Assembly: GCF_012027305.1 (NCBI RefSeq)
Contig: NZ_SNUF01000003.1
Span: 62,001 to 126,000, forward strand
Length of the DNA stretch: 64,000 nucleotides
Source of the DNA: Thermococcus sp. MAR1
Lineage (GTDB): Archaea; Methanobacteriota_B; Thermococci; Thermococcales; Thermococcaceae
Direction of reading: 5' to 3'
Shown here: piece by piece, positions 1 through 64,000 of the stretch
Numbering within the stretch: the first letter of the stretch is position 1
Layout: each line of letters begins with the position of its first letter
The notes under the pieces: model-generated
What the model was told of the DNA's origin: nothing
The model's database searches: none
What the model saw: the letters and a program-made list of their open reading frames with translations, nothing else
Position numbers and translations under genes: made by a program

Positions 1-620
1 ATCGGCCTGGCCGGGTCGAGGTATGCGTACTTCGGCTCGTACTCGCCGAGGAACTCGTCCACAACCTCTTGATCGGGTATCTCGACCGGCTCAACGGTGT
101 GGGTCAGGATGAAGGCGTCGAAGCCGACCATCGCCGGGAGAAGGACCTTCTCGTTCTCGGCGACCTTGTAGGCTATCAGAATGAGGTCAAGTGCCTCCTG
201 GTTGTTCTCGGCGTAGAACTGCATCCAGCCGGTGTCGCGCTCGCTGATGGTGTCCTGCCAGTCGTTCCATATATTGATGGGTGCGCTCAGGGAGCGGTTT
301 CCGACGGCGATGACTATCGGAAGGCGCATTCCTGCTGCAATGAAGAGTATCTCGTGCATGAGTGCAAGACCCTGAGAGGCCGTTGCTGTGAAGACTCTAA
401 CACCCGCTGCTGAAGCCCCAACACAGGCTGAAATCGCCGAGTGCTCGCTCTCGACCTTGATGAACTCAGCGTCGAGCTCTCCGTCGGCAACGAATTCACT
501 AATCTTCTCTGGAACGAGCGTTGATGGTGTAATCGGGAACGCCGCTATGACCTTCGGCTTGGCGAGCTTGGCCGCCCAGGCAGCGGCTTCATTGGCCTTC
601 ATAACCTTTCTCATCGGCAT
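1..620 (-). CDS. porA: Pyruvate:ferredoxin oxidoreductase alpha subunit, 3' part missing
   Basis: This is the alpha subunit of the heterotetrameric CoA-acylating pyruvate:ferredoxin oxidoreductase, which oxidises pyruvate to acetyl-CoA in the cytoplasm and reduces ferredoxin. The ATG at 620 opens [12 protein letters not shown] and the frame stays open to the window edge, so about the first 206 residues are present. [19 protein letters not shown] and [17 protein letters not shown] match the alpha subunit and closely resemble the VOR alpha encoded at 1957-3147. The assignment to POR rather than VOR is an inference from the known Thermococcales order, where porDAB follows vorDAB. It is the last visible gene of the operon; porB should follow beyond the edge. 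Confidence 0.92.
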
Positions 621-631
621 CTTTCACCACC

Positions 632-949
632 TCACTTGGTCTCCCTAACCATTATTATTGCATCCGTCGGGCACTCGTTCGCGCAGATTCCGCAACCCTT
701 ACAGTAGTCGTAGTCAAAGACCGGGTAGTTCTCCTCGTCGAGATAGATAGCCGGCTCCGGGCAGTATATGTAGCAGAGGTAGCAGCGGACGCACTTGTCC
801 CGGTTGAACTCTGGCATGAAAACACGCCAGGAACCGGTCTTGTTTATGACGCTGCTCCCAGGAATCGTGGCTATCGCCCCTGGGGTCATCTTTTCGCTAT
901 ACTCCTTCTGAACCCTCTCAATGTCGGCCTTAAACGGACTCTCGGCCAT
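632..949 (-). CDS. porD: Pyruvate:ferredoxin oxidoreductase delta subunit
   Basis: This small 2x[4Fe-4S] ferredoxin-like subunit carries electrons from the catalytic subunits of POR to external ferredoxin. Two cluster motifs are visible, CVRCYLCYIYCP and CKGCGICANECP. A GTG nine bases upstream could start the frame, but the ATG at 949 (MAESPFKADIERV) sits just after the ribosome-binding site AGGTGAT and matches the known Pyrococcus PorD N-terminus. The gene lies 11 bases before porA in the same operon. Its N-terminal part before the clusters differs from VorD at 3149-3466, which separates the two paralogues. Confidence 0.93.
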   Translation of the reverse strand: MAESPFKADIERVQKEYSEKMTPGAIATIPGSSVINKTGSWRVFMPEFNRDKCVRCYLCYIYCPEPAIYLDEENYPVFDYDYCKGCGICANECPTDAIIMVRETK

Positions 950-1015
950 GTTTATCACCTCAGGTGAATTATCATATTGGAACTTAAACCTTGCGAGGAA
1001 TTAAAGATGGAAAGC

Positions 1016-1951
1016 TCAGCCGAATACCTCGGCGAGCTTCTTGAGCTTCTCCCACTCGTGGTTGACCCACTCCTGGAGGATCTCTATGTCCTCCTTGGTC
1101 ATGTACTTGAACCTGCCCTGGAGCTTGAGGAACTCCTCTATTGGTTTGGGCTCCTTCTTAGTTGAGGGCATGTTGATCTTGTACTTTCCGTTCTCGTACT
1201 CAAAGAGCGGGAAGTAGGCGGTCTGGACTGCTAAGCGGGCAAGCTCGATGCTCTTGTCGGTCGGTGAGCGCCAGCCTGTCGGGCACGGGGCGAAGAGCTG
1301 TATGAAGCTCGGACCCGGTATTTTTCTGGCCTTCTTGAGCTTCCTTATGAAGTCCTCTGGGAAGGCTATGCTGGCAGTTGCCGCGTAGGGTATCTCGTGG
1401 GCGATGACTATGTCGATGACCTTCTTCTTGTGCCTCCTCTCGAGGAAGTGCTTCTTTCCGCCGGGGGTGTTGGTGGTCCAGGCTCCGTAGGGGGTCGAGC
1501 CGGACCTCTGGATTCCGGTGTTCATGTAGGCCTCGTTGTCGTACATTATGTAAACTGCATCGTGTCCCCTTTCGAGGAAGCCTGAGAGTGCCTGCAGGCC
1601 TATATCGGCAGTTCCACCGTCGCCGGCCCACCCGACGACCATTATTCCGTCCTCGCCCTTGACCTTGTACCCCATAGCCTTCAGAGCGGCCTCAATGCCA
1701 CCCATCACGGCACCGGTGGTCTCAAATGCCGTGTGGAACAGGTTGGCATCAAGGGTGTTGTAAGGCCACGCACCGGCTATGATGGTCGAACAGCACGCCG
1801 GGATTGTGAATATGGTCTTCCTTCCGTACGCCTTCAGCACGTAGCGAATACCGAGCGAGGCACCACACCCTTGGCAGGCTGTATGGCCAGCGTAAAAGTG
1901 CTCCTCAGCGGGAATGCTCAACCTCTTCTTAACGTTCTCGGGAATCTCCAT
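1016..1951 (-). CDS. vorB: 2-ketoisovalerate:ferredoxin oxidoreductase beta subunit
   Basis: The beta subunit binds thiamine diphosphate and catalyses oxidative decarboxylation of branched-chain 2-keto acids to acyl-CoA in amino-acid fermentation. HTACQGCGASLG near the N-terminus and IPACCSTIIAG supply cluster cysteines. GWAGDGGTADIGLQAL followed by YDNEAYMNTG is the ThDP/Mg site. The ATG at 1951 (MEIPENVKKR) follows a GAGGTGAGAA ribosome-binding site that overlaps the vorA stop region; a GTG at 1960 is less likely. The protein has 311 residues, the usual length. The gene follows vorA almost without a gap and precedes porD, consistent with one polycistronic message. Confidence 0.94.
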   Translation of the reverse strand: MEIPENVKKRLSIPAEEHFYAGHTACQGCGASLGIRYVLKAYGRKTIFTIPACCSTIIAGAWPYNTLDANLFHTAFETTGAVMGGIEAALKAMGYKVKGEDGIMVVGWAGDGGTADIGLQALSGFLERGHDAVYIMYDNEAYMNTGIQRSGSTPYGAWTTNTPGGKKHFLERRHKKKVIDIVIAHEIPYAATASIAFPEDFIRKLKKARKIPGPSFIQLFAPCPTGWRSPTDKSIELARLAVQTAYFPLFEYENGKYKINMPSTKKEPKPIEEFLKLQGRFKYMTKEDIEILQEWVNHEWEKLKKLAEVFG

Positions 1952-1956
1952 CGTTC

Positions 1957-3147
1957 TCACCTCTTAAGGTGGTACCAGTCCACCTCTACATCAAGCTCTC
2001 CCTTCTCGATTATCGCCTTCATGTTCTCGGCTATCTTCCTGACGTCGCTGACGGTGAAGTCCCTTCCTCCGAGGCCGACTATGTAGTTCTTCATGAGCGG
2101 CTTTGCATTGGTGTTGTAGAGCGCTCCCTTGGCCTCGGTGAAGAGTATGCCCTCCTGTCCGAAGGAGAAGTTCCTGTCGAGGACGGCTATGCCATCAACG
2201 CCCTTTGCGAGCTCGTACAGTTCTTCCTTCGGGAAGGGCCTGAACCAGCGGACCTTTGCTGCTCCCACCTTGTAGCCCTCCTCGCGGAGGACGTCAACGG
2301 CCTGCTTGACGGTTCCCATGAGCGAGCCCATGCCCATGAAGACGAAGTCGGCATCCTCGGTCCTGTAGAGCTCGATCATCTGGCTGTAGTCCCTTCCAAA
2401 GCGCTCGCCGAACTCCTTTCCGACTTCTTTTATAACCTTCTTTGCCTCCTCATGGGCCTTGGCGAGTTTGTAACGGAACTCATAGTAATCGTTCGGCGTT
2501 GCAAGGGCACCTATCGACACTGGGTTGTCGAAGTCTGTGAGGGTGTAGAGAGGCTTCCTCGGCGGGAGGAACTCGTCAACCAGCTCCTGGGGGATCATCT
2601 CGACGACGTCGTAGGTGTGGCTCAGTATGAAGGCGCTTTCTATGACCATAGTGGGGACGTTAACCGTCTCGGCTATCTTGAATGCCATCAGCACGCCATC
2701 GTAAACTTCCTGGTTGTTCTCGGCGTAGAACTGCATCCAGCCGGTGTCGCGCTGAGCTAAACTGTCGGTCTGGTCGTCCCAGACGCTCCAGGGGGGAGCC
2801 ATTGCACGGTTCACATCGACCATAACTATCGGGAGCCTCGCCCCAGCTGCCCAGTGGAGCATCTCGTGCATGAGCGCGAGACCCTGGGCGGAGGTTGCAG
2901 TGAATGCCCTGGCGCCGGTGGCACTGGCACCTATACAGGCGGCCATGGCTGAGTGCTCGCTTTCCACCGGAACGTACTCAAGTCCCTCGATCTCGCCGTT
3001 GGCCAAGAATTCGGCTATCTTCTCGATGATGCTCGTCTGGGGAGTGATCGGGTAGGCCGCGACGACCTCAACGCGGGCGTGCTTGACGGCGTATGCAGCG
3101 GCGTAGTTGCCGCTCACAACCTTCCTAATGGGCTTGTACTCGGCCAT
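1957..3147 (-). CDS. vorA: 2-ketoisovalerate:ferredoxin oxidoreductase alpha subunit
   Basis: The alpha subunit (396 residues) forms the pyrimidine side of the ThDP site of the branched-chain 2-ketoacid oxidoreductase. VVAAYPITPQTS and VESEHSAMAACIGASATGA are the conserved N-terminal motifs. The C-terminal half carries the core around GMGSLMGT and AVLDRNFSFGQEG. It is a close paralogue of the POR alpha at the left edge; the long stretch shared around [14 protein letters not shown] points to gene duplication. It starts one base after the vorD stop and ends just before vorB, so the three genes are tightly coupled. Confidence 0.94.
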   Translation of the reverse strand: MAEYKPIRKVVSGNYAAAYAVKHARVEVVAAYPITPQTSIIEKIAEFLANGEIEGLEYVPVESEHSAMAACIGASATGARAFTATSAQGLALMHEMLHWAAGARLPIVMVDVNRAMAPPWSVWDDQTDSLAQRDTGWMQFYAENNQEVYDGVLMAFKIAETVNVPTMVIESAFILSHTYDVVEMIPQELVDEFLPPRKPLYTLTDFDNPVSIGALATPNDYYEFRYKLAKAHEEAKKVIKEVGKEFGERFGRDYSQMIELYRTEDADFVFMGMGSLMGTVKQAVDVLREEGYKVGAAKVRWFRPFPKEELYELAKGVDGIAVLDRNFSFGQEGILFTEAKGALYNTNAKPLMKNYIVGLGGRDFTVSDVRKIAENMKAIIEKGELDVEVDWYHLKR

Positions 3148-3148
3148 C

Positions 3149-3466
3149 TCACTTCTCCTCCTTCTCCATTGTTATAGCGTTGGTCGGGCACTCGTTCGCG
3201 CAGATTCCGCAACCCTTACAGTAGTCGTAGTCCACTCCAACATACCCATCCTCACGGATGAATATTGCCGGCTCCGGGCAGAACTTCCAGCAGATGTAGC
3301 ACTTGACGCACTTGTCGTCGTCTATCACGGGTATGAATGTTCTCCAATCCCCAGTAAAGTTGCTCAGAGTGGTTCCCAGACTGATGGGGGCCTCAGGATA
3401 CTCGTCCACAGATTTGAGGACGATCTTGGTTGCCCCTTCCTTCCTTTCACCAAACAACGTGTTCAC
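3149..3466 (-). CDS. vorD: 2-ketoisovalerate:ferredoxin oxidoreductase delta subunit
   Basis: A 2x[4Fe-4S] ferredoxin-type subunit of VOR, with CVKCYICWKFCP and CKGCGICANECP as the two cluster motifs. The frame could open at a GTG at 3475, but the GTG at 3466 (MNTLFGERKEG) has GGGGTGA at a proper distance and matches the N-terminus of the Pyrococcus protein. The segment before the clusters (SVDEYPEAPISLG) is typical of VorD and absent from PorD. The gene lies between the shared gamma subunit and vorA. Confidence 0.92.
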   Translation of the reverse strand: MNTLFGERKEGATKIVLKSVDEYPEAPISLGTTLSNFTGDWRTFIPVIDDDKCVKCYICWKFCPEPAIFIREDGYVGVDYDYCKGCGICANECPTNAITMEKEEK

Positions 3467-3505
3467 GCTTTTCACCCCTTGTCAAGGATTATGAAGGAAA
3501 GAGAA

Positions 3506-4066
3506 TCAGAGCTCGTAAATGGCGGTCTTGTTGAATGCTTCTTCAGCTGCCTTGGCGTTCTTCTCGCCAAGGGCTCCGGAGAAGACGTCCTGGATGGCCT
3601 TCTGGACGTGCTCGAGGGTAACGACGCCTGTGGCCTTTGAGACCGCACCGAGGATTGCGGTGTTGGTGATGGGCAGTCCTAGGACGTCGAGGGCTATGGT
3701 GGTAGCATCGACGAGGGCCAGCTTGGCCGGCTTCTTTTTGAGCTTCTCAAGAACCTCCTCCTTGCTCTTCTCGGTGTTGACGATGACTATGCCGTCGTCC
3801 TTGAGACCCGCTGTAACGTCAACTGTGTCGAGAAGGCTGGGATCGAGGACGACTACTATGTCCGGCTCGTAGATCTGGGTCTTTATCCTTATCGGCTTCT
3901 CGTCAATCCTGGTGAATGCCGTAACCGGCGCTCCACGCCTCTCAACACCGAAGAACGGGAACGCCTGGACGTACTTGCCCTCAAGGAAAGCAGCTGAGGC
4001 TAGTATATTGGCGGCGGTAACTGCGCCCTGTCCACCCCTACCGTGAAAACGAATCTCTATCATCAT
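3506..4066 (-). CDS. porG: Gamma subunit shared by pyruvate and 2-ketoisovalerate oxidoreductases
   Basis: The gamma subunit of the 2-ketoacid:ferredoxin oxidoreductases; in Pyrococcus one gamma protein is used by both POR and VOR. The N-terminus [20 protein letters not shown] and the [14 protein letters not shown] segment are diagnostic of the CoA-binding gamma domain. The length of 186 residues is standard. Two adjacent ATG codons (4066 and 4063) are possible starts. As the first gene of the operon it sits about 40 bases downstream of the promoter at 4105-4123. Only one gamma gene is visible ahead of the two delta-alpha-beta sets, consistent with sharing. Confidence 0.94.
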
Positions 4067-4104
4067 TCCTGCCTCCTTAAGTTTGTCAAACTTTAATCAT
4101 CCAA

Positions 4105-4123
4105 TGCATTTATTTAAGTTTCG
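4105..4123 (-). promoter_or_regulatory. Promoter (BRE/TATA) of the vor/por operon
   Basis: On the minus strand the sequence reads CGAAACTTAAATAAATG, a good archaeal BRE plus TATA box about 40-60 bases before the porG start. A near-palindrome GTTTGTCAAAC lies at 4081-4091, where transcription would begin, and could be an operator; that is inference only. Confidence 0.6.
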
Positions 4124-4235
4124 GTATTGGCTTAACCGACCTTCGGCAGGTGTCTTTGGGTAGGCATGAACGTTGTCAGTCGTCAATGGCTTAATTAAGG
4201 CATCATTTCTCGAAAAAAGTTCGTTCACATCTTGG

Positions 4236-4250
4236 CAAAAACTTTTAAGC
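4236..4250 (+). promoter_or_regulatory. Promoter of the phosphate permease gene
   Basis: AAAAACTTTTAAGCC is a typical Thermococcales BRE/TATA element about 50 bases upstream of the ATG at 4295. The ribosome-binding site GGTGAT is at 4285-4290. A second TA-rich run (ATATATATAG, 4267-4276) lies too close to the start codon to be the main box unless the message is leaderless. Confidence 0.5.
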
Positions 4251-4294
4251 CTCGCCTCCACCGGGGATATATATAGACTATATAGGTGATACCC

Positions 4295-5256
4295 ATGGAC
4301 GGGCTGGCCCTTGCAGCGATTGCGGTGGCGTTCTACATAGCCTGGAACATAGGCTCCAACGATTCCGCCAACGCCATGGGCACCGCCGTCGGTGCCGGGA
4401 TACTCAGCTTCCGCCAGGCCACGCTCACGATAGCGATATTCGTTGTTCTTGGGGCTTATCTCAAGGGATACAAGGTCATGAAGACCGTTGGGGAGGGAAT
4501 AGTTCCCAGCGGCTTTTTGACCATGGAGATGGCTGTTATAGCCCTCCTGGCCGCTGGTGTATGGGTGACGATAGCGACCGTCAAGGGTTTGCCGGTTTCC
4601 ACAACCCAGGCGATAGTGGGCGGTGTCATAGGGGTTGGCCTCGCGACAAGCGCACCCGTCAACTGGTACACCCTCCTTAAGATAGCCTCCGCTTGGGTTG
4701 TTTCACCCATACTTTCGGGGATACTTGCCATGCTTCTCTATCGCTTTTACTCTTGGGTCATCTCTAAAATCAAGAGCATGTCAACAATTGAGCCCTTTAC
4801 AAGGCTCTGGCGATACTTGGGGGTTCCTACATGGCATTCAACTTCGGGACGAACGAGGTTGCCAACGCCTCCGGCCCAATAGTGGGTGCGGGCTTCATGG
4901 AACCCAAAACGGCCGGAATAGTGGTTGCACTCAGCCTGGCAGTTGGTTCGCTAACCTTCAGCTACGCGGTTATGCACACCGTCGGAAAGAAGATAACCGC
5001 CCTCGGCCCGGTTTCGGCCTTTGCAGCCCAGTTCGGCTCGGCAATAGCCGTCAGCCTGGCGAACTTCTTCGGACTTCCGGTCAGCTCGAGCCAGTCCATA
5101 GTCGGCGGCGTCGTTGGCGTTGGCCTTCTCGCGGGGGAAGGGGTTGAGAGGTCGGTCATCAGGGACATAATCTTCGGATGGGTCGCCACACCGCTGACGG
5201 CCATAGTTATCTCCCTGGTGATATTCAGGGCTTTCTCACTGGTGGGGCTAGTTTAG
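4295..5256 (+). pseudogene. PiT-family phosphate permease interrupted by a frameshift
   Basis: Two reading frames together encode one inorganic phosphate (PiT/PF01384) permease. The first part (from the ATG at 4295) holds the N-terminal repeat with AWNIGSNDSANAMGTAVGAG and GLPVSTTQAIVGGVIGVG. The second part, in the -1 frame, holds the C-terminal repeat with AFNFGTNEVANASGPIVGAG and GLPVSSSQSIVGGVVGVG. The downstream frame opens only at 4792 (after TGA at 4789), so the break lies between 4792 and about 4803; one extra A in the ACAAGG at 4799-4804 would restore KALAILGGSYM. The intact protein would be about 320 residues with two inverted repeats. It is either a decayed gene or a one-base sequencing error. 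Its usual partner, a DUF47 protein, is encoded separately at 11499-12146. Confidence 0.85.
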
Positions 5257-6522
5257 TCTCTTTATTCCAACCCCGAGCCTCGTCAGCTCCTTTATCATCC
5301 CCGTCTGAATGTACGCTTCTATCCTCGTTTCTTCCCCATACTCCACATTCAGAACCTCGCCGATGGCGTTTATCAGCGCCATAACCTGTGGCACCTTCTC
5401 CGGATCGTCCACGGTTATCTCAAAGGCACTGTACTTGGGCAGGGTTAGTATGACCTCCTCCAGGGCACTATAGAGTTCCTCCAGCTGGTTGAGCTTTGCA
5501 GATATTGCCACCACGCGGGAGACGTTTATACCACGCTCCTCGATTATCTCCCATATCCTCTTTGCCTTGTCCCTCACGTCCTCATCCGTGGTCAGGTCTA
5601 TCTTGTTGAGCACGACTATCATTGGTTTATCAAGGGCCCTCAGTTCCCTGAGGACGTTGAGGGAAGCCAGAAACTTTCTCCTTATCTCGCCCCAGGGCTC
5701 GCTGACGTCGAGCACGAGGAGTATTATATCCGCCTTCACGATCTCCTCCAGCGTCGAGTGAAATGCCTCGACTATGAAGGGGGGAAGCCCGTCTATGAAG
5801 CCAACCGTGTCAGTCAGGAGAACCCTCTTTCCCGAGAGCTTGAAGCGCCGTGTGGTTGTATCGAGAGTCGTGAACATCTGGTTTCTCGCCTCTATCTCCT
5901 CCCTTGCCAGGGTGTTGAGTAGCGTTGACTTGCCGGCGTTGGTGTATCCTGCCAGGGCGAGGAGTATGAAGCCGACCTCCTCACGGCGTTTCCTCTTTAC
6001 AGCCCGGTCGGCCTTGACTTTTTCCAGCTCTTTCCTTATCCTGCCCATTCTATACCTGATGTGCTTGAGGTACTGCCTGGTCTGGTATTCACCCATACCC
6101 TTGAAGCCTGCCCTGTCGCCAAGCTTGATTCTCCTAATTGCTTCCTTAACCAGCGGAACCTCGTACTGAAGGGAGGCGAGTTCAACCTGGAGCTTGGCCT
6201 CCTTGGAATGTGCCCGCCTCTCGAATATCTCAAGGACGAGCTGCCACTTGTCAATGATTTCAACCCTCAGCTCCTTCCAGAGGTTGTAGGCCTGGCTAGG
6301 CGTGAGCTTATTGGCGAATATCACCCTATCCGGCTTGAGCTCTCTCACGAGCTCCTTCAGCTCCTCCAGCTTGCCCTTTCCGATGTTGTACTTGGGATGC
6401 TCTTCCCTGTTCTGCTCCAGAATCGCCACTACCTCGTAGCCGGCACTCCTCAGGAGTTCCTCAAACTCCTCGCGGCTTATCCTGTCCCGCCTTGATTTCC
6501 TTATGACCCCTATCGCCCTCAT
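5248..6522 (-). CDS. hflX: HflX-type ribosome-associated GTPase
   Basis: HflX GTPases bind ribosomes and in bacteria help split stalled 70S particles; archaeal homologues bind the 50S subunit. The N-terminal HflX domain contains the glycine-rich YNIGKGKLEEL. It is followed by a helical linker and a G domain with GYTNAGKS (P-loop, about residues 192-199), FTTLDTTTRR (G2), DTVGFI (G3) and NKID (G4). The ATG at 6522 (MRAIGVIRKSRRD) is chosen because AGGTGG lies just upstream; a GTG at 6531 falls inside that site. The 424-residue length is normal. The gene converges on the phosphate permease with a nine-base overlap. Confidence 0.93.
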   Translation of the reverse strand: MRAIGVIRKSRRDRISREEFEELLRSAGYEVVAILEQNREEHPKYNIGKGKLEELKELVRELKPDRVIFANKLTPSQAYNLWKELRVEIIDKWQLVLEIFERRAHSKEAKLQVELASLQYEVPLVKEAIRRIKLGDRAGFKGMGEYQTRQYLKHIRYRMGRIRKELEKVKADRAVKRKRREEVGFILLALAGYTNAGKSTLLNTLAREEIEARNQMFTTLDTTTRRFKLSGKRVLLTDTVGFIDGLPPFIVEAFHSTLEEIVKADIILLVLDVSEPWGEIRRKFLASLNVLRELRALDKPMIVVLNKIDLTTDEDVRDKAKRIWEIIEERGINVSRVVAISAKLNQLEELYSALEEVILTLPKYSAFEITVDDPEKVPQVMALINAIGEVLNVEYGEETRIEAYIQTGMIKELTRLGVGIKRLN

Positions 6523-6632
6523 CGTATCCACCTATTCGATGGGGTTTATAGTCTTTTGGAACGGCTGGTTTCTAACCTAAAGTTGGAGATAGGCCTTTAA
6601 ACCCAGAACGCGAGTTATTTACGGTGGTTCCC

Positions 6633-6989
6633 ATGGATTACGACGAGGTTAACGTCAAACTTCAGGAAATAGAAGAGCTCCTCGACAAACTCGGAAAGGA
6701 GCACCCGAAGGAGATATCGGCCTTCTCCCGCTTCCTGCGTGAGACCCTCGACAACAAGGCACTGACAACCCGTGAGAAGGAGCTCATAGCCCTTGCCCTT
6801 GGCATCGCCCAGGGCTGCGAGTGGTGCATCTACCTCCACACCCAGAAGGCCCTCGCCGCCGGCGCAAAGCCTGAGGAGCTTATAGAGGCAGGACTTGTCG
6901 CGGTTCTCATGGCCGGTGGTCCGGCGCTGATGCATCTCATCCCGCTCGTGAAGGCTATAGAGAACTTCGAAAAAGGGCAAAGGACATGA
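6633..6989 (+). CDS. AhpD/carboxymuconolactone decarboxylase-like protein
   Basis: A 118-residue, mostly helical protein of the AhpD/CMD superfamily. The motif CEWCIYLH (Cys62, Cys65, His69) matches the redox-active CxxC...H of AhpD-type peroxidase partners, so a thiol-disulfide or peroxidase function is likely; the substrate cannot be read from the sequence. The ATG at 6633 follows GGTGG at 6623-6627, and a GTG at 6624 lies inside that site. It is a single gene, diverging from hflX and converging on nac with a T-rich stretch between them. Confidence 0.8.
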   Translation: MDYDEVNVKLQEIEELLDKLGKEHPKEISAFSRFLRETLDNKALTTREKELIALALGIAQGCEWCIYLHTQKALAAGAKPEELIEAGLVAVLMAGGPALMHLIPLVKAIENFEKGQRT

Positions 6990-6993
6990 GGCC

Positions 6994-7004
6994 TTTTCTT
7001 TTTT
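6994..7004 (+). terminator. T-rich terminator between converging genes
   Basis: TTTTCTTTTTT directly follows the stop of the AhpD-like gene. Runs of T without a strong hairpin are the usual termination signal in Thermococcales. Confidence 0.5.
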
Positions 7005-7336
7005 CACTCCCCGCTCAGTTTAAGTATCGCCTCTGCCAGGTCCCCTTTGGCCTCCTCCAGGGCCTTCTTTGCGGCCTCGTAGTCAACGCCGGTCTGCTCC
7101 ATCACGAGTTTTATGTCCTCCTCGGGGATGCTGACTATCGCCCTGACCTCCTCGGGCCCGATTATCTGGTAGCTCTTCTCGCCCTGCGCAGTGATAACCG
7201 TGACCGCGGGGTCTCTTATGATTATCTCCCTGTTCTCAAGTCTGATTACGACTTCCTTGACGCCATTGAGCTCCTCCATCTTGATGCCCATCTGGCGCAT
7301 GAGCTTCTTCATTTGCCGGGGGTTCATTCCCATCAT
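7004..7336 (-). CDS. nac: Nascent polypeptide-associated complex protein (archaeal alpha-NAC)
   Basis: Archaeal NAC forms a homodimer at the ribosome exit tunnel and contacts emerging chains. The N-terminal [20 protein letters not shown] is the ribosome-binding helix. A NAC beta-barrel follows ([18 protein letters not shown], then YQIIG). The C-terminal UBA domain is the segment [19 protein letters not shown]. The ATG at 7336 (MMGMNPRQ) follows GGTGG; a GTG at 7345 lies within that site. The length of 110 residues is typical. Confidence 0.95.
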
Positions 7337-7424
7337 CGCTACCACCTGAGGAGAGTTTCACCCGGATTTTAAAAAGGTTGGCAAAGTTTTTTAGGTGCTC
7401 CGCAAAATCCCCTTCGGTGGGAGC

Positions 7425-7607
7425 ATGCCCTACATCCCCCAGACCGTTCCCACGGATTTTCAGATTGTATTCGGCTTCTTAAGTATAGCCCTGCTTCTCC
7501 TAGCGACCTGGCTCTTCTTCGACTGGATGGAGCGCTATGCCGAGAAAAAGAAGAGGGAAATCGAGGAGGAACTGGAGGAGCTTGAGGAAACGGGAGAAGT
7601 GTATTAG
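7425..7607 (+). CDS. Small single-pass membrane protein, unknown function
   Basis: A 60-residue protein starting at the ATG at 7425 (MPYIPQTVPTDFQ), preceded by CGGTGG. It has one strongly hydrophobic segment (FGFLSIALLLLATWLFF, about residues 20-36) followed by a highly charged tail rich in Lys and Glu (KKKREIEEELEELEE), likely a short cytoplasmic coiled coil. No family is recognised. It stands alone between the nac promoter and the VapBC pair. Confidence 0.7.
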   Translation: MPYIPQTVPTDFQIVFGFLSIALLLLATWLFFDWMERYAEKKKREIEEELEELEETGEVY

Positions 7608-7619
7608 GGAATCGTGTTT

Positions 7620-7637
7620 GCCAAAAACTATTTATTT
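7620..7637 (+). promoter_or_regulatory. Promoter of the vapBC pair at 7659
   Basis: The AT-rich CCAAAAACTATTTATTTT lies about 25-38 bases ahead of the ATG at 7659. No ribosome-binding site is visible before that ATG (TCTTTACC), so the message is probably leaderless. That supports 7659 over an in-frame upstream ATG at 7614, which falls before the promoter. Confidence 0.5.
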
Positions 7638-7658
7638 TCCAAAAATCTAATCTTTACC

Positions 7659-7901
7659 ATGGCAGTGGAAGTTGTGAGGCTCGACGACAACGGGAGGGTT
7701 TACCTCCCCGCCAGCATCAGGAAAAACCTCCGTTCCAGGGAGTTCTACGTCGAGGAGAAGGACGGCAGGATAATCCTGATTCCCGTCAGGGAGAAGCTGA
7801 TGAAATACCGGGGAATTTTCCGGGGGGAAAACCTTACAGGTGAAGAAATTGACGAAATCGTGGACGAAGAAACTGAAAAGCTCCTGAGGGGAGAGCTGTG
7901 A
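7659..7901 (+). CDS. vapB: AbrB/SpoVT-type antitoxin (VapB-like)
   Basis: An 80-residue protein with an N-terminal swapped-hairpin AbrB-type DNA-binding domain (VVRLDDNGRVYLPASIRKNL) and a charged C-terminal tail (GEEIDEIVDEETEKLLRGE) that would wrap the toxin. VapB antitoxins neutralise the cognate PIN ribonuclease and repress their own operon. The stop codon overlaps the GTG start of the PIN gene by four bases, the usual translational coupling. A longer N-terminus from 7614 is possible but lies upstream of the inferred transcript start. Confidence 0.82.
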   Translation: MAVEVVRLDDNGRVYLPASIRKNLRSREFYVEEKDGRIILIPVREKLMKYRGIFRGENLTGEEIDEIVDEETEKLLRGEL

Positions 7902-8272
7902 GGGTCTACGTTGATGTTAACGTGATCTACTACCACCTTACTGATAACCCCGAGTTCTCTGATAGGGCCACCGATTTGCTGGAAGAACATTACGGGTCAA
8001 TGATAACCTCATCTCTGACCGTTTGGCAGCTCTATATACTCCTCAGAAGGCTGAACAGTAACGGAAGGTTTGACCTTATGGAAATACTTCCGGAACTTGG
8101 GATTCGAGTCGTCCCGCTGACGCCTGAAATTCTCATGGAAGCGGAGAGAGTAGAAAAGCTGGATTTTGATGGCGCCATTCACTACACCACAATGAAGAAG
8201 TACGGCGTGAAGAGGATACTCTCGAACGACAGGAACTTTGACAAAATTGAGGGAATAAAGAGGGTATTTTAG
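7898..8272 (+). CDS. vapC: PIN-domain ribonuclease toxin (VapC-like)
   Basis: A 124-residue PIN-domain protein. Its acidic residues are visible in MRVYVDVNVIYYHL (Asp6), in LDFDGAIHY and in the C-terminal ILSNDRNFDKIEG, the usual Mg-binding set. VapC toxins cleave tRNA or rRNA when released from VapB. The start is a GTG whose TGA overlap with the antitoxin fixes the frame. The gene ends inside the last codons of the converging TPR gene. Confidence 0.85.
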   Translation: MRVYVDVNVIYYHLTDNPEFSDRATDLLEEHYGSMITSSLTVWQLYILLRRLNSNGRFDLMEILPELGIRVVPLTPEILMEAERVEKLDFDGAIHYTTMKKYGVKRILSNDRNFDKIEGIKRVF

Positions 8273-9303
8273 CTCTGGTTCTCCTTCTCCTCCGGGAACT
8301 TCGAGGTCTCCTCGTTGGCCTTCATGATCTTCGCCCTGTACTCCTCGTATTTCTTTCTGGCCTCTTCCGCCTTGTCCTTCTCTCCCAGGTAGTCGTAGGC
8401 CTCAGCAACGTGCTTCCACCACATGGGGTCCTGCTCCGCCTCTTTCAGGCAGTATTCAAGGAACTTCTGGTATGCCTCCCTCGCCAGCCCCTCCTTTCCA
8501 AGCTTTCTCGCTATGTTTCCAACGTCCTCGTAAAAGACCCCCTCCTCCTGGGCTTCCTTCTGGTAGTACTCCAGGGCCTTTTCCCATGCTTCCCTGGCCT
8601 TCTCCTCGTTGCCCAGCTCTTCGTAGAGCTTCGCCACGTCCTCCCAGAACCACGGCTCCTCCTCGGCGTAGCGCTCAAGGGCTTTAGCTGCCCTATCCAT
8701 GTTTCCCGCCTTCTTCCAGTACTCGTGGGCCTCCTTGAGGTAGTAGGTGTCCTTCTCCTTCTCATACAGCTGCTCGTAAATCTCCGCCGCCTTCTCGTAC
8801 TTCTCGGCCTTCTCGTAGGCCCAGGCGGCGCTCTCCATCCAGCCGAGCTTCTCGTACATCTCAGCGGCCTTCAGGTAGTTTCCGGCCTTCTCGTACTTCC
8901 TTGCCGCGGCCTTGTATTTGCCCATCTTTTCGAGTTTTTCCGCCGAGCGGAAGCGGTCTGCCAGGCTTAAATCCGGCTCGCTGATATACCAGATGCCGAA
9001 GGCAACTATCGCGATGAAGAAGACTATTATACCGGCAACGACGTTGAGGCTCCGCCAGGTGGCGCTCAGGTAGAGGCCGTAGCCGCTTATCGCGGTGAAG
9101 ACCGCAAGGATTATCCCGTACTTCCAGCTCTCGGCGTAGAGCGTCAGTCCGGTAAAGAAGAGCAGCATCAGGGTGACGCCGAGGAAGCCGAGGGTCAGGA
9201 TAACCCTGAGCAGCATTGTCCAGCCGCCGTACCAGACTATTCCAGCGGCTATTGCTAGGATTGCTATCAGGAAACCGATTAGGTACGCTTTGAGCTTGTC
9301 CAT
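8269..9303 (-). CDS. Membrane protein with C-terminal TPR repeats
   Basis: A 344-residue protein with four predicted N-terminal membrane segments (around YLIGFLIAILAIAAGIVW, VILTLGFLGVTLMLLFF, IILAVFTAISGYGLYL and VVAGIIVFFIAIVAFGI). A long soluble domain of tetratricopeptide-like repeats follows, for example KYKAAARKYEKAGNYLKAAE and MYEKLGWMESAAWAYEKAEK. It is probably a scaffold that anchors partners at the membrane; no specific role can be read. It follows ogt with a 25-base overlap and belongs to the trmJ-like/ogt/TPR transcription unit. Confidence 0.8.
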   Translation of the reverse strand: MDKLKAYLIGFLIAILAIAAGIVWYGGWTMLLRVILTLGFLGVTLMLLFFTGLTLYAESWKYGIILAVFTAISGYGLYLSATWRSLNVVAGIIVFFIAIVAFGIWYISEPDLSLADRFRSAEKLEKMGKYKAAARKYEKAGNYLKAAEMYEKLGWMESAAWAYEKAEKYEKAAEIYEQLYEKEKDTYYLKEAHEYWKKAGNMDRAAKALERYAEEEPWFWEDVAKLYEELGNEEKAREAWEKALEYYQKEAQEEGVFYEDVGNIARKLGKEGLAREAYQKFLEYCLKEAEQDPMWWKHVAEAYDYLGEKDKAEEARKKYEEYRAKIMKANEETSKFPEEKENQS

Positions 9304-9815
9304 CCTTCCACCCCCTCAATTTCGAGCAGGAACATCTTCTCCTCCAGCCTCGGAGTGTAGTAACCGATACCATCGCGAGCCACAACCCTGTGGCAGGGAA
9401 CGACTATCGGGTACGGGTTCCTCTTCATGGCCCCGCCGATTGCCCGTGGAGACGTTCCCACGGCCTTCGCAAGGTTACCGTATGTTATAACGCTCCCTCT
9501 TTTAACGTTTTTCGTGAGCCATTCGTAAACTCGCCTCTCGAAGGGAGTAACTCCCTCGAAGGACAGCATCGAGAGGAGCTCCTCGTTGTTGAGCTCTCCG
9601 GTGATAACTTCCATTACCAGAGATGGGTACTGGCTCTTTTTCCTCGCGGCGTCAACGCTAACGCCCCTCTTTCTTAGAAAGGCCAAGAGGCGGTTTATGT
9701 TGCTCTCAAACTGCTCCCTTTCCAGGGAGAACGTTATTCCCTGGATTTTTTCGGAGTGGACTACCCCTATCCATACCTCTCTGCCCGCTATATCAAACCT
9801 CCCTACGCTCAGCAT
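9279..9815 (-). CDS. ogt: O6-methylguanine-DNA methyltransferase
   Basis: A suicide enzyme that removes O6-alkyl groups from guanine in DNA. The active site is visible as IVVPCHRVV, with acceptor Cys141 counted from the ATG at 9815. The helix-turn-helix region (SVITYGNLAKAVGTSPRAIG) and the N-terminal domain match the Thermococcus kodakarensis protein in order and length (178 residues). An upstream in-frame start at 9902 would add 29 residues (SSGRSGKPLKNWRN) with no family counterpart, so it is rejected. The gene overlaps the upstream methyltransferase gene by 23 bases. Confidence 0.95.
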   Translation of the reverse strand: MLSVGRFDIAGREVWIGVVHSEKIQGITFSLEREQFESNINRLLAFLRKRGVSVDAARKKSQYPSLVMEVITGELNNEELLSMLSFEGVTPFERRVYEWLTKNVKRGSVITYGNLAKAVGTSPRAIGGAMKRNPYPIVVPCHRVVARDGIGYYTPRLEEKMFLLEIEGVEGWTSSKRT

Positions 9816-10518
9816 CTCCGCATTCCTCCAGTTTTTTAGAGGCTTTCCTGATCGGCCCGATGAGCGTGTGAACCTCCCTCCCGTAGAGGGCAGCCCTGCC
9901 AACGAAACGCCTGAAGACCTTTACGAAGACCTTCCTCCTCTCGGCGTCTTTGGGGTAGTTAAGAACCTCTAACAGTTTTTCCCAGGCATTCACCAGCTCC
10001 ACCTTCTCCCTCCTCGTTGCGGGCTCGAGGGAGTGGACGTTAGCTTCTGGCCTCTCCTTCGCAAGCTCGTAGAGGATAACGGCAACGGATTGGGCAAGGT
10101 TCATGACCGGATAGGCCTCACTTGTCGGAATCGTTACCGTGAAGTCGAGCTTTGCCATCTCATCGTTCTTCAGGCCGATGCTCTCCCTGCCGAAGAAGAG
10201 GCCGACTCTCCCAGAATAGCCATGTAGGGTTTCTCCCAGCTCCCAGGGCATCAGCGGTGCCCTTTCGGGGATGTAGCTTTTCCCGGGCTTTCCTGTCGTT
10301 CCAACGGCGAGGTCAAAAAGCCCCAGAGCCTCCTCAAAGCTCTCCAATATCAGCGCGTCTTCGAGAACATCCACCGCGTGAACTGCGTAGCTGTAGCTTT
10401 CCTCGGTGACGTTCGGATTAACGAGGACTAACCTGGAGAAGCCGAAGTTCTTCATGGTTCTCGCTACCATCCCTATGTTCGCCGGCCCCTCTGGCTCGAC
10501 GAGAACAACGCTTATCAT
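9793..10518 (-). CDS. TrmJ-like SPOUT RNA 2'-O-methyltransferase
   Basis: A 241-residue SpoU/TrmH-class methyltransferase. The N-terminal VVLVEPEGPANIGMVARTMKNFG, the central GLFFGRESIGL and the C-terminal PVMNLAQSVAVILYEL are the three SPOUT motifs that form the knotted SAM site. Archaeal TrmJ methylates position 32 of tRNA; the target here is inferred from similarity. A C-terminal helical extension of about 70 residues follows the catalytic domain. It is the first gene of a unit with ogt and the TPR protein, diverging from panE. Confidence 0.88.
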   Translation of the reverse strand: MISVVLVEPEGPANIGMVARTMKNFGFSRLVLVNPNVTEESYSYAVHAVDVLEDALILESFEEALGLFDLAVGTTGKPGKSYIPERAPLMPWELGETLHGYSGRVGLFFGRESIGLKNDEMAKLDFTVTIPTSEAYPVMNLAQSVAVILYELAKERPEANVHSLEPATRREKVELVNAWEKLLEVLNYPKDAERRKVFVKVFRRFVGRAALYGREVHTLIGPIRKASKKLEECGDAERREV

Positions 10519-10563
10519 CGATAGGGCTTTAAGGGTTTCTCTTTAAACGCTTGCGGTGGTGGA

Positions 10564-11463
10564 ATGAAGATTTACGTACTCGGTGCGGGGAGCATAGGCT
10601 CGCTCTTCGGAGCCCTACTTACAAGGGCCGGCAACGACGTAACGCTCATCGGAAGGGAGGAGCAGGTAAGGGCCATAAACGAGAACGGGCTACACGTTTC
10701 TGGATTTGAGGAGTTCACTGTGCATCCGGAGGCAAGCCTCTACGCGCCCGATGAGCCCCCGGAGCTTCTGATACTCTCGACCAAGTCCTACTCTACCAAG
10801 GCCGCCCTTGAGTGTGCGCGCAACTGCATCGGGCCAGAGACGTGGATTCTCAGCATTCAGAACGGCCTGGGCAACGAGGAGCTTGCGTTGAAGGTTACGC
10901 CCAATGTTATGGGAGGGATAACCACGAACGGGGCGATGCTGGTCGAGTGGGGGCACGTGAGGTGGACAGGAAAGGGAATTACCGTCATCGGCAGGTATCC
11001 TAGAGGAAGCGACCCCTTCGTCGGAAAGGTCGCCGGGGTTTTCAACGCCTCCGGCCTGGAAACCCACGTCACGGAGAACGTGAATGGATGGAAATGGGCA
11101 AAGACCATAGTCAACTCAGTCATCAATGGGTTGGGAACGGTCCTTGAAGTAAAAAACGGCTTTTTGAAGGATAACCCGTACCTTGAAGCGATATCGGTTG
11201 AGATCGCCAGGGAGGGATGCCTCGTCGCCCAGCAGCTTGGCGTCCAGTTCGAGATGCACCCCTTGGAGCTCCTGTGGGACACGATAGAGCGCACTAGGGA
11301 GAACTACAACTCCACCCTCCAGGACATAAGGAGGGGGAAGAGGACGGAGGTTGACTACATCCATGGCAAGATAGTGGAGTACGCTAGCTCCGTCGGCATC
11401 GAGGCCCCGAGAAACGAGCTCCTCTGGGCACTCATCAAGGCAAAGGAAGGGCAAAGTAGATAA
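10564..11463 (+). CDS. panE: 2-dehydropantoate 2-reductase
   Basis: Ketopantoate reductase, the NAD(P)H-dependent step to pantoate in archaeal coenzyme A synthesis. The Rossmann motif [13 protein letters not shown] is at residues 7-19. The catalytic lysine region is [16 protein letters not shown], and the C-terminal helical domain carries the conserved glutamate in [15 protein letters not shown]. The length of 299 residues is normal. GGTGGTGGA lies just before the ATG. The gene diverges from the TrmJ-like gene; CTTTAAG elements at about 10526-10547 can serve both directions. Confidence 0.93.
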
Positions 11464-11498
11464 ACCCCACGGTTGGAAGTTATCGAGGGGGAGGGAAA

Positions 11499-12146
11499 AT
11501 GCCCATATTCGGTGGTAAAGAGAGCAGCGTCTTTGAAGCCATCGAGAGTCACCTTGAGGTCGTTAAAGAGTCTCTGGTCGCTTTCAGGGAGCTTATGAAC
11601 GCCTATCTCGACGGGGACTTCGAGAGGGCCAGGGCCTTTGAGAGGGAGGTTGACCAGCTTGAGAGCAAGGCCGACACGCTCAGGAGAGGCATAGAGACAA
11701 TGCTCTACGAGGGCGCATTTCTGCCCGCCAACAGGGGGGACTACGTGAGGCTGAGCGAGCTCATCGACCAGGTGGCTGACGCTGCCGAGAGCGCGGCCCA
11801 CACTCTGATTCTTGCGAAGCCGAAGGCGCCGATGGAGCTAAAGGGCGAGATTATGGAGCTCGTGGAGTCGGCAATAGAAAGCTACGCCATCCTTGAGGAT
11901 GCCGTTAATGCCCTCAACTCCGACGTTGACAGGGCGATAGAGTTGGCCAAAGCCGTTGAGGACGCCGAGGAAAAGGCCGACGAGGTTGAGTACGACGTCA
12001 AGGGCAAGGTTTTTGAGAGCGAGACAATCACGACCTACGCCAAGCTTATCTGGAACCAGATACTGACGAAGATAGGTGACATAGCAGACCGTGCTGAGGA
12101 CGCTTCCGACCAGGTTATGCTCATGGCCATAAAAAGAAGGGGATGA
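11499..12146 (+). CDS. DUF47/PhoU-like phosphate transport accessory protein
   Basis: A 215-residue, all-helical protein of the DUF47 (TIGR00153) family, related to PhoU. These proteins are usually encoded beside PiT permeases and are thought to control phosphate uptake. Visible features are the start MPIFGGKESSVFEAIESH and paired helices with the acidic motifs EREVDQLESKADTLRR and AVEDAEEKADEVEYD, which resemble the metal-binding ExxxD repeats of PhoU. The only PiT gene in the window (4295-5256) is 6 kb away and frameshifted. The stop is followed closely by serA. Confidence 0.85.
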   Translation: MPIFGGKESSVFEAIESHLEVVKESLVAFRELMNAYLDGDFERARAFEREVDQLESKADTLRRGIETMLYEGAFLPANRGDYVRLSELIDQVADAAESAAHTLILAKPKAPMELKGEIMELVESAIESYAILEDAVNALNSDVDRAIELAKAVEDAEEKADEVEYDVKGKVFESETITTYAKLIWNQILTKIGDIADRAEDASDQVMLMAIKRRG

Positions 12147-12156
12147 GGTGATGGAA

Positions 12157-13074
12157 ATGGTGAAGGTTCTCGTTGCGGCCCCCCTGCACGAGAGGGCGAT
12201 AGAGATTTTGAAGAACGCCGGTTTTGATGTTATCTTTGAGGAATATCCCGATGAGGCTCGCCTTCTGGAGCTCGTAGGGGATGTTGATGCCATAATCGTT
12301 AGGAGCAAGCCCAGAGTGACGAGAAAGGTCATCGAGGTGGCTCCAAAGCTCAAGGTCATCGGAAGGGCCGGTGTCGGGCTGGACAACATAGACCTTGAGG
12401 CGGCAAAGGAGAGGGGCATTAAAGTCGTCAACAGTCCCGGTGCCTCAAGCAGAAGCGTCGCCGAGCTTGCCGTTGCTCTCATGTTCAACGTGGCCAGGAA
12501 GATAGCCTTCGCCGACAGGAAGATGAGGGAAGGTATCTGGGCCAAGAAGCAGGCTATGGGAATCGAGCTTGAGGGCAAGACCCTCGGAATAGTCGGCTTT
12601 GGAAGAATAGGCTACCAGATAGCCAAGATAGCCAAAGCCCTCGGCATGAAAGTCCTGCTCTACGACCCCTACCCGAACGAAAAACGGGCCAAAGAGGTCG
12701 GTGGGAAGTTCGTTGACCTCGAGACCCTCCTGAGGGAGAGCGATGTAGTCACTCTCCACGTCCCGTTAGTGGAGCAAACCTACCACCTCATCAACGAGGA
12801 GCGCCTTAAGCTCATGAAGCCGACCTCGATACTCATAAACGCGGCTAGGGGGGCTGTGGTTGACACCGGAGCACTCGTTAAGGCCCTCCAGGAGGGTTGG
12901 ATCGCTGGAGCTGGCCTGGACGTCTTCGAGGAGGAGCCCCTCCCGAAGGATCACCCGCTCACAAAGCTCGACAACGTTGTCCTTACTCCCCACATAGGGG
13001 CCTCAACCGTCGAGGCCCAGATGAGGGCTGGAGTCCAGGTCGCGGAGCAGATAGTCGAGGTTCTGAAGGGCTGA
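12157..13074 (+). CDS. serA: D-3-phosphoglycerate dehydrogenase
   Basis: Catalyses the first step of serine synthesis, NAD-linked oxidation of 3-phosphoglycerate. The NAD-binding motif GFGRIG is at residues 147-152. NAARGAVVDTGAL and DVFEEEPLPKDHP lead to the catalytic His in LTPHIGAST. At about 305 residues it lacks the C-terminal ACT domain of bacterial enzymes, as is usual in Thermococcales. The ATG at 12157 (MVKVLVAAPLHE) follows GAGGTGA; earlier GTG/ATG codons at 12148 and 12151 sit within that site. It follows the DUF47 gene with about ten bases between them. Confidence 0.93.
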   Translation: MVKVLVAAPLHERAIEILKNAGFDVIFEEYPDEARLLELVGDVDAIIVRSKPRVTRKVIEVAPKLKVIGRAGVGLDNIDLEAAKERGIKVVNSPGASSRSVAELAVALMFNVARKIAFADRKMREGIWAKKQAMGIELEGKTLGIVGFGRIGYQIAKIAKALGMKVLLYDPYPNEKRAKEVGGKFVDLETLLRESDVVTLHVPLVEQTYHLINEERLKLMKPTSILINAARGAVVDTGALVKALQEGWIAGAGLDVFEEEPLPKDHPLTKLDNVVLTPHIGASTVEAQMRAGVQVAEQIVEVLKG

Positions 13075-13075
13075 G

Positions 13076-13093
13076 TTCTTTTCTCTTTCTTAT
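13076..13093 (+). terminator. T-rich terminator after serA
   Basis: TTCTTTTCTCTTTCTT follows the serA stop directly, a pyrimidine/T-rich stretch typical of archaeal termination. No strong hairpin is seen. Confidence 0.4.
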
Positions 13094-13103
13094 GTTCTCG
13101 CAA

Positions 13104-13196
13104 ACCTCTACCAGCATACCAGTAAAGTTCGCTGGGAAGTTTACCAGTATGGTGGTACGATTTTGATGAAAAGTTTGCCAGTATGGTGGTAAACTT
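13104..13196 (+). promoter_or_regulatory. Three phased palindromic boxes and TATA upstream of the DUF4143 ATPase
   Basis: Three 26-base boxes occur at 13104-13129 (inverted orientation, degenerate), 13137-13162 and 13171-13196. The core GTATGGTGGTA is shared by the second and third. The third box is nearly palindromic, with arms AAGTTTGCCA and TGGTAAACTT. Box centres are 33-34 bases apart, about three helical turns. The right arm of the last box runs into the likely TATA (AAACTTTATA, 13191-13200), so a bound protein would block the promoter. The ATPase itself or another factor could bind; that is inference. Confidence 0.7.
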
Positions 13197-13223
13197 TATA
13201 GGGAGTTTGAACTAGTTACTTCC

Positions 13224-14534
13224 ATGAACGTTGAGGAACTTAAGAGAGTATTGGCCGATCAGTGGGATACCCTGAGCAGGAAGCTTGAGCGGGAGAACAT
13301 CGTCGGGAGAGAACTGAAGGGGAGGATCGTTGCTAACTTCAGCCCAACGGCTCACATAATAACCGGGCCGAGGCGCTCCGGAAAATCCGTTCTCTCGGCG
13401 ACCCTTCCCGGCAGGCCCCTCTATGTAAACTTTGAGGATCCTGCGATGGCGGGTTTCGCGATTGGGGACTATAGGAGGCTTATGCAGGCAGGTTACGAGC
13501 TTTTTGGTCAGTTTGATTACGTGGTTCTTGACGAGGTTCAGGAAGTCGAGGGCTGGGAGAGGATGGTTTCGGTTCTTAGGGACGACTATCCAACAGTCGT
13601 TACCGGGAGCAATGCCCGGCTTCTTTCACGGGAGTTCGCAACGTATCTGACTGGAAGATACCTGAGCTATACACTCCTGCCGTTTTCGTTCAGGGAGTTT
13701 TTAACGTACCGGAAAATTGAGCCGGATGTTAAGACAACGAGGGACGAGGCTCTGATAAAGAGGGCCCTAACGGAGTACATCGAGCGCGGTGGCTTCCCAG
13801 AGGCTCTGCACTTCGGCAGGGAGTACCTCATAAATCTCTACAACGATATCATCACGAGGGATGTCATAGTCCGCTATGGCGTTAGAAACGTCCGTGAGCT
13901 GAAGGAGGTCGCCTTCTACCTCTTCTCGAACTTCGCCGGACGATTTACATACAGCAAGACAAAGAACGCCCTCGGAATCGGCAACATCGAGACGGTGAAG
14001 AACTACGTTGAGTACCTTGAGTCCGCCTACCTGATTTTTGAGCTTCCCAAGTTCTCCTTCAAGCCCAAAGAGGTCGTGAGGAGCGATAAGAAGGTCTACG
14101 CAGTTGACACGGGAATGCTCAATGCGGTCCTTCCAAAGGTTTCGGAAAACATCGGTAGGCTCATGGAGAATGCAGTCTTTCTTGAACTCCTGCGGTTCAA
14201 ATATTACAGGAGACCCGGCCTTGAACTCTACCATTATCGGGACACCAGGGGCGAGGTGGACTTTGTTGTTAGGGATAAAGAGGAGACCGAACTCATACAG
14301 GTTACGTATGCCTCGGGTGAGGACGAGGTAGCTTCAAGGGAAGTGGAGAACCTTTTCAGGGTTATGAAACTGTTCCGCGTGAAAACTGGGACGCTCGTGA
14401 CGTGGGACTACTCCGGTGAGATAAGGCGAGACAACCTAACCGTTAAGGCTGTTCCGCTCTGGAGGTGGCTTTTAAATTTTCGCGTCAACCTTTTTAATCC
14501 CAAACGCAACTTTCAACAGGTGAATGCCAATTGA
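13224..14534 (+). CDS. Archaeal AAA+ ATPase with DUF4143 domain
   Basis: A 436-residue ATPase of the AAA_14/DUF4143 group. The P-loop GPRRSGKS is at residues 48-55, Walker B is YVVLDEVQEV, and the sensor-like TGSNARLLS follows. The C-terminal half carries the DUF4143 region with a PD-(D/E)XK-like core (LYHYRDTRGEVDFVV, then ELIQVTYA). Such families are abundant and variable in Thermococcales; their function is unknown and they may be mobile or defence-related. The ATG at 13224 lies about 25 bases after the TATA, so the message is nearly leaderless. A paralogue of the same architecture is at 55694-56872. Confidence 0.85.
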   Translation: MNVEELKRVLADQWDTLSRKLERENIVGRELKGRIVANFSPTAHIITGPRRSGKSVLSATLPGRPLYVNFEDPAMAGFAIGDYRRLMQAGYELFGQFDYVVLDEVQEVEGWERMVSVLRDDYPTVVTGSNARLLSREFATYLTGRYLSYTLLPFSFREFLTYRKIEPDVKTTRDEALIKRALTEYIERGGFPEALHFGREYLINLYNDIITRDVIVRYGVRNVRELKEVAFYLFSNFAGRFTYSKTKNALGIGNIETVKNYVEYLESAYLIFELPKFSFKPKEVVRSDKKVYAVDTGMLNAVLPKVSENIGRLMENAVFLELLRFKYYRRPGLELYHYRDTRGEVDFVVRDKEETELIQVTYASGEDEVASREVENLFRVMKLFRVKTGTLVTWDYSGEIRRDNLTVKAVPLWRWLLNFRVNLFNPKRNFQQVNAN

Positions 14535-15382
14535 TTGATGCCGTCGTCGAGGCGATAAGGCTGGCCGTCACGAGGATTCCCGATGATGTCGTTTTGGCCA
14601 TCAGGGAGGCTTACGAGCGAGAGGAGAGCAAAATAGCGCGCTTCAACCTCAGAAACATTCTCAAGTCCATAGAGATTGGTAAAATCGAGTCCATTCCCGT
14701 CTGCCAGGACACGGGCACGGTGACCTTCTTCGTCGAGGCCGGCGTTGAGAGTCCCTGCCTCGGTGGACTCAGAGACCTGCTCACCGAGGCTACGAGGAGG
14801 GCAACTCATGAGATTCCCCTCCGGCCAAACGCCGTTAACGTCCTTACCGGAAGGAACTCCGGCGACAACACGGGCAGGGACGTTCCCCTAATCCACTGGG
14901 AGCTCGTTCCGGGGGATGCGATAAGGATAGCCGTTCTTCCGAAGGGAGGGGGAAGCGAGAACTGCTCCGCTCTGGCTATGCTGACCCCTGGCGAGGGCTG
15001 GGAGGGAGTGAGGCGCTTTGTCGTCGAGCACGTTAAGGCCTGCGGCGGGAAGCCCTGTCCTCCGATTGTCCTGGGGATAGGCGTTGGTGGGAGTGCGGAT
15101 TATGCGTTGCTCCTGGCCAAAAAGGCCCTGCTGAGAAAAGTGGGGGAGAGGAATCCCGATAGGAGAATAGCGAAGATCGAGGTCGAGCTCCTGGAGGAGG
15201 TCAACTCCCTGGGAGTAGGCCCGATGGGCATGGGCGGAGAAACAACCGCTTTGGACGTCAAGATAGAGGCCGCCCACAGGCACCCCGCGAGCTTCCCGGT
15301 AGGTCTGGTCGTCCAGTGCTGGGCCAACAGGAGGGCGTTCGTCGAGATAAAGCCCGACGGGAGTGCTGTGGTCAGGGTTTAG
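14531..15382 (+). CDS. fumA: Class I fumarate hydratase, alpha (N-terminal) subunit
   Basis: The [4Fe-4S] subunit of the two-subunit fumarase that interconverts fumarate and malate. Candidate cluster ligands are Cys58 in IPVCQDTGT, Cys145 in SENCSALAML and one of Cys171/Cys176 in KACGGKPCPP. GPMGMGGETTALDV near the C-terminus is conserved. The start appears to be the TTG at 14531, seven bases after GGTGA; an ATG at 14524 reads only four codons. The gene overlaps the ATPase stop. Its beta partner is not adjacent but at 20256-20774, separated by four genes. Confidence 0.92.
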   Translation: MIDAVVEAIRLAVTRIPDDVVLAIREAYEREESKIARFNLRNILKSIEIGKIESIPVCQDTGTVTFFVEAGVESPCLGGLRDLLTEATRRATHEIPLRPNAVNVLTGRNSGDNTGRDVPLIHWELVPGDAIRIAVLPKGGGSENCSALAMLTPGEGWEGVRRFVVEHVKACGGKPCPPIVLGIGVGGSADYALLLAKKALLRKVGERNPDRRIAKIEVELLEEVNSLGVGPMGMGGETTALDVKIEAAHRHPASFPVGLVVQCWANRRAFVEIKPDGSAVVRV

Positions 15383-17672
15383 AACCTCTGGAAAGCCAGA
15401 AATTGACGTCTCTTTCGTCGAAGAGCACTGTGAGCTCTTCAAAGAGTCCTCTGTAGAGGTAGTCGTTGTCCCGGAGCTTTTCCAGGCCCGTTTCCAGGTA
15501 TTCTCCTCCATCTTCCCCCCTGAGCTCTCTCAGGATTCCAATGAGTAAGTATGCCGTCCATCCCGGGGGGTAGTTCGTGCTCTGTGTTATCTCCGCCATT
15601 TTCTTAGCCTGGTTCTCGGCTTTTCCATACTCTCCCAGCCCCATGAGGGACACCGTCAGCCTGAAGAGCGCGTCCAGAGCTCTGCGATAGTTTCTAACCC
15701 CCAGGAAGTACTCAGCCGCCTTCTCTGCGTTGCCAGCGGCCTCGTTGAAGTTCCGGAGGTAATACTGGACTATACCCATCTGAAGGTATCCGAGGTTCAT
15801 CATGAATGGGAGGCTGTATGCCTTAGCCGTCTCAAGGCCCTCCCTGTAGTATGTCAGCGCCCGCTGAAGCTCGCCGAGCTCGACGTAGAGGTAGCCTATG
15901 TGGTAGAGGATCAGCGCCTCGAGTTCGGGATACGGCTCCGGGTAGCTCCTCACCGCCTCAAGCTCTTTAAAGGCGCCTTCTAGGGCCTTCTCGCGCTCCC
16001 TCTTGAATGTCCGCACCTTCGTGAGCTCGATGTAGTACCCCAGCTCGATGTACGGGTCGTCTCTGTGGCTTCTGAAAATTCCCTCGAGCTCGCTAAGAGT
16101 CTCTTCCGCCAATTCGATGTTTCCCATCTCGCAGTGGACGTCGACGAGCATCATTAGGACGTCAAATCTGTGAAAGTCCCCTTCGATGCCCTCCAGGGCC
16201 TTATGCCAGAGACCCAGCGCCCTCTCGAAGAATCCTCTGTTGAAGTAGAGCCTCGCCATCTCCTTCTTTGCGTAGGGACTATCCTCCACCTTTCTGAGGA
16301 GCCTCATGTATGTCGTCGGAAAGTCCAGTGCAACCCTCCAGAGCCTTCTTATCCTCAGTTCGGTGATATCAGCTATCATCTGCTCGTCTCCCAGCCTGAT
16401 AGCATACTTAAAGGCCGTTAAGAAATCCCTGGCGGTGTTTTTCTCCAGGAGATATGAGATGTACTCCCTGTAATGGCTCTTCTCATCAACCTCACTGATC
16501 TCCCTTATGAACGCCCTGAGGAGGTCATGGAGGTAATAGTTCTCGTCCTTTCTCTCCACGAGTCCCTTGTTCAGGAGGGAGTACAGGACCAGGAATGCGC
16601 TTCCGTACGTCATCCTCTTGAGGGCCGGTAACTCCACGGGCTCATCGAACAGTGCCAGAACCTGGAGCACAAGCCTCTCCCTCTCGTCCAGCTTCTCGTA
16701 TATCTCCCCCAGCAGGTATTCGAAGAGGGAAGTCCTGTCCCCAGCTACTCCCCGGGCCTCCGCGGCGAGGGCGAGGAGCAGGGGATGACCCAGGGTTAAG
16801 TGGTGTAACCTTACTGCCTCCTTGGGAGTTATGCCAGGTATTCTGAGATTCAAAAGCCTGTGAGACTCCTCGACTTTCAACCCCCTGAGGTGTATGAACA
16901 GAACCCTCTCGTAATCCACCCGTGGTTTTTCCCTTGATATGAGGACGAGCTTTCCCCTCTCGACTCTGGAGGATAGGAACCGCAGGAACGACTCGATTTC
17001 ACCATCGGTGCACTTGTGGATGTCCTCGAAGACTATGACTGAGCGTGTTTCCTCGATCCCCTCAAGAATCAGTCCCTTCATGGATTTGGGGTCCCGTCCT
17101 CCGGCGCGAAGGTATTCGATCAGTTCAGGGAATCCCTTCATGTTCAGGTGGAGTGCCATCCGCCAGGCGATGTACTCAAGGCTCTCGCTTCCATCCATTG
17201 AATACCAGAAGGCGTCATCGAAGGCCCTTGCCACGAGGCTGGATTTCCCTATCCCGGCTATCCCGAACACTGCTACGACCGGGGAGCTTCCTTTGAGGAG
17301 TTTCAGTTCCTCATCCCTCCCGACGAAGTTCTCCACCTCCGGAGCGCTGGATGCCGGGAGTGGCTGGGGGCGGTGGTAAACGGTCTCCCCCATAACCACC
17401 TCGACTCCCCCCGCTGTGAAACGGACGCTGAACTCATCGCACTTGAGGGAGTATAACTTGACGTTTCTGCCCCTCAGCCGAACCCACCTTCCCTCAACGA
17501 TGCCCATCCTCTCAAGGCCCCTTAATCCCCTGGAGATCTGCGTTTCGTCCTTCTGGAGAAGCCGGGCTATCTCCCTTGTGTTCAGGGAGTCTGTCCTGAG
17601 GAGTGAGATTATCTGGAGGTTCGTCTCGCTGAGAATCGATTTCAGCACGGACACGTCGTTCGAAAAGTTCAC
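15372..17672 (-). CDS. STAND ATPase regulator: winged helix, NTPase and TPR repeats
   Basis: A 766-residue signal-transduction NTPase with an N-terminal ArsR-like winged helix (LNTREIARLLQKDETQISRG, residues 30-49). A NACHT/NB-ARC-type ATPase follows with P-loop FGIAGIGKSSLV (136-147) and Walker B VIVFEDIHKC. The C-terminal half consists of TPR-like repeats such as LYVELGELQRALTYYREGLE. The plan resembles MalT-type regulators, but with the DNA-binding domain at the front. It probably controls transcription in response to an unknown ligand, perhaps of the adjacent secreted-protein operon (17764-20152). It starts at a GTG after GGAGAGG and converges on fumA with an 11-base overlap. Confidence 0.85.
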   Translation of the reverse strand: MNFSNDVSVLKSILSETNLQIISLLRTDSLNTREIARLLQKDETQISRGLRGLERMGIVEGRWVRLRGRNVKLYSLKCDEFSVRFTAGGVEVVMGETVYHRPQPLPASSAPEVENFVGRDEELKLLKGSSPVVAVFGIAGIGKSSLVARAFDDAFWYSMDGSESLEYIAWRMALHLNMKGFPELIEYLRAGGRDPKSMKGLILEGIEETRSVIVFEDIHKCTDGEIESFLRFLSSRVERGKLVLISREKPRVDYERVLFIHLRGLKVEESHRLLNLRIPGITPKEAVRLHHLTLGHPLLLALAAEARGVAGDRTSLFEYLLGEIYEKLDERERLVLQVLALFDEPVELPALKRMTYGSAFLVLYSLLNKGLVERKDENYYLHDLLRAFIREISEVDEKSHYREYISYLLEKNTARDFLTAFKYAIRLGDEQMIADITELRIRRLWRVALDFPTTYMRLLRKVEDSPYAKKEMARLYFNRGFFERALGLWHKALEGIEGDFHRFDVLMMLVDVHCEMGNIELAEETLSELEGIFRSHRDDPYIELGYYIELTKVRTFKREREKALEGAFKELEAVRSYPEPYPELEALILYHIGYLYVELGELQRALTYYREGLETAKAYSLPFMMNLGYLQMGIVQYYLRNFNEAAGNAEKAAEYFLGVRNYRRALDALFRLTVSLMGLGEYGKAENQAKKMAEITQSTNYPPGWTAYLLIGILRELRGEDGGEYLETGLEKLRDNDYLYRGLFEELTVLFDERDVNFWLSRGSKP

Positions 17673-17763
17673 GCAACCCTCTCCAGAACCGGTGGTTAAC
17701 CCGTGGCCGGTTTTTAGTTTATTACGCTTTCAAAGTTTTTATAGTTGCCGGAAAATGGGAGGG

Positions 17764-17907
17764 TCATCCGACCCGCCCCAGGGCATCCTGAATCTCGGTC
17801 AGGAGGTACTTCTCCTCCGCCCGGAGAACCTTGACAACTGTTTCCCTGTTCACCCCCGTTTCCCTCGTTATGTAGTCCACCATCTCCCTCTTTATCTCCC
17901 TTATCAT
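17764..17907 (-). CDS. Small 47-residue protein at the end of the transglutaminase operon
   Basis: A 47-residue frame starting MIREIKREMVDYITRE and continuing TGVNRETVVKVLRAEEKYLL. Its ATG overlaps the stop of the upstream membrane-protein gene as ATGA (17904-17907), which strongly supports translation. The predicted fold is two or three short helices with a TG-N-R turn, reminiscent of small DNA-binding or HU-like N-terminal helices, but no family is recognised. It is the third gene of the operon 20152 to 17764 and is easily missed because of its size. Confidence 0.6.
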   Translation of the reverse strand: MIREIKREMVDYITRETGVNRETVVKVLRAEEKYLLTEIQDALGRVG

Positions 17908-18533
17908 TCTCCTCCCCTCTTTAGGGGCACGTTGAGGAGAATCAGGCCGACGAGCGAGATGAGCGCCAGGCCCAGGAAGGCGGGGTTTCTTCCGTTCTCT
18001 TTATCGGGAAGCTCATATCTGAGCATTCCCCCGTCAATCCCCACGTTCTTTGCCCCATCCGGAAGGACTATCGTTGCGGTCTCGATGAGCCTCCCATCAC
18101 CCCCTGAAATCGGCTGGACCAGGGTTAGGACCACCGTGTTCCCGTTCTGACTTGAGAGGGTCATGTCGCCGTCTCCGAGGTCAAGCTCCCAGTGGTCACC
18201 CCTGTTGATAGCCGCTCCGAGCATGGTGTACGTTGCTTTGACGCCGTTGTTGGAGTCGTCCCATTCGATTTTCATGTCCCTGTACTCGGTGTCGCTTCTC
18301 CTGTTCTCGAACTCCCTCCTCAGCATGTATGTGGTCGGGTACGTCTCCTTCATCTGGAGGTAGAGGTTGGGGGTGAGGTGCCATGCCTCCTCCACATGGG
18401 CGTTCCCCACGTTGTCCAGCGTAACTTTCATCGTTCCGTCTATCTTATACTCCACTATCTTGACCTCCCCCGCGACGAGGGGCGCCGCAAGGAGGAGCAG
18501 TATAACAAGGGTCACGATCGTTTTCATCTTCAT
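17904..18533 (-). CDS. Exported protein with C-terminal membrane anchor, unknown function
   Basis: A 209-residue protein with a clear signal sequence (MKMKTIVTLVILLLLAAPLV), an extracellular domain of about 150 residues rich in beta strands (DGTMKVTLDNVGNAHVEEAW, then TATIVLPDGAKNVGIDGGML) and a C-terminal membrane helix (FLGLALISLVGLILLNVPL) ending in KRGGE. The start/stop overlaps with both neighbours (ATGA at each end) show tight coupling to the secreted transglutaminase-like gene. No family is recognised. It may form a surface complex with that protein. Confidence 0.72.
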   Translation of the reverse strand: MKMKTIVTLVILLLLAAPLVAGEVKIVEYKIDGTMKVTLDNVGNAHVEEAWHLTPNLYLQMKETYPTTYMLRREFENRRSDTEYRDMKIEWDDSNNGVKATYTMLGAAINRGDHWELDLGDGDMTLSSQNGNTVVLTLVQPISGGDGRLIETATIVLPDGAKNVGIDGGMLRYELPDKENGRNPAFLGLALISLVGLILLNVPLKRGGE

Positions 18534-20152
18534 CCCCCCAGGTTGAACGTTTCTACGATGTGTTCGCCTATCTGGTTGTACTCGCTGTTTCCGGCAGGGA
18601 AATCGTAGATAACGGCGAAGCCAACCCCGTTTGCCGTGAAATACCTCGCAGCGGCGGAGTATTTCCCGTAGTCCGTTCTAAGGCTATACGCTACCGCGTA
18701 CACGCTCTGACCCATCAAGCTCGCCTCGCCATCCTGGCGATCTGTTATCTCGACCCCTGCATCTACCAGGCTTCCCTCGAAGGCCTGGGCCATGTCTTCA
18801 ACGCTCGCCCCCCGGGAGTAAAGAACGATAAACTCGAATTCCCCGTCGGGGCTCAAGAGATAGACGTAGCCGCCATAGTCCTCCGGCGCGTCCCAGTTGG
18901 CCGGATAGTTGAATGAGAAATAGGCGCCGTGGTAGGAGTCCCACCCACCGTTTCCGACATCATCTCCGCCGTTTCCACCTCCGGGGTTCCCTCCGTTTCC
19001 ACCGGCGCCCCCGTTGTTTGCCCCGTTTTCACCCGCGTTGCCCGCTCCAGCGTTCAGGCCTATCCCCCACTTTGAGAGGATATCCGCCTCGAGGGATGGC
19101 AGCTCCGGCGGGACTATTCCGTTGGAGTGTTCCTCCGCGACGTCTATGATGTCGTGCGGGCCGTTCATTGCCATCTTCCAGCTCTTCTCCATGCCGATCT
19201 GGACAGCTTCCTGGAATGAAACCCCCTGGTTTATGGCGGTTGCCTCAACGGGTATTACGGCGCCGCTGGGCAGTTCTATCAGCGGAAAGGCGTGCCCTGG
19301 CATGAGGACTATGTACGCCTTGAGTCCCTGTGACATCGCCAGGGAGGCGAACCAGAGGGCCAGGTCAACGCAGGTTCCGCTCTTGTCCCGGATCACGTCC
19401 CTCGGAAACATTATGTGCTCTGCAAACTTGCCCGTCCAGTAGCCTTCCCCCTCGGTCTTGTAGGAGAAACCGTTTCTCACGGCGAGCTCCCACATGCCGC
19501 TGAGGCTTTTTATCGCCTCATCGTCGCTCAAGCTCGCGCCCGCACCCCCGGCCAGCTTGTTGCCGAGGTCAGCGAATTCTCTGACAACGGGGTCACTTGG
19601 CGTTACCCACGCAGCAAGAAGCGGGGCGTTGCTGAAGGTGTCGTAGAAGCTCCCCGTGCTCTCTTCGGGGTTGAGCGAGGAAAAGACGAAGTCATTGGCT
19701 CCAAGTATTGAAAGGGGCTTTGTAACGCTCTCCTCTCTTGTTTCACCGTTCACCTCGTAGGTCACGGTTATACGTACGTTTGATGGGGTTGAGGCCGATA
19801 AACGGGTGACGTCACTCGAAAGGATGGGGTAGTAGAGGTCGACTATGGTTTCACCCGGCAGGAGGAGGGGGTATCTCCTCTCGGTCTCTGGAGCATAGTT
19901 GTCGATCGAATACTTTATCCGGATGTTCTTTATGGTTCCCTTCCCATCGTTCGTCAGAACCGTCTTCGTCGCCCAGAAGTCGAGCTTCGGGTTGCCGTAA
20001 ACCTTGTAGGCCCCGGACATTACCTGGTCCTTTGAGTATACCTTGTACTCAAGCTTTCCCATGCCGCCCTTCTCGAAGGCCCCGGCGTAGCCGGCTATCG
20101 AGACCACGAGAAGAAGGGCCAGCATCGCGGAAGTAACAACTTTGGCTTTCAT
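18530..20152 (-). CDS. Secreted transglutaminase-like protein with intact Cys-His pair
   Basis: A 540-residue exported protein with an N-terminal signal peptide (VVTSAMLALLLVVSIAGYAG). A beta-rich N-terminal domain precedes a transglutaminase/protease core with GTCVDLALWFASLA (Cys261) and MPGHAFPLIE (His287); the third acidic residue appears to be Glu303 in PVEAT. A Gly/Asn-rich linker (residues about 365-395, repeated GGAGGNGG-type units) leads to a C-terminal domain of about 140 residues with a PsbP/DUF-like pattern (YFSFNYPANWDAPEDYGG). It may cross-link or cleave surface proteins; substrates are unknown. It heads a three-gene operon between the two fumarase genes. Confidence 0.8.
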   Translation of the reverse strand: MKAKVVTSAMLALLLVVSIAGYAGAFEKGGMGKLEYKVYSKDQVMSGAYKVYGNPKLDFWATKTVLTNDGKGTIKNIRIKYSIDNYAPETERRYPLLLPGETIVDLYYPILSSDVTRLSASTPSNVRITVTYEVNGETREESVTKPLSILGANDFVFSSLNPEESTGSFYDTFSNAPLLAAWVTPSDPVVREFADLGNKLAGGAGASLSDDEAIKSLSGMWELAVRNGFSYKTEGEGYWTGKFAEHIMFPRDVIRDKSGTCVDLALWFASLAMSQGLKAYIVLMPGHAFPLIELPSGAVIPVEATAINQGVSFQEAVQIGMEKSWKMAMNGPHDIIDVAEEHSNGIVPPELPSLEADILSKWGIGLNAGAGNAGENGANNGGAGGNGGNPGGGNGGDDVGNGGWDSYHGAYFSFNYPANWDAPEDYGGYVYLLSPDGEFEFIVLYSRGASVEDMAQAFEGSLVDAGVEITDRQDGEASLMGQSVYAVAYSLRTDYGKYSAAARYFTANGVGFAVIYDFPAGNSEYNQIGEHIVETFNLGG

Positions 20153-20255
20153 GGAATCACCTAATTAAAAATCCGCGGGCTCGTACTTATGGGGTCGGTT
20201 TGACTCCACCTGCCAAACCCGAAACTGCTTTAAGGACTCCATATCAGGGCCTATT

Positions 20256-20774
20256 ATGAGACTGAGAACTCCCCTGCGCGAGAGGGACGTCCTGAATCTC
20301 AGGGCCGGCGAGGTCGTTTACCTCTCCGGGACAGTTTACACCGCCAGGGATTCGGCACACAGAAAAATCCTTGAGCTGGCTGAGAAAGGGCAGCTTCCCC
20401 TCAACCTTGAGGGCGCGGTAATCTACCACTGCGGGCCAGTCGTGAGGAAAGGCGGTGGGGGCTATGAGGTAGTCTCTGCAGGCCCGACTACGAGTTCAAG
20501 AATGAACCGCTACCTGGAGGGGATTCTCTCCCTCGGCGTCCGCGGGATAATAGGGAAGGGAGGCATGAACCCGGAGCCCTTTAAAGGCCGCGCCGTTTAC
20601 TTCGCCTTCACCGGTGGAGCCGGCTCCCTCGCGGCGAAGAGCGTAAAGCGCGTCGTTGACGTTCTCTGGCTGGAAGAGCTCGGTATTCCTGAGGCGGTGT
20701 GGGTTCTTGAAGTCGAGGACTTCCCGCTGATTGTGGCGATAGACGCTAACGGTAGCTCCCTCTACGGTCGTTGA
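20256..20774 (+). CDS. fumB: Class I fumarate hydratase, beta (C-terminal) subunit
   Basis: The 172-residue beta subunit of archaeal fumarase, partner of the protein encoded at 14531-15382. VVYLSGTVYTARDSAHRK, YHCGPVV and SAGPTTSSRMN are characteristic of the C-terminal domain of class I hydro-lyases, and GKGGM lies in the substrate site. A CTTTAAGG element about 25 bases upstream suggests its own, near-leaderless promoter. It converges on the malic enzyme gene with a 29-base overlap, which keeps two malate-metabolising functions together. Confidence 0.93.
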   Translation: MRLRTPLRERDVLNLRAGEVVYLSGTVYTARDSAHRKILELAEKGQLPLNLEGAVIYHCGPVVRKGGGGYEVVSAGPTTSSRMNRYLEGILSLGVRGIIGKGGMNPEPFKGRAVYFAFTGGAGSLAAKSVKRVVDVLWLEELGIPEAVWVLEVEDFPLIVAIDANGSSLYGR

Positions 20775-22029
20775 GAGGCCCTATCTCCCGCTCGTAGAAC
20801 TCCCTCCAGCGCCTCAGCCTCTCCTCCACCTCTTCCCCGCGCACGCGTATTCTTGCAACGTTTTCACGCATCGCTTCCTCTGCGACCGCTCTAGCAACTT
20901 TCGGGTGGACCTCCGGGTGGAAGGGGGACGGGATTATCTCCTCCTCGCTCGGCTCTATTACCGACGCCATCGCCTTTGAAGCCGCTATTATCATGCCGTC
21001 GGTTATGGTTCTGGCCCTGACGTCAAGTGCTCCCCTAAAAATCGCAGGAAATCCGAGGAGGTTGTTCACCTGGTTTGGGTAGTCGCTCCTTCCCGTCGCT
21101 ATTATCCTCGCCCCGGCTTTCTTCGCCTCCTCCGGAAGTATCTCGGGGGTTGGATTTGCCAGCGGAAAGACTATCGCGTCGTCGGCCATGAGCTCTGTCC
21201 ACTCCGGCTTTATAACGCCGGGTCCGGGCCTCGTGAAGGATATGAGCGCGTCGGCGCCGTTTAGGGCTTCCACTGGACCGCCCTCGATTCCCTCACCGTT
21301 CGTTTTGGAGAGCAGTTCTCCCCTGTGGGGAAAGAGTTCCTCAATCGGCAGGTCTGGGGTCAGAACCCTCGGCTTCCCATCGACCAGCTCCACAACCCTG
21401 ACGTTCTCCGGCCTTACCCCTGCCCTGGTTATTATCTTCAGCGTCGCGAAGCCGGCCGCCCCGGCACCGAAGAGGGCGACGGTTATCCCGTCCAGCCTCT
21501 TGCCAACGACCTTGAGGGCGTTTATCAGCCCTGCCAGAACAACCGAAGCCGTCCCCTGCTGGTCGTCGTGGAAGATTGGGATGTCAAGCTCGCTGCGGAG
21601 CCTTTCGAGGATGTAGAAGCACTTTGGCGATGCTATGTCCTCAAGGTTTATCCCCCCGAAGGAGGGCGAGATGGCCTTGACGACTTCGATGAATCTCTCG
21701 GGGTCCTTCTCGGCCAGAACGAGCGGGAAAGCATCCACCCCACCGAAGGCCTTGAAGAGCAGAGCTTTTCCCTCCATGACGGGGAGTGCCGGCGAAGCTC
21801 CGACATCGCCGAGGCCCAGCACCCTCGTGCCATCGCTTACAACAGCGACCGTGTTGCACCTGTTGGTGTACTCGCAGGGGTCTTCTCCGTTTGCTATCGC
21901 CATCGATACCTCCGCCACACCGGGGGTGTAGGCGAGGCTGAGGGTTTCCTTCGTGAGGGGAACCTTGGGGATGAGCTCAATCTTTCCGTTTCCAGGGAAG
22001 TTGTCTCTGTGGAAGTCCCTCGTGTCCAT
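20746..22029 (-). CDS. Malic enzyme (malate dehydrogenase, decarboxylating)
   Basis: A 427-residue NAD(P)-malic enzyme that converts malate to pyruvate and CO2. LAYTPGVAEV at the N-terminus, IFHDDQQGTASV with metal-binding residues and the nucleotide-binding GAGAAGFATLKI are all visible. FPLANPTPEI and SDYPNQVNNLLGFP complete the family pattern. GGTGGTTGA precedes the ATG. The C-terminal segment past residue 390 (RVRGEEVEERLRRWREF) is a short charged helix. It makes a metabolic pair with fumB opposite it. Confidence 0.93.
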   Translation of the reverse strand: MDTRDFHRDNFPGNGKIELIPKVPLTKETLSLAYTPGVAEVSMAIANGEDPCEYTNRCNTVAVVSDGTRVLGLGDVGASPALPVMEGKALLFKAFGGVDAFPLVLAEKDPERFIEVVKAISPSFGGINLEDIASPKCFYILERLRSELDIPIFHDDQQGTASVVLAGLINALKVVGKRLDGITVALFGAGAAGFATLKIITRAGVRPENVRVVELVDGKPRVLTPDLPIEELFPHRGELLSKTNGEGIEGGPVEALNGADALISFTRPGPGVIKPEWTELMADDAIVFPLANPTPEILPEEAKKAGARIIATGRSDYPNQVNNLLGFPAIFRGALDVRARTITDGMIIAASKAMASVIEPSEEEIIPSPFHPEVHPKVARAVAEEAMRENVARIRVRGEEVEERLRRWREFYEREIGPLNDRRGSYR

Positions 22030-22126
22030 TCAACCACCGCGGTTATTTGGCATTTATGCGTTAAAAACCCTTCTTTTTCAGTAGAAATTCGGCTAAAACC
22101 TGTCCACATATGCCGCCTTTCAGACC

Positions 22127-22141
22127 AAAAGCTTTTAAACC
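22127..22141 (+). promoter_or_regulatory. Promoter of the tRNA-Ala gene
   Basis: AAAAGCTTTTAAACC is a strong archaeal BRE/TATA element about 30 bases before the first base of the tRNA. Confidence 0.65.
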
Positions 22142-22168
22142 CCGGTCGGGTTCACTATTACCGGGCAT

Positions 22169-22246
22169 GGGCCGGTAGCTCAGCCTGGTATGAGCGCCGC
22201 CCTCGCAAGGCGGAGGCCGCGGGTTCAAATCCCGCCCGGTCCACCA
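22169..22246 (+). tRNA. tRNA-Ala (anticodon CGC), CCA encoded
   Basis: A complete cloverleaf can be drawn. The acceptor stem GGGCCGG pairs with CCGGTCC and contains the G3-U70 wobble that identifies alanine tRNAs. The D arm is GCTC/GAGC, and the anticodon stem CCGCC/GGCGG encloses the loop CTCGCAA. The T arm GCGGG/CCCGC encloses TTCAAAT. The discriminator A is followed by a genomically encoded CCA (22244-22246). No intron is present. It is isolated from other RNA genes. Confidence 0.97.
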
Positions 22247-22299
22247 TTTCTGCGAAAACGATTTTTAGTTTAAGGTTCAAATTCTCTAAAGGTGGTGGG

Positions 22300-22866
22300 A
22301 TGCCGACTCCCATTGAGTCCTTCATGGCCGCTGGGGACACCTTTGAGGAGATAAAGAAGGTTCTGGAAGACGTATCAAAGAGTCCCCTACCAGAGGTCTT
22401 AGCCTATCTGGTGAAGAGCGAGGAGTATTCCGTCAGGATATACGCCATCTTGAGGGATACCCTCCCCCACGGCTACGGTAGAATAAAGTTTGGGGACTTT
22501 GTGGAGAGGAAGATTAAAAGTGAGGAAAAACTGAGGAGGATCGCCAGAAAGCTCTTTCCTGATCTCAACATTGAAGTCTCTGAGACGGAATGGAGCAGGA
22601 TTTTTCTTGAGAGGAAGTCTGGAATAAGAACTGTTGGGGATTACCTTGAGGTTCTGAGGACTGCCATGGAGCTTGAGGAGCTTGGGGAGAAGGTTTACTC
22701 CTACCTCGCTCAGAGGCTTTCCGGATATGAGGAAAGAAACCTAATGAAGGACCTGGCGGCGGTATCAAGGAAAAACTACGAGGCTTTAAAGGAGGAATTC
22801 GAAAAGTTGAGAGGACTTGCCTCAAAGAAGGCCTTCGAAGACTTCTTTGATGAACTTGTGGAGTGA
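22300..22866 (+). CDS. Ferritin-like (rubrerythrin-superfamily) helical protein
   Basis: A 188-residue, mostly helical protein. The start is the ATG at 22300 (MPTPIESFMAAGDTFEEI) after AGGTGGTGG; the reading frame is open far upstream only because it runs through the tRNA and the complement of malic enzyme. The arrangement of helices with SEEYSVRIYAIL, KSEEKLRRIARKL and TAMELEELGEKVYSYLAQR resembles ferritin-like domains, where Glu and ExxH pairs bind a di-iron site. The second half lacks a clear ExxH, so metal binding is uncertain. A distant paralogue is encoded at 30823-31320 between tldD and pmbA. Confidence 0.65.
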   Translation: MPTPIESFMAAGDTFEEIKKVLEDVSKSPLPEVLAYLVKSEEYSVRIYAILRDTLPHGYGRIKFGDFVERKIKSEEKLRRIARKLFPDLNIEVSETEWSRIFLERKSGIRTVGDYLEVLRTAMELEELGEKVYSYLAQRLSGYEERNLMKDLAAVSRKNYEALKEEFEKLRGLASKKAFEDFFDELVE

Positions 22867-22941
22867 GTCCGAATTCCAGTGCCGTCTCAGGGAGCCGGTT
22901 CTCCTCACCGTTCAGGGCAGGGAGTTTTCATCATCGGCGGC

Positions 22942-22957
22942 AAAGGTTTTAAGCTTC
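22942..22957 (+). promoter_or_regulatory. Promoter of the PP-loop ATPase gene
   Basis: AAAGGTTTTAAGCTTC lies about 25 bases before the ATG at 22975, which has no ribosome-binding site (AAAATCTTTTTTC). The message is therefore probably leaderless, and the upstream in-frame start at 22879 is unlikely. Confidence 0.55.
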
Positions 22958-22974
22958 TCCTAAAATCTTTTTTC

Positions 22975-24237
22975 ATGTTCCATCTCATAGTTAGGGCCAG
23001 AAAGGACGCCAAGACCATTCAATACATAAACGAACGGAATTATGGTGGTTTTCTGAAGGTTTCAAGCCTCGGTGGTGGCAGAACGCTGGAAGAGGTCGAG
23101 GGCCCCCTCCGAGAGCTCCTCGACGGGCCGTACGTGCCCATTCTGCTCCTTGGAGAGGCCGAGGGGAATCTGATGGAGGAAGTACTACCCGTCCTTGAGG
23201 AATCCGGCAAGCCCTTCTACGCGAGACTCTTGAGGACAAAGCGCGTGAGGAACATGCGCGTCGATGAGCTGTACTCCAACATCGAGGAGATAAAGGCCCG
23301 CTTTCGTCTCGGTATCGAGTGGAAAGAGACCTACGTCTTGAACCCAGAAAACCCCTTCGGGATAGAGATAAACCCCGACTACGACATTTACCTGGCCCTC
23401 GGGGAGGGCTTTAGGGAGGCGATGGGAGAACTGGGGGTTGAGCTTGGGGAGAACTCCCTCGTCTTGAGGAAGCTTATGAACCACGAAGTTTACTTTTCTG
23501 GGCCTTACAGGGTCGCAGAGGTGAGCAAGAAGCTGGGTTTTCCAACTGAGGTGCTCTGGAGGATTCCTGGTGGTGAAGACGTCTCCCTTGAGTCCCTCGT
23601 TGAGGCAAACAGGGACTACCTTGAAGCCTTCGTCGAGGCGAGTAAGGCCTTTCTTGAGAATTTCAGAGGGCATGAGGTAATCGTCCCCTGGAGCGGGGGG
23701 AAGGATTCGACCGCGGTTCTGATACTTGCGAAGGAAGTTTTCGGCGATGTTACAGCCATCTACGTCCGCATGGAATACGAAATGCCTGGAACCGACGAGT
23801 ACGTCGAAAAGCTCTCCCGGAAGCTTGGTGTCAACCTGATTCGTGTTGATGTTCCGATGCCCATTGAGAGGTACGGCATGCCTACCCACAAAAACCGCTG
23901 GTGCACAAGGAAGAAAGTGGAGGCCCTCTATTCCGTCGTTTCTGGTTTTGAAAATCCAGTCCTTCTGGTTGGTGACAGGGACGGGGAGAGCACGAGGAGG
24001 AGACTTAAGCCCCCCGTCATCGAGAGGACGACCGAGTTTGGGAGGATTGTAGAAGCCATGCCGATAAAGTTCTGGAGTGGATTCATGGTTCAGCTCTTCG
24101 TCCTCATGAGGGGTTTTGAGTTGCATCCACTCTATTACGAGGGCTTCTACCGTCTCGGCTGTACCGTCTGCCCAAGTTTGGCCGAGTGGGAGGTGGGGCT
24201 TTTAAAAAAGATGAAAGTAAGGGCCCTCCCAGGTTAG
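22975..24237 (+). CDS. PP-loop ATPase of the PAPS reductase family
   Basis: A 420-residue protein. The N-terminal 230 residues have no recognised domain. The C-terminal part is an adenosine nucleotide alpha-hydrolase fold with the PP-loop WSGGKDSTAVL (SGGKDS at 240-245), a conserved RWCTRKKVEAL and a final CTVC pair near the C-terminus. Family members use ATP to activate sulfur or RNA substrates; archaeal members with an N-terminal extension are of unknown role, so thiolation or PAPS reduction cannot be decided here. The gene stands alone and converges on the S16 protease gene with a four-base overlap. Confidence 0.82.
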   Translation: MFHLIVRARKDAKTIQYINERNYGGFLKVSSLGGGRTLEEVEGPLRELLDGPYVPILLLGEAEGNLMEEVLPVLEESGKPFYARLLRTKRVRNMRVDELYSNIEEIKARFRLGIEWKETYVLNPENPFGIEINPDYDIYLALGEGFREAMGELGVELGENSLVLRKLMNHEVYFSGPYRVAEVSKKLGFPTEVLWRIPGGEDVSLESLVEANRDYLEAFVEASKAFLENFRGHEVIVPWSGGKDSTAVLILAKEVFGDVTAIYVRMEYEMPGTDEYVEKLSRKLGVNLIRVDVPMPIERYGMPTHKNRWCTRKKVEALYSVVSGFENPVLLVGDRDGESTRRRLKPPVIERTTEFGRIVEAMPIKFWSGFMVQLFVLMRGFELHPLYYEGFYRLGCTVCPSLAEWEVGLLKKMKVRALPG

Positions 24238-26159
24238 AGCTTTTTGCCGATCGCCGCACCCACGAGGAACGAACCGACGGCTATCAGGATTATCGCCGTC
24301 TCGGGGATTCTCTCCGGGGAAGTGGGAGTGCTCGTCGAAGTCTCGGCGGGTGAGGGTGTGGGGATGACTATCTGGGGTATGTCCGTTGCGGTGGTGTTCG
24401 TTTGAATCGTCGTCTGGCTCGGCTTGCTGAGGAACAGGTTGGCGGTTTCCCTGGCGTACTGGTAGAATATCATGGCCGTCTGGAGGTCCTCCATGCTGCC
24501 GTTCTCCTCGGCGCTCTTCTCGTAGCTCTCGGCGAACTCGTAGTATGCTATGGCCAGCACGGGCGTTATGCCCTTGTTCTGGGCCAGCGCAATGGCCACC
24601 TTTGCCCCTTCCTTCATTCCCGCCAGCTTATCCTTGAGGACAGTCTGGTTGTCTATTCCCAGCGTATCGAGGAAGACCTGAGCCCTCACGCGCGCCTCCA
24701 TCGCGGTGAAGAGCGCCGCGGAGTACTTGCCGTCCTCGTAGTACTGCTCCGCCTGCTGGATGCTCTGACTCAGGTCGCCCCCAACGGTGCCGTACATCGA
24801 TTCTATGTAGGTCACTATGAGGTTGGACTCATCTATATAGTCCCTCGCTGTGGTCTTGACCACGTCTTTGCCTATCACATCGCCGGTCGCGAACCTCTCG
24901 CCGAGACTCGCCCAGAAGACCGCTGTCTTTGCCCTCTCGTAGGCGTAGGCGGCTTTACCTATTGCGTCCCAGTAGTCACCGTTGTAGTAGTACTTCCAGG
25001 CCTCATCGAGGAGGCCCTTGGCCTGCTCCACCCTCTCCTCGGCGGCGGCTATTGCCTGGAGCATCGTCGTGCCCCGTATCGTGATGTTGGACACCCTCTT
25101 CTCAGAGGCGTTTATCTCCGAGCCAGCCGTCCTAAGGATTCTCTGGACGTCCTCCTCCGACTTCACGCCCAGGTACCAGTTCACGTGCCTTATTATTATT
25201 CTTGCCTGGAAGTCCTTGCTCATCGTTGTGTAGTACATCCCGTCGTCGAGGCTCTGCTTCGACTGGTTGAGGATGGCTTTTGCCTCGTTTAGGGCCTCTA
25301 GGAGGGTCGTGTATGTGGCGTAGTTGACGTCGCTCTTTTTGAGCCTCTCCAGCGTTGACTGATAGTATGCGGTGGTGTTGTCGTAGTCCTTCAGGGCGTC
25401 GTCTTTGAGGAAGGAAGTGTCTATCTTTACGTACGCGGGCGCCTCGGGGCGGGGTATCCTGTGCCCTGTGAAGTAATAGACGGCGTCGTATATGTCCCTG
25501 ATTTCAATGACTGTTAAACCCCAGCGCTCCTTGGCGTAGTCAACGACGTCAACCTTCTTCGTCTGAGTGTTTATTTCCACTATGCCGCCAATCTCCTTTT
25601 TCTGGGTCTCCTGAACGTACTGAATGCGCTGTCCCTGGGGGATCAGAAAGAGCTGCGCCCCGACGTCGTGGGCTGCGGAGGCCTTCTCCAAGATTCCCCC
25701 GACGGGCCCTATGGTGCCGTCCGGGTTTATCATCCCTGTCATCATTACCTTTGGGTTGACCTTCCACCCCTCAAGGGCCGCGATAATCCCGACGGTCATG
25801 GTCCCTCCCGCGGAGGGGCCGCCTATGATTGGTGAGTCCGCCTTGATCTGGATAAAAACATCGTACTTGCTCATATTCACCCCGAGGACTTTGCCCGCTA
25901 TCTGTGCGGCCAATCTGGCACTCGCCTGCATATCCACTTCAGCTAGAGGCCACGTCTCGACGTAAACGTGACCTGTTCCCGGCGCGACGGTGATTACAAA
26001 GTCTGTGGCAACACCTATGAGCTGACCGTCCGCAGTCCTGGAAACTGCCGGTGCCTTCAGCACTACCGTGTGGCCTTCGCTGGGGCATTCAGCGGTGGCA
26101 AAGGATGCAAACGGGAGCAGAAGCGTGATTATCAGCAGTGGTACAAGTGCCCTTTTCAT
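24234..26159 (-). CDS. Secreted, membrane-anchored S16 (Lon-type) protease
   Basis: A 641-residue protein starting with a signal peptide (ALVPLLIITLLLPFASFATA). A Lon-like proteolytic domain follows, with the catalytic Ser116 in GGPSAGGTMTVG and Lys159 in GGILEKASAA, the Ser-Lys dyad of S16. There is no AAA ATPase domain. The remaining ~400 residues are helical repeats (EAWKYYYNGDYWDAIGKAAY, EQYYEDGKYSAALFTAMEAR). A Thr/Ser/Pro-rich stalk and a C-terminal membrane helix (AIILIAVGSFLVGAAIGKKL) follow. The catalytic domain would face the outside, so it works without ATP on the cell surface. It is a single gene. Confidence 0.85.
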   Translation of the reverse strand: MKRALVPLLIITLLLPFASFATAECPSEGHTVVLKAPAVSRTADGQLIGVATDFVITVAPGTGHVYVETWPLAEVDMQASARLAAQIAGKVLGVNMSKYDVFIQIKADSPIIGGPSAGGTMTVGIIAALEGWKVNPKVMMTGMINPDGTIGPVGGILEKASAAHDVGAQLFLIPQGQRIQYVQETQKKEIGGIVEINTQTKKVDVVDYAKERWGLTVIEIRDIYDAVYYFTGHRIPRPEAPAYVKIDTSFLKDDALKDYDNTTAYYQSTLERLKKSDVNYATYTTLLEALNEAKAILNQSKQSLDDGMYYTTMSKDFQARIIIRHVNWYLGVKSEEDVQRILRTAGSEINASEKRVSNITIRGTTMLQAIAAAEERVEQAKGLLDEAWKYYYNGDYWDAIGKAAYAYERAKTAVFWASLGERFATGDVIGKDVVKTTARDYIDESNLIVTYIESMYGTVGGDLSQSIQQAEQYYEDGKYSAALFTAMEARVRAQVFLDTLGIDNQTVLKDKLAGMKEGAKVAIALAQNKGITPVLAIAYYEFAESYEKSAEENGSMEDLQTAMIFYQYARETANLFLSKPSQTTIQTNTTATDIPQIVIPTPSPAETSTSTPTSPERIPETAIILIAVGSFLVGAAIGKKL

Positions 26160-26235
26160 TTTCTCACCCCGTTTTTAGCTCGTTGCGCCTTAATAAAGCG
26201 TTTGTGGTTCAACCCTCTAAAACCGGGCGACAAAA

Positions 26236-26246
26236 AGCTTAAATCA
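26236..26246 (+). promoter_or_regulatory. Promoter of the usp-permease-usp operon
   Basis: AAGCTTAAATC about 30 bases ahead of the ATG at 26271 fits a BRE/TATA. Two ATG codons (26271 and 26277) follow a GGGG element. Confidence 0.45.
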
Positions 26247-26270
26247 TCTCTTTATCTTCCTACTCCGGGG

Positions 26271-26828
26271 ATGGCAATGGACATCTTCAATAAGCTCATC
26301 GCTAGGAAGTTCAGGAACATCGCCGGTGAGAGGTACGAGGAGATAGCCAAGCGTTACCGGGAATTTCTCTTGCTCCCCGAGGAGTTTGTTCTCCCGGAGA
26401 TACACTCCATACTCCTCCCGGTGGACAGGTTCTCGGGGGAGATACGGGAGGAACTCTACGAGACACTGAGCGCTTATCCCGGTGCCTCCGTTACTGTCGT
26501 GTACATATCCGAGAAAAGAACCCTCTCCCTCATAGAGCAGACCCTCGGCAGGGACGAGGCCGAAAAGCTCAGGAAGGCGAAGATAGAGTTCGCGGAACGG
26601 CTCGCCAGGGAGATAGCCTCCCGACTGGAGGAGCATGGGCTTCGGGTTGAGAGGAGGCACTTCATCGGGAACAAAAGCGATGACGTCGTGCGGATGATGG
26701 TTGAAGGAAACTTCGATCTCCTCGTCATTTCCAGGAGCTACGGCTCTGAGGTCACGAGAACGTCTCCGATAAGCCCCTTGGTCCTCAAGATAGTCCAGCA
26801 CGTGGAAAGGCCAACCATAGTGTATTAG
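26271..26828 (+). CDS. Universal stress protein-like protein, first of the permease operon
   Basis: A 185-residue protein with a USP fold after a helical N-terminal extension of about 40 residues. HSILLPVDRFSG begins the alpha/beta domain and VEGNFDLLVISRSYGS lies near the nucleotide loop. The canonical ATP-binding G-x2-G-x9-G(S/T) is not clear, so it may be a non-ATP type. It sits ten bases before the permease gene, which is followed by a second USP; the three are probably co-transcribed, suggesting the USPs modulate the transporter. The start could be ATG 26271 or 26277. Confidence 0.75.
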   Translation: MAMDIFNKLIARKFRNIAGERYEEIAKRYREFLLLPEEFVLPEIHSILLPVDRFSGEIREELYETLSAYPGASVTVVYISEKRTLSLIEQTLGRDEAEKLRKAKIEFAERLAREIASRLEEHGLRVERRHFIGNKSDDVVRMMVEGNFDLLVISRSYGSEVTRTSPISPLVLKIVQHVERPTIVY

Positions 26829-26838
26829 GGTGGTTTAA

Positions 26839-28125
26839 ATGGTACTGAACGAGCAGGTGGCAATCGCGGTTACAGTGTTCGTATTTATCTACGCCCTGAT
26901 AATCAGCGAAAGGGTTCACAGGACGGTCGCTGCTCTCTTTGGCGCTTCTATAGTCCTCTTCGTTGGTGTGGTCCCGTGGGAGAAGATGTCCGAGTATCTC
27001 GACCTCGGGACGCTGTTCCTCCTGATAGGGATGATGATGATAGTCAACACCGCCAAGGAGAGTGGCCTCTTCGAGTTCATAGCGATAAAGACTGCAAAAT
27101 TTGCCAAGGGAAGTCCCATGAAGGTCCTCATACTGTTCTCAATAGTGACTGCTCTGGTGAGCTCGGTTCTTGACAACGTTACAACGGTTCTCCTTCTGAC
27201 ACCGATGCTCCTCTACATAACCCGCCTTATGGACGTTAATCCTGTTCCCTACCTCTTGGCCGAGATATTCGCCTCAAACATCGGCGGAACTGCAACGCTG
27301 ATAGGCGACCCCCCCAACATAATGATAGGCTCTGCCGCTGGACTGAGCTTCACCGAGTTCCTCCTGAACATGGGGCCCATAGCGGCCATAGACCTCCTCA
27401 TAACCCTCGGTATAATATATCTTGTCTACAGAGATGCAATGAAGATAACCCCCGCAAAGATGGAGAGGATTCAGTCCACCATTCAGATGCTAAGGGAGGA
27501 CGAGGCCATAAGAGACTGGGCGCTCTTCAAAAAGTCCGTGGTCGTTATAGTCGCGGTTGTTCTGCTGTTCTTCGTCCATGACAGGCTCGGCCTCCCCCCG
27601 GCGGTCGTGGCCCTCAGCGGTGCTTCCTTCCTTCTCCTCTGGAGCAGGATGGAGCCCACGGAAGTCCTCGAAAAGATAGAGTGGACGGCGATATTCTTCT
27701 TCATGGGGCTCTTCATAATCGTCGGTTCCCTCGTGGAGACCGGGGTGATAGACGACGTTGCGCGCTGGCTTCTCGGCTACGTCCACACGACGGGACAGGC
27801 CATAGTGATGGTCACGTGGTTCTCGGCCATAGCCTCGGCCATAGTGGACAACATACCCCTGACTGCGGCAATGATACCCCTGATAAAATCCATGAGCGTC
27901 TCTATGGACGTCTATCCCCTCTGGTGGGCGCTCTCTCTTGGAGCCTGTCTCGGTGGAAACGGAACCGCGATAGGAGCGAGCGCCAACATCGTTGTCCTCG
28001 GTATAGCGGCCAGGGAGAGGCTCAACATAACCTTCATGGACTTCCTCAAGGTGGGCCTCGTGATAATGCTCAGCACGGTTGGAATGGGTATGATTATCAT
28101 ATGGATAAGGTACGTAGGGGTGTGA
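26839..28125 (+). CDS. ArsB/NhaD-superfamily anion or Na+/H+ transporter
   Basis: A 428-residue polytopic membrane protein of the ion transporter (IT) superfamily. Two internal halves carry related signatures: SSVLDNVTTVLLLTPMLLYI with SNIGGTATLIGDPPNIMIGS in the first, and SAIVDNIPLTAAMIPLIK with LGGNGTAIGASANIVVLGIA in the second. About 11 membrane segments are apparent. Homologues export arsenite, exchange Na+/H+ or take up dicarboxylates; the substrate is not decidable from sequence. There is no ArsA or ArsR beside it. It is flanked on both sides by universal stress protein genes. Confidence 0.85.
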   Translation: MVLNEQVAIAVTVFVFIYALIISERVHRTVAALFGASIVLFVGVVPWEKMSEYLDLGTLFLLIGMMMIVNTAKESGLFEFIAIKTAKFAKGSPMKVLILFSIVTALVSSVLDNVTTVLLLTPMLLYITRLMDVNPVPYLLAEIFASNIGGTATLIGDPPNIMIGSAAGLSFTEFLLNMGPIAAIDLLITLGIIYLVYRDAMKITPAKMERIQSTIQMLREDEAIRDWALFKKSVVVIVAVVLLFFVHDRLGLPPAVVALSGASFLLLWSRMEPTEVLEKIEWTAIFFFMGLFIIVGSLVETGVIDDVARWLLGYVHTTGQAIVMVTWFSAIASAIVDNIPLTAAMIPLIKSMSVSMDVYPLWWALSLGACLGGNGTAIGASANIVVLGIAARERLNITFMDFLKVGLVIMLSTVGMGMIIIWIRYVGV

Positions 28126-28128
28126 TCC

Positions 28129-28578
28129 ATGAGGATACTCGTGCTCGTTGACGGCTCCAAGTGGAGCCAGAAGGCTGCCCTTCACGCGATAGCCATCGCC
28201 AAAAGGAGGGGAGGTAAGCTCATCCTGTTCTCCGTTCTTGACAGGAGGGAGGCGAAGGCCCTAGCCTTCAACATGGGGATGCTCAGCCAGGACCTCACGA
28301 ACGTTCAAAAGTTCGAGGAGGAGATATGGCGCGAGATGAAGAAGAGCATACGCGACATAATGACGAACCTCCTTGAGCTCTGCCACCAGGAGGGCGTGAA
28401 CTGTTCGATAAGGATCGTGGAGGGCTCGGCCAAGGACACCATACTTGAGGAGGCCAACTCCGGAAAGTATGGGCTTGTTGTCATGGGGGCCTATGGGAGG
28501 AGTGGAAAAACGAGGATAGGAAGCCTCCTTGAGGAGGTCGTTGGCTTGATAGAGCCTCCGGTGATGGTGGTTCGCTAG
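28129..28578 (+). CDS. Universal stress protein, ATP-binding type
   Basis: A 149-residue stand-alone USP. RILVLVDGSKWSQKAALHAI opens the fold, and GLVVMGAYGRSGKTRIGSLLEEV contains the G-x2-G-x9-GS-type nucleotide loop, so ATP or a related nucleotide is probably bound. It begins three bases after the permease stop and is the third gene of that operon. It overlaps the converging small membrane protein gene by four bases. Confidence 0.88.
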   Translation: MRILVLVDGSKWSQKAALHAIAIAKRRGGKLILFSVLDRREAKALAFNMGMLSQDLTNVQKFEEEIWREMKKSIRDIMTNLLELCHQEGVNCSIRIVEGSAKDTILEEANSGKYGLVVMGAYGRSGKTRIGSLLEEVVGLIEPPVMVVR

Positions 28579-28829
28579 CGCTTCCAGAGTGCGACCACGA
28601 AGAGCAGCAGCACCACGACTTCGAGGGCACCAACGGCCATGCTCACGTCCTTTTCTATCCATTCCGCTAGGTGCAGGGTCTCTATGACCTTTTTTATGGT
28701 CAGCAGGAGAAACGCGGCTATCAGATAGAGCGCCGCGCGGAGATGGCTCTTCCTGTAGGCTATCAATGAGATCCCCGCAAGGGTCAGTGACAGTATCAAG
28801 GCCATGATTGCCAGTAGGGTCTCCATCAT
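28575..28829 (-). CDS. Small three-helix membrane protein paired with a winged-helix regulator
   Basis: An 84-residue protein with three hydrophobic segments (LLAIMALILSLTLAGISLIA, AALYLIAAFLLLTI and VVVLLLFVVALW) separated by short charged loops. Its ATG overlaps the stop of the upstream regulator gene (ATGATG), so the two are translated together. Similar small membrane proteins next to ArsR-type regulators occur in other euryarchaea and may act as membrane sensors; this is inference. Confidence 0.7.
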   Translation of the reverse strand: MMETLLAIMALILSLTLAGISLIAYRKSHLRAALYLIAAFLLLTIKKVIETLHLAEWIEKDVSMAVGALEVVVLLLFVVALWKR

Positions 28830-29344
28830 TCCTCATCACCCACGCTGGTGAGCAGGTCAATCAGGTTGTCCGCCAGCTTCTCCCAAAGACTGGGCCTGTA
28901 CTCCTTTATAACGCGCGCTATTATCATCGGGTCGTAGGAGAGGGTGTACGTCACGCTCTTCCCCTCTTTTCGGGCATCCACGATGCCGAGCTTGAGGAGT
29001 TCACTCATGTGGTAGCTCACAGTTGGTTGGCTGAGACCAAGCCTCTTGGCTATCTCGCTCTGGGTCAGGGGGCCTTCCATGAGGGTCAGGAGGATTCTCC
29101 TTCGGGTCTCCGTCGAGATGGCTATCAGCAACCTCTGACAGTCCTTTTCGAAGCCTGAGGGAAAGATGTAGCGTCTCTTTCCGAGCTTCCTTGAAAACAC
29201 CTTCCCCTCTTTCTCCAGCCGGTAGAGGTGATACTGCAGGTCGCCTATTCCTATTCCAAGCTCCCTAGCCAGCTCCCGGAAGGTTATCCCCGGTTTGCTC
29301 TGGATTTGGTGGAGTATCTCACTACGCCTCTCCATATCCAACAC
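28826..29344 (-). CDS. Transcriptional regulator with two winged-helix domains
   Basis: A 172-residue protein. The N-terminal winged helix (ILHQIQSKPGITFRELAREL, then GIGIGDLQYHLYRLEKEGKV) is followed by a second ArsR-type one (TRRRILLTLMEGPLTQSEIA, then KRLGLSQPTVSYHMSELLKL). Tandem winged helices of this kind are common regulators in Thermococcales; no metal-binding cysteines are visible. The frame opens at a GTG (29344) with an ATG at 29335 as an alternative start. It diverges from tldD, with which it shares a compact promoter region. Confidence 0.85.
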   Translation of the reverse strand: MLDMERRSEILHQIQSKPGITFRELARELGIGIGDLQYHLYRLEKEGKVFSRKLGKRRYIFPSGFEKDCQRLLIAISTETRRRILLTLMEGPLTQSEIAKRLGLSQPTVSYHMSELLKLGIVDARKEGKSVTYTLSYDPMIIARVIKEYRPSLWEKLADNLIDLLTSVGDEE

Positions 29345-29373
29345 TTAAACCCTTGTGGTTCATCCCTCTATGG

Positions 29374-29390
29374 GAACCCATATAAACGCT
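29374..29390. promoter_or_regulatory. Overlapping divergent promoters of the regulator and tldD
   Basis: CCATATAAACGCTACCC reads as a TATA box towards tldD, and its complement (GTTTATATGG) reads as one towards the winged-helix gene. Each lies about 25-35 bases from the corresponding start. Only 73 bases separate the two start codons, so polymerases cannot use both at once. Confidence 0.5.
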
Positions 29391-29417
29391 ACCCCTTTTA
29401 TGCCCATCGGTGGGAGG

Positions 29418-30779
29418 ATGGAGGCACTGATACGAAGGGCTGAGGAACTTGCGGAGCGTTACGGTATATTCTATTATGAAATACGCATAACTCGCGTCAC
29501 GGCTTCCCACCTCACTATGCAGAACGGTCAACTCGAAGAGCTTGCCATGAACACCGAAATGGGGATAGGGGTGAGGGCCTTCAACGGGGCCTGGGGCTTC
29601 TCAAGCGCCAACGACATGGGCCGCGCTGAAAAGGCCATAGAGACTGCCATGAAGATAGCGAAACTCTCAAAGGGCGATTCGAAGATTCACCTTGGAGACC
29701 CCATCAGGGACAGGGCCGAAATAAGGCCGAAGAAGAGCTTTCTCGACGTTGATGTCGAGGACAAGCTCGCCCTCGTGAAGAAGATTGACTCGCTTCTCCG
29801 GGGCAGAGGGGTCTCCAACAGGAGCGTCTACTACGGTGATGGCCTTAAGGAACAGCTCTACTTCAACTCCCTCGGGAGTGAAATCCAGACGGTCGTTCCT
29901 AGGCTGAGACTAAGCTTCTCCGTAACTGCCAGGGAGAATGGAGAGATGCAGAGCTACTGGAAGAGCTTTGGCGGCACCGCGGGCTGGGAGCTTGTTGAGG
30001 AGATAGATCTGAACCACTGGACTGCCTTTGTGAAGGAGAAGGCAATCTCGCTCCTCCATGCTCAGTCGCCCCCTTCCGGAGAGTTCCCTGTGATAATGGA
30101 TCCAGAACTTACCGGTGTCTTCATCCACGAGGCTCTGGGCCATGCCGTAGAAGCCGATTCGGTTAAGAACGGCGACAGCATCTTGGCTGGTAAGCTGGGT
30201 GAGAGAATAGCCGTCGAGGGGCTAACCGTCGTGGACGACCCAACGCTCCCGGGCAAGTTTGGCTCCTACGTTTACGACGACGAGGGAATAAAGGCCAAGA
30301 GGGTTGAGATAATAAAGAACGGCGTTTTGATGAACTACCTCACCGACCGCGAGACGAGCGCTTTGCTCGGTCTCGAACCAAACGGTCACGGAAGGGCGCA
30401 GGGCTACAGCCATCAACCCCTCGTGAGGATGGGCAACACCTACGTCGAGCCCGGGGACTGGTCTTTCGAGGAAATGGTCGAGGAGGTCAAGAACGGCCTC
30501 TACATGATAGGGGACAAGGGGGGCGAGGTCGACACCGCCAACGGCACCTTCACCTTCGGCGCCAAGGAGGGCTACATAGTAGAGAACGGTGAAATTAAAG
30601 CCCAGGTGAGGGATGTGGCACTCTCCGGCAGAATTCTCGACATCCTGAGAAACATCCGCGCCATTGGGGATGACCTTAGGGTGGAGTTCCCGGGCTACTG
30701 CGGGAAGGGCCAGTGGGTTCCCGTTGATGACGGGGGGCCACACGTTCTGACGAGGGCGCTCGTTGGTGGGCTAAGATAA
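29418..30779 (+). CDS. tldD: TldD metalloprotease subunit
   Basis: One half of the TldD/PmbA(TldE) heterodimeric protease, which degrades unfolded peptides and matures ribosomal peptides in bacteria. The zinc motif HEALGH is at residues 237-242, within FIHEALGHAVEADSV. The N-terminal domain (EIRITRVTASHLTMQNGQLE) and C-terminal segment (SGRILDILRNIRAIGDDL) complete the family. The ATG at 29418 follows GGTGGGAGG, so a start at 29355 is not needed. The length of 453 residues is normal. It is followed by a ferritin-like gene and then pmbA. Confidence 0.95.
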   Translation: MEALIRRAEELAERYGIFYYEIRITRVTASHLTMQNGQLEELAMNTEMGIGVRAFNGAWGFSSANDMGRAEKAIETAMKIAKLSKGDSKIHLGDPIRDRAEIRPKKSFLDVDVEDKLALVKKIDSLLRGRGVSNRSVYYGDGLKEQLYFNSLGSEIQTVVPRLRLSFSVTARENGEMQSYWKSFGGTAGWELVEEIDLNHWTAFVKEKAISLLHAQSPPSGEFPVIMDPELTGVFIHEALGHAVEADSVKNGDSILAGKLGERIAVEGLTVVDDPTLPGKFGSYVYDDEGIKAKRVEIIKNGVLMNYLTDRETSALLGLEPNGHGRAQGYSHQPLVRMGNTYVEPGDWSFEEMVEEVKNGLYMIGDKGGEVDTANGTFTFGAKEGYIVENGEIKAQVRDVALSGRILDILRNIRAIGDDLRVEFPGYCGKGQWVPVDDGGPHVLTRALVGGLR

Positions 30780-30822
30780 AGCGTATATACTCCAAGCTCT
30801 AATTTTACGTTTGGTGAGTGAA

Positions 30823-31320
30823 ATGGCTATAGATGTGGGCATTATTCAAGATGTTGAGACACTACTCAAGAACCTCAATGGCTACGAACTCCTCAGCTAT
30901 GCCATCTGCAACGAGGAATGCGGTGCAGAAACCTATGAATGGCTTGCCGGCCGAGTTGAGGGCATCCTAGTTGACGAGTTTAGGTACTTGGCAAAGGAAA
31001 AGCGGAAGCATGCGGCGGAATTGAGGAAGCTCTTCGAGGAGCTCTATCCCGGTATGAAGCCCCTCGAGTTCAACGCCCCGCCCTTGGACACTCTGCCGGT
31101 ATGCAGAGAGCTGATGGAGGTCAAAGAGCTTGAAAACACCCTTGCAATTGCCATGCTCTCCGAAACGATAGGCAGGGACATCTACCGGAAGCTCCAGAGG
31201 ATGTCCGGCGACGAGGAGGTAGCGGAGCTGTTCGAAAGGCTGGCCGAGATGAAGGAGGCCGCCTACGAAAAGCTTCTGCAACTCTACGAGGCCATGGAGA
31301 AGCAGTCGAATACCTTTTAA
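30823..31320 (+). CDS. Ferritin-like helical protein between tldD and pmbA
   Basis: A 165-residue protein predicted to be a four-helix bundle. ELLSYAICNEECGAETYEWL supplies a first helix with Glu residues, and DEFRYLAKEKRKHAAELRKL contains ExxxxxxxxxH-type iron ligands. TIGRDIYRKLQRM and FERLAEMKEAAYEKLLQLYE form the later helices. This pattern matches rubrerythrin/ferritin-like domains without the rubredoxin tail. The ATG at 30823 follows GGTGAG; a TTG/GTG at 30811-30814 lies inside that site. Lying 43 bases after tldD and 23 bases before pmbA, it may serve the protease or iron/oxidative stress defence. Confidence 0.75.
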   Translation: MAIDVGIIQDVETLLKNLNGYELLSYAICNEECGAETYEWLAGRVEGILVDEFRYLAKEKRKHAAELRKLFEELYPGMKPLEFNAPPLDTLPVCRELMEVKELENTLAIAMLSETIGRDIYRKLQRMSGDEEVAELFERLAEMKEAAYEKLLQLYEAMEKQSNTF

Positions 31321-31343
31321 ATTCCCCTCCGAACTTCTCCCGG

Positions 31344-32639
31344 ATGCCAATGATAGAGGAACTTGTCAGGATCTTGGAGCGAGAGAACGTCGAGTGGGAG
31401 CTTTACTGGGAGAAGGGCAGAGGGGGTTCCTTCAGGATAGAGCGCGAGAGAATCGAGCGCTCTCAGCGGAAGTTCCATTCTGGTATAGGCCTGCGTATCG
31501 GCTACAAGGGGCGGCTTGGCTTCTCCTACATAACTGGCCTGAACCATGGGAGGAGAACGCTTGAGGAGTTCGTAAAAAGGACGGTAAAGCTAGCCAAGGT
31601 TAGCGAGGTGCCCTTCGTTGGCTTCCCTTATCCGGCGAAAGTGCCCCGCGTCGAGGGTCTCTACGACAGGAGGATAGATGAAATACCCTTCGAGGAGGCC
31701 CACTCTCTCGCGCGGGACTTCTCCGCCAAGATGCGCGAGCTGAAGAACGATTCGCTTACCCTATCGGGTTCGATGGCCCTCGCGGTTACTGCCTACGGGA
31801 TAGCTAACTCCAACGGGGTCTGGTTCGAGGCCAGAGGTACCGGGATGAGCGTCTCAACCTACGCCGTGAAAACGGATGGAAAAACCGGTTCGGGCTCGTA
31901 TTATCAGACTTATCGTTCCCTTCAACCCTTTGAGGAGCTTGAAAACGCCATTCTTTCTGCTATCGAGGAGGCAGAGCTCAGCTATCGCGCCGGGAAGATG
32001 GAGCCCTACTCGGGTGAGATCCTCTTTGAACCCGAAGCCTTCCGCGCCGTTCTGGGGATATTCCTTGAAAACCTCTTTGGAGACGGCGTTTATCACGGCA
32101 GGAGCCGCTTTTCCGGGCTCGGGGAGGAGGTCGCACCCGAGGTGCTTACGGTGATTGACGATGCAACGGTTCCGGGGGGCGTTGGAAGCTTCCCCTTCGA
32201 CGGGGAAGGCAACCCGGGCGAGAGGACCATTCTGGTCGAAGACGGTGTAATACGCTCCTTCCTCCTCGACGAAACATACTCTCGCTTCCTGAATTTGAGG
32301 AGTACTGGAAACGCGGTCCGGGACTTCAGGACGACCCCGCACATAGGGACGAGCAACGTGATGGTGATGCCAGGTGACGAGAACCTGGAGGATTTTGAGG
32401 GAATCGTCGTGAGGAAAGTCTTCGGTGAGCACACGGCCAATCCCACCAGCGGGGACTTCTCGCTGACGGTTGAGCTGGGCTACGTTGTTAAGAACGGCAA
32501 GGTGGCTCCGTTTAGGGACAACATGCTCGTCGGAAATGCCTTCCAGTTCCTGCGTTCGATCAGGGCAATCGGACGCGAAATCACTAGAAAGGGCTCCTTT
32601 TATTCCCCGAGGGTTCTCGGCATTGCCAGATTGGTGTAG
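31344..32639 (+). CDS. pmbA: PmbA/TldE homologue, partner of TldD
   Basis: The second, non-zinc half of the TldD-TldE protease, 431 residues. The overall layout parallels tldD: an N-terminal beta domain with GIGLRIGYKGRLGFSYITG, then a C-terminal domain with TVIDDATVPGGVGSFPFDGE and HIGTSNVMVMPGD. No HExxxH motif is present, as expected of the inactive partner. It starts at an ATG 23 bases after the ferritin-like gene and closes the three-gene unit. Confidence 0.92.
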   Translation: MPMIEELVRILERENVEWELYWEKGRGGSFRIERERIERSQRKFHSGIGLRIGYKGRLGFSYITGLNHGRRTLEEFVKRTVKLAKVSEVPFVGFPYPAKVPRVEGLYDRRIDEIPFEEAHSLARDFSAKMRELKNDSLTLSGSMALAVTAYGIANSNGVWFEARGTGMSVSTYAVKTDGKTGSGSYYQTYRSLQPFEELENAILSAIEEAELSYRAGKMEPYSGEILFEPEAFRAVLGIFLENLFGDGVYHGRSRFSGLGEEVAPEVLTVIDDATVPGGVGSFPFDGEGNPGERTILVEDGVIRSFLLDETYSRFLNLRSTGNAVRDFRTTPHIGTSNVMVMPGDENLEDFEGIVVRKVFGEHTANPTSGDFSLTVELGYVVKNGKVAPFRDNMLVGNAFQFLRSIRAIGREITRKGSFYSPRVLGIARLV

Positions 32640-32703
32640 ATTCGGGCCCTTCTCGGTAAGCTTTTATAGGTCGGCGTCTTAAAAACTGGATAGGTGAGCG
32701 GAT

Positions 32704-33366
32704 ATGGTATGTCACGGGATTGACAAGATTCTCCTCAAAATAAGGCCTGGTGAGACTGTGCTCGTTGAATACGGTGCGGTGTCGTCTCCCGAACTCCTCC
32801 TTTACCTCATGTGCCGCAGATGCGGAGGCGCAGAGAGTCCGGTTCTTATTGACGATATCTCGGACACGTTTTCTGAATATGTGATTCGACTTGAACTGAT
32901 GGGCTTGGACACGGAGGCCCTCATGGGGATTCCTGTAATAAAGATCGGGGGCAACAGGGAGTTCGGGAACGTCGTTGGCAGGGTCGAGGTGGACAAGTAC
33001 TCCCTCGACTTCAAGTACTACGGCAAGATATACGACAAGGTCGTGCCTGAAAAGGTCGTGTGCAATCCGGTCCTCGGCATACACAAGCTCTTCGTGGCCC
33101 TCGAGAGGCAGGACGTTATAAGACTCGTCCGCAACATCTCCACCTTTGTGGGGAGAAAGAGCCGCTTCGCCTTCTACTTCATAAACCGAGATGTCATGGA
33201 GCGGAAGAACCCCGAGCTCCTCCCACTCCTGGAGGAGACCGCCAGCACAGTGCTTCAATGGGAAGCCGGTAAGGGGAAGTACAGGCTCAGGGCCCTGAAG
33301 GCCGCGAACGACGAAATCCTTGGTTCCATAGTGTCCATGAGCTTTAAGGACATAGCAAGAACGTGA
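32704..33366 (+). CDS. DUF257 family protein
   Basis: A 220-residue protein of the DUF257 family, which is essentially restricted to Thermococcales. Typical stretches are GETVLVEYGAVSSPELLLYL, SPVLIDDISDTFSEYV and VIKIGGNREFGNVVG. The fold resembles a RecA-like alpha/beta domain without a clear P-loop, so function is unknown. A CTTTTATAGG element about 40 bases upstream and GGTGAG before the ATG support expression. It is a single gene between pmbA and the glucanotransferase. Confidence 0.85.
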   Translation: MVCHGIDKILLKIRPGETVLVEYGAVSSPELLLYLMCRRCGGAESPVLIDDISDTFSEYVIRLELMGLDTEALMGIPVIKIGGNREFGNVVGRVEVDKYSLDFKYYGKIYDKVVPEKVVCNPVLGIHKLFVALERQDVIRLVRNISTFVGRKSRFAFYFINRDVMERKNPELLPLLEETASTVLQWEAGKGKYRLRALKAANDEILGSIVSMSFKDIART

Positions 33367-33405
33367 AGTTTTTAAGGGCCTTTTCTTATCACTTCTGGTG
33401 ATACT

Positions 33406-35574
33406 GTGAGGAGAGCACTGGCTGCGGTTGTCATTCTGCTGCTCCTGATACCGCTGGTGGGTGCCTACCAGGTCCCCGAGAGAGGCGTCGTCTATCAAAT
33501 CATGGTTGACCGTTTCTACGATGGGAACCAGAGCAACAACGGGCCCTTCTACGATCCGGAGCACAGAAACTACCGCCTTTACTGGGGCGGGGACATAGAG
33601 GGGCTCACGGAAAAGCTTGACTACATAGCGAGCCTCGGCGTCTCCATGATATGGGTCTCCCCCCTCAACGACAACATAAACAGGATGGCACACGGCTCCG
33701 CCCCCTACCACGGCTACTGGACGAGGGACTACAAACGCATAGAGGAGCACTTCGGAACCTGGAAGGACTTCCTTAAGCTGGTAGAGGAGGCCAGAAAGAG
33801 GGGCATGTGCGTAATCGTTGACTACGTCCCCAACCACTCAAACCCATCAACCGACGGGGAGTTTGGAGCGCTCTACGACAACGGCACGTTTGTAACGGAC
33901 TACTTTGAGGACACCAAGAACGCCACGGTGAACCCGATAACGGGCATAAGAGAGGACATCTACCACCACAACGGCAACATTTTCACCTGGTCTGGAATCC
34001 CCCTCAAGTACGCCAACCTATATGGTTTAGCAGACTTCAACCAGCTCAACCCCTGGGTCGATTCCTATCTCACCGGGGGGGCGATGCTCTTTGCCAATTC
34101 AGGCGCCTGCGGCTTCAGGATCGACGCCGTCAAGCACATGGAGCTCGGCTGGCTTGAGACCTTTTACCTCCGCCTCTACTCTGAGAGACCCCTCTTAATC
34201 TACGGGGAGTACTACTCGCTCTCACCGGAAAGGAGCGACGATTTATACGAGCTCTACCGCTACTCCAACGTCTCGCCGGTTCTCAACATACCGATAAGGG
34301 AAAACATCGTGAGAACCTTCGGCTTCGTGGGAAGCCTTGAGACGCTCTCCAGAACGCTTGAGGACTATTATTCTCTCTTTGTATACCCGAACAAGCAACT
34401 GAACTTCCTCGACAGCCACGACCTCGTCCGCTTCCTCAACGCGGCAAAGCGGGACGACGCGGTGGAGCGCTTCCACATGGCCTTGGCACTGACGATGACC
34501 CTGCCTGGGATCCCGGTGATATACTACGGCGACGAGAGCTACCTGGTGAGCAAAGACGGAAAGGGCGACCCGTACAACCGGCCCATGATGGTCTTCAACA
34601 ACACCACCGAGGCGGCAAGAATAATCAGAGCTTTAGCTAAGCTCAGAAAGACCAATGACGCTTTGGCTTTTGGAGACTTCAGAACGGTTTACGCCAACTA
34701 CTCGGTGTGGGCCTTTGAGAGAACCTTTGGGAGCCATAAACTCCTGGTGGTCATGAACAAAGGATCACCGGCAGAGCTTAGCATCAACATCGACTGGCCC
34801 GATGGAACCTACATCGACGCCCTCTACAGAGCGGAGATGGCAGTTGAGAACGGCAGAGCGACCGTAATACTACCTAGAAACAGCTTCTACGTCTTCCACA
34901 TCGAAGGGGAGCAGAAAGAGCCCCTCATAGGTTCGGTGACCCCCTACATCGCCCAGCCCGGTCAGAGGATCCTCATCGGTGGGGCCGGCTTTGGAAGCGG
35001 TGGAAGGGTTACCATCGGCGGCGTCAGCGCTAGGGTTCTCTCGTGGAGCTCAGGGGAGATACTCGTCGAGGTTCCCGAGGTGAAAACTCAAAAAGCGTGG
35101 CTCGACGTCGTGGTCGAGACAGGGGGGAAGGCCAGCAAACCGGCAAAGCTGCGCTACTACTCCGGGAATGACGTCCCGGTGCTTGTAGCCATAAACGCCA
35201 CAAACCTCACGGGTGGGATCTGGATCAGGGGCAACCTATCGGAACTGGCCGAGCCGAGGCCGCTCCTCAGGTCCTCGACGGGCTACTACTTCACCGTTGC
35301 CCCGCTCCCCAAAGGGGCAACGTTCTCGGTGGAGCTCTACACCGGCTCCCCATGGGGGGAGCTTGAACCCCTCAACGTCACCCTCTACGGCTTTGTGAAC
35401 TCCACGGTTGTTGTCCTCAGGGATGGGCCTCCAATCGTCGAAACCGAAACGGCCCCGACGATGCCAACAACGACAATAATCCACAGACCAGTTGGAAAGA
35501 ACCCTCTTCCCTACCTCCTCGTTGCCATCCTCCTGCTCGGGGCGGCTCTGATAATCTGGAAGAAAAGGGATTAA
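33406..35574 (+). CDS. Membrane-anchored cyclodextrin glucanotransferase (GH13)
   Basis: A 722-residue extracellular glycoside hydrolase family 13 enzyme, best matched to archaeal cyclodextrin glucanotransferases, which convert starch to cyclodextrins. After a signal peptide (LAAVVILLLLIPLVGA) come the A/B domains with nucleophile Asp240 in GFRIDAVKH, acid/base Glu268 in IYGEYYS and Asp339 in FLDSHDL. An IPT/TIG domain D (GSVTPYIAQPGQRILIGGAG, about 500-585) and a CBM20-like region E follow. The C-terminal 25 residues are a membrane helix (PYLLVAILLLGAALIIWKKR), so the enzyme is tethered to the cell. The start is a GTG after GGTGAT. A maltogenic or alpha-amylase activity is the main alternative. 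Confidence 0.82.
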   Translation: MRRALAAVVILLLLIPLVGAYQVPERGVVYQIMVDRFYDGNQSNNGPFYDPEHRNYRLYWGGDIEGLTEKLDYIASLGVSMIWVSPLNDNINRMAHGSAPYHGYWTRDYKRIEEHFGTWKDFLKLVEEARKRGMCVIVDYVPNHSNPSTDGEFGALYDNGTFVTDYFEDTKNATVNPITGIREDIYHHNGNIFTWSGIPLKYANLYGLADFNQLNPWVDSYLTGGAMLFANSGACGFRIDAVKHMELGWLETFYLRLYSERPLLIYGEYYSLSPERSDDLYELYRYSNVSPVLNIPIRENIVRTFGFVGSLETLSRTLEDYYSLFVYPNKQLNFLDSHDLVRFLNAAKRDDAVERFHMALALTMTLPGIPVIYYGDESYLVSKDGKGDPYNRPMMVFNNTTEAARIIRALAKLRKTNDALAFGDFRTVYANYSVWAFERTFGSHKLLVVMNKGSPAELSINIDWPDGTYIDALYRAEMAVENGRATVILPRNSFYVFHIEGEQKEPLIGSVTPYIAQPGQRILIGGAGFGSGGRVTIGGVSARVLSWSSGEILVEVPEVKTQKAWLDVVVETGGKASKPAKLRYYSGNDVPVLVAINATNLTGGIWIRGNLSELAEPRPLLRSSTGYYFTVAPLPKGATFSVELYTGSPWGELEPLNVTLYGFVNSTVVVLRDGPPIVETETAPTMPTTTIIHRPVGKNPLPYLLVAILLLGAALIIWKKRD

Positions 35575-36152
35575 ATCTGCTCCAAAAGTTTCTTTCTCTT
35601 TTCCTCGTACTCCTCCTGGCTTATCACACCCATGTCGTAGAGCTCCTTCAGCTTCTTGAGTTTTTCCAGCGGGTCTTCCTTCTTCTCCACAGGGGGCGCG
35701 TGCTGGACAGTCGATCCCGGGACGACCCTGCTCACAAGTTCCTTTGGCTTCTTCAGAACCCACGTCTCGTGGGTCAGACCCTTCTTGACCTCTATCGTTA
35801 CCGGCTCGATGGCTATCGCGTTGAGGGCGTCCTTTATGGCGTTTATCGTCTTCCTTGCTTGCTCCTTGTCCATCCAGCCGAGCTTGAGCCTTATGTCCTC
35901 CTCGCCCTTTATGATGAACTCCGAAGAGATGATGCCCAGCTCAACGGTGACCTCCTCAAGCTTCTGGTATGGCAGGGCCTTTATGTCGTACCTGCCCAGA
36001 ATTTTTTCGTCGAGGTAGATTATCCTCCTATCCGTCACGAGAACCCACTTCGGCTTTTCGGGGCTTATCTTTTTCTTTACAGAGAAAAGGACCTTCTCGC
36101 CCGGTTCGAGAACTTTATTCACCGCTTTCGGCAACTCATCTCCCATCTCCAT
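35571..36152 (-). CDS. PH-like domain protein with C-terminal SHOCT domain
   Basis: A 193-residue soluble protein. The N-terminal part resembles bacterial PH-like domains (VLEPGEKVLFSVKKK, then WVLVTDRRIIYLDEKILGR). The C-terminal 35 residues are a SHOCT motif (DPLEKLKKLKELYDMGVISQ, then EEYEEKRKKLLEQI), a short helical module thought to mediate oligomerisation. A Pro/Glu-rich linker separates them. No catalytic residues are seen. It converges on the glucanotransferase gene with a four-base overlap and follows the large operon in the same direction. Confidence 0.82.
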   Translation of the reverse strand: MEMGDELPKAVNKVLEPGEKVLFSVKKKISPEKPKWVLVTDRRIIYLDEKILGRYDIKALPYQKLEEVTVELGIISSEFIIKGEEDIRLKLGWMDKEQARKTINAIKDALNAIAIEPVTIEVKKGLTHETWVLKKPKELVSRVVPGSTVQHAPPVEKKEDPLEKLKKLKELYDMGVISQEEYEEKRKKLLEQI

Positions 36153-36182
36153 CCCCCTCCTGTTTTTGGCTGGCGTGATATA

Positions 36183-37019
36183 TTAACCTTCTCCTCCCTT
36201 CTCCCGGTAGAGAAGGAAGAGCGTCTCGCCGTCAGCGCTCTCTATTAGAGGGGTCAGAACCTCCCTTCTGTCCCCCGTCCTCAGGACGACCCGTGTAGGC
36301 CTCTTCTTGAGCTCGGCCTCCAGCCTCAGCGTATCCCATTCGAAGGCTGAAGAACGGCTCAGGGGCATGACCCTGCTCCCATCTGGCGTCTCTATCACCA
36401 CCTCGCCGTTCAATGGAGGAACCTCGACCGCAACGATGACCCTCCGATAGCTCCCGCTCTCGATTGAGGAATAGGCCATAGCCACGCCGAGAACGAGCAG
36501 GAAAACCGGCAGTAATATTCCCGCTGTTGAGAGGCCCAGGCTTTTCCCGAGCCACAGAAGTCCCAGTGAGAGGGCAAAGGCCAGCAGGACGACGGGAAGG
36601 CCGTAGAGCAGAGTTTTTCCACCGGCTCCCCTCCATCCAAGCCCCCTTAGGACGTTCTCCCATGCCTCCGCGGTGTCAACGTAGTCGGCGAGTATGCTCA
36701 GGGCCATCAGGGCAAAGATTGCCAGAGGGCTGGAGAAGTAGGGGCTCGCCAGTATCGCCTCGCTCAGGTTTCTGTATGCTTCTGGGAATGCTGCTGGGAG
36801 GAACTGCGAGAGGGCTATAGAGTAGGGCACCGCGTAGAGCACCGTTGAGAGAAAGACCGTCCCGCTGGCGGAATCCCTGGAGAGGAACGTTCCCAGAAGG
36901 ATTATTCCAAAGGCCGCCGCCAGGAGGTAGTCCCCGGGGCGGAATACGTCGGAATACGCCAGAGACGTAAGGATTATCGCCGGGAGCACCACCGCCAGCT
37001 TTACCGCCCTGAAGTTCAT
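36183..37019 (-). CDS. Polytopic membrane protein ending the MoxR-DUF58 operon
   Basis: A 278-residue protein with about six hydrophobic segments in the first 195 residues (LAVVLPAIILTSLAYSDVF, LLAAAFGIILLGTFL, LFALMALSILADYV, VVLLAFALSLGLLWLG and others). A soluble C-terminal domain of about 80 residues follows (VIVAVEVPPLNGEVVIETPD, then RVVLRTGDRREVLTPLIES). No family is recognised. Its ATG overlaps the DUF58 stop (ATGA), so it is the last member of the five-gene unit and probably part of the same membrane complex. Confidence 0.72.
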   Translation of the reverse strand: MNFRAVKLAVVLPAIILTSLAYSDVFRPGDYLLAAAFGIILLGTFLSRDSASGTVFLSTVLYAVPYSIALSQFLPAAFPEAYRNLSEAILASPYFSSPLAIFALMALSILADYVDTAEAWENVLRGLGWRGAGGKTLLYGLPVVLLAFALSLGLLWLGKSLGLSTAGILLPVFLLVLGVAMAYSSIESGSYRRVIVAVEVPPLNGEVVIETPDGSRVMPLSRSSAFEWDTLRLEAELKKRPTRVVLRTGDRREVLTPLIESADGETLFLLYREKGGEG

Positions 37020-38269
37020 CTTATCTCCCCCAGCAGTTTGCTCAGAACCTCTCCTATATCCTCCCGCCCCGGAATCCAGCGGACGACGTAGGCTCCGGTG
37101 CCCTCCAGCTCAGATGTTATCGCCCGCTTTTCCATCTCTATGAGTGTGCCCGTCTTGGGGTCGAGGGTCGGATAGACCGATATGTCCACCACCACGGGTC
37201 TGGATTTCCCCCTGTGGACGGCCATTACGGTCAGAACCCCCTTCTTGGTCTCCCCGGCAGTCCTATCGAGCACGTTGGAGACGTATATGACGAGCGGCGT
37301 GTACTGGACGAGTATCCTCTTCAGCCTTTCAACGGCATCGGCAAAGCTCTCCTCCTCTGTTTGAACCCTCTCGAAGTCCATCATCGTCCTGACCATCGTG
37401 TGCAGCTGTCTGGGCCCCGTTGCCGGCGGCAGGAACTTTCTGGCCCCGAGTAGGTACAGCCCCACATGGTAGTCCTTCCTGAGGAAGCGGTGCGCCATCG
37501 AGGCGACGAGGTTCATGGCGTGCTCGTAGGGGCTCTCACTCTCAATTCCTATCTTCATCGCCTCCCTGGCGTCGACTATGAACAGGACCGTCTTCTTGCC
37601 CTCCCTCTCGAACTCGTTGACGAGAACCCGCCCCGTTCTCGCGGTGGCCTTCCAGTTTATGAGCTTCATCGGGTCGCCGGTCTGGTAGTCCCTTATCTCC
37701 TTGAAGTCTGTGGAGATGGGCCCCCTTATCGAGAAGCTCGTCTCGGGGACGCTTATCTTGGCCTTCCTCCGTGTTTCCGCTATCGGAACCGCCCTGATGA
37801 CCTTGGGAACGGCCCTGAGCCTGAGCTCCTCACCGTAGAGCCCCCAGATGTACCTCGTCCCCAGCGGATTTCTGGTGGTTACTTCGCTCCTTGGCAGCGT
37901 ATAGACTCCCCGGAGCATCGGCCGTATCCGGTAGGTGTACTCTGCCTTCAGCGGCTTCAGACCCTTGAAGAATACTCCTACGTTGTTTCCCAATGTGAGG
38001 GCAACGTTCTTTGGAAGCGGGTCCCTAACGACGACCAGTCCGAGTCCCTTCTCCACTGTGACCTCGACCCTGATTTCGACCTCTTCGCCGAGCCTTATCT
38101 CGCGCCTTGAGAGCCTTCTCTTCACCCTAACCTCCCTCGGGGGGTCAACTAGCATCGCCAGGGCGAGAAGGGAGAGCGGCACTATGGCTAGGCCTATCAT
38201 CCCTGGAGAGAGGAATGCCGTCCCAAGGAGCAGTGCCCAGAGGATGTATCCGGTCAGGCTTTTCCTCAT
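37016..38269 (-). CDS. DUF58 membrane-anchored protein with VWA-like fold
   Basis: A 417-residue protein: two N-terminal membrane helices (YILWALLLGTAFLSPGMIGL, AIVPLSLLALAMLV), a beta-sandwich domain and the DUF58 core with YQTGDPMKLINWKATARTGR, the family's hallmark, followed by LFIVDAREAMKIGI, a degenerate MIDAS-like strand. DUF58 proteins act with MoxR ATPases, probably as a metal-binding scaffold for export or assembly. The start and stop overlap both neighbours (ATGA), showing tight translational coupling. Confidence 0.9.
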   Translation of the reverse strand: MRKSLTGYILWALLLGTAFLSPGMIGLAIVPLSLLALAMLVDPPREVRVKRRLSRREIRLGEEVEIRVEVTVEKGLGLVVVRDPLPKNVALTLGNNVGVFFKGLKPLKAEYTYRIRPMLRGVYTLPRSEVTTRNPLGTRYIWGLYGEELRLRAVPKVIRAVPIAETRRKAKISVPETSFSIRGPISTDFKEIRDYQTGDPMKLINWKATARTGRVLVNEFEREGKKTVLFIVDAREAMKIGIESESPYEHAMNLVASMAHRFLRKDYHVGLYLLGARKFLPPATGPRQLHTMVRTMMDFERVQTEEESFADAVERLKRILVQYTPLVIYVSNVLDRTAGETKKGVLTVMAVHRGKSRPVVVDISVYPTLDPKTGTLIEMEKRAITSELEGTGAYVVRWIPGREDIGEVLSKLLGEIR

Positions 38270-39240
38270 CTCTCCCCCGCCTCTTTCGGTACGGGTGTTT
38301 TTTCTAGGGCTTCCCTAACAATCTCCTCCCCGTTTATGCCTTCAAAAGCGTACTCAGGCTTGACCACAACCCTGTGAGCTAAAGCGTCCACCGCGTAAGC
38401 CTTAACATCATCCGGCAGAACAAAATCCCGCCCGTCAAGCAAAGCATTCGCCTTAGCCACCTTCATCAAGGCAATCCCCCCACGAGGACTCGGGCCAGCC
38501 TCAACCCTCTCATCAGCGCGGGCATTCCTAATCAACTCGGCAATGTACTTCAACAAGTCCCGGCTGATGAAAACCCCCCGCTCGACCAAATCCTGCATCT
38601 CGACAAAAGTCTCTCGATCAATCAAGGCCCTCATGTCAACCGTCGGATCATCCTTCCCCCAGCTCAAGCGCGCCTCAAGGATGGCCACCTCATCCTCAAG
38701 CGATTTCGGATAACCCACGCGGAGCCTTAAGAGAAAGCGGTCGAGCTGAGCCTCTGGCAAAGGATAAGTCCCCTCGAACTCGATGGGGTTTTGGGTGGCA
38801 ATGACGAAGAACGGCCTCTCCAAAGTAAAAGTCTCCCCCTCGATGGTTACCTGCTTCTCCTCCATGGCTTCGAGTAGAGCAGACTGAGTTTTTGGGGGAG
38901 CCCGGTTGATTTCATCCGCTAATAGAACGTGCGTGAAGATTGGGCCTTTGATTAACTCGAAGGTTCCGAGGTTTTGGCGCCAGACTTTGGTGCCCAGAAT
39001 GTCGGCTGGAAGCAAGTCTGGGGTGAATTGGACGCGCGTGTACTTCAAGCCGAGGACTTTTCCGAAGGCTTTGGCTAAGAGCGTCTTGCCTAAACCAGGA
39101 TAATCCTCGAAGAGGACATTCCCATTCACCAACGCCGCAGCCAAAGTCTTCCTAATGACTTCCTCGTTGCCGATGTAGACGGTTGAAATCCTCTCTACAA
39201 CCTCTTCAAGCTTCTTGGAGGCTTCCTCAATCTCCATCAT
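38266..39240 (-). CDS. MoxR-type AAA+ ATPase
   Basis: A 324-residue MoxR ATPase, a chaperone thought to activate or insert cofactors in VWA/DUF58 partners. The P-loop GLGKTLLAK is at about 49-57. LLADEINRAPPKTQSALLEA is Walker B and sensor 1, and SPRGGIALMKVAKANALLDG is sensor 2. The ATG at 39240 overlaps the upstream stop. The codon use differs from its neighbours: many Leu TTG, Ile ATT and Gln CAA codons where adjacent genes prefer CTC/CTG, ATA/ATC and CAG. This suggests a different origin or a gene conversion. Confidence 0.93.
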   Translation of the reverse strand: MMEIEEASKKLEEVVERISTVYIGNEEVIRKTLAAALVNGNVLFEDYPGLGKTLLAKAFGKVLGLKYTRVQFTPDLLPADILGTKVWRQNLGTFELIKGPIFTHVLLADEINRAPPKTQSALLEAMEEKQVTIEGETFTLERPFFVIATQNPIEFEGTYPLPEAQLDRFLLRLRVGYPKSLEDEVAILEARLSWGKDDPTVDMRALIDRETFVEMQDLVERGVFISRDLLKYIAELIRNARADERVEAGPSPRGGIALMKVAKANALLDGRDFVLPDDVKAYAVDALAHRVVVKPEYAFEGINGEEIVREALEKTPVPKEAGER

Positions 39241-40226
39241 GACTCCCACCCCATGCGCGTTCTCAGTTCCTCAAAAACCTCCTCAACGATTCTAATCCTC
39301 CTCTCAAGTTCTCTCTTCTCGTAGGCGTGCCTTATCCAGAGCGGCGTCAGCCGGGAGGTCTGCCTGCCCTTGTAGTCGGCTATCTTCCCTATGAGCGCCT
39401 CGAACTTTTTCCTGTCATCGAAGAGCCTTGCCCCGTAGTAGGCTATGAACGCCACCAGTGCCGCCTTCTTTCCGCGCACCACGAAGTCCTCAACGGCTTT
39501 ACTCGCCTCCGCGAGTTCCGGGCCGAGCTTTTTCACGGTCTTTGCTTTGTGTTTTCTCCACTGGGAAAGGAGATACGCCTCCGGGTCTTTTTCGTTGACG
39601 TACGAGTAGACCATGCTTCCGGCCACGATGACTCCCAGGAGAAGAACCAGCCACTCCCCGTAGAATACCAGCTCCGGGTGGCTCTCGCTCAGGCTTCCCC
39701 TTACCGCTGTGTAGAGCCCGAGGATCGCACCGAGGGCGCCCAGTCCAAGCAGGTTTCTTTCAACGGGCTCGGTCCAAGGGTGCCTCTCGCCGAGCTCTGC
39801 TATCGAGTAGCCGAGGAACAGGAAAAGGCCCGCGTAGCTGAAGACGCTCCCCATCGCTCCGAGAGGGGGAAGCCTTGAGACGCCGTAGAGGCCAATCAAG
39901 AGCCCCGCGCCCCTGACGAACCGTGGATGGCCCTCCAGTTTCGGTGCTATTATGACAGTCCCCGCTCCGAGCACTATCATGGCCGCGAGGACGTTCCATT
40001 CGGCTGGCAGGAAGAGCGCCGCGAGGGTTACTCCGAGAAGCCTGAGGGCGAAGGCCTCGTTTTCCCCCTTTATCGCCCCGACAACGTCCCCGGCAGTTAA
40101 AAACAGGGCGAGCACCACTGCAGGCATTAGGAGGGCTTTCAGCTCCTCCATCTGGGTGGAGAGGGCATATATGAGCGTCAGGGCACCGATGTATATCGCG
40201 ATTCTTCCCGGGTTGAGCTTAAACAA
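39237..40226 (-). CDS. Polytopic membrane protein of the transglutaminase-MoxR operon
   Basis: A protein of about 329 residues. Roughly eight hydrophobic segments occupy the first 205 residues (IAIYIGALTLIYALS, LLGVTLAALFLPAEWNVLAA, VFSYAGLFLFLGYSI, LGALGAILGLYTAVR, LVLLLGVIVAGSMVY). The rest is a basic, helical cytoplasmic tail (KHKAKTVKKLGPELAEASKA, then ERRIRIVEEVFEELRTRMG). The start is taken as the TTG at 40226 after GGAGGTGG; a GTG at 40235 sits inside the ribosome-binding site. The 3' end is coupled to the MoxR gene. No family is recognised. Confidence 0.72.
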   Translation of the reverse strand: MFKLNPGRIAIYIGALTLIYALSTQMEELKALLMPAVVLALFLTAGDVVGAIKGENEAFALRLLGVTLAALFLPAEWNVLAAMIVLGAGTVIIAPKLEGHPRFVRGAGLLIGLYGVSRLPPLGAMGSVFSYAGLFLFLGYSIAELGERHPWTEPVERNLLGLGALGAILGLYTAVRGSLSESHPELVFYGEWLVLLLGVIVAGSMVYSYVNEKDPEAYLLSQWRKHKAKTVKKLGPELAEASKAVEDFVVRGKKAALVAFIAYYGARLFDDRKKFEALIGKIADYKGRQTSRLTPLWIRHAYEKRELERRIRIVEEVFEELRTRMGWES

Positions 40227-43200
40227 CGCAGCCACCTCCTATCACCTCGAGCACCGAGCGGTAGAACCGTATGAACTCGTCCCTTGAGACCCTCCTCCCG
40301 CTGTACTTGGCCTTCTCGAATATCCATGTAAGGGTGTCTATGGGCTCCCACGGGTACATCATGTCTGTGAGGGTCTCCGCTATTTCCCTGGGCGTCAGTT
40401 CGTCCACGTCCACCCCCACACCCTTCGCCCAGGGGAGGAAGCACCTCTCGTAGTACTCCACGACGGCGTCGTTGTAGCTGGGCAGTATCCTGGCTCTGGC
40501 AGTCTCCACGAGGTCGCCGCACCTGGCCTCTATCCTGTGGTCCCCCAGCGGCAGAGTTAATTTGAAGTCCCGCCCCCTCCCGAAGGGTTTCCCGTCGACG
40601 TAGAGCTCGGGCTCACCGTCGCACTCCACGCTTATCTCCATGGTCTCGCCCTCCTGGAACAGGGGTATGCCGTTGTTGAATATTATCTTCAGAATCCTCT
40701 CCTGCCTTTTCTCCTCCGGCTTCCTCTTCGCGAGTCTGTATCTGGCCACCAGGGCGCCGATTATCACTGCCACCCCGATGTAGAGCCAGGGTATCTTTCG
40801 CTTTTTGGATATTATGACGTAGAACTTTCCGCTGGCGGGCAAGTAGTAGGGGGAGCCGTCGAATGCAACCGTCACAGTTGCGTTGGTTTCCTTCTCCGGC
40901 ACGGGGACGTCGAGGGTGGCTATTCCGGAGCCGTTGGTCATCACGCGCATCGCAAAGCCGTCCACGCTGACGTTGAGGTATATCCCACCGACGGGATCGT
41001 TGACCGAATCCACAACTCGGAACTTCAGCCGGGCGGTTTTTTCGCCCCTCGCCTCCTTCGTCAGCAGTTCTATCCTCACGGGGGAGACAACCGCAAAGGT
41101 TATCCGCTTCAGAACCCTGCCCCCTTGTCTGAACTCCAAGGACCTCTCACCGACGGTCTGGAAGGGCTCAACGGTGAAATCGAAGCTTCCGTTGACGACG
41201 TTGATGGTGTAGGTCTTGCCCGGGAAGACGTAGGCCTTTAGCGTGGCGTTTTCAATTCCGATGACCCTGCCGCTGATTCCGATGGGCTTCCCGAGTTCGC
41301 CAGTTATCCTATCTGGAACGTCGAGTTCAACGGTCGCAAGTGTGGCTTTCATAGTTGCAGGGGAATAGTTGGCGCTCCCCGGATACTCAAGGGTCAGCGT
41401 GTGCTGTTCTATCCCCGGAATCTCCAGCCTCAGGGAGAACCTGCCGTCAGTTCTGCTCGTTGCGTTCCCTATGTACCTTCCGTCCAGGTAGTATAAGATG
41501 GTGGCGTTGGCTATCGGCTCACCAGCACCGTCGATAAGGCTTCCCACCACTGTGACGTTTCCAGGCCGGGCTAAAATCAGCTCGGGGAGCGAAAACTTCG
41601 CCAGTCCCTTTATTTTAACTATTTTCGCGGTGCTTGAAGACAGGTACGGATACCCGAGGGGAGGGATGTAGTAGACCTCCAACTGGAAGGTTCCGGGTTT
41701 CAGGTACTCGGGGATTTTGAGAGGGAGTGAAAATGCCCCGTTCGAGACATTGGAAACCCCGAGGAGGATCGTTCTATTCCCGTCGCTGATGAAGGCCGCC
41801 GCCTTGCCCCTCCCCGGTCTTTCGCCCGACACTGTTGCCACCTTGCCCGTTAAGTTAAGGAACTCCCCCGCGGTCAGGGTTTTTGGAACGTTGGCTTTCA
41901 CCTCCGTCCTCTCAACAACGATCACCGGCAGGTAAACGTTGAATCTTTCCCTGTCCTTCATCACCACCAGCTTCTCCACGTGGAGGCCGTTTGGGTAGTC
42001 GGCCGGGGCGTTGAGCCTGACGTAGAGCTTCGTCTCGTTCCTTACCGTTTCGATGGCGAACCAGGACTCAACGAGGCGTGAATCAGTCTCCAGGTTGATT
42101 TTTCCCGCTCCGTAAACCGTGATTTCAACCTCCTCGCTCCCGCTCTTGAGCAGATTAACGGCCGTCCGGTTTGGCATCGTCGAAAGCTCGCCCGGAACCA
42201 AAACCGGGGCGAATCTCACGATGCTCTCTCCCCTTTCAGTCGAGGCGTTCATTATTATTGGGTAATATCCGGGTTTCCAGAACGGGCCGATCGTCACGTT
42301 GTGTATCCCCGATTCGTTGATTAGGGTAATAACACCAACTTCCGGTGCCTTTACCTCGACCCTTACCCCGCTCTCACTCACCACGCGCTCGAACCTGATC
42401 TCCAGGGTTCCCGTTCCGTTCGGTTCGAGAATCAGGAGGGCCCTCCTGATTGACAGCTCGAAGGGGACGTAAACGTTCTGGTCAGGATGCAGGGGGTCAA
42501 AGACGAGCCAGCCGGCGTTCTCGAAGTAAACCTCGGCCCAGAATTGCCTGTTTTTTTCGGTCACGACCTGAGTCTGGGGGAGTGCATCTATGTAAACTCC
42601 CTCAACGAGCCTCGCGGGTAGGCCATTGAGCCTGGCCAGAACCACGAATGCCGAGGCGAAGTCGTAGGAGCCCCCTGCCTTGGACTGGAACAGAAACCAC
42701 TTTAGTCTGTCTGCACCGGCCGGGGGAGTCGCGTTTCCGAGCCGGTAGTTGTTGGCGAGGTATCTGGCTATATCGAGGGCCTTCTCGTAGTCCGAGCGTG
42801 CCCCCGTTGTTATGCTCCTCGCCAGGGTCACCAGCCGGGTGTCGTTGGGGGCTGAGAGATACTCAGTCTGGTTTCCGGCGGTGAGGTTCATCAGATACGG
42901 CCACTCAAAGGTGTAGCTCACCGCGGAGAACGAGTAAGTCGTCACGTTCAGGGGGGTTCTGAAGAGGTTGTACTCGGGAATGGCCTCTGCCCCGGCGCCG
43001 TCAACTCGGGTCGTGTAGAGGGACGTGAACAGGTTTCCTCTGATGGGGATGAACGAGACAACTGTTATTCTGTCACTTTCGCTGTGGTGAGGGACTTTTA
43101 TCTCGGGAGGGGCGAGGACGTTGCTCGGAACCCTCGTGGTGTTTCTCGTCAGCCACCTTCCGTCGGTGTAGTCGGTGTACACGTTGAGCCTGAGGTAGTG

Positions 43201-43431
43201 GGTGTGGGCTGCCCCGGTCACGAGAAGAATGAAGTGGGGCGAAGCCGGAACCTCGGCAGGTGGCCCGGTTTCGTTGGTCTCGTTTCCGGGCGGGAGCTTC
43301 GGTGAGAGCATGTCCTCGATGCTTTTGGTTCCAGGGGGGGCCTCAATGAGGGCTGGCCCAAGGACAACAGAGGCGATGAGGAGGGATATCAGTGTGAATG
43401 TGAGAAAGGCGATGTATTTCCGCCTCGCCAT
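40219..43431 (-). CDS. Large transglutaminase-fold membrane protein with replaced catalytic residues and DUF4129 tail
   Basis: A 1070-residue protein starting the five-gene operon. After an N-terminal membrane helix (IAFLTFTLISLLIASVVLG) an extracellular transglutaminase core follows: SKAGGSYDFASAFVVLARLN and NRQFWAEVYFENAGWLVFDP. The position of the catalytic Cys is Ser255 and that of His is Gln296; only Asp312 is kept, so the domain is probably not a cross-linking enzyme. Residues 330-890 are a series of Ig-like and carboxypeptidase-regulatory-like beta domains. A membrane helix (WLYIGVAVIIGALVARYRL, about 895-915) leads to a cytoplasmic tail with a DUF4129-like segment (YYERCFLPWAKGVGVDVDEL, then FEKAKYSGRRVSRDEFIRF). 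Confidence 0.83.
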   Translation of the reverse strand: MARRKYIAFLTFTLISLLIASVVLGPALIEAPPGTKSIEDMLSPKLPPGNETNETGPPAEVPASPHFILLVTGAAHTHYLRLNVYTDYTDGRWLTRNTTRVPSNVLAPPEIKVPHHSESDRITVVSFIPIRGNLFTSLYTTRVDGAGAEAIPEYNLFRTPLNVTTYSFSAVSYTFEWPYLMNLTAGNQTEYLSAPNDTRLVTLARSITTGARSDYEKALDIARYLANNYRLGNATPPAGADRLKWFLFQSKAGGSYDFASAFVVLARLNGLPARLVEGVYIDALPQTQVVTEKNRQFWAEVYFENAGWLVFDPLHPDQNVYVPFELSIRRALLILEPNGTGTLEIRFERVVSESGVRVEVKAPEVGVITLINESGIHNVTIGPFWKPGYYPIIMNASTERGESIVRFAPVLVPGELSTMPNRTAVNLLKSGSEEVEITVYGAGKINLETDSRLVESWFAIETVRNETKLYVRLNAPADYPNGLHVEKLVVMKDRERFNVYLPVIVVERTEVKANVPKTLTAGEFLNLTGKVATVSGERPGRGKAAAFISDGNRTILLGVSNVSNGAFSLPLKIPEYLKPGTFQLEVYYIPPLGYPYLSSSTAKIVKIKGLAKFSLPELILARPGNVTVVGSLIDGAGEPIANATILYYLDGRYIGNATSRTDGRFSLRLEIPGIEQHTLTLEYPGSANYSPATMKATLATVELDVPDRITGELGKPIGISGRVIGIENATLKAYVFPGKTYTINVVNGSFDFTVEPFQTVGERSLEFRQGGRVLKRITFAVVSPVRIELLTKEARGEKTARLKFRVVDSVNDPVGGIYLNVSVDGFAMRVMTNGSGIATLDVPVPEKETNATVTVAFDGSPYYLPASGKFYVIISKKRKIPWLYIGVAVIIGALVARYRLAKRKPEEKRQERILKIIFNNGIPLFQEGETMEISVECDGEPELYVDGKPFGRGRDFKLTLPLGDHRIEARCGDLVETARARILPSYNDAVVEYYERCFLPWAKGVGVDVDELTPREIAETLTDMMYPWEPIDTLTWIFEKAKYSGRRVSRDEFIRFYRSVLEVIGGGCVV

Positions 43432-43554
43432 GATACTCTTACCTCTCGGGCTGGTTATATAAGGTTTTTCATCGATGTAAATCTTTGGACATCAATGCCA
43501 CCATACATTCGAAAGCCTTAACTATGTCACCGCCTCTCCCCTTTCGGTGGTGTT

Positions 43555-44340
43555 ATGGAGTTTGAGAGGAAGCCCCTCATAGGAATGGTCCACCTCAAGC
43601 CCCTCCCCGGTTCTTATCTCTACGGTGGGAACTTTGAGGGGGTTATTGATTCTGCCCTGAGGGACGCAAAAACGCTGGAAAAAGCAGGTTTCGATGCTAT
43701 CATGGTCGAGAACTTCGGTGACGTTCCGTTCCCGAAGTACGTGGACAAAACCACAGTTGCGGCATTCACAGCCGTCGCCAAGGCAATCCGCGACGAGGTT
43801 GACCTTCCCCTCGGTATAAACGTCCTGAGGAACGATGGCCTTGCCGCTTATTCCATAGCCTATGTCGTGAAGGCGGATTTCATAAGGGTGAACGTGCTGA
43901 GTGGCGTTGCATACACCGACCAGGGGGTTATAGAGGGCATCGCCTATGAGCTTGCTAAGCTGAGAAAGCTCCTCCCGAGCAAAATAAAGGTCTTCGCAGA
44001 TGTTCACGTCAAGCACGCGGTACACTTCTTCGACTTCGAGGACGCGATAAGGGACACCGTCGAGCGAGGGCTTGCCGATGCAATCGTCGTCAGCGGCAGG
44101 GCGACGGGAAAGCCGGTAGAGGTTGAAAAGCTCGCTCTCGCGAAGAAAATCTCCCCGGTGCCAGTGGTGGTGGGTTCTGGAACGAGCTATGACAACCTCC
44201 CTGAGCTCTGGAAATACGCCGACGGCTTCATAGTTGGCACGTGGATAAAGCGCGATGGAAACGTTGAAAACGAAGTCTCCCTAGAAAGGGCCAAAAAACT
44301 CGTTGAACTTGCGAAAAAACTTCGGGGAAATGGCCTTTAA
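43555..44340 (+). CDS. BtpA-family TIM-barrel protein
   Basis: A 261-residue protein of the BtpA family. LIGMVHLKPLPGSYLYGG opens the barrel, FDAIMVENFGDVPF and VFADVHVKHAVHF hold conserved acidic and histidine residues, and PVVVGSGTSYDNLPE lies in a phosphate-binding loop. The cyanobacterial member is needed for photosystem I stability; archaeal members have an unknown role and may act in nucleoside or sugar-phosphate metabolism. GGTGGTG precedes the ATG. It is a single gene. Confidence 0.9.
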   Translation: MEFERKPLIGMVHLKPLPGSYLYGGNFEGVIDSALRDAKTLEKAGFDAIMVENFGDVPFPKYVDKTTVAAFTAVAKAIRDEVDLPLGINVLRNDGLAAYSIAYVVKADFIRVNVLSGVAYTDQGVIEGIAYELAKLRKLLPSKIKVFADVHVKHAVHFFDFEDAIRDTVERGLADAIVVSGRATGKPVEVEKLALAKKISPVPVVVGSGTSYDNLPELWKYADGFIVGTWIKRDGNVENEVSLERAKKLVELAKKLRGNGL

Positions 44341-44464
44341 TTTCTTCGATTTCGAATTTTCTTCTCCGAAAGTCTTATTACCCATGAATGTGTAACATGC
44401 TAAAAGCAAAGCCTGTCCCGCTTTCCTTTTCTGCGAGATAGGTTTTTGTTGGGAGTGTGAATAT

Positions 44465-44596
44465 ATGTCCCCTGAACCACTTACGGGCTTGAAGGTTCTT
44501 GGCCCATTACTTGGGCTTTTCCTGCTTGTTGGGGCAGTTATAGTTTTCCTCCTGCTCGCGAGGTGGTTTCTGGGGATCCTTCGGAGGTCGGCATGA
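44465..44596 (+). CDS. 43-residue membrane protein, first gene of the exported-protein operon
   Basis: A 43-residue frame, MSPEPLTGLKVLGPLLGLF..., with one long hydrophobic segment (LLGLFLLVGAVIVFLLLARW) and a basic end (LGILRRSA). Its stop overlaps the ATG of the next gene as ATGA (44593-44596), which supports both its translation and the start chosen for the next gene. GGGAGTGTG precedes its ATG. No family is recognised. It is too short for most automatic calls. Confidence 0.62.
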   Translation: MSPEPLTGLKVLGPLLGLFLLVGAVIVFLLLARWFLGILRRSA

Positions 44597-45987
44597 TGTT
44601 AAAGAAATCCGTCCTTTTCCTGGGGGTTATGCTATTACTTGCCTTACCCGTTTCCGCTTCCCAGTTTCCGGGGCAGTTGCCCTCGATAACCAAGGAGGAA
44701 GCTAACTCCCTTGGATTGATAATCTCCTACGGTAGTGGGGGAGGCGGCTGGGAGGGCTCGAACTACATCAACTCCTACCAGGACTTCATGTGCGCCAACC
44801 ACAGCCCCGATTACAATAACTACATCGAGGTCATGGTCACATACTACACTGATAACGAGGCCGTGGAGCAGTTCAGCTGGTTCATCAAGCAGGGAAAGAA
44901 CTACACAGACAGAGAGGAGGATCTCATAGGCTTCTGGAGCGGTGAGAAGGAGGGGACAATATCCTACCACTACGAGTTTAGCGAGGGACCCAAGTACGCT
45001 GACCTCAAGTTCGTGTATACCAAGAGGTACTTCAATGGCCACGGGTTCACGTCGATTAAGCACACCTATGTGGCTCTGGTTAACGACCACTACTGGGTAA
45101 CCGCGGAGGCGTCTTACCAGGAGGGGACAAACGCCTGCAACCTTGAGGGCCTCGCCCCTGTTCTGCTTAACATGTATCTGAGCAGGATACCCAACAGCAC
45201 GGTAAGGGTTCCGGTGAATGCCTCCGTCGATGCCTCCGGGGGAGAGAGCACTTCGGGAACTGGCCTGAGCCCAGAGGCAGTTAAGAGGATGAAAGATACC
45301 AAAGAGAGGCTCAAGGAACTCGGCGAAAAATGGGGCGGCTTTACGGTCATCAAAACGCCGAAGGGGGAAGTTATCAGGGTTGTCAACTCAAACCCGGACT
45401 ATTCTGGTGGTAGTTCGGTCCTTGGCTGGAAGACCAAGTACTACGGCAACAAGGCCCTCGATACTTTCATCGATCAAGTAGCAAACTACCTTCCCAAGCC
45501 ACTGGGGCTCTTCAAGGACTACTTCAAGGCCGACAAGGACATCAACGTCTTCTCAGACGATGAAATGGTGAAGAAGACCGCCAAAGACCTGCACGTGGAC
45601 GAGAGGAGCGCCTCGCTCTACAACGGCATGTCCGACATAGAGAACCGCGAGAAGGCGATGTCGCCCTACAAAAACGCCGTACCTTCAAACATCGGGACGA
45701 AGCCGATAGAGATTGCCCTCAACTCGATGGGCGTGGCGATAAAGAAGACCCTCGCCCAGGACTACCGGTGGGAGTTTGAAAAAACTGCGGAGATTGCCAT
45801 TCGCTACAAAAAGGCCGGCATGAAGTACCGCGAGGTCATCAGGAACACGATAGAGGAGATGAGTGACACCACCATGGGGATGCACAGGGTCAACATGATG
45901 AACAGGAACTCCAAAGGCGACTTTAAGAGCCAGGAAGCGAGGGTACGGTTCTACATCAACAAGCTCTTCGAGGAGGGGGTAATATGA
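44593..45987 (+). CDS. Secreted protein of unknown function, 464 residues
   Basis: Starts MMLKKSVLFLGVMLLLALPV and SAS, a clear signal peptide. The mature part opens with a Gly/Trp-rich turn (SYGSGGGGWEGSNYINSY), then a beta-rich domain with several Asn-x-Ser/Thr sites. A Ser/Gly linker (residues about 220-235) leads to a mostly helical C-terminal half (DEMVKKTAKDLHVDERSASL, then YRWEFEKTAEIAIRYKKAGM). The single Cys pair (FMCANHS, TNACNLE) may form a disulfide. No family is recognised. It is coupled at both ends (ATGA overlaps) to other exported or membrane proteins. Confidence 0.72.
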   Translation: MMLKKSVLFLGVMLLLALPVSASQFPGQLPSITKEEANSLGLIISYGSGGGGWEGSNYINSYQDFMCANHSPDYNNYIEVMVTYYTDNEAVEQFSWFIKQGKNYTDREEDLIGFWSGEKEGTISYHYEFSEGPKYADLKFVYTKRYFNGHGFTSIKHTYVALVNDHYWVTAEASYQEGTNACNLEGLAPVLLNMYLSRIPNSTVRVPVNASVDASGGESTSGTGLSPEAVKRMKDTKERLKELGEKWGGFTVIKTPKGEVIRVVNSNPDYSGGSSVLGWKTKYYGNKALDTFIDQVANYLPKPLGLFKDYFKADKDINVFSDDEMVKKTAKDLHVDERSASLYNGMSDIENREKAMSPYKNAVPSNIGTKPIEIALNSMGVAIKKTLAQDYRWEFEKTAEIAIRYKKAGMKYREVIRNTIEEMSDTTMGMHRVNMMNRNSKGDFKSQEARVRFYINKLFEEGVI

Positions 45988-46724
45988 AGGGGAAGCTGCT
46001 CCTGGTACTCCTCCTAATCGCAGGTGCCTACCTGTACCTCAACTGGGACTTCCAGATTCCAGACGACCTGAGCCCCGAACAGGTCATAGACACCGCCAAG
46101 AACGTGACGAACAGCCTTGGAGAGACTTCCGGCGTTACCGAAACCCCGTCCTCCACGGGAACGGAAGGATCTACAACGATAGCTGAGAACGTCACCGTGC
46201 TCACCTCTGACAGCGGGACGGTCATTCGGTTCAAAACAGAAGTCATTGACGAAAGCCTGATAGGTGTGGCGTATGCCCTCGCGAAGAAGGAGCATGAAAA
46301 CGGCTCGGAGAACATCCGGGTGGAGGCTTACTTCGGAGACGAACCCATTCTGGCCCTCACAGTAGAAAACGGCGACTTCGACAACGCTACCTTCGAGGAC
46401 ATTAGAAGGCCGGAGTTCAGGATAGAGACTGACTTAGGCCTCTTCGATGTACTCGTGCACAATGTAACCGTCACGAACGATACAGCGAGTGTTTCCCTTG
46501 AGTATCTTGCTGGAGAGGACTCCTTCTGGAGGGACTACGCCAGGATGAGCCTTGCTATACTGGAGGACGCTCCCTGGGTGGAGAGGGTTGAGATCCTCTA
46601 TCTCGGAGAGAGGAACGTCAGCGTTTCCGTTTCCAGCAACGCTCTCCTGAAGGCCCTCTCCGGAGAACTTTCTCCTGAGGAGTTTGGGGATGCTGTGAAG
46701 ATAGTCGAACTTGAAAAGGAGTGA
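45984..46724 (+). CDS. Membrane-anchored extracellular protein of unknown function, 246 residues
   Basis: An N-terminal hydrophobic anchor (KLLLVLLLIAGAYLYLNW) is followed by a Ser/Thr-rich stretch (NVTNSLGETSGVTETPSSTG), probably glycosylated, and a domain of alternating strands and helices (RFKTEVIDESLIGVAYALA, then FDVLVHNVTVTNDTASVSLE). Seven or more Asn-x-Ser/Thr sites are visible. Its start overlaps the stop of the 464-residue gene by four bases. No family is recognised. With the next gene it forms the outer part of a probable surface complex. Confidence 0.7.
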   Translation: MKGKLLLVLLLIAGAYLYLNWDFQIPDDLSPEQVIDTAKNVTNSLGETSGVTETPSSTGTEGSTTIAENVTVLTSDSGTVIRFKTEVIDESLIGVAYALAKKEHENGSENIRVEAYFGDEPILALTVENGDFDNATFEDIRRPEFRIETDLGLFDVLVHNVTVTNDTASVSLEYLAGEDSFWRDYARMSLAILEDAPWVERVEILYLGERNVSVSVSSNALLKALSGELSPEEFGDAVKIVELEKE

Positions 46725-46737
46725 AGGAGGTGAGAAA

Positions 46738-47121
46738 ATGGGGATTATCAAGAAACTCGTCGGTGGATTCTTTCTGCTGATACTCATTGGCATTATCGGG
46801 GTCTTTGGAATGCAGTACTACTACGAAAACGCCTACGACCAGGTTCCTGTAGAGGTCAAAAGCGAAACCGTCAGCGGAGACGTCTTCTACCTCTCCAACG
46901 TCCTTGAGCCCGGAAAGTACCTGATAAAGGCGGAAAGTGAAGGCACAGTCGAAAAGATAAGCATCCTCGACGAGAACGGGAACGTTCTAACGGAATCCGA
47001 AGGTGGGAAAATGATTTACGGCTCTTCCCAGAGATTCCAGGTGAGGATAGACTACAAGGCTCCAATGAACGTCGATTCCTACGAGGTTTCCGTGGGTATA
47101 TACAGGCTCGTGAAGAAGTGA
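46738..47121 (+). CDS. Membrane-anchored small beta-domain protein, 127 residues
   Basis: The ATG at 46738 follows GGAGGTGAG, a very strong site. One N-terminal membrane helix (LVGGFFLLILIGIIGVFGMQ) is followed by an extracellular domain of about 95 residues with a jelly-roll-like strand pattern (VFYLSNVLEPGKYLIKAESE, then FQVRIDYKAPMNVDSYEVSV). No family is recognised. It is the last gene of the four-gene unit and lies 13 bases after the previous stop; a run of six T follows it. Confidence 0.7.
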   Translation: MGIIKKLVGGFFLLILIGIIGVFGMQYYYENAYDQVPVEVKSETVSGDVFYLSNVLEPGKYLIKAESEGTVEKISILDENGNVLTESEGGKMIYGSSQRFQVRIDYKAPMNVDSYEVSVGIYRLVKK

Positions 47122-47125
47122 GCTG

Positions 47126-47131
47126 TTTTTT
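47126..47131 (+). terminator. T-run after the exported-protein operon
   Basis: TTTTTT directly after the stop of the 127-residue gene, a likely archaeal termination signal. Confidence 0.4.
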
Positions 47132-47219
47132 CTGCTTTCCACTTTGCGTTTCTTCAATCGACGAAAAAATTATAGCTTTTACCTTCTGACTGGTTACATC
47201 ATTCTCACAGGTGGTCACC

Positions 47220-48569
47220 ATGGGGAAATACTTCGGAACCAGCGGTATTCGAGAGGTCGTCAACGAAAAGCTGACCCCCGAGCTTGCCCTCAGTGTTGGC
47301 AGGGCTCTGGGAACTTACCTCGAAACCGGGACGGTTGTAGTTGGCATGGACACAAGGACGAGCGGCGAGATGCTGAAGAGGGCTTTAATAAGCGGGCTTC
47401 TATCGGTGGGAATAGACGTTATAGACATCGGTTTGGCCCCAACGCCCCTGACAGGCTTCGCCATCAAGCTCTACGGGGCAGAGGCGGGCGTTACGATAAC
47501 GGCCAGCCACAACCCCCCTCAATACAACGGAATAAAGGTGTGGCAGGCCAACGGGATGGCATATACTCCAGAAATGGAGGACAAACTTGAGGCCATTCTC
47601 GAATCCGGGAACTTCAAAAAAGCTCCATGGAATGAACTTGGAACGCTCAGAAAGGCAGACCCGAGGGAGGAGTACATAGGGAAAGCCCTTGAGATGGTTC
47701 ACCTCGATAACCCCTACACCGTCGTCATTGACTCCGGCAACGGCGCCGGGAGTATCCTTTCCCCATACCTCCAGCGTGAGCTCGGAAATAAGGTTATCTC
47801 GCTCAACTCCCACCCGAGCGGCTTCTTTGTCAGGGAGCTTGAGCCGAACGCTAAAAGTCTCTCGATGCTGGCGAAGACCGTCAAGGCCATAAAGGCCGAC
47901 GTTGGGATAGCGCACGACGGCGACGCCGACAGGATTGGAGTAGTCGATGACGAGGGAAACTTCGTGGAGTACGAGGTCATGCTCTCGCTTATAGCCGGCT
48001 ACATGTTGAGGAAGTTCGGGAAGGGCAAGATTGTGACGACGGTCGATGCGGGCTTTGCCCTCGACGACTACGTCAGACCACTTGGTGGGGAGGTCATCAG
48101 AACGCGCGTGGGTGACGTTGCCGTCGCGGAGGAGCTGGCAAAGCACGGCGGCGTCTTCGGCGGCGAGCCGAGCGGGACCTGGATAATGCCCGGGTGGAAC
48201 CTGACTCCCGATGGCATCTTCGCCGGGGCTTTGGTCCTTGAGATGATCGACAAACTCGGCCCGCTGGGCGAGCTGGCAAAGGAGGTTCCGCGCTACGTGA
48301 CCCTGAGGGCAAAGATACCCTGCCCCAACGAGAAGAAAGCTAAAGCGATGGAGATTATAGCTAAGGAGGCCCTCCAGAGCTTCGACTACGAGAGGCTCAT
48401 AGACATAGACGGCGTCAGGATTGAGAACTCTGACTGGTGGATCCTCTTCCGTCCGAGCGGAACCGAGCCGATAATGCGCATAACTCTGGAGGCCCACACC
48501 GAGGAGAAAGCAAGGGAACTGATGGAGAAGGCTGAGAGGCTGGTGAAGGGAGCAATAGCGAGGGCCTGA
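47220..48569 (+). CDS. glmM: Phosphoglucosamine mutase / phosphomannomutase
   Basis: A 449-residue alpha-D-phosphohexomutase. The catalytic serine is Ser96 in [15 protein letters not shown]. The Mg loop is HDGDADRIG, the sugar-binding loop GGEPSGTW and the phosphate loop RPSGTEPI. In Thermococcales such enzymes interconvert glucosamine or mannose phosphates for glycan synthesis; the exact sugar cannot be told from these motifs. The ATG at 47220 follows AGGTGGT; a GTG at 47211 is within that site. Confidence 0.92.
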
Positions 48570-49136
48570 TCACTTCAATCTCTTCAGCTTCTTTCCTATT
48601 ATCGCGAAGGTTGCTATGAACGCCACAAGCACGACCCAGCCGAGGTTCTTGCTCGTTTCCTCTGGAATGACGATATAGGCGAAGAGCATAACCGTGAGGA
48701 ACGTCACTCCAGTAAGGACGACCCCTTCTCCCCTCGTTCCAGTCCTTATCTTCCCCCTTGGGTGAAAGCTTGAGAAGCGGCTCCACTTGATGCCCGAAAC
48801 CGTCAGCGTATCCGCGAAGAGGTGCGAGACGTAGCCGATGAAGAACGCCACCGCCGGCCAGTAGCTGTTGGTTATCCAGTATGCTAAACCGCCAACGAGG
48901 GCCGTCATTAAAAGGGCCGCCTCCACCGTGTGTGTAACACCCCTGTGCTCCACGAACCGGGGCATGACGTTCCCGCCGGGCAGCTTTGTCGATATGTACG
49001 ACTTGGGGTGGTCTATGTCCGGCATCAGGGCCCCGAAGGCGGCTATACCGATGTCCAGAGGGTTCATGGGGGCTCCAAAGAGAACCGCCGTCAGGTAGAA
49101 CAGAACCCCGAAAACCACGTGCGTGTACCACATCAT
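48570..49136 (-). CDS. DUF457/YdjM-like membrane-bound metal-dependent hydrolase
   Basis: A 188-residue protein with about four membrane segments. Conserved histidines and acidic residues are MMWYTHVVFG, FGALMPDIDHPKS, EHRGVTHTVEAAL and YVSHLFADTL, the typical H/D set of the YdjM/DUF457 family of inner-membrane hydrolases. The substrate is unknown, possibly a lipid or phosphoester. It converges on glmM, ending one base after its stop. Two adjacent ATGs (49136, 49133) are possible starts. Confidence 0.85.
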   Translation of the reverse strand: MMWYTHVVFGVLFYLTAVLFGAPMNPLDIGIAAFGALMPDIDHPKSYISTKLPGGNVMPRFVEHRGVTHTVEAALLMTALVGGLAYWITNSYWPAVAFFIGYVSHLFADTLTVSGIKWSRFSSFHPRGKIRTGTRGEGVVLTGVTFLTVMLFAYIVIPEETSKNLGWVVLVAFIATFAIIGKKLKRLK

Positions 49137-49172
49137 GCTGCATCATCCAACGGCTCTTTAGCTTAGGAGGAT

Positions 49173-49823
49173 TTAACGCTTTTGACCGCTTAGGCTCTCT
49201 TCTGAGCCTTCTACCCTTGCTCCGTTTCCCTCGTTCCTGTGGCGTGCCGAACCCCCTAGGACATTCCTCAGCCTCTCGATGCTCCCCCCGATGTCGTCCT
49301 TATCGAACTCGACGTAAACCGCCTCCGGGAACCTCGCCATTAGAATTTCAAACAGTATTCCGGGCATCTGGACGAGCCGGAAGTTTTGTCCCTCGACTAT
49401 CTCCCTCGAACGCTTTAGCCTCTCCTCCTTGCTCAGGTAGAAGAACTCCTGCATGGCCCTGTAGGGATAGCCTTCCGGGTCGCTTGAGCTCGTGTGGAAG
49501 ACGCCACAGGTCGGGGAGCCTTTAACGCCGAGAAAGACGACCTTTTTCGGCCTTTCCTCGGTTATAACCCGCCCTATGAAGTCCGCTATTACCTTCGCCC
49601 TCTCGCGCATACCGAGCCTCTCGTAGACCTCTCTGCTTGCCGGTGCCCTTGGCCAGCCAATCAGCTCGTATTCTGGGCAGGGATAGGCCAAAACCTGCCA
49701 GTCGTCGCTAAGTTCTCCTATCAGCTCCCTCAAAAGCTGGGCCGTCCTGTACTCCTTTTCCTTCGGCCCGCGGTAGACGTAGAAGGGGCTTAAAAGGCAG
49801 GGGGCTATGATGAGGAGGTTCAT
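49173..49823 (-). CDS. DUF523-like (TudS-type) protein with conserved cysteines
   Basis: A protein of about 216 residues. Cys9 in IIAPCLLSP, Cys49 in YPCPEYELIGWPRAP and Cys106 in GVKGSPTCGVF match the three-cysteine pattern of the DUF523 family, some members of which are [4Fe-4S] thiouracil desulfidases. That activity is only inferred. The last 30 residues are charged and probably disordered. The ATG at 49823 follows GGGTGAT, which lies over the end of the broken PIN toxin gene; a GTG at 49832 is within that site. Confidence 0.75.
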   Translation of the reverse strand: MNLLIIAPCLLSPFYVYRGPKEKEYRTAQLLRELIGELSDDWQVLAYPCPEYELIGWPRAPASREVYERLGMRERAKVIADFIGRVITEERPKKVVFLGVKGSPTCGVFHTSSSDPEGYPYRAMQEFFYLSKEERLKRSREIVEGQNFRLVQMPGILFEILMARFPEAVYVEFDKDDIGGSIERLRNVLGGSARHRNEGNGARVEGSEESLSGQKR

Positions 49824-49824
49824 T

Positions 49825-50257
49825 TTAATCACCCAGCACTATTTTTGCGAGGTTGCGTGATGTGAGTATTTGAACTTCACTCCCTTTTAGTCCTTCCCTC
49901 AGGGCCTTGTCTCCCGTTGCGAGGGGAACGTTGAAAGCTAAAGCCAGCGCTACGTATGGGGCGTCTTTTGGGTCGGGCGTTATTTCCATGGCCCTATCGA
50001 GATTATGGGTTCACCTCTTCCTTGGGAACCGTTACAGTTTGGCTTTTGATAATCTCGAGTATCTCAAAGAGCTCGTCTTCGGTGAGTTTCGTGAGGTTGA
50101 TAATCTTCTTCCACTTTCCTTCAATCTCCTCCCAGAAGAACTCTGGAACGAGAAAATCAACCTTTCTAACAACGTAGTTCCAGGCGAAAATCAGATGAAC
50201 TTTGCCCCTGCTGTGAAGGGCCGAGAAGACGAGGTTGAAATCTAGGACGACTTCCAT
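49825..50257 (-). pseudogene. PIN-domain toxin broken by a frameshift
   Basis: Two frames together encode one PIN protein. The first (from the ATG at 50257, VVLDFNLVFSALHSRGKVHL) ends at a TAA at 50003-50005. The second, offset by one base, continues NLDRAMEITPDPKDAPYVAL and ends at the TAA at 49825-49827 with GDKALREGLKGSEVQIL. The acidic PIN residues (VVLDFN, PDPKDAPY, TGDKAL) are split between the halves, so neither is a complete domain. One added base near 50003-50013 would restore a full ~143-residue VapC. It is coupled to the antitoxin at 50258-50482. Confidence 0.8.
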
Positions 50258-50482
50258 CTAACCTACCCCGTACCTCTTTGCGAGATCCTGTTTGAGTTCC
50301 TCGGCGAGCTTTTCCGCTTCTTCCTGGCTGAGTTCGCTTTTCTCCGCCAGCTTGATGAACCTGCTGGCTTTCTGAATTCTCTCCTCTATCTCCTTGATTG
50401 CCTCCAGCTCTATTCTCCTTCTGAGCGCGGGCGTGAGGTACTTTTCAATCTCGTCCGGTATCTTTACAACTATCTCCCCCAT
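50258..50482 (-). CDS. VapB-like antitoxin, partner of the broken PIN toxin
   Basis: A 74-residue protein, MGEIVVKIPDEIEKYLTPAL, with an N-terminal strand typical of small ribbon/AbrB-like antitoxins and a long helix with alternating charges (EKSELSQEEAEKLAEELKQD). Its stop directly abuts the toxin ATG. It remains intact even though the toxin is frameshifted, which would be tolerable because the reverse combination is toxic. Confidence 0.78.
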   Translation of the reverse strand: MGEIVVKIPDEIEKYLTPALRRRIELEAIKEIEERIQKASRFIKLAEKSELSQEEAEKLAEELKQDLAKRYGVG

Positions 50483-50515
50483 CCTCCCACCACTGGTGTC
50501 TCTGTGAAACTCCCT

Positions 50516-51094
50516 TTAAACCTTCCCTGTGATTTCCCCAATTATCCCCTCGACCTTCTCCCTCAGCTCTTCTAAGGTCCCCTCGTTGACTATCACGTAG
50601 TCAGCTAAGCCTTTCAGCTCGCTCGTTTTATATAAGCGCTCCTCGGCGTCGTCCATCTCCTTGAAGTCAGCGAAGCTCTTTATGCTCTTGTCTTTGCTGG
50701 CCTTCCTCCTCATCAGGCGCTCGAACCTTATTTCTGGCCTCGCCTCGACGTAGATGACCTTCCCTCCGAGCCTCTTCACTGCCTTTATCTCACCTTCGGA
50801 GCGGACGCCGTCTATGACTACCTTTTCGCAGTGCCTCATCTTGTCCACGGCGAGCCTTATGAGTATGTCCTCGCCGTAGGTCTCCTTGAGGCGCTTCCCG
50901 AACTCTATGAGCTTGTCTCTGGTGGGCTCGGCCTTCTCCGGCAGCTCCGGAATCCACGAGTATTCCGAGACGTTGTGGGTGAGCAGGTCTATCAGCGGGT
51001 CGCTGCAGGAAACCCTGCAAAAGCTCTTCTCCTCGAAGAACTTTGCAACCGTCGTCTTTCCGGCGGCTATCTTTCCAACGACACCGACTATCAT
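50516..51094 (-). CDS. P-loop kinase-like protein (UPF0200/dephospho-CoA kinase fold)
   Basis: A 192-residue P-loop protein. GVVGKIAAGKTTVAKFFEE carries Walker A (residues 7-14), VVIDGVRSEGEIKAVKR is the substrate loop, and RFERLMRRKASKDKSIKSFA is a basic lid. It resembles archaeal UPF0200 and dephospho-CoA kinases; the substrate is unknown. The ATG at 51094 overlaps the stop of the upstream gene as ATGA, so a GTG at 51103 is not required. Confidence 0.78.
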   Translation of the reverse strand: MIVGVVGKIAAGKTTVAKFFEEKSFCRVSCSDPLIDLLTHNVSEYSWIPELPEKAEPTRDKLIEFGKRLKETYGEDILIRLAVDKMRHCEKVVIDGVRSEGEIKAVKRLGGKVIYVEARPEIRFERLMRRKASKDKSIKSFADFKEMDDAEERLYKTSELKGLADYVIVNEGTLEELREKVEGIIGEITGKV

Positions 51095-51891
51095 CTTCTC
51101 CACATCCTCCAGATTAGATTGGCCCCGTCGGTCGATTCCATAAGCCCCTCGTAGGTTAAGTCTGTGATGAACCGGATTAAGGCTTTTTTGTCGTACACTA
51201 CTGGCCTCTCAAAGCCGAAGAGGTACTTCAGCTCGAAGAAGCCTATGTGAAGTAACCTGAAGGGGTTGAGGAGATAAATCCCCCCTTCGGACTTAAGGCC
51301 GAAGGAAAAATCTGCCAGAACCAGCTTTGCTCCCCTTTCCTCCGCGAGGGCGACCAGTTTCCTCTCGTCCGGAAAGAAAACCTCCTCCGGCCCGGCCTCT
51401 ATCGGCTCGTACTTCAGCCTTGGGAAGGAATATCTTATTCCAACGGCATCGTAGGGAAGCTTCAGCTGCTCGGCAAAGCCGAGCAGGGCTTTCGCGCTGA
51501 AGCTCAGGAAGACGAGCGTTTTGAAGTCTCCCATGACTTCCGGCCACTTTCGTGGGGGAAACTTTTTCTCCGCCTCGATTATCGGGAGGAGAAACTCAAG
51601 CTCCGTCCCCTTAACCAGCCTCCCGGCTTCCTCAAGCTTCCTTCGCTTTATCTCGAGGTCGAGGTTAGAATAAACCGTAACCTGTCTGACTCCAAGCCTC
51701 TCGCGGAGCTTCCCGATGACGAAGCTGTTGCCTATGACGACGCTCTTGTCCGTCCTGTCGTGGGCGATTATGAAGAGTTTGTCGCCTTCTGGGTCGTAGC
51801 GAACCTCGTCTATCCTGAATGGGCTCTCAGGAAAGCCGTTCCCGCGCCTTATCTCCCTGACAAGCTCTGATATCTCTCCGACCGTGAACAT
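51091..51891 (-). CDS. Uncharacterised archaeal protein
   Basis: A 266-residue soluble protein of mixed alpha/beta character, with no family recognised. Notable segments are VRYDPEGDKLFIIAHDRTDK, KTLVFLSFSAKALLGFAEQL and ERGAKLVLADFSFGLKSEGG; the pattern of central strands suggests an enzyme fold, but no catalytic motif is clear. Its stop overlaps the start of the kinase-like gene, so the two probably work together. It diverges from the ECF transporter gene. Confidence 0.7.
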   Translation of the reverse strand: MFTVGEISELVREIRRGNGFPESPFRIDEVRYDPEGDKLFIIAHDRTDKSVVIGNSFVIGKLRERLGVRQVTVYSNLDLEIKRRKLEEAGRLVKGTELEFLLPIIEAEKKFPPRKWPEVMGDFKTLVFLSFSAKALLGFAEQLKLPYDAVGIRYSFPRLKYEPIEAGPEEVFFPDERKLVALAEERGAKLVLADFSFGLKSEGGIYLLNPFRLLHIGFFELKYLFGFERPVVYDKKALIRFITDLTYEGLMESTDGANLIWRMWRR

Positions 51892-51943
51892 GGTTCTTCC
51901 CTTCTACCTCAAGGAGCGGACTTTTAAGGTTCTCGGCTGGGAA

Positions 51944-51987
51944 TTTGTTCCAAAATACGAACAAAAATTTATAAAATATGGAACAAA
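51944..51987 (+). promoter_or_regulatory. Inverted repeats flanking the TATA box of the ECF S-component gene
   Basis: TTTGTTCCA (51944-51952) is perfectly inverted as TGGAACAAA (51979-51987). Between them lies a likely TATA (AATTTATAAAAT, about 51967-51977). A closer pair, TTTGTTC N8 GAACAAA (51944-51965), forms a compact 22-base palindrome just upstream of the TATA. This looks like a repressor operator for the uptake gene; the regulator is not identified. Confidence 0.65.
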
Positions 51988-51999
51988 CTCCCTCCGGTG

Positions 52000-52596
52000 A
52001 TGTGGGTGAGGATGAGTTCGAGGGAGATAGCTCTAATCGGTATGATGCTCGGCCTTTCACTGCTCTTTGATGTCATGCCTATTGAGATGCCCACCGTTTG
52101 GGGTATGAAGATAGACCTTGTTGCGGTTCCGATTGTAATGGTCTACTTGCTCACCGGATTCGCCGGGGGATTAACCGCGGTTATACTCCTGTTTGCCGGT
52201 CTCAGCGTGGTATCATCGGCAAGCTGGCTCGGGGCCATGATGAAGTCCCTCGCCACCCTCTCGGTCATCGTGGGCTTTGAAGCGGCCCGGAAACTCACGC
52301 GCTTTGACCTTGGCAATGGGGCGAGGCAGAGGTTCCTCCTGTTTGCGGTGGTTGCCTATCTCGCCGGGATAGCGATAAGGATACCCCTCATGCTGGCCCT
52401 AAACTACTACGTTGCCCTTGAGATATGGCTTGGCCTTCCAAGGGAGCAGGTGATTCAGGCCGTCGAGAGCTGGACTGGTGTTCCTTTCTGGGTTGCAATA
52501 GGCCTTCCGAACGCGATACAGAGTGCCATTGATGTTTTCGTGGGACTGGCTGCCACGATACCAGTGTTAAGGCGCGTTCCGCACCTGATGGAGTGA
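52000..52596 (+). CDS. ECF transporter S component, RibU-like
   Basis: A membrane protein of about 198 residues with six hydrophobic segments. MSSREIALIGMMLGLSLLF and WGMKIDLVAVPIVMVYLLTG resemble substrate-binding S components for riboflavin and related vitamins, where MKIDL... lies near the pocket. No ATPase or EcfT gene is nearby, so it must use a shared module. Possible starts are ATG 52000 (directly at the expected transcript start) and 52012. An operator-like palindrome overlaps the promoter, suggesting vitamin-dependent repression. The substrate is inferred, not shown. Confidence 0.78.
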   Translation: MWVRMSSREIALIGMMLGLSLLFDVMPIEMPTVWGMKIDLVAVPIVMVYLLTGFAGGLTAVILLFAGLSVVSSASWLGAMMKSLATLSVIVGFEAARKLTRFDLGNGARQRFLLFAVVAYLAGIAIRIPLMLALNYYVALEIWLGLPREQVIQAVESWTGVPFWVAIGLPNAIQSAIDVFVGLAATIPVLRRVPHLME

Positions 52597-52619
52597 AAGA
52601 CAAAAAATCAGAAACCGGC

Positions 52620-53075
52620 TCAGAGGTTCCCGAGTATCTCCTCCTCTTCCATCGTCCTCTCGCAGTAGTGGCAGCGCACCTTAAGGGGCTCCCTTGAGAC
52701 AACGTAGAACTTTGAGACAGTGTACTCGTGGTTGCTGACGCAGTTTGGGTTGGCACAGCGGAGGATTCCTGTTATCTCGCCCGGAACCTCTACCTTGAAC
52801 TTCTCGGCCACTTTGTAGTCCCGCACTATGTTGACGGTGGCGGTTGGCGCTATTAGTGCTATCTTGTTGACCTCCTCCTCGCTCAGGAACTTACCCTCAA
52901 TCTTGACGATGTCCTTCCTTCCGAGCTTCCCGCTGTGGACGTTCGAGGCGAGAAGCAGAACGCCGCCGTTCGGCCTGTTTAGGCGGAGTATCTCGATGAC
53001 CTTCAGCCCCTTCCCGGCCGGGATGTGGTCTATGACGGTTCCCTCTCTAATCGCGGTAACCTTGAGCTCGGCCAT
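52620..53075 (-). CDS. pyrI: Aspartate carbamoyltransferase regulatory subunit
   Basis: A 151-residue zinc-binding regulatory chain of aspartate transcarbamoylase. It binds nucleotide effectors and holds the catalytic trimers together. The N-terminal nucleotide-binding domain (GTVIDHIPAGKGLKVIEIL) is followed by the zinc domain with CANPNC and CHYC. The gene begins immediately after pyrB (ATG at 53075, pyrB stop at 53076), as in other Thermococcales. Confidence 0.96.
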   Translation of the reverse strand: MAELKVTAIREGTVIDHIPAGKGLKVIEILRLNRPNGGVLLLASNVHSGKLGRKDIVKIEGKFLSEEEVNKIALIAPTATVNIVRDYKVAEKFKVEVPGEITGILRCANPNCVSNHEYTVSKFYVVSREPLKVRCHYCERTMEEEEILGNL

Positions 53076-54110
<1,035 letters not shown>

Positions 54111-54129
54111 TTAGTTTTAGGGTGGTAGT

Positions 54130-55020
54130 ATGAGGACGCCCAGCGTTTACGTGGCCGAGGAGCTGATGCCGTTTCTGAGAGCCAAGATAGCCGAGAGGCT
54201 CTACCGAGAGGGCATGAAGCAGTCCCAGATAGCCGAGTACCTCGGCATAACCCAGGCGATGGTCAGCAAGTACCTCTCAGGCAGGTACAAGGTTCCTCCC
54301 GAGGATGTGGTCCAGAGGCTGGAGGATATTGCCAACGAGGTGTCCAAGTTCATTCTCTTCGGGGGACGCCGTGAGGATGCCGTCCTTCTCGTGGCGAGGA
54401 GACTCTTCGAACTTTTCCAGAGCGGCTTCCTGTGCAGGTTTTACGCTGAATATGCTGGAGTGGGCGAGGACTCGTGCAGGTCGCTCTTCTCTGTAACACA
54501 GGGAAGGAGGGAAATACTTGAGGTTCTGAACATGGCTCTCAGCGAACTGATCAAAAACGAGAGGTTCCCGGAGCTCATCCCAGAGGTCAGGAGCAACTTT
54601 GCGTACTCCCTCCCATCCCCGCGGAGCATCGAGGACGTTGCGGCGATTCCTGGGAGGATAACGGCCGTCAAGGGAAAGGCCTTTGCTCTGCCGCCGGAGT
54701 TCGGTGCCAGTGAGTTCATTGCCAGAATACTCCTCAGGCTCGCAGGTATCAGACCCGAGGTACGGAGCGTTCTCAACATCAGGTACGGCCGCGACATAGA
54801 ATCCGCCCTGACTGAGGCCGGGTTCAAGATTGGGAAGGTTAAAACCGGTGGACTGAGCGAAGAGGAGGCCGTGAGGGCTATAGCCGACGTCTTCAGGCAG
54901 GATGCCTACGACGCAGTCGTTGACGTGGGCGGCCTTGGGGTCGAACCGCTGGTCTATATATTCGGCGAGACGCCTTTCGACGTCGTTGAGAAGCTCAAAA
55001 GGCTGGTGGGGAGCCTTTGA
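54130..55020 (+). CDS. thiR: ThiR-type regulator: HTH plus ThiN domain
   Basis: A 296-residue protein with an N-terminal Xre-type helix-turn-helix (MKQSQIAEYLGITQAMVSKY, about residues 28-47) and a C-terminal ThiN domain (VLNIRYGRDIESALTEAGFK, then DAYDAVVDVGGLGVEPLVYI). In archaea ThiN fused to this kind of HTH senses thiamine phosphate and represses thiamine synthesis and uptake genes. This arrangement strongly matches that family. It overlaps the next gene, a VanZ-like protein, and the YjbQ gene follows, so a thiamine-related operon is likely. Confidence 0.88.
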   Translation: MRTPSVYVAEELMPFLRAKIAERLYREGMKQSQIAEYLGITQAMVSKYLSGRYKVPPEDVVQRLEDIANEVSKFILFGGRREDAVLLVARRLFELFQSGFLCRFYAEYAGVGEDSCRSLFSVTQGRREILEVLNMALSELIKNERFPELIPEVRSNFAYSLPSPRSIEDVAAIPGRITAVKGKAFALPPEFGASEFIARILLRLAGIRPEVRSVLNIRYGRDIESALTEAGFKIGKVKTGGLSEEEAVRAIADVFRQDAYDAVVDVGGLGVEPLVYIFGETPFDVVEKLKRLVGSL

Positions 55021-55343
55021 GGAGATTTCTCTTCCTCTACCTGCTCCTTCTTCTGTTTCTGAACCTGACGCCGAGGGTTCCGTCATCGCCCGTAGCCAAC
55101 GGGGATAAGCTGGCTCATCTATTTGAATTCGCGATCCTGGGCTTTCTCGGATGGCGTTTGTGGACCTACATGCTCCCGTTGCCGGTTCTCCTGGAGTTTC
55201 TTCAGCTCTTCGTTCCGGGGAGAACGTTCTCCTTCGCTGACATAGGCGCAAACCTAATAGGCTTCACCCTTGGACTCATTGCGGGGTGGTTGCATGAAGG
55301 TTCTCACGAGGGAACTGAGGTTTCAAACGAAGGGGGAGATTGA
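55017..55343 (+). CDS. VanZ-like membrane protein
   Basis: A 108-residue protein with three or four membrane segments. RFLFLYLLLLLFLNLTPR opens the VanZ-like pattern, GDKLAHLFEFAILGFLGW is the conserved K-x3-H-x3-F segment, and RTFSFADIGANLIGFTLGL is typical of the family. VanZ homologues have no proven function outside glycopeptide resistance. The start is a TTG overlapping the thiR stop (TTGA), and the end overlaps the yjbQ start by 50 bases. Confidence 0.8.
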   Translation: MRRFLFLYLLLLLFLNLTPRVPSSPVANGDKLAHLFEFAILGFLGWRLWTYMLPLPVLLEFLQLFVPGRTFSFADIGANLIGFTLGLIAGWLHEGSHEGTEVSNEGGD

Positions 55344-55707
55344 CCTTGTGGATATAACCCGTGAGGTGGAGAGAATCGTCGAGGAATCCGGAATCGAGAA
55401 CGGCCAGGTTCTGGTATTCGTTCCCGGAGCGACGGGCGCGATAGTCACGATAGAGCACGAGTCCGGCCTTCTTGAGGACTTCAAGCGGGCTTTGAAGGAG
55501 CTTATCCCAAAGGGCAAAGGCTACCTCCACGACAGGATAGACGACAACGCCCACAGCCACCTTCGTGCCACGCTCCTCGGCGCGAGCGAGTGCTTCCCCG
55601 TCGTTGACGGCAGGCTCATGCGCGGAACCTGGCAGCAGATTTTCTTCGTCGAGCTGGACGTGATACCGAGGCACAGGCGCGTTATAGTGCAGCTCATGGG
55701 AGAATAA
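55294..55707 (+). CDS. YjbQ/UPF0047 family protein (secondary thiamine-phosphate synthase)
   Basis: A 137-residue protein of the YjbQ/UPF0047 family, some bacterial members of which show weak thiamine-phosphate synthase activity. FVPGATGAIVTIEHESGL, DDNAHSHLRATLLGAS and GTWQQIFFVELDVIPRHRRV are the conserved segments, including a His-x-His-type metal site. The ATG at 55294 follows GGGGTGGT inside the VanZ gene. The clustering with thiR supports a role near thiamine metabolism. Confidence 0.88.
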   Translation: MKVLTRELRFQTKGEIDLVDITREVERIVEESGIENGQVLVFVPGATGAIVTIEHESGLLEDFKRALKELIPKGKGYLHDRIDDNAHSHLRATLLGASECFPVVDGRLMRGTWQQIFFVELDVIPRHRRVIVQLMGE

Positions 55708-56872
55708 TGTCGAGGAGGAAAAAGGGCACGTCCTCCTTTTCGAGCACGATAACGTTTTTTGGGTATCTCCTGTGGGCTTTCCCGGCCTTCACTTCAACTT
55801 TTAAGTCTCCAACTGTTGCATCGACTTCGTAGGAATTCCTGTAATAGTAAACTTTCCCGAACCTCCGGTATAGGTGCTCTTGGATGACCCATTCGTACAG
55901 CGCCTCCTCCCTAAGCTCTGCTCCGCTCCAAGTGGAGAAAAGCCTTGCCAAAAGCGGGTCGCGGAAGAAAAACTTCTTCTCCCGCTTGTAGAGCACCTGC
56001 TCTCCCTGCCTGAGGTACGCTATTCCGAGAATGTACAGCTCGACAAAGAACTCTATGTAATCCTGAACCACCTTGTAGGAGTAGCCCGAGGTCATCCCAG
56101 CCAACGCTCTGAAGCTCGTAGCTGAAGGGGCGCTCCTTATTATTGCTGAAAAAGTCTCTTTCGCTATCTCCAGACTCTTTCCGAAGCGAACGAGTTCTCC
56201 GATATATGCCCCGAGAAGGTCGTCCATTGGGAGGCCGTTTATTGCTCCCGGAAAGCCTCCTGTTTTTAGGTACTTCTCAAAGAGTTTCAGCGTCTTTTCT
56301 CCCTGAAGTCCTGGCCTTTTCAGACCCATCACTTCGACGTATTCCTTGAAAGAGAGCGGCATGACATCAATGGTATTTCCCTTCCCTCTTCTTCCGGGGA
56401 ACAGCTCTATGTCTCGCTTCACCTTTAGGGAGCTTGACCCAGTAACCGTGACAACGTCGTTCTCTAAGAGACCAGCATCAATGAGTGGCTTTAGGCCGCG
56501 CCACCATCCGTCAAGTGATGAGGCCTCGTCGAGGAAGATGTACCCCCTTCTGATTCTTTCCCTTTCCTTCAGCTCATGAAATTCTCTCAGCAGGGCTGAA
56601 AGCTCTCTATAGTCTGGGAGGATTTCAACGTTGATGTAGAGAACTGCCTCTGGAGGGTTCTTCTTGAGGAGATCCTGGATGAGGAGCTTTATACCCGTCG
56701 TCTTCCCAACCTGTCTCGGGCCGAGGACGAAGTTGAGCGAGAATGGCTCAAGTGAGAGCTTACCAATCCATTTTGGCCACCAGCGGATTCTCTGCTCTCT
56801 CCAGCGCCTCGCGTGGTAGTCCTCCTTTCCCTCCCACCAGGGGTTCATGTAAGTCAAATCCCCGAGCCTCAT
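55694..56872 (-). CDS. Archaeal AAA+ ATPase with DUF4143 domain, second copy
   Basis: A 392-residue ATPase with P-loop GPRQVGKT (residues 51-58), Walker B YIFLDEASSL and a sensor region VTVTGSSSLKVKRD. The C-terminal DUF4143 part ends in a PD-(D/E)XK-like core (YYRNSYEVDATVGDLKVEVK). Its layout parallels the ATPase at 13224-14534, though the sequences differ clearly. Its last 14 bases overlap the end of yjbQ. The promoter carries two palindromes flanking TTTATAAA. Confidence 0.85.
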   Translation of the reverse strand: MRLGDLTYMNPWWEGKEDYHARRWREQRIRWWPKWIGKLSLEPFSLNFVLGPRQVGKTTGIKLLIQDLLKKNPPEAVLYINVEILPDYRELSALLREFHELKERERIRRGYIFLDEASSLDGWWRGLKPLIDAGLLENDVVTVTGSSSLKVKRDIELFPGRRGKGNTIDVMPLSFKEYVEVMGLKRPGLQGEKTLKLFEKYLKTGGFPGAINGLPMDDLLGAYIGELVRFGKSLEIAKETFSAIIRSAPSATSFRALAGMTSGYSYKVVQDYIEFFVELYILGIAYLRQGEQVLYKREKKFFFRDPLLARLFSTWSGAELREEALYEWVIQEHLYRRFGKVYYYRNSYEVDATVGDLKVEVKAGKAHRRYPKNVIVLEKEDVPFFLLDIILP

Positions 56873-56881
56873 ACCAACACC

Positions 56882-56934
56882 TGAGAAGTTGTAGTTCTCA
56901 AAGATTTATAAAGGTTGAGAAGTGTGGGTTCTCA
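56882..56934 (-). promoter_or_regulatory. Two palindromes flanking the TATA box of the DUF4143 ATPase gene
   Basis: TGAGAA N7 TTCTCA occurs twice, at 56882-56900 and 56916-56934, with centres exactly 34 bases apart. TTTATAAA (56905-56912) lies between them and is the likely TATA for the gene starting at 56872. The first palindrome would cover the transcript start and the second the upstream BRE region. The boxes differ in sequence from those at 13104-13196 but share the spacing. Autoregulation is a possible explanation. Confidence 0.7.
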
Positions 56935-56952
56935 GGGTTTAAAAATGGAGGC

Positions 56953-57522
56953 CTAAATCTTGATCGCCACTTCTGCTTTGCCCTTGTTGAGCTGGAGCAG
57001 GAAGAGCTTTTTGCTGTAGTCTCTGTACCTAAGGTACGAGATTATCCAGAGGATGAAGCTGAGGAATGCGGCTATTGAGAATACGGCCGTTGAAATCGTC
57101 GTGAGCCAGTGCGGTGGAGCGTAGAACATCATAATCGAGTTAATAATACCAAGTAGAATCCAGTATGCAAGAAAGTTCACGAATAGTGCATAGGCCCTGT
57201 TCACGGCGAGCTCATGAGCTTTAATGAGCTTTTCTTCTTCAGACAGGTGGGAATAACCAGAACCGGAATAACATTTGGAGAGGATTTCGGCCGGATCCAT
57301 GCCTTCGATGAAGTCCCCTAACGACTCGATCAACCCTAGTACCATTAAACCCCCATATGCCACAGCGAGGCTTGCTATTGCAACTTTGGTACCACCGTAT
57401 ATATCCATCATCTCATTTCCATAAATACCCAGAGGAATGACTGCCCCAATAGCTGCAAAAAATATAAGAATCCCACTCTCCTCCAGATCAAATTTTGAAA
57501 TCTGGTTGCATAAGTTGCCCAT
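56953..57522 (-). CDS. Membrane protein of unknown function
   Basis: A 189-residue protein with about four hydrophobic segments (ILIFFAAIGAVIPLGIYG, VAIASLAVAYGGLMVLGLI, YALFVNFLAYWILLGIINSI, TAVFSIAAFLSFILWIISYL), short loops, and a basic end (LRYRDYSKKLFLLQLNKGKA). The ATG at 57522 (MGNLCNQISKFDLEE) follows the strong GGAGGGAGGAGGG; an upstream open frame to 57669 is ignored because it crosses the promoter region. No family is recognised. Confidence 0.68.
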   Translation of the reverse strand: MGNLCNQISKFDLEESGILIFFAAIGAVIPLGIYGNEMMDIYGGTKVAIASLAVAYGGLMVLGLIESLGDFIEGMDPAEILSKCYSGSGYSHLSEEEKLIKAHELAVNRAYALFVNFLAYWILLGIINSIMMFYAPPHWLTTISTAVFSIAAFLSFILWIISYLRYRDYSKKLFLLQLNKGKAEVAIKI

Positions 57523-57530
57523 TCCCTCCT

Positions 57531-57568
57531 CCCTCCGGGTATTTATAGATTTCCCTCCTCCCGGAGGG
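57531..57568. repeat. Inverted and direct repeats in the promoter of the membrane protein gene
   Basis: CCCTCCGGG (57531-57539) is inverted as CCCGGAGGG (57560-57568), enclosing a TATA-like TATTTATAGATT. In addition TTCCCTCCTCCC occurs twice, at 57522-57533 and 57551-57562. Together they form a compact element in front of the gene starting at 57522, possibly an operator. Confidence 0.45.
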
Positions 57569-57636
57569 TATAATACTGGAGGGCAAACGTAACTCGGTCG
57601 TGGCCGGGAGAAGAGGTGAAAAGGGGGTAATAACCC

Positions 57637-57678
57637 GCCCAAGTTCATCGGCTCCGCCTTCGGCGGCACTCCCCGGGC
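57637..57678. ncRNA. Candidate structured RNA element (GC-rich nested hairpin)
   Basis: CCGCC TTC GGCGG (57654-57666) forms a tight hairpin, and GCCC (57637-57640) can pair with GGGC (57675-57678) outside it. The stretch lies in the 177-base gap between two genes and is not coding in any frame with a plausible start. No box C/D signals (TGATGA...CTGA) are complete. It could be a small RNA or the untranslated region of the gene at 57522; the evidence is weak. Confidence 0.2.
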
Positions 57679-57699
57679 AGAGTGTGTTGGTCATCATGC

Positions 57700-57930
57700 C
57701 TAAAAGGCTTCCGGTTCCCTTTCGTAGCGATGCTCGCGCTTGATGACGAAGTAGTAAATCGCCGCGCCGATTGGCCCGAGGAGGAAGGCGACGGTTATCC
57801 AGATGACCTTTTCTGTGCCCGGCATTCTCTTCTGCCTGGTCACCGAGTCGAGGGTCACCCAGACGATTGAAAAGAGAGTGAGCAGGCTGTAGAGGAACAG
57901 AAGAACTCCCGTGTAGTCGGCGTTTGACAT
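57700..57930 (-). CDS. Small membrane protein, PLDc_N-like
   Basis: A 76-residue protein with two membrane helices (GVLLFLYSLLTLFSIVWVTL and VIWITVAFLLGPIGAAIYYF) joined by a basic loop (DSVTRQKRMPGTEK). This matches the small phospholipase D N-terminal-like (PLDc_N) domain found alone in many prokaryotes; no catalytic part follows. The ATG at 57930 comes after CCGGTGGTT. It lies 34 bases downstream of cpgS and may be co-transcribed. Confidence 0.75.
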   Translation of the reverse strand: MSNADYTGVLLFLYSLLTLFSIVWVTLDSVTRQKRMPGTEKVIWITVAFLLGPIGAAIYYFVIKREHRYEREPEAF

Positions 57931-57964
57931 GAAAACCACCGGAAGAAGATGGAAAAGAGAAAAC

Positions 57965-59314
57965 TCACTCCTTCTTGAGCTTCTCGCACTTCTCGACGAA
58001 CTCCTTGAGCACATCTTTGAGCTTCGGCTCGCCGATCTCCTCAAGCTCGTAGCGGACGCGAACGGCCGGCTTGTTGAGCTTCATGACTCTCCTAAGGTCG
58101 ATTGGGGTGCCCATGATGACGACGTCAGCGTCAGCCCTGTTGATGGTCTCCTCAAGCTCCTTGATCTGTTTGGCGCCGTAACCCATGGCCGGCAGGATAA
58201 CGTCGAGGTGGCTGTACTTCTTATAGGTGTCAATTATTGAGCCAACGGCGTAGGGCCTCGGGTCGACTATTTCCTTAGCCCCGTACTTTTTGGCGGCGAT
58301 GTAGCCTGCACCGTACTTCATGCCTCCGTGGGTGAGGGTCGGGCCGTCCTCAACCACCAAAACGCGCTTGCCCTTGATGAGCTCCGGCTTGTCGACGTAG
58401 AGCGGTGAGGCACCGTCGATGACGATGGCGTTCGGGTTGACCTTCTCGATGCTCTCACGGACCTTCTGGATGTCGTCCCTGTTGGCGGTGTCGATCTTGT
58501 TGATGATGATAACGTCAGCGGCGCGGAAGTTGGTCTCACCTGGGTGGTACTTGAGTTCGTGGCCGGGCCTGTGCGGGTCGGTAACGACTATCCAGAGGTC
58601 CGGCTCGTAGAACGGGAAGTCGTTGTTTCCGCCGTCCCAGAGAATTATGTCTGCCTCCTTCTCGGCCTCGCGGAGGATCTTCTCGTAGTCAACGCCGGCA
58701 TAGACGACCATGCCCCTGTCGATGTAGGGCTCGTACTCTTCCCTCTCCTCGATGGTGCACTCGTACCTGTCGAGGTCCTCGTAGCTGGCGAAGCGTTGGA
58801 CGATTTGCTTTCTGAGGTCGCCGTAGGGCATCGGGTGCCTTATCGCGACGACCTTGTAGCCCATCTCCTGGAGGATCTGGGCGACCTTCCTGCTGGTCTG
58901 GCTCTTTCCACAGCCAGTTCTGACGGCGGTAACTGCTATGACCGGCTTGGTGCTCTTGAGCATGGTGCTCTTCGGGCCGAGGAGCCAGAAGTCGGCGCCA
59001 GCTGAGTGAGCGCGAGAGGCCAGGTGCATGACGTGCTCGTGGGAGACATCGGAGTAGGCGAAAACGACGACATCGATGTTGTGTTCCTTGATTATCTTCT
59101 CAAGATCGTCCTCGCTCCATATCGGAATTCCGTTCGGGTAGAGCTCGCCGGCAAGCTCGGGCGGGTAGATCCTTCCCTCGATGTCAGGAATCTGAGTGGC
59201 GGTGAAAGCTACCACCTCGTACTCAGGGTTGTCCCTGAAGAACGTGTTGAAGTTGTGGAAGTCCCTACCTGCGGCACCCAAAATGAGAACCCTCTTTCTC
59301 TTCTTTTCGGCCAT
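57965..59314 (-). CDS. cpgS: Cyclic 2,3-diphosphoglycerate synthetase homologue
   Basis: A 449-residue P-loop protein of the cyclic 2,3-diphosphoglycerate synthetase family, which makes the thermoprotective solute cDPG from 2,3-diphosphoglycerate in some methanogens. The N-terminal Rossmann-like part is KRVLILGAAGRDFHNFN, and the P-loop RTGCGKSQTSRK is at about 132-143. LWDGGNNDFPFYEPD and IINKIDTANRDD are GTPase-like motifs. Thermococcales homologues are not proven to make cDPG. The ATG at 59314 follows GAGGTGGTCATC. A likely TATA (CGTTATAAATGCC on the minus strand) lies at about 59366-59378. Confidence 0.85.
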   Translation of the reverse strand: MAEKKRKRVLILGAAGRDFHNFNTFFRDNPEYEVVAFTATQIPDIEGRIYPPELAGELYPNGIPIWSEDDLEKIIKEHNIDVVVFAYSDVSHEHVMHLASRAHSAGADFWLLGPKSTMLKSTKPVIAVTAVRTGCGKSQTSRKVAQILQEMGYKVVAIRHPMPYGDLRKQIVQRFASYEDLDRYECTIEEREEYEPYIDRGMVVYAGVDYEKILREAEKEADIILWDGGNNDFPFYEPDLWIVVTDPHRPGHELKYHPGETNFRAADVIIINKIDTANRDDIQKVRESIEKVNPNAIVIDGASPLYVDKPELIKGKRVLVVEDGPTLTHGGMKYGAGYIAAKKYGAKEIVDPRPYAVGSIIDTYKKYSHLDVILPAMGYGAKQIKELEETINRADADVVIMGTPIDLRRVMKLNKPAVRVRYELEEIGEPKLKDVLKEFVEKCEKLKKE

Positions 59315-59403
59315 GATGACCACCTCAAAAGTTTTTAATCTGGCACTGGTGTATCGTTTTTGGCATTTATAACGGTTTTTGTTTAATGGTGCAAGCTTCT
59401 GGC

Positions 59404-59466
59404 GGGGATTATTCGGTGGAGACTTAAGTGAACTGAAAAACATTCAAGCGCCGCTGGATAATCCCC
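59404..59466. repeat. Imperfect long hairpin between cpgS and ybaK
   Basis: GGGGATTAT (59404-59412) is perfectly inverted as ATAATCCCC (59458-59466), with a 45-base loop that contains the palindrome ACTTAAGT. A shorter hairpin AATAACC N6 GGTTATT (59490-59509) lies next to it, at the end of the ybaK-like gene. The 190-base gap has no coding frame with support. It may be a structured RNA end or a remnant of a small mobile element. Confidence 0.4.
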
Positions 59467-59504
59467 GTTTGAAGTTTACCTGTCGAGTTAATAACCTGAT
59501 CGGG

Positions 59505-59942
59505 TTATTCCCTAACGTCCATTATCTCCGCCCGCTGGTACTCGGTGATCCTTTCGGGCCTTATCCTGAGGAGCCTGTCGATGGCCCCTCCCCCGCCGAT
59601 GACGTGCTCGTTCTCCAGAACCCGCGGATCGATTATCGTCCTGAGTGGCACTCCGACTGGAGGAACGCCTCCGACCTCGTAGCCAGTAAGCTCCCTGACT
59701 TCCTTCGCTTTGGCGAACCTGCACTTTCCAAATCTCTCCTCCAACTTTGGTAGGCTGACCCTCGACTCGCCGTCAACTATGACGAGAAGGGGCCCGCTCT
59801 CGCTTATGATGACGAGCGACTTTATAACCTGCTTTCTGGCAACGCCCGCCTCCCTTGTGGCCTGCTCGACGGTCTTGACCGGCTTCCCAATCTCGAGAAT
59901 CTCGGCCCCCAGTTCCTTCGCGATCTCCTCGATTCTTTTCAT
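59505..59942 (-). CDS. YbaK/ProX-type aminoacyl-tRNA deacylase
   Basis: A 145-residue member of the YbaK/EbsC/ProXp family, which hydrolyses mischarged tRNAs in trans. VEQATREAGVARKQVIKSLV is the conserved N-terminal part, followed by GYEVGGVPPVGVPL and ENEHVIGGGGAIDRLLRI, which form the substrate pocket. The exact tRNA target (Pro, Ala or other) is not decidable. The start is the ATG at 59942 (MKRIEEIAKE). It diverges from alaX, another trans-editing factor, with 59 bases between them. Confidence 0.9.
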   Translation of the reverse strand: MKRIEEIAKELGAEILEIGKPVKTVEQATREAGVARKQVIKSLVIISESGPLLVIVDGESRVSLPKLEERFGKCRFAKAKEVRELTGYEVGGVPPVGVPLRTIIDPRVLENEHVIGGGGAIDRLLRIRPERITEYQRAEIMDVRE

Positions 59943-60001
59943 ACCAACACCCAATCCTAGTACGGCGCAACCGTTAATAAGTCCTCCGAGAAGATAAAAC
60001 G

Positions 60002-60463
60002 ATGCCTATGCCATCGTTGGAGGTTAGAACCCACACCGCTCTTCACGTCCTCAAAGGTGCAGTTGTGAAGGTTCTGGGTGAAAATGCCAAGTGGACGGCG
60101 AGCGTTTACGTGGACGGAAACCATGGACGGCTGACAGTCAAGTTCGACCGGAAGCCGACGCCCGAAGAGGTTAGAGAGATAGAGCGCCTTGCCAACGAGA
60201 AGGTTAAGGAGAACGTCCCGATTCGGGTCTACGAGCTTCCGCGGGAAGAGGCCGAGGAGCGCTTCGGAGAGGACATGTACGACCTCTTTCCTATCCCGCA
60301 GGATGTGAGAACCCTAAAGGTCGTCGTCATCGAGGGATGGAACGTCAACGCATGCAACAAGGAGCACACATCAACGACGGGCGAGATAGGGGAGATAGAA
60401 ATCAGGAAAGTTCGCTTCAGGAGGAGCAAGGGACTGCTTGAGATAAGCTTTGACATCATATAA
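60002..60463 (+). CDS. alaX: Alanyl-tRNA editing protein AlaX (short form)
   Basis: A 153-residue free-standing editing domain that removes Ser or Gly from mischarged tRNA-Ala. The zinc ligands are visible: His11 and His15 in [11 protein letters not shown], and Cys118 and His122 in NACNKEHTS. The small size without an N-terminal glycine-rich domain matches AlaX-S of Pyrococcus. It is a single gene diverging from the YbaK-like deacylase and converging on a PIN toxin gene. Confidence 0.95.
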
Positions 60464-60465
60464 TC

Positions 60466-60894
60466 TCAGGGGACCATAACGAAGCCGTGGACCGCGAAGT
60501 CTCTGTCGAAGGTAAAGGCTTTCCTAATTCCGAGCCTCTCCATTATCGCGAAAGCTAAACTGTCAAAGAGGTCTATCCCCGGCTGGTCTCGGTACCTGAA
60601 GAAGAGCTCCCAGGCTCTCGTCCAGTCGGCTTCGTTCTCCTTTTCTATGAATATAAACCTGCTCGCCGTGTAGAGCCGGTACTGCTCCTCGGCTATGTCC
60701 TTTCCAACGTGCTTCGCAACGCCGTTCAGGAACTCCATCAACGTTGGTCTCCCAATTACGAAGACCGAGCCCCCTCTGACGGCATCTCTGAAGAAGCTTA
60801 GCGCCCTTTCGTGCTCCGGGTCGTCCCTAACGAGAAGGGCTATCATGGCACTCGTGTCCATGTAGAATAGCTCGGGTTTCAATGGCTTCGCCAT
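60466..60894 (-). CDS. vapC: PIN-domain toxin (VapC-like)
   Basis: A 142-residue PIN protein. Acidic residues are in ELFYMDTSAMIAL (Asp13), GRPTLMEFLNG, GIDLFDSLAFAI and FTFDRDFAVHGF, a complete active-site set. It would act as a Mg-dependent ribonuclease. Its start overlaps the end of the antitoxin gene by 16 bases. It converges on alaX. Confidence 0.87.
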   Translation of the reverse strand: MAKPLKPELFYMDTSAMIALLVRDDPEHERALSFFRDAVRGGSVFVIGRPTLMEFLNGVAKHVGKDIAEEQYRLYTASRFIFIEKENEADWTRAWELFFRYRDQPGIDLFDSLAFAIMERLGIRKAFTFDRDFAVHGFVMVP

Positions 60895-61139
60895 TCAACC
60901 ACTCCCCAGTCCTCATCGTGGCTGGTCCTTTTGCCCTTCAGTGATACAGCCCCGAAGGCCTCCCATATTGGGTCTTTTGAAATCTCTTCCTCGGTTAAAT
61001 TTGCATTTTTTCGCAGGTACTCTTCTATTGCATCCCGCAGGATTTCCTTTATGGGTCTTTTTTCCCTTAGGGAGAGGGCCTTGAGCATTGAGTAAAGAAT
61101 TTCATCTATCTCAGTCTGAACATGCTTTGTTGATGACAT
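60879..61139 (-). CDS. vapB: VapB-like antitoxin, ribbon-helix-helix type
   Basis: An 86-residue protein. KHVQTEIDEILYSMLKALSL followed by REKRPIKEILRDAIEEYLRK has the strand-helix-helix layout of MetJ/Arc-type antitoxins. The C-terminal part (KDPIWEAFGAVSLKGKRTSH) binds toxin in similar pairs. The ATG at 61139 follows GGTGG; an upstream GTG at 61166 would add residues through that site. The pair differs in antitoxin type from the AbrB-type pair at 7659-8272. Confidence 0.83.
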   Translation of the reverse strand: MSSTKHVQTEIDEILYSMLKALSLREKRPIKEILRDAIEEYLRKNANLTEEEISKDPIWEAFGAVSLKGKRTSHDEDWGVVEWRSH

Positions 61140-61173
61140 GGAACCACCATGAACATGTAAACTCATTGTGCAT

Positions 61174-61965
61174 TTAAACCTTCCTCACCCACAGCGCCCC
61201 CGCCATGCCGAAGTAGGTCGGACAGGCGTAGGCCGAATCTTTAAGCTCGAATTCGGCCTTCCTCATGGTCCCGAGCATTATGAGCATTTGCCAGTAGCTG
61301 TCAACCAAGGCATTCCTCACGAGCTCCTCGGGGATTTTTAATAGCTCTTCAAGGCGGTTCCCGTTAATCAGCTTCATGATGAGCCTGTCGTAGGTTTCGC
61401 TCTCCTTTCTCAACCCGTACGGCCCGTTCTCGTCGTGTGCATGTCCGTGGTCTGCACTGATTATCAGCGCAATTTCCTCCTCTTCCCTCTCGAGAACCTC
61501 CCCAAGGATTTCGCCGAACTTTACTAGCGTTTCCCTGCTCACTCCTCTCGTTGGGGTTATGAGAACGAGGGGCTTCTTCTCAAGGAACTGGAGCGGAATC
61601 AGCTCCCCCCAGCTCAGTGGCCATCTCGAATACTCTCCCCTCAGCGAGGCGAAGTTCAAATCAACGACCGGCATTCCAGCGTCTTTCTCCGTCCTGTAAA
61701 TTTTCTCCGCCAGCTCTCTGTCCGTTTTCCACTCGCCGGGCAGTTCCTTTCCTTCGAAGGATAGCCATGAGACGAGGTGTTCCGCCATGACCACTCCAAG
61801 GTGGTCGCTCATACGGGCGTTGTGGGGGCTTACCAGAACATAGGCATCGGTTCCTTTGAACTGCTTTCCGATTTTCCTCAGAACATCTGCGAGCCTTCTT
61901 GTCTCTTCATCCTCTGGCTCTAAAACCGGGTTTCCGTGGGGCATCAGGCCAACTCCAGTGAGCAT
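61174..61965 (-). CDS. Class III extradiol dioxygenase-like (LigB/DODA family) protein
   Basis: A 263-residue protein of the LigB superfamily. Metal-binding histidines appear in GVGLMPHGNPV (His10), YVLVSPHNARMSDH and ISADHGHAHDENGPYG. Archaeal members often lie near AMMECR1 or radical-SAM AmmeMemo genes and their substrate is unknown. No such partner is visible here. The length is normal. It is the last gene before an AT-rich segment. Confidence 0.88.
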   Translation of the reverse strand: MLTGVGLMPHGNPVLEPEDEETRRLADVLRKIGKQFKGTDAYVLVSPHNARMSDHLGVVMAEHLVSWLSFEGKELPGEWKTDRELAEKIYRTEKDAGMPVVDLNFASLRGEYSRWPLSWGELIPLQFLEKKPLVLITPTRGVSRETLVKFGEILGEVLEREEEEIALIISADHGHAHDENGPYGLRKESETYDRLIMKLINGNRLEELLKIPEELVRNALVDSYWQMLIMLGTMRKAEFELKDSAYACPTYFGMAGALWVRKV

Positions 61966-62087
61966 GGTATCACCAAGGAATTGAGGGCTGTAACGCTTAT
62001 TATTTTTCCGATACGAACAGAATTACCATGATATACTCAAAGAGAACAGTCACAAGTCATAAAAATGATAAATGAATTGTAGAACTT

Positions 62088-63287
62088 TCAGTCCCACTCC
62101 AGGTAGATCTCGTAGTAGTTTCTTCCATTGCTGTCCTTATATGCGTAGTATAGTCTAGAATGTGTTCCCCAGTTGTTTATCTGGACATTATAGTGTGGTC
62201 TGTATCCTGACTCACTCTTTCTGTACGTACTCACACTGCCCGAGAAACAGACCTGAACTCCAATCCCGCCACATACTGAGACTGATATTGAGGTTGTGAA
62301 ATACACACCTCCGTTGTCAGATGGAGCATCGAACAGTATGTTGAATGAGTTCATGTTGTCGTTTTTGTCCCTGTATTCTGTTGGCATTCCTGAGGGAATG
62401 CCCCCGCTGTAGTGTCCCCAAGGAGTCCCATGGAAGTTTCTTATGTGATCAGGAGTGAGTGACCATATAACGCGGCACCATAGGTATGTGCATATCCTTG
62501 TTTCGGTAATTTTATAGTCCACATTCGAGGTTACAACGCGGACATCCCCATCGGAGACTGTTATATCCCCAGATACATCCTTCTTCGTTACAAGGGCTAT
62601 TCCGCTGCTTTCCCAGCTATTCTCGTCAGGTGGACTACCCCACGTTTCTTGAGAGAAGCTCTCATACGCTATTGCGTCATCTCTGCCAACGACCCAGCTC
62701 ACAGTTACCCCAGCTATGCTTCTTACTATTGCAGTTTTTATTCCCTCCATCGTGAGAGTCCCGTGGTCTATTGTTTCTCCGCTCTCAATTTGGAACTCTC
62801 CTTTCTTGGCAGGTTCATAATGGAGCGGCACCTCTATGGTCAAACTTGTCATGGGCTTGTTGGGCTCAAAACTTACAGTACGAGCTCCCCAGTAGTCTTC
62901 ATCGGCCACTATTATCAGCAGGGTCACCGGTTTGAATCTGACCTTCTCCACGGTTTCTGTTTTGCCATTGGTTACTTCAGTCTCGAGATACGTCCCCATA
63001 GGTTTTCTCTCTATTTTGACTGTGGGATTGTAGAGGCTTCCGAAATATTTCTGTTCAGATTTTTGTGAGGTTAGGTCTATTACAACTATCCGGGGATTTG
63101 TTAGCTTTTTGTCCGTCTGTATGTTTATCTGTGCTAATCCAACTGGTTTTCCTTGGAGCCAGTCGAGGTATACCGAGTAAAGGGTTCCAGCGTTCTCAGG
63201 CTGGACGCCGTACGCGGAGGGTACTATTATAGTCAGCATCACTGCCACTATTACTGCCGTCACTGCGAGCTTTCTTTTACTTCTCAA
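62088..63287 (-). CDS. Secreted protein of unknown function, AT-rich gene
   Basis: A protein of about 399 residues with a signal peptide (KLAVTAVIVAVMLTIIVPSA, cleavage near AYG). The mature part is beta-rich. Several cysteines occur in the C-terminal third (ICTYLWCRVIW, VSVCGGIGVQVCFSGSV), probably as disulfides. It ends in a Tyr-rich stretch (RLYYAYKDSNGRNYYEIYLE). The start is taken as the TTG at 63287 after AAGGTGG; a GTG at 63296 lies within that site. The gene and its flanks are clearly richer in A+T than the rest of the window, suggesting acquisition from elsewhere. No family is recognised. Confidence 0.72.
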   Translation of the reverse strand: MRSKRKLAVTAVIVAVMLTIIVPSAYGVQPENAGTLYSVYLDWLQGKPVGLAQINIQTDKKLTNPRIVVIDLTSQKSEQKYFGSLYNPTVKIERKPMGTYLETEVTNGKTETVEKVRFKPVTLLIIVADEDYWGARTVSFEPNKPMTSLTIEVPLHYEPAKKGEFQIESGETIDHGTLTMEGIKTAIVRSIAGVTVSWVVGRDDAIAYESFSQETWGSPPDENSWESSGIALVTKKDVSGDITVSDGDVRVVTSNVDYKITETRICTYLWCRVIWSLTPDHIRNFHGTPWGHYSGGIPSGMPTEYRDKNDNMNSFNILFDAPSDNGGVYFTTSISVSVCGGIGVQVCFSGSVSTYRKSESGYRPHYNVQINNWGTHSRLYYAYKDSNGRNYYEIYLEWD

Positions 63288-63327
63288 GGGAGCCACCTTG
63301 GTGACTCACAGAAGTTTATGTTTTCCA

Positions 63328-63345
63328 TCTTATATAAGTATTTCG
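63328..63345 (-). promoter_or_regulatory. Promoter of the AT-rich secreted-protein gene
   Basis: ACTTATATAAGATGG on the minus strand is a good TATA element about 45 bases before the start at 63287. Confidence 0.55.
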
Positions 63346-63394
63346 AGATCCGATGTATTCACAAACACATCGTTACAATTTTGGTCGATTTATG

Positions 63395-64000
63395 TCAATG
63401 TAGACATCCTTCCAGTCCCTCAAGCGGACATTCCCATATTCTACCCGCCCGTGTCCCCTTCAGGGTCTTGAGGCCCGAACCCGTGAGTATGGAAACGACC
63501 TTCGCGCCCTCCGGCAGATTCATCTTTTTGAGGGCCGCTATCCCCGTCGCGCTCGCCGGCTGGACGAAGAGCCCTTCCTTGGCCAGCTTCTTCTGGGCTT
63601 CAAGGATTTCATCGTCGCTCACTGAAACGCATTTCCAGCCGAACTCCTTCAGCAGTTTCAGAACCGCGTTCCCGCTCGGCGGGTAGGGGTTGGCTATGGC
63701 CTTTGCTATCGTCTTCGGGTTCTCAAAGCGCTCGATTCTGGCTTTTCCCTCGCTGAAGGCCGTGCACATTGGCGAACAGCCCTCGGCCTGAACCGCTATG
63801 AGTGCTGGAACTGTATCGATGAGCCCGCTCTCGTGAAGCTCGATAAAGCCCTTGGCGATTCCCCTGAAGAGTCCACCCGAGCTGGTCGGAATTAGAACGT
63901 AGTCCGGTGTCAGCTCTTCCGCTATCTCGAAGGCAATGCCCTTGTAGCCCTCAATCCTGAAGGGGTTGTCCGAGTTGATGAAATAGACTCCGAGCTTTTC
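63395..64000 (-). CDS. thrC: Threonine synthase, N-terminal part missing
   Basis: The last ~200 residues of a PLP-dependent threonine synthase, which converts O-phosphohomoserine to threonine. The frame is open to the window edge: INSDNPFRIEGYKGIAFEI, then YVLIPTSSGGLFRGIAKGF, the SSGG(L)xxG motif near the phosphate-binding loop. QPASATGIAAL and SILTGSGLKTLKG are at the C-terminal end. The PLP lysine lies beyond the edge. Cysteate synthase is a close paralogue and remains an alternative. Confidence 0.85.
   Translation of the reverse strand, partial: EKLGVYFINSDNPFRIEGYKGIAFEIAEELTPDYVLIPTSSGGLFRGIAKGFIELHESGLIDTVPALIAVQAEGCSPMCTAFSEGKARIERFENPKTIAKAIANPYPPSGNAVLKLLKEFGWKCVSVSDDEILEAQKKLAKEGLFVQPASATGIAALKKMNLPEGAKVVSILTGSGLKTLKGTRAGRIWECPLEGLEGCLH

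Follow-up and report, generated by a model that had tools for sequence, protein, structure and literature searches.

Palindrome pairs at constant pitch around the promoters of a Thermococcus ATPase family: a probable autoregulatory operator

A palindrome pair at an ATPase promoter

The window analysed here is a stretch of 64,000 nucleotides from Thermococcus sp. MAR1 (NCBI RefSeq assembly GCF_012027305.1, contig NZ_SNUF01000003.1, positions 62,001 to 126,000). The genome comprises 2.02 Mb in 53 contigs, is 98.7% complete, and its named close relatives are Thermococcus. Two ATPase genes preceded by palindromic boxes are found in the window, one on each strand (Table 1). Directly 5' of the minus-strand gene lie two exact copies of TGAGAA-N7-TTCTCA, the proximal one reading TGAGAAGTTGTAGTTCTCA and the distal one TGAGAAGTGTGGGTTCTCA, with centres at 56891 and 56925, 34 bp apart. 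The spacer between them contains TTTATAAA, whose distance from the start codon we take to fit an archaeal promoter, and the proximal box probably lies over the transcription start. These twin palindromes, their 34-base centre spacing and the TTTATAAA between them had been described in an earlier, sequence-only reading of this DNA, and the coordinates given there proved exact. Two boxes on either side of TTTATAAA at the ATPase's own gene are the arrangement expected of an autoregulatory operator. The UPF0047 gene is bordered by a gene for a ThiN-HTH protein, probably a thiamine regulator (54130-55020), and a membrane-protein gene just upstream of the boxes (56953-57528, minus strand) has its own repeated G+C-rich palindromic element, CCCTCCGGGTATTTATAGATTTCCCTCCTCCCGGAGGGTATAATA, at 57526-57575, an element that its homologs carry at 29-bp spacing.

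Table 1. Positions of the ATPase genes, their predicted domains and the associated boxes within the window.
Feature	Position	Strand	Remark
Proximal box, TGAGAA-N7-TTCTCA	56882-56900		Between TATA box and start codon; kept in orthologs
TTTATAAA, probable TATA box of the ATPase promoter	56905-56912	-	In the 15-bp spacer between the boxes; conserved in orthologs
Distal box, TGAGAA-N7-TTCTCA	56916-56934		5' of the TATA box; centre 34 bp from that of the proximal box
AAA_14 ATPase gene (392 aa), preceded by the boxes	55694-56872	-	Its stop overlaps the 3' end of UPF0047
AAA ATPase core, residues 44-180	56333-56743	-	Walker A GPRQVGKT, Walker B FLDE
Predicted winged helix-turn-helix (wHTH), residues 233-302	55967-56176	-	From AlphaFold2 model, mean pLDDT 91
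Predicted recognition helix, residues 265-277	56042-56080	-	From the model and from co-variation with the boxes
PD-(D/E)xK nuclease-like domain, residues 340-386	55715-55855	-	E348-x-D350 and E359-x-K361 present
UPF0047 gene	55270-55707	+	3' end is the insertion or empty site of the TGAGAA-clade ATPase in other species
W1 ATPase gene (AAA_14 and DUF4143)	13224-14534	+	Same pitch rule, different box
W1 box array, GTTTACCAGTATGGTGGTAAAC type, 34-bp pitch	13104-13196		Nine other genomes have the array without the gene

The sequence-only reading had named shuffling, control promoters, a genome-wide search for the boxes and their co-variation with the protein as checks. In 40 dinucleotide shuffles of the sequence upstream, the score of the TGAGAA pair was never reached. 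The 12-base motif has three exact sites in the whole genome, namely the two boxes and one site that was discarded as a candidate box, as it lies inside a coding region.

The same reading had called this gene a second DUF4143 ATPase gene, and on this point it has to be corrected. The protein matches AAA_14 (PF13173; E 1.5e-23, 83.7 bits against a gathering cut-off of 27) and no other family at E <= 0.001, with invariant Walker A and B motifs; it does not reach the gathering score of DUF4143 (PF13635) and is absent from the seven DUF4143 matches of its own genome. The ATPase encoded at the other locus, here called W1, does meet that gathering score, with 97.4 bits. No match was found in NCBIfam, no meaningful match in a sequence search of solved structures, and no close relative among the plasmids and phages searched. 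An AlphaFold2 model of the TGAGAA-clade protein (mean pLDDT 91, pTM 0.88) predicts an AAA core, a wHTH and a nuclease-like domain; its best structural matches are the Orc1/Cdc6-type proteins 2qby and 1w5t, at whole-chain TM-scores of 0.27-0.44. The PD-(D/E)xK motif can be read in the TGAGAA clade as E348-x-D350 followed by E359-V-K361. In W1 and related clades, which form one large branch of the family, VQV[TS] stands in place of the ExK motif and the box geometry is unchanged, so that the link between boxes and family does not lie in catalysis by the nuclease domain.

Constant pitch and clade-specific spelling

The TGAGAA boxes are conserved well beyond the window. In the protein cluster to which this ATPase belongs, all 32 members have a strong pair at exactly 34 bp. 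Thermococcus orthologs with 78-95% identity, drawn from 61 genomes of the genus, keep both boxes at exactly this distance with a few arm mismatches at most, and the seven inner bases of each box vary among them. Orthologs of other genera (74-83% identical) retain TGAGAA boxes in unrelated neighbourhoods, and at 60-63% identity the boxes of relatives are still related and equally spaced. The ATPase gene of Pyrococcus-like and other genera moves together with its own boxes into unrelated surroundings.

The survey was extended to 197 unique ATPase genes of the family, grouped into 27 clusters at 58% identity by single linkage, which put L085 and L088, of a different box type, together with the TTTGCA clade. 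Upstream regions were searched freely for two matching palindromes with a spacing of 22-49 bp and an inner gap of 3-11 bp, and a pair was called strong when it scored at least 20 of 24. Strong pairs were found at 129 of the 197 genes, in 19 of the 27 clusters; all 129 lie at a pitch of 32-35 bp, 98 of them at 34. No strong pair was detected by this free search in 8 of the 27 clusters, and single or weak boxes can be seen by eye in some of these. We conclude that most genes of this ATPase family in Thermococcus carry their own palindrome pair around the promoter, about 34 bases apart and spelled differently in each clade. Most clades have a TATA-like sequence between their boxes.

The spelling is TTTGCA-N7-TGCAAA in one clade (three copies), and TTGATA-N6-TATCAA, TGTACT-N6-AGTACA and TGAAAG-N4-CTTTCA (four or more copies) in others, all at the common pitch. 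For W1 it is TTTACCAGTAT..GGTAAA, matched at 13140-13159 and 13174-13193 with a spacing of 34 and a weaker third copy upstream; that the W1 boxes differ from TGAGAA in sequence and share its geometry had been noticed from the sequence alone and holds. ATPase members from a further taxonomic family within the class (L361-L363) show CTCATT-N3-AATGAG with a spacing of 33 bp. One ATPase clade (L095-L113) is transcribed divergently from an archaeal CCA-adding-enzyme-like gene with which it shares a promoter region, so that its TTGATA boxes flank both promoters.

Chance, or the A+T-rich composition of promoters, might account for such pairs, and short imperfect ones do occur in some control promoters. 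This explanation, to which we give next to no credence, is refuted by the shuffles, the controls and the common pitch. Among 112 genus homologs, 82 score higher than all 40 of their shuffles, every strong pair lies at the 32-35-bp pitch, and the boxes are conserved across genera. Only 21 of 361 control (non-ATPase) upstream regions score at least 20, and 12 of these share a promoter with an ATPase gene or turned out to be one; none of the nine true controls has its pair at 32-35 bp, six of them being a single orthologous membrane-protein family with a 29-bp repeat.

A single genome holds several paralogs, each of which has a box of its own. The pair patterns of the clades TTTGCA, TACCAG and TGAAAG have no match in the control regions of 61 genomes. 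In a Mantel comparison of four protein regions across 19 clusters, some of which hold one to three genes, half-site similarity tracks the identity of the recognition helix (rho 0.27, p 0.002), a correlation of modest strength. The relation to the whole wHTH is weak (p 0.03), and neither the AAA domain (p 0.32) nor the nuclease domain (p 0.23) shows a correlation across the 19 clusters. Clusters C07 and C16, which are 30% identical overall, have TGAAAG-N4-CTTTCA in common and carry the helices VSHPTVREY and LNHVTAREY, respectively; C10 and C13 have DVHTV in common and the half-sites AACCACA and AATCACA. Such agreement between site and helix is expected of an operator. The earlier proposal that each ATPase recognises its own box stands as regards a clade-specific box kept across species in a constant geometry, and it gains from the co-variation with the helix; recognition as such would be a prediction from these sequences. 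The evidence that the ATPase itself reads the boxes is good but not decisive, given the number of regions tested (four) and the small size of some clusters.

We consider it probable that the palindrome pair is the operator of the ATPase's own gene, bound through the winged helix and controlling its own promoter. The ATPase would bind both boxes by its winged helices, most likely as two dimers of one oligomer, and by occupying a box to either side of the TATA box it would control, most likely repress, transcription of its own gene. Repression is the usual outcome of such a promoter layout in archaea, and activation could be the result instead. The 32-35-bp pitch would be fixed by the shape of the oligomer and the spelling of the box by the recognition helix, which would allow paralogs to act in one cell without cross-talk. 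A constant pitch with changing spelling is to be expected of a conserved oligomer whose recognition helix varies.

Box arrays without the gene

Box loci of the family are flanked by housekeeping genes (UPF0047, argF, an RsmB/NOP-like methyltransferase gene, serA, fumarase and cca), and at four loci the arrays persist where the ATPase gene is absent. Such persistence, with continued constraint in the absence of the cognate ATPase, is not predicted by autoregulation alone. At the 3' end of UPF0047, 15 genomes have the ATPase, 22 have the box pair only, two have the pair with an ATPase further on, and the remaining genomes have degenerate boxes or none. On the UPF0047 tree, occupied and empty sites are intermixed; in occupied genomes ATPase distances show no correlation with UPF0047 distances (rho 0.13), though the two trees have several groups in common.

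The empty pairs change slowly in their arms. At the UPF0047 locus the arms changed 0.79 times per site, the inner bases 5.0 times and third codon positions of UPF0047 5.2 times; in empty-only clades, the largest of which includes two genomes with an ATPase nearby, the corresponding figures are 0.62, 2.79 and 2.89. At the argF locus 10 empty arrays, most of which have an identical junction sequence, diverge by 3.3% in their arms. Their inner bases differ by 43% and their spacers by 31%, and the gene next to them shows 33% at third codon positions. The arms of empty arrays at these two loci thus evolve several-fold slower than neutral sites and are constrained. That gene-less arrays are simple scars of loss was set aside as a full explanation, as slow arm change does not fit loss alone. 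The earlier description of ATPase and box pair as a self-contained module is too strict, given the four loci with arrays but no gene and the constraint on the arms at the two that were measured.

At the serA-fumarase locus, the site of W1 in the window, the empty alleles have another aspect. Two of the nine genomes that have the array without the ATPase keep its last codons beside the last box and two keep leader sequence, remnants which indicate that these alleles arose by deletion and on account of which a pure insertion origin was discarded for this locus. Several of the empty serA boxes look degraded, and the constraint figures given above cover the UPF0047 and argF loci. In the TTTGCA clade, two related genomes, that of the window included, keep the first two boxes only. 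The window's own genome carries an empty TTTGCA-type pair (L303, G000:C1:937098-937148) between TiaS-like and deoxyhypusine synthase genes, a site at which other species have a clade-B ATPase, and an empty TGAAAG-N4-CTTTCA array of three perfect boxes (L420, G000:C1:642262-642341) adjoining the gene of an RsmB/NOP-like methyltransferase, a position that the ATPase occupies in the related genome G002.

Three further explanations bear on these empty arrays. They might be landing sites, recognised as in homing by a mobile ATPase-wHTH-nuclease gene, with gene-less arrays as empty targets. The interleaving of states at UPF0047 and the constraint on empty arms are compatible with this, as is the TGAG that borders the ATPase insert at UPF0047 on either side. 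The argF locus adds a clean presence/absence difference between sister species, G006 and G039, whose flanks are 91-94% identical and which differ by an ATPase-bearing insert against 2 bp; G000 is likewise empty and its relative G002 occupied. However, homing destroys or alters the recognition site upon insertion, whereas the boxes are intact in occupied and empty alleles alike. The unit holds no integrase or transposase, the W1 branch has the same arrays without the ExK motif, other genera have gene and boxes in unrelated places, and the remnants in some serA alleles point to deletion. We consider landing sites unlikely.

A different host DNA-binding protein might instead read the boxes and regulate the flanking housekeeping genes, the ATPase merely borrowing the promoter. 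Arrays that outlast the ATPase with constrained arms, and an empty argF-locus array directly 5' of the methyltransferase start, would suit such a factor. Yet the box differs at each locus, so that a separate factor would be needed for each; box similarity tracks the ATPase's own recognition helix, and the ATPase gene takes its boxes along to new neighbourhoods. Regulation by such a host protein therefore appears quite improbable. Finally, the palindromes could function at the 3' ends of flanking genes, as hairpins in the RNA or as terminators, and in two examples the empty pair at the UPF0047 stop can indeed fold (z-scores -2.0 and -3.5). A hairpin would not require two copies with equal arms, however, and promoters in many contexts preserve the spacing around a TATA box; in several empty alleles arm changes break the pairing, and an RNA family search gave no Rfam match. 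A role in RNA seems to us very improbable.

With an autoregulatory operator as the preferred reading, the persistence of empty arrays may mean that they have their own function, that the gene returns often, that occupied and empty alleles exchange array sequence, or that losses were recent and independent. One could tentatively go further and regard the arrays as lasting chromosomal elements, under selection even without the cognate ATPase, which would then be the optional occupant of fixed addresses. Conceivable causes of this selection, put forward with the same reserve, are an ATPase gene that leaves and re-enters the same sites or an array that protects against an incoming ATPase gene. Fixed addresses, if real, would constitute a gene-and-address system of a kind not described before.

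Relation to known systems

As autoregulatory operators the boxes would be a variant of something known, and the empty arrays that persist may turn out to go beyond it. Controller proteins of restriction-modification and toxin-antitoxin systems act on a private operator beside their gene, with specificity that diverges between systems. Unlike in such operons, no second gene or toxin-antitoxin pair was found beside the boxed ATPases, and their arrays outlive the gene. No conserved partner gene, antitoxin or methyltransferase, was seen in the near flanks of the ATPase, which differ between orthologs. This, together with the large ExK-less branch of unchanged box geometry, lends no support to the restriction-like or toxin-antitoxin function that the sequence-only reading had suggested.

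The predicted operator resembles that of Stf76 of pSSVx, a winged-helix protein reported to bind its own promoter at two sites (PMC4027180). It differs from Stf76 in its presumed reader, an AAA ATPase that also has a nuclease-like domain, and in that a whole family keeps one pitch, each member with its own spelling. Like Orc1/Cdc6 proteins, the modelled ATPase has an AAA domain followed by a winged helix predicted to bind DNA; unlike them, it has an additional nuclease-like domain, gives low TM-scores, and is associated with boxes at promoters and not at origins.

Both ATPases of the window match the PADLOC profile PDC-S01 (W1 with E 6.5e-107, the TGAGAA-clade protein with E 4e-28), a profile match and not a typed assignment, as these PADLOC rows carry no curated cut-off. 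According to the available part of its description, PDC-S01 is a single-gene phage defence candidate in PADLOC-DB in which an ATPase is fused to a PD-(D/E)xK domain; it ranks as the fourth most common defence across prokaryotes, with validation of most PDCs pending (PMC12988326). The same text gives the family tens of thousands of members, counts it among the commonest defence candidates, of unknown function, and mentions no operator or box array (PMC12988326). On the strength of these profile matches the ATPase family is suspected to be a candidate for virus defence. A search of the open-licence literature that included DUF4143, COG1373, archaeal ATPase autoregulation and Thermococcales palindromes returned no prior description of the boxes.

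A private operator of constant pitch would offer a handle on the DNA that each ATPase reads, on its oligomerisation and on the timing with which its gene is switched. The matched recognition helices and half-sites form a natural set for learning the specificity of archaeal winged helices. Other archaeal ATPase types of the window's own genome (L015, L017, L022, L034 and L037), proteins of 380-480 aa with AAA_14 matches and without a close match to the boxed family, have short inverted repeats at the start codon in a different layout.
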